A stretch of 64,000 nt of DNA from Cystobasidium ongulense. Lineage: Eukaryota; Basidiomycota; Cystobasidiomycetes; Cystobasidiales; Cystobasidiaceae. Below the pieces are notes generated by a model. That model was not told the origin of the DNA, did no database searches, and saw only the letters and a program-made list of their open reading frames with translations. The position numbers were made by a program, and so were the translations under genes. The stretch covers positions 1,674,001-1,738,000 of the forward strand of contig BQUP01000001.1 in NCBI GenBank assembly GCA_022835595.1. The letters run 5' to 3'. This document shows, in pieces, positions 1 to 64,000 of the stretch. Positions within the stretch are counted from its first letter, which is position 1. Every line of letters starts with the position of its first letter.

Positions 1-1029
1 GCTGAACACTGAACACCCGCTATCTATGGTACACAGGCTTCAGCGCGACTATTCCCGAGGATCATGTTAGCACACTCGAGCAGGATCCTTGCATTCAGTG
101 AGTGTGGTCCATACTTCGTCAGTAGGAGACGATGTTGTTTCAGTCGGCTGACCCGAGTTTCTTTCCCCAGATTCGTCGAGCCCGACTCTGAAGTAAAGAT
201 TCAGTAATATGGTAGCCGTCTGTCTTCCAAGGGAAAGCAGGCTACGCATATTGACAAGACGCCTGTATAGCTTGGAAGAGCATTTATAGCCTATAGCCTG
301 TAATGACGTGGCTTCTGCTTCAGGTCGCCGATGTAACCAAGTTGTTGCTTCGTACTAAGTGCGATAAAGCCTATTACAAACTCTCATCTTAAAAACCCAA
401 AGACTTCGAACTCTCACTGCAATCCTTTTCTTTTTGCAATGTTCGTAAATGCAAGCAATGTTTCAGATCAAATCAAAGAAACGCTAGGGTACGTAGTACA
501 AAACGAACTGGTTGTGTGTCTAAGGATTCTTCCAAGTCGTAGTATACAAGGTAACCGGGGTGTGCGTGTTTCCAAATGGGTCATAAAGGGTAAACAAATC
601 GAACTGGCCTTCAAGGCAAAATACCGAATAAAAATAAAGACTAAATCGTGAAGAAGATGGACTGCATCGCATCTCACGTCTTCATACGCCTTGGACCTTC
701 TCCTCTGTAAATATCTAGAGAGTGTATGCGTATCTTGCTCTGGTTTTGTAGATTGCTTTCGCTTTCGTAGAGGATTCAGGTCTGTCGTGTCGTAATATTT
801 CTCGTTCCATTGGGAGAAAAGGCAGGGTATGCTGATACAGGGTAGTTGAGCAACGGGTGTATCTGAATAAGGGGTAAGTGTTGCCGAGGGATCGAATATT
901 GGAGGATGATGTGCTGGATATCCAATTGTATCATGATAGGTTGATGTAGCTACCGAGAGCTTTGTCGGGTCTCTCCAGAAATCGCTCCGTTCGGTAATAC
1001 AGCCGCTCTTACTGATCGTGTAATTGGGT
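1..1029. other. 3' flank, no supported gene
   Basis: This left-edge stretch lies downstream of the KH-protein gene. Short frames exist on both strands at about 439–677, but they overlap each other, have no introns or recognisable domains, and look like chance. I see no RNA gene or repeat. Confidence 0.5.
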
Positions 1030-4000
1030 CTAGAGTCTTAATTGTGACAAAGCAGCACTGACAGCTTCAGAATCAGCAGAAGAGGAAGTATGTCTACCAA
1101 AAGTTTTAGTTTGTTGACTAATATCTAAACTTTGAGCTCTAGCATTCAAATGATGACCTAGGGCACCTCTCCTAATTAAATCTTTAATCCTATCTTCCAT
1201 TATAGGATCACTTTCTCTTTTATTGTTACTGCTATTACCATTATTGATAGTAGAGTTTGGTAATGTCATTTCTTCCGATAGTCGTGTAGACTTATTAGGC
1301 ATGAAAGTACTCGAAATGGAATAACTTGAGCCATGCCCGCTTGTATTTGCACCACTATGCGGCGCGTAAAATCGTGGTGTATGTAATTCAGGCAGTGCCG
1401 AACCTTGTTGCTTCGGCTGATATGTTGGCTGATAATGGTACGAAGGAGAATGGCCGGTCGTGTTCGAATTCACGCCATTGCTCGAATCAGGCGGTAGATA
1501 ACTGTAAGCTTGAGGAGCTTGAGGAGCATTGAAGAGTGCTTTAATGTCAGGCGATGATACCGCAGGTCGAAGTACAGGCTTCTGAACATCCTCAGGTAGT
1601 GCAATACCGTTAGATCTCGGCGAAGGGGTAGATGATGATCCATCATTGTCACCTAGCGTCGATAAAAGCTTGCTATTGAAGAACGGGAAGGAGGTAGTAT
1701 AGCTGTCACTTCGAGGTCTCACGCTACTCGGGTAGAGGGGAATCGATTGTGAGACCAGAAACTCTTCAAGAGTATCTCGCGCTGTAGTCAAGAAGTGTTG
1801 CTGTGATTGCCAAAAGCAATGTAAGAAGATTCTCAGCATTCCCTATCGCACGCTGAGAGCGAGAGATAAGATCACTCACATTAGACCTATTGAGCAAGAA
1901 CCGAATAACAGTTTCCTCTCCAGCTCCGGACCTATCAACCCAAGGAAGGATAGTAATATTCAGATCTCCTTTAACCTTGTCTTGAAGATCGATAAATTCC
2001 TGCGCTAAAGCGAGTTGTGACATTTGTTCAGAATGAGGTAATCTAAATTCCGCTTCAAAAGGAACATGATCTAATAACATTTGAGCAGCTATATGAACTT
2101 GAGATTCAGGACCGAATATGGAAACTGTATCCGAAGCAATTTCTTTATTAGGGAACCGAACGATGGAATTGGTTTTTGATTCTATATCATGTATGAATAT
2201 ACTTTTTTCACCAAGTAAAGTTCGATGATATCGACGAGGGATTGAAACTGTTTCAATGACATAATCTTTATCTTTAGGAATCACCATTTCCATTACTGCT
2301 GCTTTGAGTTGATCCAATGAAACGCTATTCTTGGCTGGTGTTCGAGCGATAACATTATCTTCATTCTCGTGATATCCGCCTAGAGCAGCGAATTCTTCAG
2401 CATTTGAGAATTTGACATAGACGCCGTACTTTTTCATAATACGTTGGATATTCTTGCCTCCAACACCGATGATTCGCTTGTGGTAAATTTCCGGGACATG
2501 GAAAGAAACTTCTGCTGGTAATTCTTCTTGAAGCAGACTTAGACCGTGTAGAGCGCCTGTATCATTTCCTGCGATATCAATGAGGAAGTTGTAGTCGTTA
2601 AAAGTCTCGAATTTGATCCTGCGGAATAAGTCAAACGAAAGAGTCAGTCATTGAACATCTTTTGAAGACTTGGCGGGAGGCCGCCTTTGAGACCGGAGGA
2701 GAAATCAAGGTAGAAGAGGGGACTCACTTTACACCAGCAGTTTTCATAATCTTATTCAATTTCCCATTTTTCTTACCCGAAATAAAATCTCTATGCTCAT
2801 TACCTAATTCAATTTGGAATCTAATTTCATGATTGAAATTCTTAGTAATAATTTCAAATTGACTTAATAATAATTGTATTGAGTTACGAATTTCAATTTC
2901 TGTCCCATGAAATTCAAAACAATTTGATTTGAAAACTGTTTCTGATCTTGTTTTTGTTGAAATCATTTTTACTATCGTTGGTATTTGAGATGGGTTTATC
3001 GTTGGTGGTGGTGAAAAAACATCAAAATTCATAGGTAATAACCAGAATTGGGAGACGTAGAATTGCGTGGCCTAATGGACAAAAACATTGCAATGCAATC
3101 AGTAAGTGCTTTCAGTCGAGTCCAAATTGTTGGAAGTTCGTTGCTGCGTAGCGTAGAGAACGAGATTACTCACCAACTTCATAATAGCTCTCAAAGTTCT
3201 TTCAATATTAACTCTATGATCACCATAAACTGAGATTAAACTAGCTTGAGAACCAATAATAGGAAAATTAATAAAAGTACCATTATCAAACATGATTTTT
3301 TGAATTTCATCTAATCCATCTTCAGTGGTATTATCACTGTTTCGTGAAGAATTTGATAACAATAACCAATCTAATTTTCTAGGTAGAATAGCAGTATCTC
3401 TAGAAATTATGATTTTAGATTTATTCAAAGAAACTTGGAATAACATATCTCTAGCTCTTTGTACTCCAAAAAATTCTCCTGTTATGAATATCAAATTCTG
3501 TTTTGATAATAATGCTGGATCTCTCATTGGTGATATGATACCGGTCAATGGAGTTGGGAAATAGATATTTGTTCCTGTTTCTTCTTGAATTGTTTGAATA
3601 ACGCATCTTTTCCGACCTGAAATGATATTGTGCAATTTGTAGTCTATCTCGCAGACGTCCGAGTGTAGACCGGCCTAATCAATCACACATACAAACGCAT
3701 CGGTATCAGCTTGTGCCGGTTGAATGGATGCAACCAGACGCGGCATAGAACGACGAAAAGAATGTAGAAAAGGGTAAAGGGGGACTCACCAATTCATCAA
3801 GTAGGACTAACAATCTAACCCTAGCCTGTTCAACATTTTCATAATCACCAGTAATAACAATTTCAACTAATCTTTCAGCTTCTAAACCAAAATCAATGTG
3901 GGAAGAAACTTGTCCAATAATAGCTAAATGTGACTTTGTGATTATTGCAATTTCATCTAATTTCTTTTTCATTTCACTCTTTACTTTTTCTCCTCCTCCT

Positions 4001-5007
4001 CCTCCGTTACTACCACCATCACTTTTACTGTTGCCATTCTTAGTAGAGGTGCCAGTAGAATTACCTATCAAAACTTCACTTCTAGGTACTTTTACTATTA
4101 CTTTACGTTTATAAGGAGATGATCTTATAATATGACCTCTTGCAGCCATGACTTGTGGATAACCACCTGACAGTATGAAGTTGTACGATGGTAATTGTCC
4201 TTTGATTGAGGTTGTTGTGCTTTGCGCTAGAGTTTGAGATGATGTAGATTCAATAGGAGAGCAAGTGACCATACATTGAAAATTTGACATTGCTTCAATG
4301 CATAATTTCTGCATGGCTTCAGCGAGTTCAGCATGAGCTTGTTCATTCGCAGCAATAGCAGCTGCATTTTCAGCATGCAAATCACTATTGCTACCACTCC
4401 CTGCGCTTCCTGTATTCGAAAGATGTTTATGAGGCTGTACTGATGAAATACCAGAGTGATGATGACTTGTCGTATGAAAAGGGGCCATTCCATGACCTGC
4501 TTGAGATGATGGTGCTGTTGAAGCAGCATCGCCAGCGTTCGAAGATGCAGCGGTAGTACTACTAGTGTGTTGACCTAGACTTGCGATTGAAGAAGTTGAT
4601 CTACGAGCAATAAGTCCAGCTCCTCCAACAACAGTAGAAGAAGCTCCATTTGAGCTTGTCGCTTCCCCATAGTTATTGGACGATGGGTGATACGATTGCT
4701 GACCACCACCACCGAATCTACTGCCACCTGTAGAAGAAGATGAAGTACTCTCTCCTAGTACATTCACACCATCCTCACGATCTTCAGGAATAGAAGCAGG
4801 ACGTGAGTAGGATGATAATGAACGATGTACTTGATGGCGTGATGGATTTGTATGCGATTGCTGCGGTTGCGAGTGACGAGCAGGATGATTGTTGGCAGCA
4901 GCTGCGGCTGCTACATCACGGGGCAGCTCGAATGAAGGCGAGTGATCTTCAAGCTCATGACGCGCTGTCCGATAAGGCAGACAGAAGGAAGTGGTATAGA
5001 CGTCCAT
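1030..5007 (-). CDS. multi-KH-domain RNA-binding protein
   Basis: Five exons (5007–3790, 3674–3174, 3071–2728, 2618–1880, 1800–1030) join in frame to about 1190 residues. The start is the first ATG of the open frame, at 5007. The first ~300 residues are Ser/Gly/Asn/His-rich low complexity. KH-like units follow. The clearest is in exon 4, with the loop GVGG followed by KNIQRIMKKYGV. Others have altered GxxG loops: GRKR in exon 2 (HNIISGRKRCVIQTIQEETG) and GEKS in exon 4 (RRYHRTLLGEKSIFIHDIES). KH folds bind single-stranded RNA, so a cytoplasmic mRNA-binding role of the vigilin/Bicaudal-C kind is inferred from the family. The C-terminal ~250 residues are again Ser/Asn/Gln-rich. The gene is divergent from MPP10 across a 1.9-kb gap. 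The exact orthologue is not certain. Confidence 0.88.
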
Positions 5008-6943
5008 TATCGAAAAGAAAAGCAAACTAAGTTAGATATTGTACTTCCTTTTGAAGTTGAGATTTGTTCAAAGAGAATAGCGATGCGCCGAGTCGGCGAT
5101 CCGTGAACTTTGAGTGTTGCTTATTCGGCGGGCTATAGCAGCCCAACGGGAATGGCAGGGTAAAGAGGGACAGTCAGATTAGATTCGGCAAGGTGTGAAT
5201 GAGTGGATTGGACACACCAGCAGTCAGTCTAGCTTGCTCTGCGCCTTTGATGAGGCGAGCAAGCTGGACGAGTCGATCGCCTATGAAGCTAACTCGAGGT
5301 GGGATGTAGTCGAGGTGGATGCAGAGTGTGAATGTCGTTGAGGGTAGTCCAGAGGGTTATAAGGCTGTCGATGGGTGCGATAGCGGAGGATGGACAGTTA
5401 CTGAGAGCGAGTCAGCTGTATTCGAAGAGGTTCCCTGCCGGGCGTGCTCCATGCGTATAAGAGTATAATGATGAGAGCGGATGAATGAATGGAGGGAGCT
5501 GAGTGTATGGAGAGGGTGAGAGCACTCACTGGATGGACGTGGCAGAGTTATCAATGTCCAGGGTATATGATATGTGATGGAGGCAATGCTGTCGTGATGA
5601 AGAGAGCCGCAATCCATCAATGCGTGAATGGCGTACATGGAGTAGCGAGCAGCAACACTCACGGTGAAGCCGGCAGTCAGCGAGTGAGTGATATGGATGG
5701 TATACTATGGTAAAGCTTGTGTGCAAGTTGGATACAAGATGCGACCTCACCATCACCATCATCATCGACCTCTGTCTATTGCCTGCAGCCACCACAGCTA
5801 CCTACATAAGCCACAGCAGGCAGTATATCTACATGTGGGCGCATCCAGATAGCAGCAACCCACTCCTCACTGTCTCATCACATCGCAGCGCACCTTGCTT
5901 CACCTGCAATCAATCGCAGCATATGCAGGATAGCAGGGCATGTCGACGCTGCCGTGTCTCTCATGCGAGTCGAGGCGAGTCTCTCCGAGCAGGATGGATT
6001 AGGGTTGAGGCAGATCCGACGAGTCGCTGATCTTGGTATTCCTGGAGATCACAATGGTATGCTATACTGCTACAATACCGTCTGCCATTGTTTGATAGAC
6101 CTGCTCTGCTGTTCCAATGCTGTGGCAGTATGTGGCAAACTACTTGGATGCCTCACCTCACAGTACCCAGCACTCACAGCAGGGTCACTGACGCGTGTAC
6201 AGACTCCATCTCATTAGACATGCTACGCGAACGTGTACTTGCCCTCGCCTGATCCAAGCGAGATCCACGATATGTGAATGTACAGACATGATTCACGGAA
6301 AAGCTTTACCATGCGCGTATAGATTGACAGCTGCTCCAAGACACGCAACGCTATCTACGACAGGTTGGAGTAAGGGTGGGTCAGTGATCTCCATTATTGT
6401 TGTATATTGGGCATCCTCCAATGGTGCCATACTGCGCTACACACAAGCCATCCAGGTCAATTCAAGTGTCCCAAGAGCAGAGCAAAGTGGTGGCAACTGG
6501 AAATCACGTGACCTACGAAGAGTCCGAGCAAGCTTTCATCTACTCGAGCAGCAGAAGCAACTTGCAAATATTCAAGGCTAGACTGACTTCCATGTCATGA
6601 AACAACTAAATACCAGCTAATCAACCCTTCTTGCAACATACCTACTCCATCTCGCTCTTAACAAGGCAGGAAGCTGGTGCTGCCTTGTCCTGAACGCAGG
6701 AGATAGACAGTTCTGACGTCTCGAGCGCCGGTCCCTTGTGCCTCTTCAAGTAGCCTCAGCTTCCATGTAGATCCGCCTGCACATGTATCAAATGCGAACT
6801 CACCCAGGTGTAGAGTACGGTGGCGATTTCCTGCAGAGGATGATCGAGAAAGTTGTCTGCCTGTAGACGACGAGGCCAGTCGAAAGCAGCTTGTCACCAG
6901 AACAGCACCACCAACAGCAGTATCACCTGTACTGCCTGCAAGC
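5008..6943. other. 1.9-kb divergent intergenic region
   Basis: This separates the start codons of the KH protein (−) and MPP10 (+). It contains many short frames on both strands, none with a domain or splice pattern I trust. It is long for this compact segment and probably carries both promoters and 5' untranslated regions. A non-coding RNA cannot be excluded, but nothing specific is visible. Confidence 0.5.
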
Positions 6944-9900
6944 ATGGCCCTCGAGACCGCACTCGCGTCGTCTGGGAAGCAACTCCCGCTGGAATCGACG
7001 CTCAACAGCCTCAGCGAGCTGATCCATTCCAAAGCCGAAGTTTTTGCGAGCCCGTCGACATCGTATGCTACAGCGGGCGGAAATCAGATATACGCAGATA
7101 CTTTGAAAGCTACAAAGTACTTGTTTGATGCTTGTAAGTCTTGTCTGTCCTTCCTTGTCCTGTCTCTTTGCGTGGTCCTGATTAACTGATACTCATGTGC
7201 TTCAATTACAATTTCAGCACTTCAAGGAGAACGTGAATCTTTGAATCTGTTCTCAAAGTTATTGGCAGATATAAGAGAGTCCAGCTATACGCCTAAGATT
7301 GAAACACGTTCAAAGGCAGCCCAGCGCCAAGGCCAACAGTCTGACATCAAAGGAAAAGGAAAGGCATCAGATCCATTATTTCGACCTACTCAATTGCAAG
7401 AGTTATACATTGATACAATCAATGATACTTCCACTTCAACTACTAATAATGGAGAGTCGAATAATGCAGCTATCGCTTCTTCAAGCAATGGCATCAACTC
7501 TTCCAAAAAATCAATGATAGATTCGGAATTGGAGTTACAAATGATTTGGGAACAACTAGAACAACGGAACGAAAAGGTTTTACAAATCATTAAAGAGATA
7601 GTGCATGATGGTGATGATGTTGATTCAGATGATGAGGAGAATGGAATGCAAGGTGGTGAGGACGACGATGAGGACAGCGATGAGGACGAATTCGGGCTGG
7701 AAGGGGAAGATGATGACGAGGAAATGATGGAGGGTCTCCAAGATGAGGATGACGAAGATGGTGAAGAGCCATACGATGGCACCGATAGCGAGGAAGAGGA
7801 AGAATACATGGAAGATGACCAGAGTATGGAAGAGGAGGATGAAGAAGAAGCTCAACCACCACGTAAATTAGCAGGTCCTTACTATGCCAAACTACGTGAT
7901 GCCTCATCATCACCACCTCCCACCAAGAAGAAAGGCTCAAAGAAGGCCGGTAGTACTTCCCAAGAAGGCACAACAACAACAGCAAAACCAGAATCAGCAG
8001 TAGATGATGGTTTATTCTCATTGAAAGATTTTAATAATCAAGTATTAGCAGGAGAAGATGAAATGAAACGTTATATTTCATCTGGTAAATCTAAATCTAT
8101 CAATGATCTCAAAACTGGAATAGATGGATTAGAAGATCTAGATGATTCTGATAATGAAGAAATTGATTATTTCGCTACTGATGCTGGTGATATTGGTCTT
8201 GGTTCAGACGATGATGATGGAGATGAGGATGATGAAGATGGTGAAGATGACGGCGAAGATGACGATGGAATGAGGCCTGAAGATATGAGATATCTAGACT
8301 TTTGGGCTGCTCCTAGTAAAGTATTCACAAGACGTAAAGATGATGATTATGCACCTCAAAAAGGAGGCAAGAGTTTCAAAGGAAAGCCTAAAAAACCTGA
8401 ACCAAAAGGACGTCAATGGAATCCTTCGTTACCAGCTGCAACTTCGTCGTCATCAACCGCACCTACCACAGAGAACGGGCAAGAAATCTCTGAAAGTGCA
8501 AAGGATAATGCGAAAGCAAAGAAGGATAAAAGAAGAGTTAGTTTCCATGATCAAGTTAAAGTACAAGAAATTGAACCTACAGCTGGGCCTCAATCTCATT
8601 TTGCTCAACTTGTTAGATCAGTAGGTACGAAAGAAGCTCTCAGAAGATTGAAAGAGGGTGAATTCCAGGATGATCAAGAAGTCGTTGAGGAAAATGACGA
8701 GGGTGATGAAGAGGAGGAAGAGGATGATGGAGAGGATATGACTGAAGAGGAAATGCAGGCTCTGCTTGATGGTGAATATGGAAGTAGCGATGAAGAAGAG
8801 GAAGACGAGGAAGACGAGGAAGACGACGATATGTCACAAGCGAGCGATGAAAGTATTCACAAAGGAGCAATGACAATGCGTCGATTACAAAAAGATCTCT
8901 TATCAGAAGATGATATAGAAGATTCTTCAACCTCGTTAACGAAAAAGAAAACGAAAGGACAACAAAGTCGATATGAAAATAGAATGCAAGCACTATCAGA
9001 ACAGATTTCAGCATTAGAAGCAGAAAATGTTTCAGAAAGAGAATGGACAATGAAAGGAGAAGTAAATTCACGTTCTAGACCTCAAAATTCATTATTAGAA
9101 GAAGATTTGGAATTTGATCAAGCTGCTAAAGTAGTTCCTATTGTTACTGAAGAAAGCTCTCTATCTTTGGAAGATATGATTAAGAAACGTATTTTAGAGG
9201 TAAGCTCGATTCATCTTTGTCAAGCGTTGGCTGGTCTGGCCATCGGAGAAACACTGACATTGTGATACCAACAGGATCGATTTGATGATGTTGTTCGCAA
9301 GAGTGTCGTCGAAGCAGCGGCATACATTCCGTCACGCTTACTTGATATCAAAGACACACAAAACGAACGTTCATTAGCCGATATCTACGCAGATGAATTT
9401 TCAGCTGAAAGAAGACGTACAAATGGAGAAGAAGCAGAAACACCAGAAATAGATTCAAAATTAGCAAAAGAACATGAATCGATAAAATTAATCTTTGATG
9501 ATATTTGCAATAAATTAGATTCATCAAGTAATGCTCATTTCACACCTCAAATTCAACAAACTACAATTTCAACAATTTCAAATACTCCTTCAATTTCATT
9601 GGAATCTGCAATGCCTTTATCAATGTCAACTTCTTCAGGATTAGCACCAGAAGAAATTTATGCTCCAGAACAAAATGGTACTTTAACTGCAAAGAGTGAA
9701 ATGACACCTTCTCAAAAGAAAGCTGCTCGTGCTAAAGCTCGTAAAGCTCGTATGCAAACTCAAAAAGTTATTGATAAATATGGTGGTAAATCCAGAAATG
9801 ATAAACAAGCTAAAGAAAGAGCAATGAATAGCTTAATTGGAAAGAGAGGTGTTACCGTCGTTGGAAAAGGAAAAGCTGCAAAGAGCGCATTGACGGGTCA

Positions 9901-9967
9901 AGAGAGAAGGGTACGCGGTAGTGGTCCAGACACAACAGGCATGTCAGGTGCAAAGTTCAAGCTTTGA
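6944..9967 (+). CDS. MPP10: U3 small nucleolar RNP protein MPP10
   Basis: Three exons (6944–7133, 7218–9199, 9275–9967) give about 954 residues. MPP10 is a core subunit of the U3 snoRNP / SSU processome in the nucleolus, where it binds IMP3 and IMP4 and supports early 18S rRNA processing. The diagnostic block spans the second intron: REWTMKGEV, then NSLLEEDLEFDQAAK, SLEDMIKKRILE and, in exon 3, DRFDDVVRK. The motif LAPEEIYAP and a basic lysine/arginine-rich C-terminus (QKKAARAKARKAR) are also typical. Several long Asp/Glu runs (about residues 180–260, 370–390 and 545–600) make it longer than the yeast and human proteins of roughly 600–680 residues. A KKDKRRVSFHDQ segment sits between acidic blocks. 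It shares a process with UTP12 at 25147–28499. Confidence 0.96.
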
Positions 9968-10133
9968 GATGTTACCTTCATCCATGATATATAGCCCAAT
10001 ATACGTTTTCTTCATGCAGAGTTTGCAGACATTGCTTCAACAACTGCACTACGCTACATCGTATTTTAAAAGAGTTCTGATATGTTTCTTTGTAAAACAG
10101 ACTTCTGTCTCCTTGAGAAGAGTGTAGTCCAGC

Positions 10134-11708
10134 CTAGCCGTGTTTGCGAGTAGAAGCATTCAATGCCCTGTTATCTCTATTGTAGTATCTCATAGCGGAC
10201 CAAAGTAATCCAGCTATAACTACGAATCCTGCTCCACTTTGCATGAGTGACATGCCAGATGGACTAGAATCAATAGCAGCAAATTTAGCTGAATTCACAA
10301 GTTGTCTCGCACCCTCCGTTTCTATCGCCGGCCGCCGGTCTTCCTCGCCATGATGCTGCATGCCCGAATCTTGCTCGCTTTGCTCTTCAGTGTCATTGTT
10401 CGATATCCTTCAGATACACAAATGAAATGAAACGAGAGGCAAGACGAGTGAGCTTGAAAGTGCAGAAGGAGAGGAGATACCTAGGCATCGGACGGGCCGA
10501 AGGCAAACAGCTAAGAGTGCAGTGGGAGAAGGGAAAGAGACTCACCCTAGTAGTAGCTTGACAAGCTCTCCCTTCTCGTGCAGCTCGTTGATGGCATCTG
10601 CACCACCGATATGTTTCTGGCCAATGAATATATTAGGTACTGTCCGTTGACCTGTCTTCTCCATTAGATAAGCCTGAATCTTGGCTCCCTGATCATCTTC
10701 AAGCATGGTATCAAGCTCGAAAATGACAGGTTCCGATTTCTTATCGGGTATAGATGCTATGAGCTGCTTTGTGCGTTTTGAATATGGCTGTATAGCATGA
10801 TGGACGTCAGCAAAACAAGTAGCTAGACTCTGCCAGGCAAACAAGTACGCACGCAGTAGCTCTTGCTGAATACCACTATGTGGTGGTCTTTAACTGCTCG
10901 CTGTAAGATAGACTCTTGATGAGCATGGGCGTCAACAGTAGCAGGGTTTTATAGTGCTTCTCACATCGACTAGACGCTTCGCATCGAAGGGTGCCGAGGG
11001 TACCTTCTTTTCGGTGGCAGGCTCTGCAACTACTGCGGGCTTGCGGTTCTATGTAATGGCAGGTAAGGTAAGAGAGCTGGACGACTTCCTTATTGAACAT
11101 GAAACCTACCTTTATGTTCAAGAGTTCAACATCAAAGACCAGCGTGCTATAGGCCTTGATCTTGCCCATTGCACGGCCACCATATGCCATTTCTGGCGGG
11201 ATAGTAAGTGTTCTACGCTCTCCAATGCACATGTCTTTAGATTGAGGAGATAGGTTGCGTCAATCCATGCAGTCTGCTGTGCCATAGCGTCAAGTATCGC
11301 TGCCTACCCAGCAAGCCTTGCTCCCATCCCTAGACGAGCGAGACCTGCTTCAGCACACTCTATGCGAAAGAGCGGCAAAGCTTGACTCACCTGGATAACC
11401 TGTCCCCTGCCAATGGTGAAGTCGAATGGCTGTCCGCGGTCGCGGGAGCTGTCGAACTTGGTGCCGTCTGCGGCGAGCGTGCCAGTGTAGTGCATGCTGG
11501 ACGAGCACAGCCTATCAGCACCCTAATCCAGCAGCACCAGTCTCCTCCAACCCTCCTCTCACCTCAAGAGGTCGCCCTTCCTCGAGGTCATCTCGCAATC
11601 CTCGGGCTTGCTCAGGACGTCAATCTTCAGCTCGCCCTCTGCGCGCACAACCAGTAGCGCAGACAGCAGGACAAGAGCACTCGACGCGACGGATAGACTG
11701 AACCGCAT
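10134..11708 (-). CDS. ER-type FKBP–glutaredoxin fusion with C-terminal membrane anchor
   Basis: Eight exons (11708–11563, 11496–11391, 11329–11308, 11234–11110, 11048–10965, 10900–10853, 10787–10546, 10407–10134) join in phase to about 348 residues. Residues 1–23 are a signal peptide ([19 protein letters not shown]). Residues ~30–135 are an FKBP-type peptidyl-prolyl isomerase with [33 protein letters not shown] and [11 protein letters not shown], so its pocket residues look intact. After a ~20-residue Ala/Pro/Lys linker comes a glutaredoxin: [11 protein letters not shown], active site CPYS at ~177–180 (split by an intron), TVPNIFI with the cis-proline, and GGAD. Residues ~316–332 form a hydrophobic segment followed by basic RYYNRDNR, fitting a type I membrane protein with lumenal domains. 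CPYS recalls yeast ER/Golgi Grx7. If the last intron (10408–10545) is kept, a stop at 10542–10544 gives a ~258-residue soluble form. The last intron uses an AAG acceptor and is the least certain part. Confidence 0.82.
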
Positions 11709-12153
11709 CTTGCTGAATCGAGGTTCCGCTTTTGTAAAAGCTGGAAGGTGTGTAACCCCAAAGACTATCCAATCTGCCGTATTCCGAAGACGAGTACGCG
11801 TTCTGCAATGCTGTGGCGTCGATACATCTCAGATTTGCTGTACGTCGCTATAGCACAATGTACAATGATCCTCCCAGCATGCACTTGCTACTAGACACAT
11901 CAGATAGAGCTGTCGAGCTGCAAAAGGAGTATTGGAGGGCAGTTCAGGCAAGGCTTCAATCTGGAAGCATGTACACAAGGGTGTATCTTTCCTTTCTCGC
12001 ATGCAAGCATGATCTACCAAGCTGCTAGCAGACCATGAACAGCTTAGCTTCGAAACAATGAGCTGTCACGAGTGTACTGCCGTCAGCGTTTGCCCGCATG
12101 AATTGATCCCAACGAAGTGAGTTATTTTGCGACACGAATTCGGATACATTGCT
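11709..12153. other. promoter of FKBP–Grx gene and 3' end of UCH37 gene
   Basis: About 445 bases with short overlapping frames on both strands but no convincing coding signal. Confidence 0.5.
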
Positions 12154-13497
12154 TCAAGCTTCGCCTGCCATCTTGGCTCTCTCCCTTGCCTTTTCTTGTC
12201 TTTCCTTCATCACCTTCCTGGAGTCTTCTATGGCTTCGTTGAGCTTGCCTTCCTTTGCCATTGCTACGAGAAGACCGTGCACCAGGCCAAGGTGATTATG
12301 CCGCCGCAAGGTATTCTCAAACTAGATTGAGGACGAGCGGAGTGATCAGCTCTACTAATCTAGATTGTCAGTCATGGCAAAGTACAGAAACTCACAGCCC
12401 ACCGCTCGCGCTTTGCAAGCTCTTCTTGTAAGCGAAGCTGAAGATCGTATAATTCGTGCTGCTTGTCTTGAGCTAGATTGGTAGCTGTATCACCTCCTGC
12501 AGCACTATCTTGTACTGCTTTGGCAGCTTCTATCTGTTTCTGAAGCACTCCAACCTGATCTGCACATATTGCCATCAAATTGAAGTTGATCTCGCTACCA
12601 CCATAACTAGCTATCCGCCTTTCAATGACTGCTTTTGCCGCATCAGTCCATGGTTCATCTTTTGGCAATTTTCCGTGTGATACTGGAGTACGCTTGAGTC
12701 CATCGAGTTCGTACAATTCGCCTTCAATGGGAATATATGCGATGAAATGGTAGGCATCTTCCTTTTCACGCTCGTCGTCTGGGTCGCGCGTGTGTTCGAA
12801 GGGATCTGATCTTGCGAAACTGTTGTGTGCTGTATAAGTACACAATCCAGAGTAAGCACTCATTCGACAAGCCGGCCTTTCTTCAATGGGCTTGATTCAC
12901 CTTCCCTGATCTTCTCCGACTGGCTTACGGCCCAGCCCCTACTCGTTGGATCCAGCGCTAAGCTGAAGCTCTTCAAAGTCTCCAGCTCAGATCCAAGCTG
13001 CACGTCCTCCTTATTGCCAGCAGCGTTCCCTGATATATTAAGAGTTGCCTGAAGGTATATTAAAGCATGACGCTCGGCTTAGCTTGCGACACGACTACGG
13101 CAGGACGTTACTTGACATCAGTGCCCACATTCATGATTGCCATCGTGGCGCATGCATTGTTGATGACCTGATGCGCAAAGTAGAAGTCTGTGTCTTCTTT
13201 CGCTGTGCCGGTTGCGACGCTGCCACCAGTCGCGCTGGGCGACTCGGATGTGTCGACATATTTGAACAGGAAGATCAGGGCATAGATAGGCTGAAGCGAT
13301 GCCAGCAGCGATGCGTCCAGAGAGTAGAGCTCGCTGACTTCTAGGCCTTTCACGCCCAATTCCGACAAAAGGGCCGTGAACTGGTGATGCACCGAGTAAG
13401 CCAGCGCTACGCGGATGCTAGAAGCGAGAACAACTCCAGAAGTGCAGCTCACAATGGCAGGATCCGACTCGGTTAATGACCAGCCCGCTTCACTCAT
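12154..13497 (-). CDS. UCH37/UCHL5-type ubiquitin C-terminal hydrolase (peptidase C12)
   Basis: Five exons (13497–13453, 13380–13129, 13048–12901, 12829–12396, 12321–12154) give about 348 residues. The enzyme cleaves ubiquitin from the C-terminal side. UCH37 orthologues act at the proteasome lid through ADRM1/Rpn13, and in some lineages at INO80. Visible hallmarks are WSLTESDP near the N-terminus, LGVKGLEV, YALIFLFKY, the catalytic segment AHQVINNACATMA (oxyanion Gln ~86, Cys ~92), AHNSFARSDPFEH, the catalytic His in AYHFIAYIP (~176) and Asp in ELDG (~191). The C-terminal tail FENTLRRHNHLGLVHGLL plus a L/A/K/E-rich helix is the UCH37-like domain, which separates it from short UCH-L1/L3 enzymes. 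The start at MSEAGWSLTESDP matches the family. The length is normal. Confidence 0.94.
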
Positions 13498-13848
13498 CTT
13501 GACTGGCTGCTTGATTGTATCTTCGTTGTTGTTTGCTGTTAAAGCAGAGAATACCGACTTCTCGGTCAAGTGCCATGTTCACCAAGGTGCAAGTGGCGAC
13601 AGCTATGACCATAATCTCTTCAGAAAGCAATTGCGATATAGAGTTGTATACACATCAGCTTCGCTGTACGCCACGCAATAATGAAGTAGCCTAATTCTAT
13701 TCTTCCCGAGCTGCAATACGCACTGCACAAACGTGACACGCAATCTAGAAGTTTACACACCGTCACCGCAATTCCATTCAACCTTTCAACAGTGGCAGAC
13801 TACACTGACGCTCTGCACAATACACCGGAATCAATATTCCTGCTTCTC
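13498..13848. other. short intergenic region
   Basis: About 350 bases hold the UCH37 promoter and the 3' end of the SNF2-family gene. I see no further feature. Confidence 0.5.
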
Positions 13849-16800
13849 CTAATCATCCTCGTCATCATCATCGTCTTCTTCGTCATCATCCGAATTGATC
13901 GCATTGACTCGCGGAGGAGGCTGGTATGGCTGCTGCATTGGATATGTCTGTTGTTGCTGATACCCATATGGCGCTGGTGCTTGCTGGACGTAAGACGGTG
14001 GGGGCGGTGCAAGATGGCTGTTTCGACCCGTGATTTCGGCGACTTTGGCATCAAAAGCTTTCTCCATAGTCAAGGTATCCTTGTAGACGATGGAAGCGTC
14101 GTCGTTGAAGATCTTGGCATTGCTGAACATAAGCTTAAAGTCTGCAATAAAGTCGTCCAAGGTGTTATCTGTATTTAATAGTAAACGATCAACCACGCGT
14201 CAGAAACCTTCCACGTAGAATCGACGCAGCCTGAAAACCACTCACATTGGTATTTGTCTATCTTCTTTTTGATCTCGTTCATGCAAATAGGTCTCGGTAT
14301 CATAATGTCTGCAAGAGCGAAGCAACCGTTAGAACTATAATGCACATAGGCACATGGCAAGGGCGCCTACAGTATTCAGGATAATCCTTCTTCGAGGGCA
14401 ATTTGTAGAAGAGACCACAGCATTGATGGCCTTCTTCCTCATTATCCACGTCTTCAATCGTCTCGTAGATGCTTTCCATCGTCTGCTTGAGCCTCTGCAG
14501 CTCCGGGTCATCAACAGCGGCACCTTTGCCGGTCTTGCGTCTTTTAGCAGCCATAGGTGCTTTGCCTCCGAATTCGCCGCTTGTAGAACCAGTATCCATC
14601 GAAGTGGCCCGACTTGCATTCTGAACCAGTCTCTTGCGTTTCTTATCAAGGGGTCCAGGCGAGCCGGCTTCAGAATCCTCAAAGTCGCCGCTCGCACTGT
14701 TGCCTCGCGTCCTAGGATCTGATGTCGACATTCCATCGTCATCAAGGATGCTGTAATTATTGCTGAATCTCGTCTTGCGGTTCTTGTCGATGACATCCTT
14801 GATGTCAATATTATCCTCTATTGCCTGCGTCCATTGTTCTTCCGTAAGACCGTCATCGTAGTGAATGACATTCTTCTTTCTGGGTTGATCAAGGATCTCG
14901 TCGACGATAGGTGCAAAGTCGTGTTCCATATGATAGACCTCTGGTAATTCCGCATCCGTAATAAGACGTTCCCTCAGCGGGCCATGGTTGCCTTGTCGAA
15001 TCCATTCCTGTTCCTCTTGCTGATGTCGTTGAATGTCCATCTGCGTGAAGATTTCGACTTCCTGCTCTGAGCGCGAAAGGATCTCGTTGATCTCATCATC
15101 ACCCAGATCGGCGGTATCATCTTCCTCATCCTCATTCGCTTCCAGGAGACCTCGAAGGAACTCCTCTCGCTCAGATGCTGAAGACTTGTTGTCGAAACGA
15201 CCACCTTGAATGACCTTCTTATCAATCTCAAGCTTTTGTCTAGCCCTTTCAAGAATCTGCTCTTCAACACTCTTTTCCGTTACCAATCGGAAGATTCGTA
15301 CTTCTTTCTTTTGGCCGATACGATGCGCACGATCTTGAGCCTGAAGATCCTGATGGGGATTCCAGTCCGAGTCGTAAATGATGACTGTGTCAGCGACTTG
15401 TAGATTAAGACCTAGACCACCGGCACGTGTAGACAAAAGGAAGATAGGGATGGTCGATTGAGGATGGTTAAATTGGGCTAGCATCTCTCCTCGCTCGTCT
15501 GGCTTTGTGGAACCATCTAAGCGGAGGAAGGTTGTATGTCTATAACGAAGATAATCTTCCATGATATCTAGAAGGCAGCCGACTTAGTAACGTACACTCG
15601 GCAGAGCGTGGTATAGGAAGGAACGTGGTACTCACTCATAATTTCAGTCATCTGGAAGAACATAAGGATTCGATGACCCGTCGCGAACAGTTTCGGTAGG
15701 ATACGGTCAAGCAATTCAAACTTTCCGGCAACTCGGAAGAGAAGATCGTTCGTCATGTGATGTGGATTGAGTAGATCTTCGACTTGCGGGAATACAAAAG
15801 GATGATTGCAAATCTTTCGCAGCTGCATGATGGTATTCTGGAGACCTTTCATGCCAGCCTTGTTGGAGCCGCTGGATTTGCCACCGTCGGCATGCGTGAT
15901 GAGCATTCCGTTCTCCTTCATCTGCTTGTAGAGCTTGAGCTGCAGCGCAGACATCTTGCATCTGATGAGACGTTCGACTTTGTCTGGCAGTTCGGACTCG
16001 ACATCCTTCTTTAGTCGACGAAGAAGGAAAGGTCGAAGAACCTTATGCAAACGACGAATAATTAGTAGAGCCTCTTCTTCGTTCAAGTCGATCTTGTCTT
16101 GTGTTCCCGTTCCAGCAAAAGGTGTATTGAACCACTCATCAAACGATTTTTGCGAGTTGAAGACCTTTGGAAGGACAAAGTTGAGCAGAGCCCAAAGTTC
16201 GGGTAGATTATTTTGGAGTGGAGTACCAGTAAGGATAAGGCGATATCGACTATTGTAGTATTGAGTCAAAGTCTGAGAAAGTTTCGAATTCGAATTTTTC
16301 ATTCTGTGTCCTTCGTCGATGATCATATGAACCCATTTGTAACGGCATAAGAAAGGTCGATCTTTGATGATATACTCGTAGGTTGTAAGGCAAACTTGGA
16401 AGCCTTGCATTTTCATCTGGTTTTGCACGGCTTTACGGACTGTTGGAGTGCCTTTGTAAGTGACAACATTTACTGTTGGCGCCCACTTCTCGAACTCGAG
16501 CATCCAATTTGGCAGTGTAGACAGAGGAACGATGCACAAGTAAGGGCCAGGTTGTTTCTTTGTTTCGATGAGATATGTAATGAGAGAGATCGTCTGAATC
16601 GTCTTTCCGAGACCCTGTATCACGACAAGATAGGCAGGAGTCAGCTTGATCAAAGCGCTAAACGGAACGGCGGCTTACCATCTCATCTGCGAGAATACCG
16701 TTCAAGCGATTGTTGTACAGACTGATCATCCATTGCAAGCCCTTAATCTGATACTCTTTGAGTGTACCACCTGTAAGCATAGCAGGCTGTTTCGAAACAG

Positions 16801-19168
16801 TCTCTTTGATGCGATGAGCAACACCGTAGTAATCGACCTTGTTGCTTTCTGCAGCTTCCTCCTGGAAAACAGGAGCAGCACCGAATTGCGCTTCTCCTTC
16901 TTCCACTTTCGCGTCGATGTCATCCTCACGCTGATTGTCGACAGCCATTGGATCTTTATCTGATGCGCTTTCTTGCTGAGCAACGACGGCTTGAGCCAAT
17001 GAATCGAGGAAAGAGTCTGTTTGTCTAAGTAAATGCGTGATACGTGTATCTTTTGCAGTGTCGATGAGTTTAAGGTAGGCCTCCTCATCGTTATTTCTGA
17101 GAGCTTTAAGACGCTCTTTACTGATCCTTTCCACACGTTTCTGTTCCTCTTTCTCAGCTTCAATATGCCACCGCATGATATTCCGGCCCAATCTGATGTG
17201 ACGTTGTCTGTGAGCTTGATGAGCTTCTTCGAGTGCACGACCATGCTTCGCAATAGCAAGCAGTTGATCAAGATGTTTTTGCTTCGCTCTATTTTCACGG
17301 TCAATCTTTTGCTGTCGCTCAAGCTGGTCTACTATCCGAGCGTCTTTCAAGGTAATCTTGCGTTGAGCGCGGTATGCGGTACGGTCTGCAACGAGGTTGA
17401 GAGAAACGGCCTGATTTAGGCCACGGACGACATCTTCCCTTAATTGTCTTTGCCGTTGAAGGAGGTTCAAGCTTTTAAGCTCTATTATAGCCTTAAGTTT
17501 CTGGCTTGCCAAGAGCGCTTTCTTTCCTGCGTCCGACAGCTTCTCCAGTGCGTCCACATCGACAGGCTCACTGCCATCTCCAAGGAGAGAAGGTAGGCTT
17601 TCAAGTTCTTGCCTCCGCTGTGCAATACGCGCTTCGATGAATCTGTTTCTCTCTTGCTGGAGCGTGTAGGCATCAAGACCGTAAGGAAGCAGGGAAGGCA
17701 GAGAGGGAGCGGTCCGGTTGCCGTCTTGTTGATGCTGTTGAGCAGCCGAGCGCAAGGCAGCAAGAACGGCTCGAGGGTTCCTGTATGCGTTATACGGAGC
17801 GATGATGGTATCTGGCACTTCCTCAATCTCGATTTCCGGTTCTGGCTCCGGTTCCTGCATCTGTTGCTGCGGTTGCACTGGATGTTGAGACTGTTCTCTC
17901 TGTACTTCAGGGGTATGTACGACTGGAGCATTGAGCTGTTGAAAGGCGTTTGCAGGACTTTCCATCTTTTCCGGTGAATCTCGAATTAATTTTGCTGAAC
18001 TCGGGCCAGCTACCCCTGGACTACCAGCTGCATCCGGCCCAGCAGAAGGCGAAGGTGCAGATTGACTGCCGTTACTGAAAATAACAGCCGCTACAGGTGC
18101 TGGAATGGACAGTCCCTTCTGCAAGAAGCGTAGAGCATAAATCTGAGCTTTGAATGCTGCCATTTGCTGCGGCGTCAATAACGCATGATGGGGCGTGCCA
18201 TTTTGCCATTGTCCTACTTGCTGCAGGTCATCGTTCGCACCATCGGCAATTTGTATTGGACCCTGACTTGCTGACAGAGGCCGCCCATCTCTGTGTCCGT
18301 TTTGCATTGCTCCGTTCATTGGACCAGGTTGGCCTACCACGCCGTTAGCTGAATTAAAGTCACATTGTCAGCCTAGAGCCATACTTGGATTGGACAAAGA
18401 CGAGGTCCTCACGCATTCCAGACTGCTGTACAGGTGGCACGGGCATTTGCATTTGTTGTTGCGCTGGCGCTGAAGCAGTAGGTTGCGGCATGCCGTTTAT
18501 CATAGCCTGGGGTGTTCCCTGCTGTTGCCGAGAAGGTTCTTGGAAGCCAGGCATACCAGGCTGCAAGGATTGAGACTGAGGCTGATGTTGTTGATATTGC
18601 AATTGCATGTGCTTCATCTTGGCCATTTGTCGCTGTATAGTGTTGAAGGTGTGCGCGATGCTACTTAGCTCGTGCGAGGTTCGTTCAGTGAAGCCTTGTT
18701 GGCGTAATTGAGCCATGCGCTGTAGGAGGGGAGAGGGAATAAGAAGACAATCAGCATGCATTTTACTTCGTATGCTATAGTAGAGGTAGTCCAGTTCAGC
18801 CTCGCTCCATCTTCTGACTTCCTTGCCGAAGCGAGAAAGTGCTGACAGAACCACCTCCAATACAAAGTTACGCGTACCATGCTCATCTGACCAAGTTGCT
18901 CTCTGTTAAAGTTGGGCGGCAAGGCAGCGTTGAGAGCAGCATGCTGTTGCTGTTGCTGTTGCTGGAGGTGTTGCTGTTGCTGCAACTCAGCAGGATTGCC
19001 AGGAGCTGGCGATGTGCCGTTCATTATCTGCACGCCTGGGAACGATGCTGATGACGGGCCAGCTTGAGGGTGCTGCTGCTGTTGCTGTTGATGATAAGCC
19101 TGCATAGCTTGCTGTTGCTGCTGTGCGTATGCTGGATTGACCGCCGGTGCTGGTGAAGCTGAAGCCAT
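13849..19168 (-). CDS. STH1: SNF2-family chromatin remodelling ATPase (STH1/SNF2)
   Basis: Seven exons (19168–18878, 18719–18413, 18348–16679, 16614–15636, 15567–14371, 14308–14246, 14168–13849) give about 1608 residues. This is the motor of the RSC or SWI/SNF nucleosome remodeller in the nucleus. In order: a Gln-rich N-terminus; a QLQ segment ([20 protein letters not shown]); an HSA/post-HSA region ([13 protein letters not shown] … [19 protein letters not shown]); the ATPase with LADEM and GLGKTIQT split by an intron, DEGH ([10 protein letters not shown]), LTGTPLQNN and [19 protein letters not shown]; a SnAC-like segment ([10 protein letters not shown]); and a C-terminal bromodomain ([11 protein letters not shown] … [10 protein letters not shown]) ending in an acidic tail. 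The basidiomycete-style single gene could serve both complexes, and I cannot say which. The intron at 18720–18877 is longer than the rest and least certain. Confidence 0.95.
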
Positions 19169-19655
19169 GATGGCTTTAGCTGATTATTCGTCTCTGGTCC
19201 TGCAACTGCGCGCAGTCCACGATAGACGGTCTCGCACACCAGCGATGCCTCTGGTGACTAGATTGACAGCCGACTGTTTTGACAGCTCAAAGCACGCGTC
19301 TCTTGATGATTAGATTGAATCGACTGCCTTGAACGGCGTGTCCTGCGTCGTGCTGAGATGATTGGTCCGCCTCGACCTGGCGACTGCGCCTGACTGAGAG
19401 CGCGAGCAGCACACGCGGACTGCTGCTGCTGCCTCGCTCCAGGTGTTCTGCGCTTGTCTGCGCGTCGTCGGCCGTCGTCTTGCTTCTCAATCTCGACGCT
19501 GCCCTCCAACTTGGTCGAATTGGTGCGAGTTTCGCCTGTTAACAAATCCGATCATTCGAGCAACAGCGAGCGCAAGTGGCAATAACACAAGTATTTGCGA
19601 AACATGCTTGGATTTCACTGTTTACACTGGTGGTATGCTCCTTGCCCATCCTGGT
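19169..19655. other. intergenic region upstream of the SNF2-family gene
   Basis: About 490 bases hold the promoter of the remodeller and the 3' flank of the next gene. The short frames seen here have no domain support. Confidence 0.5.
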
Positions 19656-21125
19656 TCATACACTTCCGTCAAGAACCTTTCTAGCCTCGGTTGAACCCAA
19701 AGAAGGATGACCTGACCGATTATATCGGCAAGACACATAATACATAGTACGAGTAGCATACTTGCGTGCTCCTATGGTCTGCTGCTCCTCCCAGTCACTG
19801 CTGTCTTTCTCGTTCCCAGGACTCCTGCTGTCCCTGGCGAGAAGTTGAGCGTCTCGGATATTGACTGCCAGCGATAATGCCTGTTGCAAGAACTCGTCCT
19901 TAACTTGCTCGATACCTATGCCGTACCGTGTCAAGGAGGTGTCTAGTATATCCAGCACTCCTCGCAAAACAAGCCATGGCGTCTCTTTGTACGGATACCG
20001 CGCGACGAAATCCATCGCAAAGTTCCGAGCCATCCCCAGCAATCTCTCAGCCAGGCCGTTGTAGCTACTTTGAGCAGCTAGCGTGAGGATATCGAGTAAG
20101 TGGACGGCGGAAGTATGGTCTCCTAGATGTGTAGACAAATGGTGCTCCATTGCTTCGTATTCTTGGGTGAGTATGGGAGAATTATTCTTCTCGGTATGTA
20201 GTTTTGCATTATCGCTTTGGGAGTGCCTCGACCAGGAAAGTAGCTGGCCCTTGATTATCCAATATCGATATGCCCAAGCTTGGTAATTGCGAGGATACCG
20301 CTCGGCGCATGTATTGATGAGGTCGAGCTCGTGCTGCAGCTCACTGGTAGGCAGCGGGATTGGGTCAATGCGGTAGATCTTCTTGCCCAAACTATATCTA
20401 TTCAGATGTCTATTATGACCACTTGTAACACTTTCATGCTGTTCTGATTCGTATCTAAGGGCGTAAAGCCATTTCCGATGATGCCATAGTGTACCCATCT
20501 TTGCATTCGCTGCGATGCCAAGAGTAAGCTTTGTAAAGTTGAGCTCAGCTTGGACAAGGTCAAGTGTTCTCTTTTGAGAGGTGCTATTTGCGATGTGACG
20601 TAGAAGTAGTCTCTTGCGTAAGTTTAGCGCTTTCGTATGTTCTGGGTTCTGCAGGATTATGCATTTGGTGAGGTCGTCCAGTAGCTCGAAACCGTTCTCG
20701 TGTATAGCTTCCATCCCTTCCACATCTTTATGCGAGTCTTTATTGGCTTGGTGTGGCTTGAGCGCCTGGAGGTTATCTCTTGGGTAGTCTAACAGCACTT
20801 TTATGGCGTAACCGAAGAGAGCGTATAACGGTTTCTGAGGAATGACCAGCTTGTCCCCTTCGAAGAGGGTAAATGGCCGTATCGAAGACCTGGACAAGCT
20901 CTTAGATACCTGATAGGATGTAGAGGCTGTTGCATCGTGCTCCTGCTCAGTGTCTTCAGGAAGTATGTACGGAGACACGGCTATTTCAGATCTATCAATA
21001 TCCAACGGTGTGAATGGTACAGTGGAAAGTAAGAGATGACATGGGAAGACATACAAGTTGACAGTTCTCAATAGGTCAGCTATCGTTTCGAATAGGCTCT
21101 TCGGCGTATTTGAATCGTTTGCCAT
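19656..21125 (-). CDS. PTAR1-like protein prenyltransferase alpha-repeat protein
   Basis: A single open frame of 489 residues starts at ATG 21125. It carries prenyltransferase alpha-type repeats, seen as paired helices with Trp: GTLWHHRKWLYALRYE, then CAERYPRNYQAWAYRYWII, and HLGDHTSAVHLLDILTLAA near the end. Farther upstream, CIILQNPEHTKALNLRKRLL is another repeat. The spacing and the final HxxDHT block resemble human PTAR1, an alpha-like subunit that pairs with RABGGTB to geranylgeranylate the SNARE Ykt6, more than BET4 or RAM2, which are shorter and more regular. The function is therefore assigned by resemblance only. No intron is needed. The coding region ends 487 bases from the remodeller start and both are on the minus strand. 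Confidence 0.78.
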   Translation of the reverse strand: MANDSNTPKSLFETIADLLRTVNLYVFPCHLLLSTVPFTPLDIDRSEIAVSPYILPEDTEQEHDATASTSYQVSKSLSRSSIRPFTLFEGDKLVIPQKPLYALFGYAIKVLLDYPRDNLQALKPHQANKDSHKDVEGMEAIHENGFELLDDLTKCIILQNPEHTKALNLRKRLLLRHIANSTSQKRTLDLVQAELNFTKLTLGIAANAKMGTLWHHRKWLYALRYESEQHESVTSGHNRHLNRYSLGKKIYRIDPIPLPTSELQHELDLINTCAERYPRNYQAWAYRYWIIKGQLLSWSRHSQSDNAKLHTEKNNSPILTQEYEAMEHHLSTHLGDHTSAVHLLDILTLAAQSSYNGLAERLLGMARNFAMDFVARYPYKETPWLVLRGVLDILDTSLTRYGIGIEQVKDEFLQQALSLAVNIRDAQLLARDSRSPGNEKDSSDWEEQQTIGARKYATRTMYYVSCRYNRSGHPSLGSTEARKVLDGSV

Positions 21126-21372
21126 GCTTCAAAGTGGCGGTCATACAGCGTCTTCTAGGAGAACTGCATGGCGAGTCCTGGACTGGCGGTCTGCGAATAC
21201 CAGCTGGTGTATAGTGGTCCTAGTCCAGCACATGCGAATGATTGAAGGGAAAGAAAGCAGCCTTTCCAGTCGATCAGCCTCGCATCATTCATGCTGCAGA
21301 GAGACTTTGCTCTTTCTCGTCTTTGCCAACAGCGAAAGTTCAGTCGCCGAATAACATACACGCATCTTCATA

Positions 21373-22875
21373 ATGGCTACGCCGCACGCTCACAGGTGAG
21401 CGCTCGCTTTGGTGTCTGTTTCCCGGCAGTCCAGCTGCTGTCATGTCAAATCACCCGCGCAAAAAGCAAGAGACGGCATAGTGCAGAGGGACGTGCAATT
21501 GGCAGGATGCGAGGATGGCAGCTGCATGTTGCTGAAAGCAGACAGATTCAGTGATGATGAGACACACAAGCTGACGTCTTGCATTGGCCATTACCGCCGC
21601 TCCACTCCTGCACGCAGCCCTACACCACCAGTGCTGTACCAATTCAAGACAGCAGACGAGGTCTCGGTCTCCCTTGCAGACTTTGTAATCTCAGCACAGA
21701 ACGATGCTGTAGCTAAACGAGGAGCATTCAAGCTCGCCATCTCGGGTGGTTCGCTTGCTGCGACTCTGGCAAAGCACCTCGTGGACAACGACAAGGTCCA
21801 GTGGAGCAAATGGTGAGGCGGAGGAAGCACTGGACATATTGAGCTCTAGATAGGACATATACTGACCATAGTCTCGTAACGTTATACCCAATGGAATTCA
21901 AATAACACAGGGAAGTCTTCTTCGCAGACGAAAGGCTCGTTCCTCTGGACCATGAAGACTCAAACTTCCGCCTCAACGATGAGAAGCTCTTCTCAAAGGT
22001 CCCCATTCCACGCGAGAACATCCACACCATCAACACAGACCTCCTCAATGATCCTGAAGAGGTTGCAGAGTGAGTTCCATCCTCTCCATGCTCCGTCTGC
22101 CTTTGCTCGCCCGCCCGCACGCTTCAATCGCCGCATTCAGCCTGCAAGCTTATCGCGAGGGCATGAGAACATGAAGGCGGCTTTCAGCTTTGCGGGATAC
22201 ACCGCAGCAAGACAGGCGGAGCAGAGCGAATTCAATGATGGCAGCATGTACTGACTGTTGTCCTCATTCCAAACCTTCACCTGTGCTCCTCAATCTGCAA
22301 TTCACTGCGATCGCTCGGCCCGCGCTCATTTCTATCACAATTCTACCTTTCTTGGCTGCTATTTCATCAACAGGGACTACGAACAACAACTCATCTCTTC
22401 TTTCGCCGGCAAGAACGCAGTCGCTTTCCCAAGATTCGACCTTGTCCTCTTAGGAATGGGACCCGATGGACACACGTGCTCCCTTTTCCCAGGTCACCCA
22501 CTGATACATGAAGAACTCCGCTGGATAGCATGGCTAGATGATTCACCTAAACCACCTGCAAAACGTATTACTTTGACATATCCTGTGCTTGCGCATGCTT
22601 ACCGAGCAGCTTTCGTAATCACCGGAGAGGGAAAGAAGGAGATCCTAAGCCAAGCCTTAGATGGTCATGAGCCACCTCTACCTGCGTCCCTTGTGAGACC
22701 AGTCGCGCCGGGCGAGGTATTCTGGTTCGCAGATGAAGCAGCGGTAAGTTTCGAGTAGTCATACTACACTTCGGTGATCACACTTTCATTTGTCAACGTG
22801 ACTGACCATGACTCAAACACTTTAATTCGGTAGACATCGCAAACAAAGTATGAACCCAAGCCTTTTCATCTCTGA
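21373..22875 (+). CDS. 6-phosphogluconolactonase
   Basis: Five exons (21373–21395, 21618–21812, 21911–22069, 22374–22743, 22834–22875) give about 262 residues. The enzyme hydrolyses 6-phosphogluconolactone in the cytosolic oxidative pentose phosphate pathway, supplying NADPH. Signatures are [15 protein letters not shown] (sugar-phosphate loop), [17 protein letters not shown], and [20 protein letters not shown] with the conserved GPDGHT catalytic block. RITLTYPVL and [11 protein letters not shown] follow. The first exon encodes only MATPHAH plus two bases, and the start follows from that ATG joining in phase to [10 protein letters not shown]. Introns 1 (222 bases) and 3 (304 bases) are long for this segment. 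The gene is divergent from the PTAR1-like gene, with 247 bases between them. Confidence 0.94.
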
Positions 22876-23374
22876 ACACCATATAGATATACCAAAGCAG
22901 GAAAGTGATGGGAATAGGAACGATGTTAGTCCTTCAGATGTAGAACACTCCTCTCGCGAGCAAGGCAAGAATCGACGTATTGTTTCCAAGCTTTAGTATC
23001 AGCAATTTCTATTAAACTTTGAAACACGGCAAAGTCTGATTCTTCTAACTAGGGCTGTGCCTACATGACATTCTGCTTTGTCCATATATGGCTAATTTGC
23101 GCAGCTTGAGCTCCAGGCCCTACTGATGAACTGTATTACGAGCAGCGATATATTGTGGAAGAAGTGGAGATCGAAAAACGGATAGGGAGGGACACATCGG
23201 ATAAGAGCATTGAGGTACACAGACGAATTAATTCCGAGGAATGGTCGGTATCATTTTCTCTAATTTTGAACTAAAACGGACGAACAGACAGAAGGGAATC
23301 GGTGAATACCCTTGGCTAGCTGAAGGCCAGTGTATTAGAAACTCGAAGTTCATGGCTCAAGAGGGATAACGGAT
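22876..23374. other. convergent intergenic region
   Basis: About 500 AT-leaning bases separate the 3' ends of the lactonase (+) and the DPBB gene (−). No gene, repeat or hairpin stands out. Confidence 0.5.
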
Positions 23375-24828
23375 CTAAAGAACTTTCGGACCAAAGAGCT
23401 TGTTGCTCCATCGTTTGGGTGCTCCAACGCGGCGCATCTTGACTGTTTGGGTGCGAAAAGAGGATCAATCGAATGTCAGTATCAATGCATAGCATGCAAT
23501 GCCTTTGTGCAGAATGTTACTTACGTCCTGATATTCTGCCGACATCGAGATCGTACAGCTTACTGAAAGCAGCTTTACTTAAATCTGCATGAGGGACCTC
23601 TGGAATACAGCCACCGCATAGATCAACGACGCGTGCGATGATAGAACGAGGCTATGGGTGTTGATCACACTCGTGAGCTACTGAACTTGGCAGTGGACAA
23701 CGGTCGAGAATTGAGATGAGAAACTTACCTCCTTGTCGTCTTGCGTGGTGATTTCCATGAATTCTCCACAGGCAGGGCGGAGCGACCACTTCTCGGTAAC
23801 GGCGATAATCATCGAGTCGTCAGTTGGAGTCCACTTGGTCTTTCGGTCGCAATAAGGGTTGAGCAGGTCAATGCCAGTGTACCAGGTGATGGTTGTTCTG
23901 TGGAGAGATGCATGGTTGTAGATCTTGGCCAGCAACATCGGAAGAGATGTTATGATACTCACAAAATAGTAGCACCTTTCATCAGATCAATACCGCCGAG
24001 TTTAAGCTTGCCTTTTCCACCTTTGGAAGCTTTCTTTAAAGATTTGCCATTCTTTCCAAGTTTTTTGAAGGATTTTCCTTTTCCCTTGGAAGCTTTCATT
24101 GGAGACTTGTTCTTTTTCTTTTTTTGCAATTTGGACAAGGATGACTTCTGAGAAGGTTTCTTCAGTCGTCGGAATAAACGAGATAAGAGACTTTCGCTTC
24201 GGCGTGAGAAGGTGGGCGCACCCAAGACACTAGTGCCTCGTACGAGTGGAAGGTGACGTCTTGCAAGGGCTTCGCGGTCATTCTCATCATCTTCATCATC
24301 GCCGTCATCCCCGTAGTGCTCGTTCTCGTCATTGTTCTGTTCGTATTCTGTATCACCTTCTTCTTCTTCTTCGACATCATCCTCCTCTTCATCATCGTCG
24401 TAGTCGGTAAGACGGTAGGTAGGCTGACCAGTAATGTCGTCGAATTCAACTTGCGCCTTTCGTCGAGCGATGTCGCGCGAACCTTGTCGTGGATGGTCTC
24501 GACGAGAAAGGCCTAGTCCGGGAGGAAGAGGAGTATCGTCTGAGGAACTCAAGTAGTCCATACGCTGCTTGCATTCGACAGTATTGCAATCGGAGGGAGG
24601 AAAAGGTTCATCGTCGGTGAGCTTGACAGGCAGCATCATGCCGACAGAATCGAAAGGGATCCAGCCATCAGGATCGACTTGTGGTATAGCTCGGACTTTC
24701 AAAGCATTATTGCTTGATTGTGATGTGCTGTTGAGGGTAGGTAGAGGAGAGGAGAATGCCAGCATCGGTGTGTTGAGAAGAATCGAGGCCAGCGACGTCA
24801 GACATACAAGCCTGTATTGACCAGCCAT
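23375..24828 (-). CDS. secreted protein with acidic and poly-basic linkers and a C-terminal double-psi beta-barrel (RlpA/barwin-like)
   Basis: Four exons (24828–23963, 23897–23729, 23651–23525, 23442–23375) give about 409 residues. The N-terminus is a signal peptide (MAGQYRLVCLTSLASILL). The middle holds SRRD and RRKAQ basic sites resembling dibasic processing sites, then an almost pure Asp/Glu/Asn stretch (~140–190), then a Lys/Ser/Gly-rich stretch (~225–285). The last ~120 residues are a double-psi beta-barrel: TTITWYTGIDLLNPYC, DDSMIIAVTEKW, ACGEFMEIT, IIARVVDLCGGC, HADLSKAAFSKL and a final VKMRRVGAPKRW. Four cysteines can pair. The domain is found in expansin-like, barwin and RlpA-like secreted fungal proteins that bind or loosen wall polysaccharides. 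The role here is inferred only to the level of cell wall or extracellular. Confidence 0.86.
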
Positions 24829-25146
24829 TAGATAGAAGTACTCCGGTGCTAATCTCTCAGATCTAGGTAGCTATGTAGTACTGGTGTGTGGAAGAGGATG
24901 GCGTGTCAGGTGCCCGAGTTGTTAGCAACCTAAAGCATCAGCGTGAAGAAGTGAGCGGCTAGGGAAGTCTGAGAGTTGCTCATTCTTGACTACAACAACA
25001 TTGACAATAGACTACAAGCACGTACATTCCAATAACGGAACCAGACACGAAGTGCCGTCCCAGGTCAGTTCAGTTATGTAGCAGATTGATCGAGGTACCA
25101 AGAATGCAGAAAATGCTTAAAGTATGCAATCCAGTAGTAATTATAG
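24829..25146. other. promoter of the DPBB gene and 3' end of UTP12
   Basis: About 320 bases with no supported feature. Confidence 0.5.
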
Positions 25147-28100
25147 CTAGGCCTTGACGATGGCACGCTTGCGCTTCTTGGTACTCTCGTCAAGATGTGC
25201 CTGGAGACGATCGGCATTTTCGAAACCCTCTGTTTCGTAAAACTCGTTGATCTTGCTAGTCTTTTGATGCCGATTAATTTGTCGCAGTGCAGCCATGTTG
25301 TAGCCAATAGTGTCCTGTTAATGCAGATAAGATGATCAGCGTAGGTTCTGCCTTCTTCCATGCATCCGACTCAGCTTACCTTCTGACTTGACAAAGCCTG
25401 AGCTAGATGCTCTCGCAGTTGAAGAATGGTGGTCCGCATTAACCGAGTTGCTACGATTTGCGTATAGTGCGTTTTCAGCAAAAAGAAGAGAACTCTCGAA
25501 GTAAGGGGAACGTTCATTTTCTGATTGACAGAGCCCATTAGCTACACGCCAAGTCTTCCTGTCGAAAAAGGTGCTTACCTTCTTTGCCCAGTAATCCAGA
25601 TGCTTGAGCATGGTTACGACTTTTGCGAATGGTAAGACGAGGAGGGCGTCGTTGAGCGAGGCAGGAGGTATCCGCTGGACCACTCGAAGGACATGTACCT
25701 CGGGTTCGGTATCAGTGGGGTAGATCGAGAAGATAGGATTGCGCTGTCGTGGTGCTAGCTTTTTGATTTGTTGTGCAGACATACTCTGCTTCGTCTCCTC
25801 GAACGCATCGAGCATACGTCGATCATCTTCAGAGATATCCAAGGCCTCGGCTATCTTTTCACCTGCCATGAGTGTCTCTGTTGTTGTCTTTGTGACTAAA
25901 CTGGCTTCAGGGCCGGTATCGCCTTCTTTAATCGCTCGTAATTCGTCACGTTCCCTGTCACGCTCTATATTCGCATCGTACGCAGCTTCTAGCTCCTTCT
26001 CACGCTCTTCTTCCAGGAACAGCTGCAGTGATACAGCGTGTCAGTTGAGCTTCATTGACAGTATCGCACCTTGATAGCTTACCGGATCATCGAGCTTCTC
26101 CCAGATTCGGATGCTCTTGTCATGTGCGGCCGTGGCGACGAATGTGCCTTTATTACTGACAGCAACAGCCCACACTTCGCCATGATGGCCTTCAAGCTTT
26201 TGGATGCATTCGAACTGGGTGCGAGCACAAATTTAGTCAGCTAGGTGATCGTTGTGGTGTCGGTCGCATTCGCTTACCTTATCACCATCCCAGTATTTGA
26301 CCATCTTGTCTTTACCCACGCTCCAAAAGAAGTGAGTGCCCTTTTCAAACTGGACCTGCGTCACAGTATCGTCATGTGCGAAGAGTGACCGATGGCAATC
26401 TCCAAAGTCTAGACCCCAGATCTTGACATTCTTGTCTGCCGATGAGGTGATGATGAGCTTGGAATCGCTTGAGATATCCATTGAAAGTACGGGCAGCTGT
26501 CGCGGTAAGAAAGTATGTGTCAAGTGCGGTCAGGACAGAGTGGAATCCTGTCAAACTGCTTACTCTATGACCATATAGGGAGAGGAAGAATTTCAAGCTG
26601 TCGGCATAGAAGACCTTGACTGTGAAATCCAGCAAGGCAACCGCCAGGAGACGGCCGTCTGGACTGTACTTGACGGAGAGTACATCGTCTGTCATTTTGA
26701 GCGTACGTGTATGCACCATACCTAAAGTCTTGCGGATAGCTTTCGGTGCATCCACTTCCTCTGGGTTCAAGACTACGTCTTTAATCTCGAAATCCCAGAA
26801 CTTGACATCCTTGTCTGCGCTTCCTGTCACTAAGCCTTTTCCATCTGGCCTTAGACACATTCCCCATATTTCGGCGTTATGTCCTTTTGTGACTTCAAGC
26901 AAAGTACTGCTTCCAACATCGTACAAGTATAGTTCTCCGGTCTTTGTACCGACTACTATGTGCCTATCTCCAGGAAGGAAAGCAGAGCACAAGGCGTAGC
27001 CACATTCGATAGTTCGTAAACATTTCGTCGTCTTGACATTCCAGATTTTGACTGAGCCATTCGAGCCTGATGCCAGTAAAGCGTCGTCGGAAGACAAGGA
27101 GAGCGTGCGAATATCCGTTCGATGGCCAGGTAATTCCAAGGCATACAATCTGACGGCTTCGCCAGTTTCCTCGACTTCTTCCTTTTTTGATGACTTTTTG
27201 GGCTGCTGTGGCAGCTGGTATACTTCAAGCGCATTGTTTGCCATTGCAGCCATGATCGTTACCTCTCCCTTGAGATTTCGATTACCCATACCAAAGTCGA
27301 AAGAACGGATTTTGCCAGATGTTCGAATTGTTATCCAGCTCGCTAAGCGGTCTTTCCATGTTGGTTCTTTGATAGCTGCTTCTTCCTCCGCTGTGAGTGT
27401 TGAATCTCCATTTGCTGCTCCTCCCTTCTTTTTGTCCCTCTTTTCTTTTTCACGCTTACGTCTTCTAGCGACTTTTTTGCGAATTTCCTCTTCTGATCTC
27501 AATCTTAAAATCTCAATAGTCTTCTCAGTGGTCTGTAATGCCAATATTCGTTCTGTCGGATGATACTGGATTTGTGCGATTCGTTGAGAGTGTGAAAGGG
27601 TGGCTAGTGGTAGTAAGCCTTCCACTAACGGTTTGATCGCCCGGATTGGTCCACTTGAGCCTTCAACTGCGTTTTCCAAGCGGCTACCAGATAGTATTTG
27701 ACCATCTATCAACCATGCTTTCGCTTCACCTTCACCTCCTCCTGTTACAACGAGAACGTTGGCAGTGGAAGGATCGACAAAGGTCGCAAGCGTCCAGACT
27801 TGAGTACGATGCGCTACGACTGTCGATACACAATGTTGAGTCTGAAGATCCCAAAGCTTAAGCAAGGTGTCCTTCGACGTGGAGACGAGGTGATTTTGAT
27901 GCGCTGTAGCTGCGGGTGGAGCACTGCTTGAACTAGCTTCGCCGGCTTCAGCGTCGACGACCTGCTCTATAGGGGAAGCGACGAAGTCGAGGGCTGTAAT
28001 CTGATCTCTATGTCCTCTTAATCGGAACATGCCGTTTTCAGCGACTACATCCCATAGAATAATATCGGTATCTTGACTTCCACTTGCGAGACGATTTCCC

Positions 28101-28499
28101 TCTCTGTCAAAGCAGAGAGCAGTGACTGCTTTTCGATGACCGTTGAAAGTGACGACGACGGAGCCTGATTGCCATATCCTAATACTGCCATCTTGATATC
28201 CGACAGCAAAAAGGTCGGGTTTGGTAAGGCATCGAGTTATGCATGTTACAGCTGAACGAAAGCCAGTTTCGTGCCACATTGAAATTAGTTCACCCTTCTT
28301 CAAGTTCCCTGCGTGAGTCAATTTACAGTAAGCTTAAGAACAGTGCATTCTGATTAGACTACGAGAGCGACCTACAGACTAGAACGTCCTCGCATGCTGG
28401 CACATAAGCTACCTTGCCATCAAAGATTGAATTTGACGAGTTGCTGGCGATGATCCCGAAGGCTTCGACTGGGCCGTGACGGCTATAGCTTCTGACCAT
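25147..28499 (-). CDS. UTP12: SSU processome WD40 protein UTP12/DIP2 (WDR3)
   Basis: Seven exons (28499–28376, 28308–26564, 26496–26278, 26214–26083, 26022–25579, 25520–25380, 25314–25147) give about 990 residues, close to the ~943 of yeast Dip2 and human WDR3. It is a UTP-B subunit of the nucleolar SSU processome. Two WD40 propellers are visible from their WD-type ends: [63 protein letters not shown] and [10 protein letters not shown] Lys/Arg-rich loop ([13 protein letters not shown]) precedes the second propeller. The C-terminal Utp12 domain follows: [45 protein letters not shown]. The start [17 protein letters not shown] aligns with family N-termini. It complements MPP10 in the same complex. 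Confidence 0.96.
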
Positions 28500-28955
28500 G
28501 GCTGGGTTCCAAGCGAGTCCACACGCTTGACGTGTGTCTGCTTGCTGCTATACGTGTGACGGTATTGGATTATATCTATCTTTTCCGCTGGACGTGATCG
28601 AGCAGGTTTCTTCAAGGCCGTCGACAAAGAGTGTATAATGCGACAGCGAGTGTCGCTCGGTGCCTGGTGCGTGCCGTGCTCAGGCGGGTGCCTCAAACAA
28701 AAGACTGGGTCACGCAACGGTGTAGTGTTACGTGGTCGGTAGAGAGTTGGCTGCTTGGGATGTGCCTCCACATTATTGAAAGCTGGCTGCTGCTCACTTG
28801 ACGCCACCGCAAAGTCTACTTTTTTTGACACCAACACGAAAAGCAGCAGATCTTAACGCAGGTAGAGATGCATATTGTAATATTTAGGAATCAGGAGCTA
28901 CATCAAGATTATGAATTAATAAGACAAGAAAAGACGAAAGATAAATATGCATAAA
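28500..28955. other. promoter of UTP12
   Basis: About 455 bases lie between the UTP12 start and the end of the next gene. An open minus frame at 28409–28837 overlaps UTP12 exon 1 in another frame and is probably chance. Confidence 0.5.
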
Positions 28956-30239
28956 CTAGAAACACAGCAAGGACAATACAGAGAGAAAGATTACGAAAGA
29001 ATGCTTTGACGATCCTCTTACTTGCGTTGTTCTACTTCCACTATGACTATCACTGATAGGTGCACTACTTCTACTGATACTCGAGCTCGTGGGTCTGCTC
29101 GAACTGACGGTATTCGTATCTAACAAGTTTGTTGTAGGCATCATACCTAACATTGCACCTTCAGCTCTTGGATTACTCATTTCCGACGTGAGATTCCTTG
29201 CCCGAGTAGTTTCAACTTTCTTAACAGTTTGTCCATCTTCAAATTCAGTTTCACCATTATACGCTTCTTCTTCTTCTTCTTCTGGCTCGTTTGGGTTTTC
29301 GTATTCGTCCTCTTGTTCATCGTCCAAAGGTTTCTTATCCTGTACTACACAACGAGCATCTATAGAAAGCTGTGGAGATTCATAAGTGACTATAGGGCTA
29401 CCAGTTTGTTGATCAAGAATGACAATACTGAGTTTTAAACCTTTTTGCCAAGCGAAAACTTGGGTTTGAAATGTCATTCTATAAGTAGCTTCTGGATCTT
29501 CAATGTCTTTATCACCTTTACCAAGTTTCACACCAGCATACGATAATAGACTACCTCCAACAGGTAAATTCCAAGTCTGATAGTCATCCGTACCATACCT
29601 TACATAGATTGAATTAATGTATTTACCTTTACTTAACCAAGTTGCGTTTATTACTGAACCACTTTGTACGTGAGCAGTATCTTCGCACATGATTTGTTCG
29701 TATGGCATGACTGCTAATGTCATATTGATCTTGTTATAGACTATTGGTGCAGTCTGCGACGTCGTACTTGCTGTCGCGGTCGAAGTCGCTGATCTCTGCG
29801 GTGCATCATCATTAGGCGTATCGACCTCGTTTGATTCAATGAGAGTTGAGAATGATTCCTTGACAGTCGCCTGTTGCTTCTGTTGCTGGTATTCTGACGG
29901 TAAGGCCTCCGCTGTGACGGTGGTGGTCGTAATAGAGGGTGCTGCTGCCATCGCTCGAGCGGGCTGTGCGTCAACATTTCCAAGTAACGGGAGCGAGGAT
30001 GGGGAGGAGGTTGAAAGACGAGCATTGGCGACATCGAGGGATACTCCTCTTCTTGCAAGCGTTGGCACGCTTCTACCATTTCCCACTGCTCGTCCACCCC
30101 CGCTGGGGACTTCATCTTTGGAGGATGTGGATGCATCGCCAGCAGACTCGCCTCTTGCCCTTTTCAGCTGCTGTCGTATACTTGCAGCCTCGGCGAGGAC
30201 TAGAAGGCTGCAACAGAGTGTGATGAGTGAGAGCTTCAT
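28956..30239 (-). CDS. predicted GPI-anchored or membrane-tethered surface protein, unknown family
   Basis: An uninterrupted frame of 427 residues starts at ATG 30239. The longer frame to 30281 lacks an ATG there. The N-terminus is a signal peptide (MKLSLITLCCSLLVLAEA). The C-terminus is a short Ser-rich stretch followed by a terminal hydrophobic run (HSFVIFLSVLSLLCF) with no charged tail, the usual pattern for a GPI attachment signal. The centre (~185–300) is a compact, likely beta-rich domain containing YEQIMCEDTAHVQSG, NATWLSKGKYINSIYVRYG, YRMTFQTQVFAWQKG and a second cysteine in IDARCVV, so one disulfide is possible. An acidic patch and a Ser/Thr-rich stalk follow. I do not recognise the domain. 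It may be a lineage-specific cell-wall protein. Confidence 0.75.
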   Translation of the reverse strand: MKLSLITLCCSLLVLAEAASIRQQLKRARGESAGDASTSSKDEVPSGGGRAVGNGRSVPTLARRGVSLDVANARLSTSSPSSLPLLGNVDAQPARAMAAAPSITTTTVTAEALPSEYQQQKQQATVKESFSTLIESNEVDTPNDDAPQRSATSTATASTTSQTAPIVYNKINMTLAVMPYEQIMCEDTAHVQSGSVINATWLSKGKYINSIYVRYGTDDYQTWNLPVGGSLLSYAGVKLGKGDKDIEDPEATYRMTFQTQVFAWQKGLKLSIVILDQQTGSPIVTYESPQLSIDARCVVQDKKPLDDEQEDEYENPNEPEEEEEEAYNGETEFEDGQTVKKVETTRARNLTSEMSNPRAEGAMLGMMPTTNLLDTNTVSSSRPTSSSISRSSAPISDSHSGSRTTQVRGSSKHSFVIFLSVLSLLCF

Positions 30240-31801
30240 CGACGGCGCTTGGTCCGTGTAGACCTCGTATACTCTGGGCACTAAGGACCAGGCAGAAGCC
30301 GGTCGCGCACTCGCTGCAAGAGCCCTGGTGAATATGACAAAGTCTGCAGCTAGAAAGCGGTGCCTGCTAGGCCTTTAAGCGAGGGTATGGGGTGCACGAA
30401 CAAGGATGAGGACGGGGGAAGATGGGAGGAAGTCGACTTTCGCCGGGAATGGTCAAGAAGGATGGGTCGAGCAGAAGACAACAGAAGCAGCGATATCGAC
30501 TGCTGTGTGTCTGGCTTGACTGTTCTGACTATGCGTCCTCCTCGTGCCCTGCTCGACACTGTAGCTCCGCCTCGTTTGAATCACATGGGCGTAAGCGTGC
30601 CCTTGGATGCAATGCACGAGGCTGTCCAGGTCACGGTCTGCGCATTCACCACACTGGTCCGCGTTGAGCAGCTGCTTGTGCTTGTGCAGCGTAGATAGTC
30701 CGTGGCAGCCAGATTATCAGCATTGCGTGACTCCAGTGTGTCCGCCCAGCACCAGCAGGGTCCGTTGTATAGTCAGAAGCTGTGTTGTAGCTTGTTCTAG
30801 CGAGCATGACAGATCTGAAGCTGACTCCACGAATCCAGCCTGGTGTATACAATAGTCCTTGGTGGAGAACAAGAGTGTGTCGCTTCTCGATACCTCTGCA
30901 GAGGTAGTGATCGCTCTTTGAATGATACTGCATCCCGGACAAGCTGAAGCACCTCCGCCCGGCCATCACAGTCACGACTCTGTCTTGCACCAGACACCCG
31001 CAATACACCCCGACTATTATTCAGAACACCTGCACAATCACAATGGCATAGACGCGCACTAACTGCTGCACTCTCCAACTCCGACGCTTGGACACGGCCA
31101 GCTAGACGAGACGACACGGCTACGATTCTCCGCCAGGAGGATAGCGTACAGCCACAGCCATGGCGTGCGACTACTGGCGATGATGACGCAGCCATGTCAT
31201 GCCGCATTCATCGTGCTAAGATATTCCCACCAGATTTGTGTGCCAAGCTTAATCATAAGCCTGTCGAGGACCAGCAGATCTAGAGACCTCTTGAAGCGCC
31301 GAGCCGATTGCAAGGTGGGACGGGAGCAGACTGGCTACTGACCGACTAATACTAATTGTTAACAGCCCTGTTCACTTGCTAATCGACGAGGCAGTCACAC
31401 TATAAACCCGCATGGCATCGCTCAATCAGTTATTAATTCCTGCAACGCCTTGTTGCCAGCAGACGAGGTCGACTACCCGCGCTTGACGAGAATCGTGATC
31501 ACTCCATTAAGGCTTTCAATACCCCCCTGCTTGCTCTCCTTCCAAGCACTCGTTCTTCCTCTTCTGGGACGGGCAGCCTGACGACTGTAGAGCAACCTTG
31601 GCGATGATGCCCTGAAAGGAGACCCGTCAAGAGTCGTATCATCTACTTCAGCTAACCGAGGGGGAAGGACTGACCCGCTGCATAAAAGAGAGTGTGCTTT
31701 TAGTCTTTGTCCTTTCTTCTCTTCTTCTGATTCACCAACTCTCCTAGCCCCTCTACCCCGCTCATATCACTAACCATCGCATCAAACACTCTCATCTCAC
31801 C
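30240..31801. other. 1.6-kb divergent promoter region
   Basis: This separates the GPI-like gene (−) from the CHRD gene (+). Short frames around 30350–31200 exist on both strands and mirror one another without domains or splice structure. The part next to the CHRD gene becomes strongly pyrimidine-rich from about 31690 on, the pattern of a well-expressed fungal gene leader. Confidence 0.55.
31681..31688 (+). promoter_or_regulatory. TATA-like element of the CHRD gene
   Basis: The octamer cataaaag lies about 114 bases before the CHRD start codon and is followed by a long C/T-rich leader. This fits a core promoter. Inferred from position and sequence only. Confidence 0.45.
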
Positions 31802-32654
31802 ATGAAAGCCTCATTCGTCGGACTCGCTCTCGCTGGTATGCTCGCCTCTGCTGCTGCCATGCCCACCTACGACAAGCACTATGAAGAAGACAAGAAGCAC
31901 CACGATGATGGAAAGAAGCACGAGGGATTGTCTTCCTTCCCATTCCACTTCACTTCCACTCTTCATGCCAAGGCTACACCCGACACTATGTGAGCAATCT
32001 CGTAATCACGTGTAATGTATATCTCGTTGTACCAGTCTGACCACCTCGTCTTCCTCCCTAGCATAAGCAACGCTGGTGCTTCCGTCCCAGGCCAGCCTGG
32101 TGCCGTCGGATACTACAGCTTCGGGATCAACTCGAAGCAAGAAGTCATCTGCTACAACATCACGTGAGTGACACCATCAATTCTTAACTGCGTACATCTT
32201 CGTACGGCAACTGATCCTGTACTTCTCGTTTCCTTCCATCTATCCTGCCACAATAGTCTCGAGGGCGTCACTGGCGAATACCAAAGCCCTGCTCGTACAG
32301 CTACACACATCCACGAAGCAGAGGCAGGATCAGCTGGTCCCCCTCGACTTGCCTTCCCCAACCCAACAGGTGATGACTGGAAACGAACATCCTTCGGATG
32401 CCTACAGGGTCCTTTCACCACCGGTCTTAACGGGACCAATGGACGTGAGTTGATGCATCGGACCTCCATCGTCGCCCCAGAGTGAATTATGCTGATGATC
32501 CTTTTATCCCTCTTTCTAACTGACAGAGGACACTGGTACCGGCTTCAGCCTCTCTGAAATTGAAGCCAACCCATCCGGCTTCTTCGCTGATGTACACACT
32601 GCTACCTATGTTGCCGGTGCTGTACGTGGTCAGCTAGAGAAGAAGGACTGGTAA
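31802..32654 (+). CDS. secreted CHRD-domain protein
   Basis: Four exons (31802–31989, 32062–32163, 32257–32444, 32527–32654) give about 201 residues. The N-terminus is a signal peptide (MKASFVGLALAGMLASAAA). A short His/Lys/Asp-rich segment (DKHYEEDKKHHDDGKKHE) follows and could bind metal. The rest is a CHRD domain: FTSTLHAKATPDTI, GYYSFGINSKQEVICYNIT, YQSPARTATHIHEAEAG, PRLAFPNP, and the closing GFFADVHTATYVAGAVRGQL. CHRD domains occur in chordin and in many secreted bacterial and fungal proteins, and their molecular role is unclear. Two cysteines are present. An AATAAA at 32704–32709, about 50 bases after the stop, may serve polyadenylation. The TATA-like element and C/T-rich leader suggest strong expression. 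Confidence 0.9.
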
Positions 32655-33396
32655 TTTCACATACCATTACTTTTTTACCAATAACACCTGCATTCACAAA
32701 CAAAATAAATCATGGAACGGACATTACATATCAATCAAGTTAATATACACTCTTTGTCATCTCACAATCATCATACAATGTAGGAATAGCACCAATGCTG
32801 GAGCGCAGTGAAATACCTCGCAGTAATAGCAGTCAACATACAAACCATGTGACAAATCTTGCAAAATTGTCGCAGCTTGCTTGCCAGAAATCTGACGGAT
32901 ACCTTGACTTGCTCGAAGACAGTTTCCGCCACGGCAGAACCTAAACGCCCAATCGAGTCAGTCTGTGAACATCTGTGTCCATTCCCACTAGAAGTTGTTA
33001 ATAGGTGGGCTCTTCGAGTGCCCTCTCGTTCCGGACTTTAAGCTCAATCATTAATCTTTGTTGCCTTTATACATCTGGAATAATTACAGAGAAGTCCAGA
33101 GATAACCCTATTATGCGTTTTATATACGGCTCTGGTATCAGTCAAGTGCGTTTATATCTTTTGCTTGTGCTATCGGGAAATTATGCATGCCGCTTTGTAT
33201 ATAATAGTACTTTCGGGACTCATCTGTAAGCCTATGTGGCGTAGTCCTTGGACCAGAAGTCCACTCTGAAGAAATATTCACGAACCTTGCACGACTGTTA
33301 GGCTGTTGCGTGTACATTCTTCTAACGGTTATCAACTATACGCGTGTGTTTATATAGAAACGTTTGCTTGCGTGAAACATCCTTAAGGCGCCCTTG
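32655..33396. other. convergent intergenic region
   Basis: About 740 AT-rich bases lie between the CHRD gene (+) and the GT32 gene (−). Apart from the AATAAA at 32704–32709 I see only short, unsupported frames. Confidence 0.5.
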
Positions 33397-35821
33397 TTAT
33401 TCATGAAATCTTTCTCCTTCACTCGACAGAGATCTCTTCCTCATTGCATGTAAATGTGCATCTTTAGCTCTTTCTGCAGGTGTGCTGACCCCAGTACGAG
33501 TAGTAGCCGAGTTCGTTTTACTGCTACTATTATTGTTATTGGCGTTTAGAACAGGTTCTAAATCACCTAGAATATCTCTTGATTCAGAAGCTGAAACATC
33601 ACCATCTGTCGTCGTTGTTGCATCGGATAATGTGCGAGTTCGGTAAGCGGTGTTGACATCTTGGTTGTGAGATGAGGATGCCACATCTTGTGCGGGTGGG
33701 CTTGATTTCCGTACAATACGGCTAGATCTACCGACGAATGAGTTTCCTGTTGCACTGCCATTCAGCGATAATGTAGGTCGTATTGAGGGTCTCTGATATG
33801 AGGATGAACGCGGCCTGCCTATCGAGGAAGCTGATGAGCCAGTGGAGGCGATAGACCTGTTACTATCGGTTTGTCGTCTAATGTTCGGAGGCCGAGAGCT
33901 AACGCCCGGATAGTCCAAGCTTCCCCATACTTCTCCAGGTGAGATTTTCCCACCTGGTTCAGTCACGTACATCGAGGGAAGATCTTGTGTAGTTGATGGA
34001 GGTGTGAAAACTTCCGGTTCAGCGTAGATGTTTCCTTCCGGATGACCTGCGCCATTCCGAGGAGGAGATCCGCTAAAGCTGGAATCCTGACAAGAATCCG
34101 TTTCTTTTGCAGAGTCGGGCCATGTCCAAGACGTTTGCTGCTCTGTATTATTCACACCATTCTGTGGCTGGTATATTGGTGATCCACGTTCTATGTCACG
34201 CGAGCGTTGTCTTTCATGTGGACGAGTAGTGATAGGATGTACGCGAGGTTTCCTGCGTGGAGGTTGCGTGCTCGGACTAGCTGGAAGCATAGAAGTAGAA
34301 CTAGAAGAAATAGGGTCGAAATCCATTGAGTCTGAATTCATTGTATTCGATCTTTGACGTATTTGTCGAGGTGAGGAAACTGCTGTAAGTGGTACGTATC
34401 TACCTTTAGCAACGACAGCTTCTGACTGCTTATTGAAGAGATTTGTAAGGTGTGATATTTTAGATTTGATAAAAGATGGGTTTATATCATCTTCACTTGT
34501 CAAATGTTGCTTGTGTAGATCGTTGGTAATCGGGGGAGAAATGGCTAGATTTTCGAATGGATCAAGTGACACTTTGCGATATCTCGGTGTGCGGAAGAAA
34601 TGATGGCGTTTACTCCAAACCAGATAGCAGAAGCCAACGAATACTAAAGTGCTTCCCAGCAAGAGTATACGGTAACCATATTTCCCAAGCTGTAGTGATG
34701 TGATGGAAGATTAGCAATGGAAACAGTCAACCTCTCGAGAGACACCGGCTTACAAAGCCAATAAAGCCCGCATCACCAGCATGCCATGATGAACCATAAT
34801 AATGCCAGAAGAAGGACTGCGGTGCATCTTCCGGTAATATGTTCTTGCCATATAGGCTCTTGGGCAGGATGCGAACGCGCTGATATATTGAACGTTGAGC
34901 GGCATCGAGACCGACTCCTCGCTGCAGTATACGACACCACATCGAGTATATAGCGCTAATGAACATCGGTCCCGTCGAAAACATCACTGTAGGGTAAGGC
35001 ATATAGAGCCATTGATGGTTGAAAGTTTCGAGCGAATTGATGACCAGATCCATGAAAGGTGTCTTGGGAGCTGAGAACATTAGGTCGTTGGACACACCGA
35101 CTGGCTTTGTAATGGGAAGAATGCTTTCGAAATGCAGCAGCGGTCCTGGATGCGCTCGGCAGCCGATATCGAGGTCCATATAGATGCCTCCGTACTTGTG
35201 TAGGACGAAATAGCGGATAGCGTCGGCGCGTTGGATGGTATAGGCTGTCATTAAGAGTTAATGTACGACAGATTTGACAATAAACGAGTGGTAGGACGAC
35301 TCACGATAAGAATCCCACGTAGGCAAGAAAGAAGGGTACTCGGTGGCGATGAATTCCCTAGAGGTTGCATCTGTCCACAGCTTGAATTCAAAGTCTGGTA
35401 ACATAGCTATACAGTCTTTGCGAACAGATTCCCACTTTTCGGGTAGGACTTCACTCTTCCAGGTTTGATGTATGATTCGAGGTATCTTTTCTCTATTCAG
35501 GCCGAGTTGCTTCTCCTCTTCTCTCGCTTGGCTAGGTGAAAGCTCTGCATTGTACGGAAGCGCTTCGATGTTTGTATATGATTGCACTTCTTCAATGGAG
35601 ATGACGTCTGATTCGTGTATCCCAAAGAAATGCACCACAGTCCGCAAGACTGTAAATGTTCCGACGATCACGAGAGTGAAGAGCAGAAGGACATAGAATC
35701 TCCAGCCGAAGCGGCGCTGAGATGTCGATTTGCTACTACGTTTAGTCGTGATAGGACCTGAATTGGCTTTGCTCTTGGACGCTGTCGACTGTCCGCTGCC
35801 GGATGAAGTATAAGCTCGCAT
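33397..35821 (-). CDS. GT32 mannosyltransferase, SUR1/CSG1-like (MIPC synthase catalytic type)
   Basis: Exons (35821–35305, 35244–34754, 34689–33397) give about 766 residues from the first in-frame ATG. The frame stays open upstream to about 36240 without an ATG, so a 5' exon may add ~140 Ser-rich residues. A membrane segment (FYVLLLFTLVIVGTFTVL) near the N-terminus is followed by a GT32 domain: KIPRIIHQTWKSEVLP, RADAIRYFVLHKYGGIY, the metal-binding DxD in YMDLDIGC, and WHYYGSSWHAGDAGFIGF. A second membrane segment (LLLGSTLVFVGFCYLVWSK) follows. This domain order matches Golgi inositol-phosphoceramide mannosyltransferases. The last ~390 residues are an unusual Ser/Pro/Arg-rich cytosolic tail, much longer than in yeast Sur1 or Csh1. 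OCH1-type activity on N-glycans is the main alternative. Confidence 0.88.
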
Positions 35822-37315
35822 CTTCTTCGGAAGTGGAGGCTTTCCATAGATGTGTAGGTCTTGAGAAATTGAAGAGGGACCGGCTAATGCATTCAATCCA
35901 GACCGCACCCCGTACTGCTTGTCGTGCTTTAAATCTCTGCTTCTGCGACTAGAGTGAGTGCTTCGAGCTTGCTTGTCTCCCGCCAGATTGACGGCCTGCA
36001 GCAGCGGGAAGGTGGAGCTGTTGCCCGGCTTGCCTGACAGGGAGCTGTCTGAGAGCTGAGGCTTCACCAAGCCATTCAAGCTGCTTTCTGCGCTGCCACT
36101 AGCGTTGCTGCTTGCAGTATAACTCGTCTCTTCGCCGCCAACTCCAATACTTCGGGCGGCGGCACCCAACACTCGCTTCAAGGAGGACAGGACGGGCGGA
36201 ATGGGTGGGAAATGATGGTGCCAGGATGTTGCTCTTGCTGATTGTCACTGCTCATGGAAAGTCTGCCTGAACAATCCACCGCGCCAGTATTGTTCACGCT
36301 GATCATGCAGGGGAGCAGAAGCAAGCAAGATGTAGATGCAAGTCCGCATGTATGTTCATGACAGATCAGACCATGATATCAAATACTCAATCTATATGCA
36401 TAGCAAGAGCACGAATGCTCGACGATAGATGAAGCGCCGTCGGGCTGCCCGCGTCGCATCGCATCGTCGCATCGTGCGCCTGTCGCGGCGCTGAAGGCTG
36501 AAACGATTCAATCCGCCATCATGCAGGCAGGCATGGCTCAGTCACTATGGAGCAGCTCGTCAGAGTCATGATGAGCAGCACAGATCAATCTGCAAGACTC
36601 GGACCACCGGCATCGTCTAGGGACTCGCTAAAGTCTTGCGTATCAAGTTCTTTCGCCCAGCTCGTTACGACACCCTGCATATAGCTAGATACGATGCTGT
36701 AGCATCAACCAACTACTGGCTAAACTCGTTCCATTCAGCAGACCAGTCTAGGCTCCGTGCAGATCCCGTCCCCGCTACGCGAGATGCTAAGCCTCTACCT
36801 GATTTCACGGGTCGCCTCCTGGTCGAACACGGCACTGACACTGGAAGACTGGAAAGAATAAGCTACAAAGCCTTCATCGAGTCAATGCGCGGCAAAGGCA
36901 ATCTGAGCACAGAGATGCCGCTAAGACTGTTCCTCACGCTGGCTAATCACACCCCATGGTGTCAAGAGACCCAGTCGTACTCGACATCCCTGTTACTGAA
37001 CGCACACAGCGCTGACTTTGCCTCCTGAAGCAGACCAGACTGTCTATTGCCACTCAGGATCGCTACAACTCTCAACACCCTCCTGGCACCCTCTTCCGCT
37101 ACCTTGTCGCCCTGTGACGGAGTTGGTGCTGCTGCTCTACGAAATCCCGGCCGCAATGCGCTGCCTGTTTTACAGCAGCACAGCAACACAGCTTGCGTAG
37201 TAGTACTCGGCCAGCGTAGCATGCATTCCTGATCTTTAGTCAGGTTTTTCACCCATGTCGGACAGTGAGAAGTTGTGTCCTGTGCAACGCTGTGCAATGG
37301 GAAGGAGTGCTGAAA

Positions 37316-37440
37316 GGATCTGCTCCGGCCCAACAGGGAGCACGAACTCGGCTACTTGACACAACGATGCTGTGCAAAAGGGTCTGCTCCGGCCCAACAT
37401 GGAGCACAAACTCGGCTACTTGACACAACGATGCTGTGCG
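37316..37440. repeat. 63-base direct tandem duplication
   Basis: Two nearly identical copies lie head to tail, each beginning around ctgctccggcccaaca and ending around cgatgctgtgc. The start-to-start spacing is 63 bases (37321 and 37384). Only a few bases differ, so the duplication is fairly recent. Confidence 0.85.
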
Positions 37441-37833
37441 GAAAGTCGGCTATTCAACACATTCGTCGGGAATTTGTCTGCAACAATGGCAAAGTGCATT
37501 TTCCACGCTCTCAAGCTTCAGGACGCCGGCAGCATTTCCTGGACAGGTAGGCCTCAAAGGCTTGGCCATGGGGTACTCTGAAAGTCATTTGGTAAATCAA
37601 GCACACTTGTTTATGCATGCTGACACTTCTTTACTCTGAAGAACAATCTCTTCTCGTGCTGCACCCTCTTTTGAAGTCCACTTTCTCATTGCGTAGCTTT
37701 AAGGGCTAGAATGAGAGTCTGTTTATCTGTTTTGGTTGACGTACAGCGATGATGAAAGACTTTTATTGCTAGGTACGGTGGCAATCAGGATAGTAGAAGC
37801 TTGAGTGCGGCAAGGTAAGGCTAGATATGCAAT

Positions 37834-37949
37834 NNNNNNNNNNNNNNNNNNNNNNNNNNNNNNNNNNNNNNNNNNNNNNNNNNNNNNNNNNNNNNNNNNN
37901 NNNNNNNNNNNNNNNNNNNNNNNNNNNNNNNNNNNNNNNNNNNNNNNNN
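37834..37949. other. assembly gap (116 Ns)
   Basis: A run of 116 undetermined bases. It sits between two repeat-bearing stretches, so unresolved repetitive sequence is a likely cause. Confidence 0.99.
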
Positions 37950-38146
37950 TTTAATAGCCAATTCAGTTGCAGTGCTTCGAATTCGATATCGATAACTCTC
38001 ACTGTCACCTGCATTGGGATAAGGCTTTCGAGGAAACTCAAACATAGGTGTGAAGTAATTAACTAATCAACTCAACTGCCTTGCAGTTCTAAAGTCATCT
38101 GAAAAGATCAGGAGCCCTATCCGCCCTAAAGGCGGAGCCTCACACT

Positions 38147-38360
38147 ATAGAGCATAGCACGGACAGCAACTCGGCCAGCGTAGCATGCATAGCAGCATAG
38201 CGCGGACAGCAACTCGGCCAGCGTAGCATGCATAGCAGCATAGCACGGACAGCAACTCGGCCAGCGTAGCATGCATAGCAGCATAGCGCGGACAGCAACT
38301 CGGCCAGCGTAGCATGCATATAGCAGCATAGCACGGACAGCAACTCGGCCAGCGTAGCAA
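38147..38360. repeat. 43-base minisatellite, five copies
   Basis: Five copies of a unit containing ggacagcaactcggccagcg start at 38161, 38204, 38247, 38290 and 38335. The spacing is 43, 43, 43 and 45 bases. Copies alternate between gcacgg and gcgcgg just before the core, pointing to an 86-base dimer that was itself duplicated. The array ends about 45 bases before a TATA box. Confidence 0.92.
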
Positions 38361-38403
38361 CACAGCTACACGCCATTATCCCTCGGACTATCTGCCAGGC
38401 GAC

Positions 38404-38411
38404 TATAAAAG
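38404..38411 (+). promoter_or_regulatory. TATA box of the 8-exon gene
   Basis: A consensus tataaaag is followed by a C/T-rich stretch (ctctcctctcctcttcgcag) and, 142 bases downstream of its start, the ATG at 38546 in a good context (caccaatgg). The minisatellite lies just upstream. Confidence 0.55.
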
Positions 38412-38545
38412 TCGGCTGATCCTCTGTTACTCTCCTCTCCTCTTCGCAGTCCCGCAGAACACAGTAGCCTAACACTCCTCGCATCTGCTAGACGTTTCGT
38501 CCTCAGTTCTCTTTCAGCTCATATATAGTCAATCGGCCTGCACCA

Positions 38546-39674
38546 ATGGCGTCGCGTAAGAATCAATGGGAGCCTAGGAAGTGTGGCAAAGATGGCTGGT
38601 ATGTGGTCACCGTCACCGAAATTATCGTTCGCTGACTGACGATTCGACCTTGGCATTATGCCTTGTCTGCTACGCGGCCAAAGTACCGTAATGATCGAAA
38701 GAGAAAATGGCTTGAAAAACCACCAGGCGAGTGTAATGTGTCAGTCCACCTTCCGGGCACGAGGCTGGGAATGTATCGACGGTAATGATCGTATGGTAAA
38801 GTGCGCCGCCTACGCACTTACGTGAAGTAGCGCTGGCATTCGGGATATTCGACTGACTAGCTCCTTGTCCGCTACTCGTTCTATGCTTCGACAGATGCTT
38901 GCACTGCAATAGTATAGTTAGCTACCACAGAAGCCGCATGCATGAGCATCGCACAATACGCTCGAGGGGGCGGGGCGAGTATACAACCTGTCAGAATGCT
39001 GCCAGCAAGCAAGCCGCCAGGAAATCACCCCAGCAAGCATCACTTGGCTTTCAGAACCCGAATCCGCCCAAGTACGCTGCGGTGATTGTCCGCTCACTCG
39101 CCGGGCACTCACGTTGAGACTCGATACTGATATTTCATGCTTCCATTAGCCCTGCCGAAACCAGTAGTGGCTATCAATACCAACCAACTCAAACACCCGG
39201 CTACCAGACAACCGGCTACCAGAACACACTTCCGTCCAGGTACGCTGTGGTGATCTCTCGCGGCATTTCCCGGTCAAATGCTCACCCTGTGAACCAAATT
39301 CCACTCTTGCACAATCATACGCTCCGCTCCAGAGCTACCACCCCTTCTCCTAATAGGAACACCTGGGACAACCCTCAGTAAGTAGCAGTATCTCCATACA
39401 CCTTGTGGCCGAATAAGAAAGCATCGAGGCCAATAATAACCTCCACTATCCCAGGGCATCCTTCGATCTTGTGGACTATGAAGAATATCGCAAAGGTATT
39501 GTCGAACAGCTAATAAACACGGGTACAAGTAAGTCCTTACCAAGTATCGATACTGACTTCACCTCTCTCACGTCGTGTCTATCGTACATTGCTCACCTTT
39601 TCCGATATTATTCTGCAGATGTGGGAGGTAAGGGATGGCAATACGCCTCGCAGAAACGAGCTGGAAGCAGGTAG
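38546..39674 (+). CDS. probable small 8-exon gene, unknown protein (~158 aa)
   Basis: Eight short exons (38546–38598, 38684–38781, 38895–38911, 38995–39071, 39150–39239, 39333–39377, 39455–39495, 39619–39674) join with matching phases and no stop to 158 residues. Exon 1 encodes MASRKNQWEPRKCGKDG. The middle is Gln/Pro/Tyr/Thr-rich with near repeats (GYQYQPTQTPGYQTTGYQN). The end is ASFDLVDYEEYRKGDVGGKG followed by WQYASQKRAGSR. There is no signal peptide or membrane segment. Exons 4–8 are the best supported, because five consecutive introns keep the frame. Exons 2 and 3 are weaker: one uses an AAG acceptor, the other is 17 bases. The donors of introns 4 and 5 share gtacgctg. I do not recognise the protein. 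A minus-strand model overlaps part of this region and was judged weaker. Confidence 0.5.
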
Positions 39675-40515
39675 AGAGGAAAAAGCGGGCTACTGCCGCT
39701 CGAGCGTCAGTGACAGTAATGACCCACTCGAGTGCCGCCAGGCCTGTTCGGCGAGGTTAGCGCATACATCTATTATACATCTAATTGGTCCTGCTCACCG
39801 CGACGTTCCCAAACCCACTGCATGGTCGCTACTGCATGCCTACCCATTCCAAGTTTCTATCTGACTGTTCCCCCTTTCCTCGCAATTTCCCAGCTTGTGA
39901 ATAACCCCCAAACAAAAACACATCAAAGACAAAGACAAAGACAAAATTCAAAAGGAATCCAATTACACATTAAAAAAAATAAAAAAATCTTAGACTTTTT
40001 AGACTGCTTAGACCTTTTAGACTGCTTACATCTTCCACACTTGTTAGACTTCTCATGTACAAACTACTCTTTCAAAGATCTCAATTTTGTTCAGTTCAAT
40101 GTACCATACTTCCTTCTCCTTCCTTCTCTTTTTTGCGCATGCTTTTAGCCTTTCTATACATGCTGACTAGTTAACTAGGCACGTGTCGTTGCCTAAGCTG
40201 ATCTCCTGCTACCTGGGCTACAGGAGCAGTAAACTGACCCTGTTGTCAGTGTGCGGTCTTTAGTCAGGATTTCAGCAACTTCGGCGGCATCTGCATTGTT
40301 ATGCCCCTGAACAGATAAGACCAACACAACTATACCTTACTACACAACTTCTCAGCTCAACGCAATACTACAAGACAAGGAAGCTTTGTTTTGATCTCAC
40401 ACTGGAACGTCAATCTTTGTCAAATCATAGACGGTCTTCAATGGAAAACTTGCCTAGCCATAGATAGGGGAATTGCCCTGCTTATCGGCATATCTGCTAT
40501 ACACATGAGAAATCC
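39675..40515. other. intergenic region with simple repeats
   Basis: About 840 bases. An (aaagac)n run lies near 39924–39944. An A-rich stretch is followed by a duplicated ttagac–ttttagactgc unit near 39989–40026. No gene is supported. Confidence 0.55.
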
Positions 40516-41498
<983 letters not shown>

Positions 41499-41818
41499 TG
41501 TACAGCTGTGGTTTGATGGTCAAGTTCGGTGGTCGTGGTGATGATGTTGATGGTGGCAGGTGGAGAGGTTACAACTGCGTGAACCTTCGAACGAGCGTGC
41601 GAGTATAGATGCAGTACTGGCTGTTGTGTTGGAAAGTGTGAGGCGGTGGTATACGATGCAGTAGAGTTACGCTGTCGATGATGTCTAAGTGGTCAAGAGA
41701 GAGAACGCCTGCATACATCCTGCGGCCCATCGTCAGCGTCGTCGCTTCCTTCAGCACCGAAAAGCAACGCGACTCGCAGCACTCAAAAGCACCACACTCA
41801 CATTCACATATTCCAACC
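41499..41818. promoter_or_regulatory. bidirectional promoter AMMECR1 / NAC alpha
   Basis: The 320 bases between the two start codons must contain both promoters. No clear TATA box is seen. The NAC-alpha side is C/A-rich just before its ATG. Confidence 0.5.
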
Positions 41819-42596
41819 ATGGACACCGACTCCATCATCGCAACAGAAGAGGGCCGCCTGCTTCCCAGACTCGAGAAAAAGGCCAGACAGACACTTGCAA
41901 AGCTCGGCTTGAAGCGAGTCGAGGGCATCAACAGAGTCGTCCTCAGACGTCCTGGAGGCGTGAGTGCATGCGTGCTGGTCGTCTGACAGCTGCACACTGA
42001 TATGGTTGCCTCTCTCTCTCTTCGCCCTCAGGTCCTGTTCATCGTTGGCCGGCCAGAAGTCTACAGAGCTCCCGGCTCAGACTGCTACATCGTTTTCGGT
42101 GATGTGCGTAGACTGTCTCCTGGTATTAGTATGCTATCACTTGCTCTTCCTTACTGACACATCTGTCCTTGCCCTGCCCTCTTCCCGCTTTCCTCCAACG
42201 CACAACGCCTAAAATCGACCACTCACGCATTCACAGGCCAAGTTCGAAGACCCCAACTCTGCTGGATTCGGCGCACAAGCTATTGCCGCAGCACAAGCAG
42301 CAGAAGCGCGTCAAAAAGCAGAATCAGACAGACAAGCTAAAGCAGCCGGTCGAGATGTTGAAGATTCCAAACCTGCAGAAGGTGGTCTAAGCGAGGGAGA
42401 ACTCTTTGGTGGTGTGGGCGACAAGAAAAAGGAGAGTGCCAGTGATGAGCCAGAGGGAGAAGTCGATGCTACCGGCGTAGACGAGCAGGACATCGACACC
42501 GTCATGAAGCAGACTTCTTGCTCTAAAGCCAAAGCGATCAAGGCATTGAAGGAGCACAATGGTGATATCGTCAACGCCATCATGGCTGCTTCATAG
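41819..42596 (+). CDS. EGD2: nascent polypeptide-associated complex subunit alpha
   Basis: Three exons (41819–41959, 42032–42103, 42237–42596) give about 190 residues, the normal size. NAC alpha pairs with NAC beta (EGD1) at the ribosomal exit tunnel, shielding nascent chains and limiting mis-targeting to the ER. The NAC domain is [20 protein letters not shown] with [20 protein letters not shown] and CYIVFGDAKFED. The C-terminal UBA domain is [20 protein letters not shown] followed by [10 protein letters not shown]. The start [12 protein letters not shown] is the first ATG, in a strong context. Both introns fall inside the NAC domain. Confidence 0.97.
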
Positions 42597-43007
42597 ATTC
42601 TTATACCGTCAGTGTAGCTGGCACTTTCATAGTCTATTGTAATCTTGAAGCAAAAAGGCAAGAAGCATTCCGCGCGGATATGAGCAAGGCATAGCACGAT
42701 CTTGTGCAGATCTGGTTTCTCATTCAGAACAGCACATTAATGCGGATATGACCGACTGATAACCATGCTTACATCCAAGTGATCTTCTAGCCCACATACA
42801 CTCTAGCTACAAGAGACTATCAAATACTGCCGTTGGAGAATGAACTAAGAAAGACCAACTGAAATGAATGGCAGCTGGCAAGTAGATGATACGAACGCTG
42901 AGCACAACGATAATTAGGACTAACTACTGAATATATTGTAGTATATAGAGAAGGGGAAGTCAAAGGTTGGAAAGGCCGTCGAAGAATCCATGGACCAGTT
43001 TACACCA
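42597..43007. other. convergent intergenic region
   Basis: About 410 bases between the 3' ends of NAC alpha and the first duplicated membrane protein. A stretch near 42857 (caactgaaatgaatggcag) recurs near 45917 below the second copy, marking the left edge of the tandem duplication. Confidence 0.6.
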
Positions 43008-45228
43008 CTAGCTTGAAGCGCTGTCACGAAGATTGGGTGATCGTAGCAGATCATCTCCCATGCTCACAGGGCGGCTTTCGTCCATGTAAGGCTCAGCATT
43101 ACCTCCCTTTGCATAAGGAGTGGGCGTTGCGGGTGAAGTGACTAACAGCTGCAGAATAGCTTTTGCTCTGTCCGCACCTATCTCAAGTCTGAAAGAAGGT
43201 ATAGAATTGAAAGAGGACATGTCTGGTAGGGGACCGATAGAGCTCATTGTTGATCTTGACTGTCCAGATGAGGAAGTTTGTGATGATCTAGATGGTGTCA
43301 TTGAAGGACCGCTCATGGTCGAAATGATGGAATGGCGATAAGTAGAACGATTACGTCCTGACTTTGAAGATTTCTTACTCCTCATCGAGTATGGTTTTCG
43401 TGGTGCTGCCCAAGATGGAACAGGTATACGCGAATCACCTTGCGTGACCCAGGCCAAATCAAGACTTGGAGCACGAGTGCTCGCAGCTCTGAAATCATGT
43501 GCCTCCTCTTCTTCATCAAAGACAGACATGTCTCTAGGAAGAGATCTATGTGTCAAAGCGGTGTTAGGTCTACTTTGGGAGGATCGGATGTATTCTTCAT
43601 AGACTGAGTCGGCGGGAGTCTTCCCTGGTGATATAGAAGGAGGATAGGGCGCAAGATCTTCTTTGACAGGATTCTCATCGACGTCGGAAGGATAAGATAG
43701 CATCTGACCCGCAGTAGCCAAATCTTCGCCTTGTCGAGATTGCCATTGCTGCGATAGTGATACCGAAGTCAGATCTTGGATGACTAGTGGAGAAGAGGTG
43801 AATCGTGAACGAGGATGGGCGGAGTCAGCGTCTACTGGTTTTATAAGCGAGCGCCTCCCCTCCATCCATCTTGGTTTCATGCTCGAAAGTATGCCTTTTC
43901 CGCTTGCCGGATTTGCTTTTGCTGAATAATGTTGAGAATATGACCGGTCCATCGAAGAAAGTCCACCGAGTGATGATATTCCTGGACTTGGAGGTAAGTT
44001 TCGTTTCGAAAACATGTTGTAAATAGGTGCGTTTTTCTCATTCTCCTCTTCTTGTGGCGATGGAATCATACTTCCTTTGGCTCCTCCGAAGTGAGCCCAT
44101 GCTTCTGAGCCTGATGCGTCATGATCATTATGGCTTGTTGACATAGGGGAAGGAAGTAGATAACGCTTGGAGTTGGCTCGCTGTTTACGCCGATAGGCTC
44201 TATACCAAAAGGCCAGGAAGATAGCTACAACAGCTGCAACAGCGATGACAATGCCTGCAATGAGGCCGACGTTGACCTTGCTGACTTGTCCAGGGGAGCT
44301 GGGCTCGAGAGGCTCAAGTAGCGGTACGCCTGAAGAGGCAGTATTGCTGGACGTAGCACTGCTGAGGGTTTGGCCATCTTTTGCCGTTGAAGTGCCGAAG
44401 TCTGAATCGCTGAGCGGTCCCTGCGCGTCGTCAAGGCTGCTAATAGATTGGGTATTTTGATCCGCCGTAGGAGAGGTTTCCGGACTCTGCGAGCTGCTCT
44501 CGGTTGGCTCCGTTGCCAGATTTACCGCGGGGGCAGCAGAGTCAGTTTGCGAGTCTGCAGCTGCCTGTGGGCTTGTCTGCGAGTCTGTCAACGCTTCACT
44601 TGATTGCTCTGCGATTCCGTCAACTGAAGCGGAGGGCCTCGAGGTAGGCGACGAGACTGTCTGTCTAGTGGAGGTACTCGTTGCAGATCTCGAGGTTGAT
44701 GTCGCCTGTGGCCTCGGCGTGACCGTTGCCGTGGGTGGTCTATCGTGAATGAAGGCAAGCGGGCACCTCTTTAAGTGTAATGCGAGTATGGAGGTAGTTT
44801 AGTGGGTTGTAGGGAAAGTAAAAGGTCATGAGACGGGTCGGTTCCCAGCTATTCCAGCTGTATACGAGACCTTACTTACCGCGACCAGATCTGCTCTCCA
44901 CCAGTCGAAGATTGAAGGCCCGCAATCTTGATTGACCCAGCCCCACAGCCAATCATTGTCATTGGCTGAGCAGTCGCAGTCATTCTGTATACCAGTATTG
45001 GTGTTAGATACGATCAGGAAGTGAAAGCCGCCCTTGGAGGGTTTGTCAGCTAGCTTACAGCTACTTTGCATGTGCTGTGGTTGAGCTTGGCTATCCGTAT
45101 ACTGTGAGGTGAGCAAAAGTCAGCAAGCTGGACGGTGTTGTCTAGAGTGAATCTACTCACCATTCAGCTGCACCCGCAGGTGGACTCTGTCTTCGTTCAA
45201 AGGCATTGTTGCGGTACTGCGGAGGCAT
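43008..45228 (-). CDS. single-pass membrane protein with six-Cys N-terminal module (tandem copy A)
   Basis: Four exons (45228–45161, 45101–45059, 44984–44880, 44768–43008) give about 658 residues. The first three exons encode a small module with six cysteines: AAEC, STCK, NDCDC, NDWLWGWVNQDCG, IFDWWRADLVA, RCPLAFI. A Ser/Thr/Gln-rich stalk follows. The membrane segment is at ~239–262 (LIAGIVIAVAAVVAIFLAFW), followed by basic YRRKQR. The ~390-residue tail has conserved blocks: GSEAWAHFGGAKGSMIPS, NAPIYNMFSKR, RIPVPSWAAPRKPYSMRSKK, FRLEIGADRAKAILQLL, DESRPVSM and LRSPNLRDSASS. This architecture suggests a surface sensor with the N-terminus outside. No signal peptide is visible in exon 1 (MPPQYRNNAFERRQSPPAG), so either an upstream exon is missing or insertion uses the membrane segment itself. 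The family is unknown. Confidence 0.78.
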
Positions 45229-46079
45229 TGACGGCGTTGTCGAGGGATGTTCTCGATGCTGGTCGGAGGCAACCAGTGAAAAGAGAATGCCCAGCACAGC
45301 ACACGACTAAGCTAGCTGCACACCACTAAGCTAGCTGTGCAGTCGAATAGATCAGACCCAACCTCTCAGCGTCAAACCTTTGGGAATGCGCACGGCATCA
45401 GGTGAATTTCAGGCGTTCATCCCCCTATGATGTCCGCCCGCAGATGGATGAAGGTGGGAACGATGCGGCGGAGATAGGTGCATAGCGACAGGAGCTACGT
45501 CGTAAGGCACAAGTGATTTCCTCATTCGTGTTTGCCGATGTCAGTTTCCTTTCTGCAATGCCTCGGTTTGGCAGGCGGAAGAGGTTGATAGCCCAGGAAA
45601 TCGTCGGTCTTCAGCCCACAAGATGCAGAAATCATCGGCGTCGGTCCGCGGACACCATGGCCACAACGCAAACAACCAAGCAGTCTGCGATGCAGGTATC
45701 GCTGCGCTACGTCAATGACCTTTACCACACTGTTCGTACGATGCTCTTTAGTGTTCGATACAGCGCACAGATCCGATATGGCTCTTACGATACTAATAAT
45801 GGTATTCGCCCCCTCATACACAGCACATACAGCAACATTATTCGAGCACTGTTCAATTCCACAGTGACACTCGAAACATCTCGACAACGGGACTGAACAC
45901 CACTGCATTAATAGTCCAACTGAAATGAATGGCAGATGGGTAGTAGTAGACGGAATACTAAAGGGTAAGGGACGGCTACGCACATGACATGAGCACACAA
46001 GATTAATATATATATTGGAAAGAAGGGAAGGGTAAGCAGACTGCCGCAACCGGCTGACGGAACGCGGAATGATTCTGCA
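45229..46079. other. intergenic region between duplicated genes
   Basis: About 850 bases. It includes the promoter of copy A, which resembles the promoter of copy B (45525–45660 compared with 48765–48910), and the 3' flank of copy B. A ~20-base direct repeat (agctagcttag … agctagcttag) lies near 45305–45340. Opposed frames at 45513–46049 have no support. Confidence 0.6.
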
Positions 46080-48541
46080 TCAATAGCTTGAAGCGCTATC
46101 ACGAAGATTAGGTGAACGTAGGTAACTATCTGCGATGCTCACGGGTCTGCTATCATCCATATAACTCATGCCGCTGCCTCTCTTGAGATCGGTGGGCGAA
46201 GGTGGCGGATTGACCAACAGCTGCATGATGGCCTTTGCTTTATCTGCCCCTATCTCAAGTCTGAAAGGAGGTATAGATATGAAAGAGGGCATGTCTGCTC
46301 TGGAACCAGTAGAACTATGGGCTGATCTCGCCAGTCCTGATGATGAGGTATGTCTTGAACTAGATGGTGCTATCGAAGGACTGCTCATCGTTGACATAAT
46401 GGAATGGCGATAGATTGACCTATTGCGAGGTGATTTAGAAGATTTCTTACTTCTCATCGAATATCGTTTTCGTGGAGCTGCCCAAGACGGAACAGGTATG
46501 CGCGAGTTACCCTGTGGAACCCAGGTCAAATCGAGACTAGGAGCACGAGTACTCGTAGCTCTCAAGTCGTCTACCTCTGCTCCTTCGTCAAAGACAGACA
46601 TGTCTCGAGGAACAGATCTATCTGTCCAAGCAATACTCGGTCTACTCAACGAAGCCCGACTATACCCTTCGTAGACAGAGTCGGCGGGAGGTTTTCTTGA
46701 GAGCATGGGAGTAGCGTGGAGGGCAAGGTCTTCTCTGCCTGCATTTTCATCAATTTCAAAAGGAAGAGACAGCGCACGCGATGCAATATCCGATTCCTCA
46801 CTCTGTCGACATTCTTGTTCCTCCGACAGCGATGGTAGGTCCTGAGTGACGGGCTGAGAAACGTTGAAGTGCGGATATGGTAGCTTGGGTCCAACGTATA
46901 CCGCTTGTACAGGCGCGCGTTCGACTGGATTGCCACGAAGTCGAGCGAAGAAGCTTGTTCCAGCGGGTCGCTTGTACGAATTCGGAGAGGCGGGTCCTCC
47001 ATTGTTATTTAGATAAGGTGGTGGAGGTGATCGCGCGCCCTCCATCCATTTTGATTTCATATTCGAAAGCATGCCTCTTCCGCTTGACCGGTTTGCATTT
47101 CCTGACAGGTGTCTAGAGCTCGACGGAGTCACCGAAGCAAGTGAGTGTCCCCCTCGGATCGACGACATCATTGGACTTGAAGGCAGAGCTCGTCTTGAAA
47201 ACATATTATAGATAGGTGCATTCTTCTCGCTTTCTCCTTCTTCGCAAGCAGATGGAATCATGCTTCCCTTCGCTCCTCCAAACTGAGTCCAAGCTTCCGA
47301 GCCAGATGGTCCATCGAATGTCGTGGGCATTGGGGAGGAGAACTGGTAAGTCTCCTTCATAGCACGCTGTCTACGCCGATAAGATCTGTACCAAAAAGCT
47401 ACAAAGATGGCTATAACTGCTAGAATAGCGATGATAATACCTGCGATCACACCGCCGTTGAGTTTGCTGACCTGTCCAGGCGAGCTGGGGTCTAGAGGTC
47501 CGAGTAGCGGTTTGCCTGGAGAGGCACTGTTGGTGGAAGCAGCGCTATTAAGACTTTGACCCGCTTTCTCAGTCAAATCATCGGAGTCTTCCTCGGTCAG
47601 AGCGAGCTCTTCGTCACCGTCGCGATTGTTAGGAGGCTGAGTAGATTGAGACGCAGCAGTGTCATTCGGATCTTGCGATAAACTCTCCGATATCTCCGAT
47701 AGTAGACTATTCGTGAGAATGTTTGAGTCGACTAGCGTACTCGAGTCGATTTGCGGACCAAGTAACGAGTCCGATATCCCTTCTTCGACTTGGTCTATTG
47801 TTGCGACAGATTCGGAAGGAGGCGATGCATTGACTTGCCCAGGCGGAGATGCTCTCTCACTTGAAAGCGTGGCAACAGACCGGCTCGTCGAAACCACAAC
47901 CACGGCTGCTCTAGTCTGTGCCACTGGCGTGGTCGCTGCAGGAGCAGGGTTGGGGGTAGTTTTTGGCGTGGGCGTCGGCGTCGGCGTAGGAGCTGGTCTA
48001 GGTGTCGAAGTGGTTCGTGGTGGCGCTGGCGCGACCGTAGCAGGTCTATCGTCGATGAAGGCGTACGGGCATCTCTGTACGAGCATACCGAACGTTAGGA
48101 AGGATCCGAGAGCATCAGGATAAGGTAAAAAGTGGGAGTACACGAATCAGTGCGTGTTGCTTAACTCCTTCGGTACGAAAGAATACCTACCGCGACAAGA
48201 TCTGCTTTCCACCAATCAAAGATTGCGCTACCGCAGTCTGCATTGATCCAACCCCACATCCAATCATTTTCATCTGCTGTGCAGTCGCAATCATTCTAGA
48301 TGGATTCAAATTAGTCAACATTGAAAGCTAATGTTTACGATCAATTCCTTTGAAACCCGCTTACTGCTTTTTTGCACCAAGTGTGTGTAGCGGTAGATGT
48401 CCGTATACTGTAGTATGTGGGGACAGTCCGTAAGCTATGTATCTTTGGCTCAATGTATGTATGTTGTACCCACCATTCGGCCGCGCCGGCGGGCGGACTC
48501 TGTCTTCGCACAAAGGTATTCTTGCGGTGCCGGTTGGGCAT
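46080..48541 (-). CDS. single-pass membrane protein with six-Cys N-terminal module (tandem copy B)
   Basis: Four exons (48541–48474, 48407–48365, 48295–48191, 48074–46080) give about 736 residues. The first three exons have exactly the lengths of copy A (68, 43 and 105 bases). The module keeps all six cysteines: AAEC, TWCKKA, NDCDC, NDWMWGWINADCG, IFDWWKADLVA, RCPYAFI. The extracellular stalk is longer than in copy A and Pro/Thr-rich (PTPTPTPTP), then Ser/Asp-rich. The membrane segment is at ~279–301. Tail blocks match copy A: GSEAWTQFGGAKGSMIPS, NAPIYNMFSRR, RIPVPSWAAPRKRYSMRSKK, FRLEIGADKAKAIMQLL and LRSPNLRDSASSY. Stalk and mid-tail diverge most. The function is unknown and no signal peptide is seen. 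Confidence 0.8.
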
Positions 48542-49594
48542 TGTGGAGCGATAAGTGCGCTCGTTTGAGTTTAATGAGTGTGAGGGGGAAGTACTGTATA
48601 CGCACTTGGACTGAATCAGACCTCAGTGCCGCATGCTGCGAAGGGCAATTGAAAACAGTCGACGCTTGAAGAAAATGTACGATGGGATAAAGGCACGAAG
48701 TGGCCAAGTCGCGGAGCGAGAAGACAGAGGGTACCGGTAAGGTACAGTTGAGCATCTTAATTCATGTTTGTTGGTGTCAGTACCCTTTCTTCATGAACAA
48801 GAAGAACGTTGGATCGCCCTTTCTCGCCCAGCTAGATCTTCCGCTTTACTAGAAATGGTCGGTCTCCTGCCCGTCCACGTGCAGAACTTGTCGGCTTCGG
48901 TCCGCCAAAGCTGACTTCGGGAGCATTGACCTTCGAGCCCAGATCCAAGCACTGATCCTCGCTGCAGTGTGAAGCGTGTACCTATTAGTGCAGAAAGAGC
49001 AAAGGCTCTTCATGGAGTTTCGTGCATCCAGATTCGATCGCTGCATGAGCCGTGCGTGATGGTCCTCGCCACCAAAGTGTCAACAATACCAGTCTGAGGT
49101 GTATTGCCAGTCGAGCAGGGTGTCTTGTACAAGCTGACCTTGTGGGTTGGGGATGAACCTTGCGACCTATTTCCGCGCCTTTGGCTGAAAAGATGGAAAG
49201 GAACAGGGGAAAGGTCTTTTGGGGTAGGAAGAATGAGAAAGATTCCGGATTGAAGCCATGGAACCACGTGGAAAACGCTTCAATGAAGTCTGGATGATTG
49301 ATCTTAAAGGTGAGCATTCGAAGACCGCAGGCAGCTGCTTGCTGTGTAGTGGAGATCGCAGGTATACTATTTGCCATGACTTGAATATCGCAGACGTGCA
49401 TCAGTCAGTCAGTCATAAGAGTAAGTAAAAGTAGTACCTTTCAATGATCGTATGAACAAAAACATCACTGCTGTTACTTTACTCATAAATAAGATTGACT
49501 GCCTACATAACGAATAGTTTCAAGCCTGAAAACGAGATTTTGGGGACAAAGTCTGAAAGAGAGTTTCTTTCGTGAAAGTTGGAAAGTGTTCACT
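48542..49594. other. intergenic region with one doubtful small gene
   Basis: About 1 kb between copy B and the SGNH gene. The copy-B promoter occupies the left part. A minus-strand frame of ~130–138 residues (48985–49401) is the only candidate gene. Confidence 0.5.
48985..49401 (-). CDS. doubtful small protein, unknown
   Basis: An open frame starts at ATG 49401 or 49377. Its first ~80 residues look protein-like (MLTFKINHPDFIEAFSTWFH, FLPQKTFPLFLSIFSAKG). The remainder is basic and irregular, so a spliced 3' end is possible. No domain is recognised and no promoter is evident. Confidence 0.2.
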   Translation of the reverse strand: MHVCDIQVMANSIPAISTTQQAAACGLRMLTFKINHPDFIEAFSTWFHGFNPESFSFFLPQKTFPLFLSIFSAKGAEIGRKVHPQPTRSACTRHPARLAIHLRLVLLTLWWRGPSRTAHAAIESGCTKLHEEPLLFLH

Positions 49595-51344
49595 TCAAGT
49601 CAGCATCTTGATATAATAAGCTAACATTTGAGCGTATATAGTTCTTCCTGTATTTCCAGTATGTACGCTATCTTGAAAATCGAGTACGTATTCTTGCATT
49701 GCATGCCGAATATCAAATGGCCAGAATGGTTTACGTCTTTCGGTATTGGTTTTACTTGCTAGAATTTCGTCTACTATTTGATTAAGTTGGAGAACCTGTT
49801 CATTTACGGTTGTGGAGAGTGTTAGTCAGCTGTGAGTACCCGTGAGTGTTGAGGAATAGAACTCACCTTGTTTGGCATGTAAGGCGATCTTGAGATAGAC
49901 TTGGGCATAGGATTCAAGCCTTGTAGGAACCTGAATGATGTGTTTGATACAAAGGTTCATATGTAAGATGGTGGTAGTTCTCGTTTCTGTAGTCGGAGTG
50001 AAGTCACTCACCAAGTACCATCGGACCCATGTCTCATAGCATGATTAGGTCTATACATCTTAGCAGCGTCTGGCCATAATTCCGTCACTAAGTCAAGTAG
50101 ATCCATAGTCTTGTCTTTAAACTCCTTCAAATAATCCCAAGATAATTGTTCTTGAGCCTTTATTTCGGATTTTGCATCTCTAAGATTAAAAGTAGCTAAA
50201 TCCCATAAAACAGTATTTAGAATTACCAAATCAGGTTTCATACCATTATTACTTTCTTCGAACTTTTCTGCGAAATATCTAATCTTTGCATCGTATTTAC
50301 GTGGATGTAAAGTTTGAGATTTATGTTGCCATTCATTTTCTTCTGAAGTTACTCCGTAAACCATTAATGACCAAATTGAAGTACCTTGAAAGAAACTTGG
50401 ATTGACTTCACATTTGTGTGCTTCGCTGAATTCATCTAGATCATTACCTCTTCGTGTTATTTGTTGGAGATCATGTGGTTCGTGATGCAATTCGCGGTAT
50501 GAGAGTGAGGAACCGTAGAGGATGGATCGGCAGGTGAAGTCGAGAGAGAATCGGTCTATAGAGTCGCCCTGTAAGCAGACAATGTATTGGCAATTAGAAG
50601 GCTTCATTAGGGAGAGCATGACGACAAGCTTACAATTAGAAGGACAGTCTTATTCTGGAGATAGGCCAGATCGCTGAGTGCGGTTGGGCGTGCGTGGTTA
50701 ACGGCTGAGTGTGATACATGACACACATGTTCGTCAGGTCGGAACGAGGGAATTCTAGAAGTGTGTATCCGCTACTCACCCTGTACATACTTTCCAATCT
50801 CATCAAAGCCATCCCCAAGCTTTACTTGGCCTTCAAGCCCTGTCAAGCCCTTTTCTGCAAACTCGTCAATCCTGTCGACAGGTATGAATCTCGCTTTTCT
50901 ATTGTGAGGGATTGTTTGATTGTTTCTTGCATTTACGAATATACCATTCTGAGCGTAATAATCCCATGATCTGTCGAGGCCTTGCGGGGTAGAAGCTGAG
51001 GATGAGAGGGTAGTCGTTGCTTGCTTCCACTTTGTTGCAAGCTTCCCTGAGAGATCTGCATGAAGAGCTTTCAGGTTGTCGGTGTAGCTAGACGACGCGT
51101 CGAGTGGCGGTAGAGAGACGAGCAGGAGGAGGAGTATGCAGGAAACGCACAGGAGGACGACCGCCTTTGAGCGTGTCAGCAGCGGCGCAGTCTTGCGCTG
51201 CTTGAGACCCGCCGTCGAGAGGGCTTCGTTGTCGCGGTCGCTGCTTTCAGACGCACGCGCGCTGGTCGAGCCGAGAAGAGGACTGGTGAGGATGATGCCC
51301 TCGCGGCGGAGGCTGGAGAGAGAGAGGCGGTCGAAGAGACCCAT
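49595..51344 (-). CDS. type II membrane SGNH-fold protein, PCED1/FAM113-like
   Basis: Five exons (51344–50780, 50704–50634, 50568–50012, 49930–49867, 49795–49595) give about 485 residues. A membrane segment at ~65–83 (AVVLLCVSCILLLLLVSLPP) follows a basic cytosolic N-terminus, so the catalytic part should be lumenal. The SGNH blocks are LQNKTVLLIGDSIDR (nucleophile Ser), PDLVILNTVLWDL (Asn block) and a final DSVHTG with the Asp/His pair. GDSIDR with NTVLWDL and the closing VHTGN–AQML pattern resemble PC-esterase proteins of the PCED1/FAM113 type. The substrate is unknown; acyl or acetyl esters on a Golgi or cell-surface glycan would fit but are inferred. The SGNH gene is divergent from the MFS gene. 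Confidence 0.82.
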
Positions 51345-52098
51345 GGCGAGGACGGCAGGTGGGGGCAGTGAGGTTGGCAGAAGCAGAGACGATAGTGGGT
51401 GTCTCCTGCTACTCCACTTCTGCACTGCTATCGCTTGTCACTTTTCAATTTGCGGTGGCAGGCATGCAGCTCTTTCGGCCAGCTTTACGCGTGTCGTGGC
51501 AGGATTGAGACAGACGCTGCTGCAGGGATGGCTGGCTCTTGTTCCTACACTATCCTGTGTATGGAGGCACAATGGCATGCCATCGCATGCTCTCTGCGTC
51601 CGTCATGGATGAGCATGTTCTGCTTTGCATAGCGCGCACCGAATCGTCGTTATAGGCGCATAATTGCTGCCGTAGCAACACCCGCTGCGTCACAGCAAGC
51701 CCAAGCTAGCCAGCAGCCAGCCCAGTGACCGGCTCCATCGACCATGCGCGGTCGCCCACCACAGCGATTGCACTATTCCTAACACCTGATTATCCAAGCT
51801 GTGGAGCTGTTCTGAATGTGGAAGTCAGTATCGAGCAATCGAGACTGAGGGGTGCTGTCGATTTGCATAGCTGTCCATGGACCTGCGTACACTCTCGACA
51901 CCGACATAACCGCGACGACGACACCCAGTCCTCCTTCCAGCAATACCATAGCTTGCAGCTCGAGTTGGCTATCTTGGTGGTCTAAAGAAAAGGCAATCGA
52001 GAAAGCTAACAGCCCGCTTCTTGTCACTCGCCTGCTTGTCTTTACCGTACATCGTTACTGAGTGCGATAGCTTCAGCACGTTCACTCGTCAAATCCTT
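51345..52098. promoter_or_regulatory. divergent promoter region of SGNH and MFS genes
   Basis: The 754 bases between the two start codons have no supported gene. Frames near 51725–52060 are short and lack domains. Confidence 0.5.
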
Positions 52099-54442
52099 AT
52101 GGCAGTCGCCAACGATGAGCGTACCCCGCTCCTCCTTGCCTCCTCCGACCCAGAGAGCGATGCCGACAAGAAGAACCCGGATAACCCGGCCAATTTATCA
52201 AAATCAAAGGTAGTGACAATATTGGCTGCTAATTGGGTGAGTTGGGCAAGTATTCTCTGATGTTGTGGGACTGTGTCTGAGTGTATTGCTGTTGCAATCT
52301 GTCAGCTCGGCGTATTCCTGGGAGCTCTCGATAGTAGGTTGACACATGCCGAATGATAAGGAAAAAAGTCACATCTGCAACAGACTGATCTTGTCGATGT
52401 TCCTGCATCTCAGCTACTGTGGTAGCTACTTGTACGTCGTTCATCTTGGACAAACCATTACTAACCATGCTGATCCATCATCGCAGTGGTAGGACCCATC
52501 TCTTCAAGCTTCCAGTCGAGCAATCAAGTATCATGGCTCGGTACATCATATCTCTTAGCACTGGCAACTACAACACCTCTCTATGGTAAATTGAGCGACA
52601 TCATAGGACGGCGCATGTCCTCTCTTATCGCTATCTCCCTATTCACAATCGGGACCTTGCTATGCGGGCTCGCGAAGAGCATGCCTATGCTCATTGCGGC
52701 TAGAGGATTAGCAGGCTGCGGGGGCGGTGGCATAATGACTATATCTTCCATTGTTGCGAGTGACATTATACCTCTGAAGAAGAGGGGTTTGATTCAGGGT
52801 ATCGTGAACATATTCTACGGACTAGGTGAGTCGGCCTGTTCAATCTATTTCGAGCGTGTACTGGCTAACATAGTCATTCTTTTTCATGTAGGCGCAGCAC
52901 TTGGAGCACCTCTAGGCGGTCTAATCGTAGCCAAATACGACTGGAGATTTGCTTTCCTGATTCAAGTTCCACTTCTCGCTTTAGCTTGGATACTAGTCTT
53001 CCTATTCGTAAAATATACAGTACCAGGTCAAGTTACATCTAAAAAAGCAGCTTTAAAACAAATAGATTGGTTAGGTTGTATATCACTTATCATTTGCATA
53101 TCTAGCTTCTTACTCAGTTTAAGCTTTAAGAATAACTTTTCTTTACCTTGGAGTGATCCGAAAGTTTGGGCTACTATGATTACTTTTGTCATTTTCTTGG
53201 GAGTTTTCTTAGGTGTTGAAGCGAAGATTAGTCCAAATCCCGTCATGCCATTGAGGATTCTATCTCATCTGTCACCCATCTGTGAGTTCCGTCCGTTTGA
53301 CTTCTTCTCCAGTTTGCTGAACCTTGGACCCCACATTGACAGGCATCGCATGGAGTAATTTTCTGTTCTCCGCAATCAACTTTACAGGTCAGCTTTGACG
53401 GCAAGTAGTCAGTTTGCTTACCTGTCATTGGCTAATCAGAATGCCCGATTGTATCAGTGCTCTACTATTATCCCTTGTATTACGAAGTCGTCCAGGGAAC
53501 AGAACCTAAAGAAGCAGGCTATCATCTGGTGCCCAACGCAGTTGCACTGTCCATCGGCTCGCTTTTAGCTGGATATATAGTAAGTGCACAATACGTCTAT
53601 CACAAAGCAAAAGTCACTGATCAGTTTCATATAATGCTTCTTGAAGATGCGTCGTACCGGCAAATACTACTACCTCAATTTGATCCTCGCCTTCTTACCT
53701 ATAATTGGAGCTGTCATGATGGCACTCATGGATAATAAACCTAGATGGACAGATTGGCTCAATCCTTTCCCTCATGGCATTGGAACAGGTGGAAATGGTA
53801 AGATACCGAGAGCAGATCGATGCTGTATCACGAAGCTGATGCTATTTGATGTCTCAAAGTCACTGCACTTCTAATAGCTCTACTTGCCAACGTAGATAGG
53901 TCTGATATGGCTGTTGGTACGTCGCTCATGCGTTTTCCGAGTATTTATGTCAGGTGTTCAAGGTATTGACGGTTTGAAACAATCAGCTACGGGCATCAGC
54001 TACCTTTTCCGATATTGCGGTCAAGTTTTCGGAGTCGGACTAAGTGGTGGCGTATTACAAGCTATCTTGGCCTCCCAACTCAAGAAACGAATAACAGGAC
54101 CAGGAGCGGAAGAACTTATTGATAAAATACGTAAAGTCGCAACTATAATACCTAGTCTCGAACCTGAAATAAGAGAAAAAGCCATCGAAAGTTATAAAGT
54201 ATCGCTAAGATGGGTATTCGTCATGAATGGTTTATTGGCGGTCCTCAATTTCTTGATTAGTATTCCGGTGAGCATTCTCAAAATCTGAATTCATGAATAC
54301 TGAAGTCACACTGAGGTGACTCCCTCCTTCTTATCTTTGTCTGCGTATATAGATCGAGGAATATCCCCTTCCTGGCAGTTTCGAAGAGGAGCAAAAGTTT
54401 AAAGACCAAAGAGATCAGGACAGGGAAGATAACGAGACCTGA
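52099..54442 (+). CDS. MFS transporter, Fnx1/Vba (DHA2) type
   Basis: Eleven exons (52099–52236, 52306–52333, 52414–52431, 52487–52825, 52892–53281, 53343–53387, 53440–53579, 53647–53797, 53860–53916, 53954–54267, 54353–54442) give about 569 residues with consistent phases. DHA2 transporters are proton antiporters with about 14 helices. Fnx1 and Vba members move basic amino acids or drugs across vacuolar or plasma membranes. Visible signatures are LGVFLGALDTTVVATLVGPI, SSNQVSWLGTSYLL, the A-loop TPLYGKLSDIIGRR, GCGGGGIMTISSIVASDIIP, GAALGAPLGGLI, WRFAFLIQVPL and a late FRYCGQVFGVGLSGGVLQA. The N-terminus has an acidic dileucine-like ERTPLLL as in vacuolar members. Exons 2 and 3 are only 28 and 18 bases. 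Two introns end in AAG (53646 and 53859). Substrate is not predictable. Confidence 0.93.
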
Positions 54443-54656
54443 ACGCCTCGTCAAGACTGCCCGGTAGTACTATGTGCTGCCTGTATATATGTGTAGCGTA
54501 TTGAAGAGAGTGAAAACTTCGCTGCTAGAATAGATAGAGTGGCCAAGATCCTCCTACCGATGCATCCGAATGGTCTATATGCAATGTAATGACCGCTGAC
54601 GGCCTCCCATACAATTAAGTTCACTAGTGTTAAAAACACGAAAAGATCTCACAGCG
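54443..54656. other. 3' flank of the MFS gene
   Basis: About 210 bases precede the tandem repeats. Nothing specific is seen. Confidence 0.5.
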
Positions 54657-55600
54657 ATAGCTCGACTTTGGGAAATGGACTAGTTTGGCCCTGTTCGCAT
54701 CAAATGCGACACATTGGTAAATGTACACTTTTGAGACAAAGTAGCTTCAAAAGACACGAGAAGCCGGCGATAGTCGGCAAGGGATGTGATTAGAATGTAA
54801 ACATGCTTCAAATACCTTTGTTGTACTTGCTTGTTGCTTCGTATTCGCTTTGCTGGCTGAGGTCGTCGATCACTAGTGCCTGTCCCGAAGATCTACCAAT
54901 CGTCTCGGTCTTCGGTGTGACCTCCACTAGGTACCGCAGGTACATGCAATATATATAAATGATATACTGAAGGATATGTGCTGTCCCTCGCTGCCCTAGC
55001 TTAACTTTGTGAAATTGACTGGTTTGTCGCGAGCCCGCATCAAATGCGATAGTCTGTGCAATTGGGAAAAGTACACTTCCAGACAAAGTATCTTGGAATA
55101 GTCCAGGAAGTCAAACGTAGCTAGCTAAGGGTGTGAATATACTGTAAAACTACTTCAAACCTTCTTTCCTTGATTATCTTTGTATGGAGGCTTTCCTGGC
55201 TGAGGTCGTCGATCACCATAGTATACGTCGCGAAGCTTTACGGACGTCTGAAACCTTTGTGTGACCTCGTATTAGTGCTCCTAATACGTCTAATATGTAT
55301 TTAGATACGTTGAAGGGCATAAGCTATCTCTGACTGTTCTAGCTTGACTTTGGGAAATTGAGTAATCTACACCGAGTGCGCATCAAACGCGATAGTTTGA
55401 GAATTGGCAAATGTACACTTTCAAACAAAGTATTGTGGAATCATCTAAGAAGTTACCAGTGTCTAACTAAAGAGTTTAAATAGGGTATGGATCTACTTCC
55501 AATGACAATACTACACTTTCTTGTCACTGTGTGTCTGCTTTGCTGGCTCCGGTCCTCGATCACCCGCACCCTCCACCTTCAGACAGCGCACACAGTCTCT
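54657..55600. repeat. three diverged ~342-base tandem repeats
   Basis: Three direct copies begin near 54657, 54998 and 55341, each opening with an actttg/gggaaattga-like block. Each carries a short palindrome: cgcatcaaatgcg at 54696–54708 and 55036–55048, and cgcatcaaacgcg at 55379–55391. Conserved blocks include atgtacactt with acaaagta, and gctgaggtcgtcgatcac at about 54855 and 55202 (tccggtcctcgatcac near 55545). The spacing is 340–347 bases. Copies differ by roughly a third of positions outside the blocks, so the array is old, yet these blocks persist. The third copy runs into the HBS1 promoter, and its last block lies about 70 bases before the HBS1 ATG. Confidence 0.8.
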
Positions 55601-55631
55601 TCTGCAGCTCCATCTCCTAATCACCGCAACA

Positions 55632-58600
55632 ATGTCGCGCCATAGAGCCGTCCGGAATCTTGACTTGGATGGTATGCTCTGCTTGATTTCGCCCTCAGAA
55701 TGGAAGCCTACGAGCTGTCCACTGACAAGCTTGCCCGCGCAGATGAACTCGATGACGCTGCGTTTTCAGATGAAGACCAGGAGGAGTATCGTAAGTAGTA
55801 TCGCCTTCCATCAAGTGAAGAGATGGCCTAACAGTATCTAAATTCGCAACAGCTGGCATCACACCAGACCAGCAAGGTGCGTCCATCGTCTGCAGCCAAT
55901 CCAGCCATGCTCGTCACGCAGAGGCAATCGAGGACGAGCGAAGCATCAAGCTCGTTCATTCCTCCGACATTCGGAAGCTCACGCATGATCTACTACAGTG
56001 CAACTAGCTTCTGCTCTAAGTAGCATACTTTCTGTCCTTGGATCTAGCTCGGGAGTATCCGATAAAGACATCAAAGATGCTCTATGGTACTACTACTTCG
56101 ACCAGGAAAAGACGATTGCATATCTGCTGGATCAGCAACACAAGAAGAGTGTAGCTAAGGAAAAGGCAGAAGCAGGTAAGCTTTCTCTCTTACCCCTTCA
56201 CAATGAAACCCCAACTCCCTACCTCGTCCGTACACCGTCCATCGACCCAATTTTTGAACCATGGTCAACTTAGACGAATTGGAAGATGCCGATTTGGCCA
56301 AAGAAACGCAATCGCATATGTCAATAGATAGTCCTCGTTCATTACCTCAACCAACTACGGCGAACGACACTCCTCAGCCAGCCAAAAAGAGCCTGTCAGC
56401 GTTGGCAGCGGCTGCTCGACAGCCGTCGGCTGCAGGGTCATCTAAATTAGCATCATTGGCAGCTGCAAAGGCTAAGCCAGCTGGCAGCGGCAGCGATAGA
56501 TTTAGCTTGAGCAGACTTGCTTCAAAATCCCATGCCCCTCCCTCATCGGCGGCTCGCAGACCTCTCAGTAGCCTCGCTAGCAAGGCAACAGCAGCTAGCA
56601 ATGATGTGGAGATGTCAGATACTACTCAGCCAGAATCGCAAATCCCTCAGCCCAAACTATCAAAGCTGCAGCAACGTATACAACGCGGAGGCGTCGATTC
56701 AAGGAGCGCACATGGCAAGATGGATCACTCTAGCAAAGAAGAAGAGCTAGCGGAGGCAGATGTCTGGCAATTGCCCTCTTGCCCACTCTTTCAGGCCAAT
56801 CCCAAGGCATACACAGGCCCGTCTCCTTTCGCTGGTGTCCTTGCTCCTTCACACGCCTCTCGTCACGGACCTGAGGCAGACGCTATCACTGCCCAAGCTA
56901 TCAATGGTGGACTTGAGAAGCTCCACAAGCTTCCTTCTAGTCAGCTCTCTCAACGAAACTCATCACCGAACATTGGCAAGGTCGCTACTTCCCTTCGGAA
57001 ATGATGATATCGTCTTTCAAATTTCCAATTGGTCGATGGACGGTCCGGTCTCTCCAGCAAATTCAATCCCTTGCTCGCCATAGTCTGCATGGCTGACATA
57101 TCGTTTCATCGCATGTCCTTCTTTACATCTCCTCCCGTGATGCTGCAGCCGCCCAACGGAAGAAAGCACCTGGCTCATCGAAAGCCAGCACTCCCGCATC
57201 GAGTCGACCTGGGACACCGACCAAATCAGCCTCCAAGAACAAAGCTGCCGGCTCGAGTAGTCTATCGAAGACAAGTACCTTACCGTCTGACGTCGGCGCG
57301 AGTCACACCGGCGCGTCAACTTCGCAACTATCCCAAGATCTGAAGGGACTCGGACTTGACGATGATGACATTTACACCCAAGAAGATACTTCCGCTCTGC
57401 CTACAATATCTATAGCCAAGGAGAAGCTGGTAGAAGAAATAAAACAAAAAGAACTCGAAGCTGACTACAAGCCCGTGCTGAGCATGGTGGTCATAGGTGC
57501 GTTGTCTTTTAATACTGTATAATCATTAGCATTTTGACCATCTAAACCTATTTCTGGACAGGCCACGTGGATGCTGGCAAATCTACCTTGATGGGTCGCA
57601 TGTTGGCGGACTTAGGCGAGTTGAGCGAACGAGCTGTTAGCGCAAATCAAAGGCAGTCGGAGAAGTTAGGTAAGGGCTCTTTCGCCCATGCTTGGGCATT
57701 AGACGCTCGCCCGGAAGAACGTGAAAGGTAAGAGCCCCTCGGTATGCAATCAATCGTTTGTTCAATCGGATCTGACGTGCCCTGCAGAGGTGTCACTATA
57801 GACATTGGTATCGACTCCTTCACAACACAACATAGACGATTTACACTGCTGGACGCACCGGGACATCGAGACTTCATACCGAATATGATTTCGGGAGCTT
57901 CGCAAGCGGATACGGCTCTTCTCGTAGTCGACGCTTCGACTGGCGCATTTGAGAGCGGCTTCAACGAAGGAGGTCAGACGCGAGAGCATGCACTATTGGT
58001 CAGAAGCTTTGGAGTTCAGCAACTTGTAGTTGCTGTGAATAAACTTGACGCGGTACTTGCACGCCCTCACAATCCGTAGGAAAAAGCAGGTGCTGACCGC
58101 CATTATATCTCAGGTTGGCTGGTCTCAACATCGATTCGAGCATATCGTCGAAAAGCTAGAACCATTCTTAGTCCAGGCTGGTTACAATCAATCTAAACTG
58201 TCATTTATTCCGTGCGGTGCGATGTCCGGCGAGAATTTGGTGGAGCGTCGGTCATCAGAGCTTAATGCCTGGTATCACGGCAAAACTATTATCGAGACTC
58301 TGGATACACTCGCTGTTCCCGAGCGCGCATTGGAAGCATCGCTGCGGATACCTGTGTCGAACGTGTTCAAAGGCCAGTCTAGTGGTCCGTCTGGCTTGGG
58401 TGTTACTGGTCGTATTGAGAGCGGCGTTGTTCAAGTGGGGGAAAGGATTGCGGTACTGCCTGGTGACGAGACTGCTGTCGTCAAGAGTGAGTACAGGCGT
58501 TAGGCGGCTTCGTCAACATGATATGCTGATGACTTTTGAGAAGGCATCGAGATTGATGGCGAACCGTCCACTTACGCTACCGCCGGCTCCAACGTCACGC

Positions 58601-59197
58601 TGTACCTCGCAGCGATCGACCCGCTATATGTCAATGTCGGTTGCGTACTCTGCGAGCCCGAACATAAGATACCACTTGCATCGTCTTTTGTCGCTCAGAT
58701 CGTTACTTTCGAGCTCAAATTCCCCATAACGATGGGTTTCGCCGTAAGTTTCATCGAATCTGCATCACGGTAATCAAGCTTAGCCTTCCACTTGCGCACA
58801 TCAGGTGGAACTCTTCTATCACAGCAAGGAAACGCCAGCTACAATAACGAAAATTGAAGCTACGCTGGACAAAGCGACTGGCGAGGTCATTAAGCACAGC
58901 CCCAGGTAGGCACGCCCCACTGGAAACTGTATTTACGATTCGAGCTAATAAGTCCGTCGGCAGAATGGTATCGAAAGGGTTATCTGCAAGAGTGGTCGTC
59001 AAGCTTAGAGCGTCAACTACTTCTGGCAAGACTGCTAGCATCCCGATCGAGACGTTTGCCTCTAACAAGAACATGGGCAGAATACTTGTGCGCCGAGGTG
59101 GCGAAACTGTAGCAGCTGGTAAGCGTTCATATCCTGTCACTTACCACAAATACTGACAAACAGTCCTACAGGTATTGTGCTGAACCTGTTAGAATAG
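55632..59197 (+). CDS. HBS1: HBS1, eRF3-like translational GTPase of ribosome rescue
   Basis: About 13 exons. HBS1 delivers Dom34/Pelota to stalled ribosomes in no-go and non-stop decay. The N-terminus [13 protein letters not shown] and an HBS1-N module ([29 protein letters not shown]) are followed by an Ala/Ser-rich linker. The GTPase has G1 [10 protein letters not shown]2-side RGVTIDIG, G3 DAPGH and G4 NKLD. Then come the two beta-barrel domains ([39 protein letters not shown]) and a final GIVLNLLE. Exons from 57562 on (57562–57727, 57788–58052, 58114–58486, 58544–58743, 58805–58905, 58964–59118, 59172–59197) are in phase, as are those up to 56274. The linker junction at about 56990–57140 is not resolved: the reading frame changes there without a convincing intron. 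Two introns end in AAG (55706 and 58543). Exon 3 is 24 bases. Confidence 0.92.
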
Positions 59198-59453
59198 AGT
59201 GATCTTGATGCTGCAAATTTCATCCTTGTCGGCTCGTGAAACACACTGCATAGCCATGGCAGTCGACCAAGTCTACACAGCATCGCTCGCAAAACCGTTA
59301 TCCCGGTCGACTGTGATACTGCTTGACTCTGACATCTCCCTCGGAAAGCTCGTCCTCCTCCTCCTACTGACAACCATCTTTCCTTTCCCCCTCTCCCACG
59401 CCTCTCCGATTCACTTCAACTTCCAGTGTTTCACAGATACTCTGGTACTCACG

Positions 59454-60642
59454 ATGGCTGATCTACACACTGTTTCAGCTCCCAGGGAAGACGAAGACAC
59501 TGAAACGACCTTGCGCAAGTCGTCCACAAGTCGATCCAAGAAAGGTGAAGCAACTCAAACTGCAGATGCCTTGTTAGGCGCCCAAAGCAGTGCAGGCGCC
59601 ACGGAGACCGACTTCACACAGATCGACGCTGCCATGGACGGGGACGTAAAGCAGCCCGATGGATCTGGCAGTCAGTAGTTTGTCTAACAGGCAGTTTGCC
59701 GTGATGTATAGAGACTAATGCCTTTACTTTACTTTCAGATACTATTTTCATTTTGTGCATCTTCGCGTTCGTCATTACTGCTCTAGGGCTCGGAGGTTTC
59801 CTTTGGCGAAAAAACAGGCAAGCCAAACACATGGGTAATTCTGCTCGTAACCCAGGTAAGTTGCTGTTTGGACTGGAGCCACGCTGTAATGCGCTAAGCT
59901 GCGGTGTTTAGATGGACAGAAAACTGGCGAGGCCGCAGCTTCGGGTTTGGCTGGCATATTTCGGCGCACAAAGAAAGGTCGCCCTGCTCCGCTTCCTCTG
60001 TCAAATATTGGTCCCGGCACTGGTACTGCAAAAGATCCATCTCTACCAGCATACTCGCCATTTGCAGCCGGGACGGGCCAATCGCCCTGGATGGGCAATT
60101 TCACGATGCAGACAGCCCAGCCAGTCAAGCAAGACGTCGAAAACCAAGCAGATACCGATTCTCAATCCATCAGAAACACCAAGTTGTCTCTTCGAGCCCG
60201 ACTCGAAGCCGCCGAAAGAGCCGGAAATCCTTTCTCTCCTTTCGCACCATTCAGCCCTGTCAATGCTTCTCCTCCTGTTGACTTGGAAAGAGGAAGTGTA
60301 GACGATGATGCTGACGACGAGAGCGAAGACGAGGAAGTAATCCGTGGCTCAAAAAAAAGCCACCTGCACAAGGCGTCATCCTCCTTGCGTTACGCTACTA
60401 ACATGCCGCAGCCATCCCCAGTACGCTACATGGACCCTGAAGCAGCTCAGGCTATGGGCATTCATCCTGATGTTATCAAGACTGCTCAGCCAGGAATCAG
60501 TGAAGATGAAATTGAGAGACGACGACTTCGCGCTCAACGTAGACTCGAAGAGCGGCAGCGCCTAGAGGAAGGCTCAGTCGTGGAAAATGGACAGATTCAG
60601 ACATCCCACTTCTCGGATATTGCGAGCGACCGACGAGTTTGA
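59454..60642 (+). CDS. single-pass membrane protein, unknown family
   Basis: Three exons (59454–59670, 59739–59855, 59912–60642) give about 354 residues. The first ~72 residues are polar Ser/Thr/Glu-rich without a signal peptide. A single membrane segment follows (IFILCIFAFVITALGLGGFLW, ~75–95), then basic RKNRQAKH, so the long C-terminal part should be cytosolic. It contains a Pro/Gly-rich stretch, RRTKKGRP, an acidic run (DDDADDESEDEE) and a late charged helix (SEDEIERRRLRAQRRLEERQ) likely to form a coiled coil. The upstream block PEAAQAMGIHPDVIK may be conserved. I do not recognise the family. Topology resembles fungal membrane scaffold proteins, but no function is claimed. Confidence 0.72.
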
Positions 60643-60931
60643 GCAGCTACATCTGTTTGCTATACTATTGCGGCCTAAGGGATAATCCGTAAATGCGACA
60701 CTGGACTATCCCTGAATCTACGAAACAACCCCCTGTTGTGTCAAAGACTTGTAACTCGCAATTGGCGCCCAGTTTTCCCTTAACTACACTTTTCACATCG
60801 TATACTCTCCTTATTTTCCCATGTTGTATTGATGTTTATCCCACTTTTCTTGAATCAGATCTACCTTGTATCATGCTTTGCTGTTGAAATCAAACTACCT
60901 TTCTCGAAGTACAAAGAAGGTCTTGCGAAAA
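60643..60931. other. convergent intergenic region
   Basis: About 290 T-rich bases between two 3' ends; nothing further seen. Confidence 0.5.
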
Positions 60932-63900
60932 CTACACAGCTCCGACCGTCATGCTTCGTTCTCTATCTCTCATATCATTATCTTGATAGCTGGCGGTATT
61001 TTGGCCTTGATGCTCCGGGCTTGTACTACCGTATCCCGGACTACGGCCTCTATTAGTTGCAGAGAGGATTCTTCTATGACTGACACTTCCGGACCCGTTT
61101 CTTGTAGGGGCCTCTATTGACTCCGTAGGGTCGCCATTGCCATATGCGTCCGAATCTACTTGGGTACTGTCTCCTGGAGGCGGGAGCTCGGCAGTCAAAG
61201 CCGCGACGGCTCGATCTTGGATTTCTTCGACATAATCGCGGAGCTCATACTCGGGCATACGGGAGCTGGAGGATACCGTAGAGACATTAGCCCATATGCC
61301 AGACCCGCCAACAGAGTGACTTACCTTTCGAATGCTTGTCGTAGATTTGCTGCGGTCTACAGTAGGAGAGGTCAGCGAGTACTCCAGTGCTTGGGAGGGT
61401 ATGTTTGCACGTACATTCAGCAAGGTCCTGCGTCTGTTGGCAATCTGTCCAAAGCAAGCTATCGTTTAGCAGGAGTCTAGGAACATCAACTGCCATCGGC
61501 TTACCTTTGTGCCAAGCGCGTCCTGCCGTCTGCTTGCCTCCAGGTGACTGAGGCGGTCCGCTGCTTCCTTGGCCCATAGAAGCATGTCTCTAGGTAGTGC
61601 AGCAACCTTGGCGATCTCTAAGCCATAGTTGGTTGCGGTCGTATGTCCATCCTTAACTCTGTGCGAGAAGTTGAGGGCGAAATCCTTATCGTATTCGCCT
61701 TCGTCGTTGACGACCCCCATCTCGGTTTCCAGATGAAGTGATACGACATTTGGATACATTGACAGAGTCGTAGAGAGGTCAAGGAAACTGTGGAGATAGT
61801 CTTTAGCTCATCTTGTAAAAAGAAAAATGAGCGAAGCCTACTGAGTCGCGAAGAAGCAATATGCCTGTCCATAAAGAAGAAATATTGTAAGGCCGGTGCG
61901 AGGGATCCCTCGAACTCGCACGAACTGACCTTCGAACGAACAATCTCCTCAGCTATCGCATGCGCAATCCCTACACCTGTAGATTGTGCGAGTGTAAGCA
62001 CCACAACTGCATATTCAGTAAAGTAGGAGCGCTTGCCTTCTTGCGGGCTGGTGCCTCGACCTAATTCATCAACAAGCACAAGTGCTTTCTGGGTTGCAGC
62101 TAGAGCGGATATGATCATGCTGGTAAAGCAAAGCACAGACTTCAGCGTGTGAATATGTCAGCGAAAGACTTGTTTCATTCACTGACGACATGCTCTTCAT
62201 TTCTAGTGCAAACGTTGATAGGTTTCCTTCAATAGAGTCATCGTTGGAGAGTCTGGTCAGGAGGGCATCATGCAGGCGGAATGAAGCATAGTCTGCTGGA
62301 ACATATGAACCAATCTAAGCCGAAACAAGTCAGCTGTGCAACTCTTCATTCGGCATGCAAAAGAATGAGAATGTACCTGACCCATGATGACGAGCATGGC
62401 AATTTGCTTGAGGAAGGTGGTCTTTCCTGACATGTTCGGCTGTGTCAACAAAGGTTGATTAGACTCCAGGCTATCTCAAAAGAGATTGCACGTACACCTG
62501 TGAGTATTTGAAAGGTAGCGGCATCGGTAGCATATGTATCATTCGGGACAAAAGCGCCTTCGGTGAACTTGTAGCGTTCTGAATTGACGGCAAGCTACGT
62601 TATGAGGTGTACTTACAAACAGAAAACAGCAAGGCGACTTACCTAGGACTGGATGCCTTCCATCTTTTATAGCCAGCGTATCGGTGAATTCGGGACGTAC
62701 ATAGGATGAGGACGTAGATGCGACATGTGCGAAAGCAACTAGCATATCGAGCATAGCTATGACTTCGGAGCATCGATACAGAGCGGCGATATGAGGGCTG
62801 ATCGATTGTAGGAGTTCATCCAGTACGCTAGAAATGGAAAGTACCCAGTTGAAGGGTTTGAAGACAGGAAGGCCCGTACACACGTTCTCACTCACTCGGA
62901 AGATAATAGGAAGACTTCGTCTAAACTTTGCTTGATGCGTTGATTACGTTTAAGCTAAAGCGCAAGGAAAAAACAGTTCAATAGATTTCAGGAAGGCTTA
63001 AAGCCTGTAATGACATACCAAATCCACGCAAGTGAAAGCTATCTTCTTGCCACGCTTGCCCTATGCAGAGTATACCATATCAATTGCTTCCTTGAAGTCG
63101 TTTAGCGACAGCCTGACTTACCATCTTGCTGAACACACGAGGCAACTCGCCTCCTTTTTCTTCTAAGACACTTTCGTGCATAAGGAAGGTGAATCCACCG
63201 GAAGCAGAGTAAGCCAATTCGACATCTTCCAATTGACCTTCGTATTTTGACTGTAGATCTTTGAGTAGCTCATCTACATCGTTGATGTTCTCCTTGTATG
63301 TCTCTCGAGCTACATCGAGTAGACGTTTCCTTTCTGCTTTGATGGCGAAAACTCGGGACGTTCTTGCGGAAAGAGCGGTCTTGGTCATTGACTGTTGGAA
63401 AAAGGATGAGAAATGATTAGCCATAAATATCAAAATTCAAACGTCCTTTGGCGGATCCGACTTACTGATAAGACTTGTTCGTTCAGCGTATTGTTGATCT
63501 CTTCGTCAATCATTCCCAATCGTCCATCATCTAAAACCTTCCCAATGGTATTCAACATGGCACTCTGACAACCTCCATCATCCATTAGGCAGGTTTTAAT
63601 TGAAGGAATAGCTTTAATGAAAGCTCTCAACTGTAGCACAAGAGCCAATTTCCTTTCACTTTCTTTTGCAGGATCTAAATTCTTTCTGTTGTTATTTCTT
63701 TGTGCTGCATTTACTGATATTGCAGATTGAATACTACCTGTTATCTTATCTGCGTCTATACGCTCTAATCCCTTCAAAGCTCTTCTTACGTTCTTGAAAC
63801 GATCTTCTGAAGCCATGAACTCTGCTACTACGTCTAAGCGGGTTTCGATGAGCTTGGCATCAGTTGACGGAGATAGGATGTTGCTCCGTAGCTAGGAGAA

Positions 63901-64000
63901 GGTTCTTGCATGTCAGCAAGTACAATCTTGAGCCTATGGGATCCGTGCATTAGACTCACCAGTCTCGCAGCCATAGGGGTGTAGCAGTGATTAAGGAAGC
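60932..64000 (-). CDS. MSH4: meiotic MutS homologue MSH4 (5' part beyond the window)
   Basis: About 16 exons are visible. The 5' end lies past the right edge, the first seen reading FLNHCYTPMAARL. MSH4 forms a sliding clamp with MSH5 that stabilises meiotic recombination intermediates and promotes crossovers. Evidence: LRSNILSPSTD (core), GFTFLMHES, DGRHPVL, Walker A ILTGPNMSGKTTFLKQIA (split by an intron after GG), YVPADYASFRLHD, Walker B VLVDELGRGTSP, then GVGIAHAIAEEI, CFFATHF and HTTATNYGLEIAKVAALP. The N-terminal mismatch-binding domain of MSH2/MSH6 is out of view. Splicing is unusual: a GC–AG intron (donor at 62036–62035), a 23-base exon (61842–61864) and an AAG acceptor at 62140–62142. 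The last ~110 residues, after the helix YVEEIQDRAV, are a polar Ser/Gly-rich extension. Its presence suggests sexual competence. Confidence 0.93.

Follow-up and report, generated by a model that had tools for sequence, protein, structure and literature searches.

Prolyl isomerases have been found joined to glutaredoxins before. The closest described systems are the oomycete oomcCYP04 proteins, cyclophilin–glutaredoxin chains that, in the passages of PMC7168621 dealing with them, are ubiquitous among the 21 oomycetes surveyed and carry a predicted transmembrane domain in 23 of 26 cases. The protein described here, from the basidiomycete Cystobasidium ongulense, resembles them in combining a prolyl isomerase with a PF00462 glutaredoxin on a probably membrane-bound chain, yet its isomerase is an FKBP instead of a cyclophilin and its host belongs to a different kingdom. 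No cyclophilin domain is present in the fusion, for which Pfam yields FKBP_C and glutaredoxin. The sequence-only reading, to which no published protein with the domains in this order was known, was thus right in part: no FKBP–glutaredoxin protein is described in the titles or abstract openings of the papers listed in searches of the open-licence PubMed Central literature, but the pairing of an isomerase with a glutaredoxin is already in print for the oomycetes. The novelty lies in a new combination with another isomerase family.

Glutaredoxins are also known from other multidomain proteins, including Trx-Grx, Grx-pyridine nucleotide disulfide oxidoreductase and peroxiredoxin-Grx arrangements (parts of PMC2679010), and the fusion likewise uses the glutaredoxin as a module. 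It differs in its partner: section 7 of that survey of multidomain glutaredoxins names no isomerase, and words beginning with "FKBP" or "isomerase" are absent from its main text. In other basidiomycetes the two activities are listed on separate genes. The ER FKBPs of Ustilago maydis (Q4P608, 15.2 kDa) and Cryptococcus neoformans (Q5KGT9, 15.7 kDa) are single-domain proteins in a 2006 annotation (tabulated in PMC1618848), and U. maydis has a separate Grx6/Grx7-like gene, UMAG_05435, which the same passage of PMC10672361 also names Grx5. The fusion is therefore not general in basidiomycetes, as annotated in those parts of the sources. Table 13 of PMC1618848 also holds Q4P790 of U. maydis, a 27.0-kDa FKBP12-group protein whose FKBP is N-terminal and whose remainder is given no domain name.

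The searches for relatives covered prokaryote and virus collections and are uninformative on fungal distribution. In viral contigs, an exon-7 peptide query gave six pattern matches with none confirmed, and the whole protein gave a single locus limited to residues 159–213. In genome contigs that are bacterial by their titles, 46 pattern matches led to 41 confirmed loci, none of which extended beyond residue 161. When residues 34–258 were compared with 398 genomes of one bacterial phylum, matches occurred in 388; among the matches listed, none spans both domains, and the two furthest-reaching of these end at query residues 145 and 147 of 225 and both contain stop codons. The FKBP–glutaredoxin fusion is known here from one species.

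Gene model and domain assignment

The gene was rebuilt on the minus strand at 11708–10134 of the window, the whole stretch of 64,000 nt that was analysed. It comprises eight exons and seven introns, with a coding sequence of 1047 nt specifying 348 amino acids plus a stop. All seven introns are of the GT..AG type and measure 66, 61, 73, 61, 64, 65 and 138 nt; the splicing in vivo is predicted from these signals. Exon 1 (11708–11563; minus strand, as for all features of the gene) encodes the putative signal peptide and the start of the FKBP, including Cys38 and the first residues of the FKBP_C domain, the bulk of which (residues 39–130) follows in exons 2–4 (11496–11391, 11329–11308 and 11234–11110). 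Exon 5 (11048–10965) is open in phase and encodes a linker, residues 134–161; its GC content reaches its minimum at position two of the codon, a pattern shared by six of the seven other exons. Intron 5 (10964–10901) joins the FKBP exons to the glutaredoxin exons. With 64 nt, phase 0 and the borders GTGAGA..TTACAG, it is the ordinary intron that the sequence-only reading had placed at the join, and a comparison join picked by eye in the neighbouring Mpp10 gene is similar (GAG|GTAAGC .. ACAG|GATCG, about 75 nt). Exon 6 (10900–10853) encodes 16 residues from the start of the glutaredoxin to the catalytic Cys177, and exon 7 (10787–10546) encodes the remaining domain with the PYS of CPYS, RTVPNIF and HIGGADA. 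Intron 7 (10545–10408; 138 nt) has roughly double the length of the other introns. Its retention, read by eye from the sequence and the model, would introduce a TGA right behind the glutaredoxin, and a soluble form free of the anchor is thus possible. Exon 8 (10407–10134) encodes an acidic spacer with the sequon NDT, a probable transmembrane segment and a basic tail.

The FKBP half matched Pfam FKBP_C (PF00254) over residues 39–130 with an E-value of 5.9e-34 and 116.7 bits against a cut-off of 21.1. The best match among single-domain structures was FKBP2 (4nnr), at about 119.3–119.5 bits; the wheat protein 3jym tops the ranking only through the sum of three FKBP domains, the best of which reaches 88.5 bits. 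All the FKBP motifs searched for are present, and the residues concerned are those that we take to line the isomerase active site and pocket. Cys38 and Cys94 align with both cysteines of 4nnr and, together with the catalytic Cys177, are the only three cysteines in the protein. The two cysteines of FKBP2 form a disulfide, and cytosolic FKBP12 is not known to have this pair. By these matches the FKBP half is classed as FKBP2-type. Like FKBP2/FKBP13 and yeast Fpr2, the protein has a signal peptide, one FKBP domain, both FKBP2 cysteines and the FKBP motifs; unlike them, it goes on to a further enzyme and a probable membrane anchor and has no terminal ER-retention tetrapeptide. Directly behind the FKBP domain, no HDEL-like signal is found, and the frame runs on into the linker and the glutaredoxin.

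The glutaredoxin half matched Pfam Glutaredoxin (PF00462) over residues 169–237 (E-value 8.1e-14; 52 bits against a cut-off of 22.9) and the NCBIfam model of eukaryotic glutaredoxins, TIGR02180, over residues 169–255 (91.1 against 87.25). The single-cysteine active site was found to be CPYS at residues 177–180, as claimed earlier, and it is accompanied by Lys174, three residues ahead of Cys177, and by the RTVP and GG features. PMC7138851 sets out, in part, what separates active class I glutaredoxins from inactive class II glutaredoxins with their WP motif; the fusion has the class I characters, namely Tyr in CPYx and GQRTVP, in which a basic residue replaces the class II motif. Since yeast Grx7, a CPYS-type protein whose corresponding residues are Lys105 and Cys108, works as an enzyme (same passages of PMC7138851), a working enzyme is plainly to be expected in the glutaredoxin half.

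The active site of yeast Grx7 is CPYS (part of PMC2679010), and that of the fungal GRX6 group reads C(P/S)(Y/H)S (part of PMC4765768), which CPYS of the fusion matches. Secretory-pathway placement and probable attachment to a membrane are further features shared with yeast Grx6/Grx7 and the GRX6 group. The arrangement of the chain differs. Grx6/Grx7 have a hydrophobic segment close to the N-terminus (passages of PMC6120076), as does Rhizophagus irregularis GRX6, where it is a transmembrane segment (passages of PMC4765768), whereas the fusion has no N-terminal membrane segment of this kind: a signal-peptide-like N-terminus is followed by the FKBP, and the second hydrophobic segment, the probable anchor, is C-terminal. 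Against solved structures, the glutaredoxin domain scored 73 bits with the Grx1-type 5kqa and 42 bits with yeast Grx6 (3l4n), and solved dithiol Grx1-type domains in general scored well above yeast Grx6, these being PDB ranks and not a tree. Placing the domain beside Grx6/Grx7 is thus based on the CPYS motif and the location; in the structural ranking it lies nearer to Grx1-type structures.

The secretory-pathway placement claimed at the outset is supported by the sequence. The protein maximum of hydropathy in a 19-residue window, 2.31, falls at residues 3–21, in agreement with the predicted signal peptide at residues 1–23 (11640..11708 in exon 1; hydropathy, with the cleavage point set by eye). 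A second, C-terminal hydrophobic stretch at about residues 312–330 has the modest score of 1.53, the customary transmembrane cut-off being 1.6, and is a probable transmembrane segment. These features suggest a type I topology in which both domains would be lumenal, as would the sequon NDT at residue 262 in the acidic spacer. The C-terminal basic tail ends in RKHG, and a tail of this sort might serve retrieval after the manner of dilysine-type signals.

The joint between FKBP and glutaredoxin

The existence of a single FKBP–glutaredoxin gene is confirmed at the level of the predicted gene. The spliced frame runs over 348 residues with both Pfam domains far over their cut-offs, and the two domains very probably belong to one fused reading frame. 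As the sequence-only reading had noted, reading through intron 5 leads to a stop ending at 10932. When the unspliced sequence upstream of exon 6 is read in the frame of the glutaredoxin, a TAA is reached after 16 codons, and from this TAA to the catalytic cysteine, exon 6 included, the frame contains no ATG, in keeping with the earlier statement that a separate glutaredoxin has no in-frame start; the first Met of exon 7 falls behind the active site. Exon 4 of the FKBP and exon 6 of the glutaredoxin lie 209 nt apart, linker and introns together. The next upstream gene on the same strand is a ubiquitin hydrolase, recognized by its exon at 12375–12896, which appears to end with an open frame that terminates in a stop codon at 12154; if that frame is its last exon, about 445 nt separate it from the FKBP start. 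The spacing of 209 nt within the locus against about 445 nt to the neighbour supports the one-gene reading.

The agreement of exon phases, noted earlier, was compared with chance by counting open splice parses in 400 dinucleotide shuffles of the 209-nt joining stretch. The frame is indeed open across seven GT..AG introns, and under the donor rule GT[AG]NG the real stretch has exactly one open parse; however, at least one parse also occurred in 50 of the 400 shuffles, so phase agreement alone is weak evidence and was rejected as proof. With any GT as donor, 297/400 shuffles had an open parse. Under the stricter rule GT[AG][AC]G, the real stretch has none because the donor of intron 4 reads GTAGG, and 46/400 shuffles had one. 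A role of exon 5 as the first helix of the glutaredoxin was likewise considered and found unsupported. The glutaredoxin query was compared with solved structures in four versions, with exon 5, without it, with exon 5 shuffled at the same composition and with the unspliced upstream reading, and the scores were mostly alike. Without, with and with shuffled exon 5, respectively, 2lv3 gave 66.2, 72.6 and 71.3 bits, 3fz9 gave 64.8, 66.6 and 70.0, and 6mws gave 66.3, 67.0 and 69.2; 4i2t (55.1, 63.6 and 56.5) was the only structure for which the real exon outscored the shuffled one by a margin above 2 bits, while for several the shuffle scored higher.

These controls bear directly on the possibility that the locus yields two transcripts or genes, one for an FKBP that stops at 10932 and another for a glutaredoxin that begins with a leader exon of its own. 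That stop is indeed produced when intron 5 is retained, chance agreement of splice phases is not improbable given the shuffles, and the score comparisons fail to tie exon 5 to the glutaredoxin. Even so, two messages are very improbable: with no ATG behind the upstream stop, a separate glutaredoxin would require a further spliced leader, the promoter space is scant, and the 10-residue tail that intron retention would give the FKBP has no HDEL-like end. That two genes were joined artificially, by faulty assembly or sequencing, is harder still to credit. No sign in its favour was seen, no run of N lies nearby, the junction sits in an intron resembling the others of the gene, and the window holds no second FKBP or glutaredoxin above chance (tblastn E-values of 0.24 or worse).

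The surroundings resemble fungal chromosomal DNA, as judged by Pfam on ten reading frames. The matches include Mpp10, KH, SNF2, WDR3 propellers and ubiquitin hydrolase, as well as a protein prenyltransferase repeat, MFS and sugar transferase. The window contains a single assembly gap, a run of 116 N at 37834–37949. Elsewhere on the minus strand, the long reading frames 43011–44798 and 46083–48146 are related, with 48% identity over 675 aligned columns, and are, judged by this similarity, a local duplication; in Pfam, 46083–48146 has only a sub-threshold match, to a short membrane proteolipid family.

A putative two-step folding enzyme of the secretory pathway

The product is most likely a membrane-held lumenal enzyme pair in which an FKBP2-type isomerase is combined with a glutaredoxin dependent on glutathione, located, as its predicted signals suggest, in the ER or early Golgi. 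According to the proposed mechanism, a single gene would give a single type I membrane protein, which would reside in the early secretory pathway and present two enzymes, one after the other, to the lumen. Its signal peptide would target the chain to the ER, where the FKBP2-type domain would bind folding clients and isomerize their X-Pro bonds, while the flexible linker would keep the class I single-cysteine (CPYS) glutaredoxin beside it to move glutathione on and off client cysteines. The C-terminal helix would act as the anchor, and the short basic cytosolic tail, possibly used for retrieval, would take the place of the HDEL-like terminus found on ER FKBPs that stand alone. Tethering would matter in this scheme, with the isomerase delivering the glutaredoxin to proline-containing, slow-folding clients.

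That the two activities are coupled on shared clients has about an even chance of being correct. Simple co-localization is a serious rival, although it falls somewhat short of that: the fusion would be real, the domains would have no more in common than their signal peptide, their anchor and their expression, and in the same compartment the FKBP would keep an ordinary FKBP2 role and the glutaredoxin an ordinary Grx6/Grx7 role. Each domain does appear complete and capable of independent catalysis, and other basidiomycetes have separate FKBP and Grx6/Grx7-like counterparts (in the parts of PMC1618848 and PMC10672361 cited above), whereas the occurrence of a separate isomerase–glutaredoxin fusion throughout the oomycetes, as PMC7168621 describes in part, hints at an intrinsic benefit of the pairing. 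The target of the glutaredoxin might also be its own FKBP, with reduction or glutathionylation of Cys38–Cys94 switching the isomerase with the lumenal glutathione state. The pair comprises the sole other cysteines of the protein, both aligned with FKBP2 cysteines, and a chloroplast FKBP is under redox control by thioredoxin. Such self-regulation is nevertheless improbable: stand-alone FKBP2 (4nnr) has the same cysteine pair with no tethered glutaredoxin, and single-cysteine glutaredoxins favour glutathione mixed disulfides.

Coupling on shared clients would also give a reason for recurrence. Membrane-anchored isomerase–glutaredoxin proteins may have arisen at least twice, once with a cyclophilin in oomycetes and once with an FKBP in a fungus, because isomerization at prolines and exchange of glutathione are coupled while the same secretory clients fold; this wider proposal is tentative and rather doubtful.

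The observation is sound: at this locus two known domains are combined in a new way. If expressed as read, the protein would place secretory-pathway isomerase and glutathione chemistry on one chain, and fusions that occur in nature are a classic pointer to activities that come together inside the cell. Together with the oomycete cyclophilin–glutaredoxin proteins, it makes testable the question of whether FKBP2-type and Grx6/Grx7-type enzymes, which are separate in yeast, share clients, and comparison of the two groups could test convergent fusion. The significance would rise if the domain order were conserved across a fungal clade that has no stand-alone genes, and if the convergent reading is true, the protein of the fungus would amount to a folding enzyme with both steps already combined.
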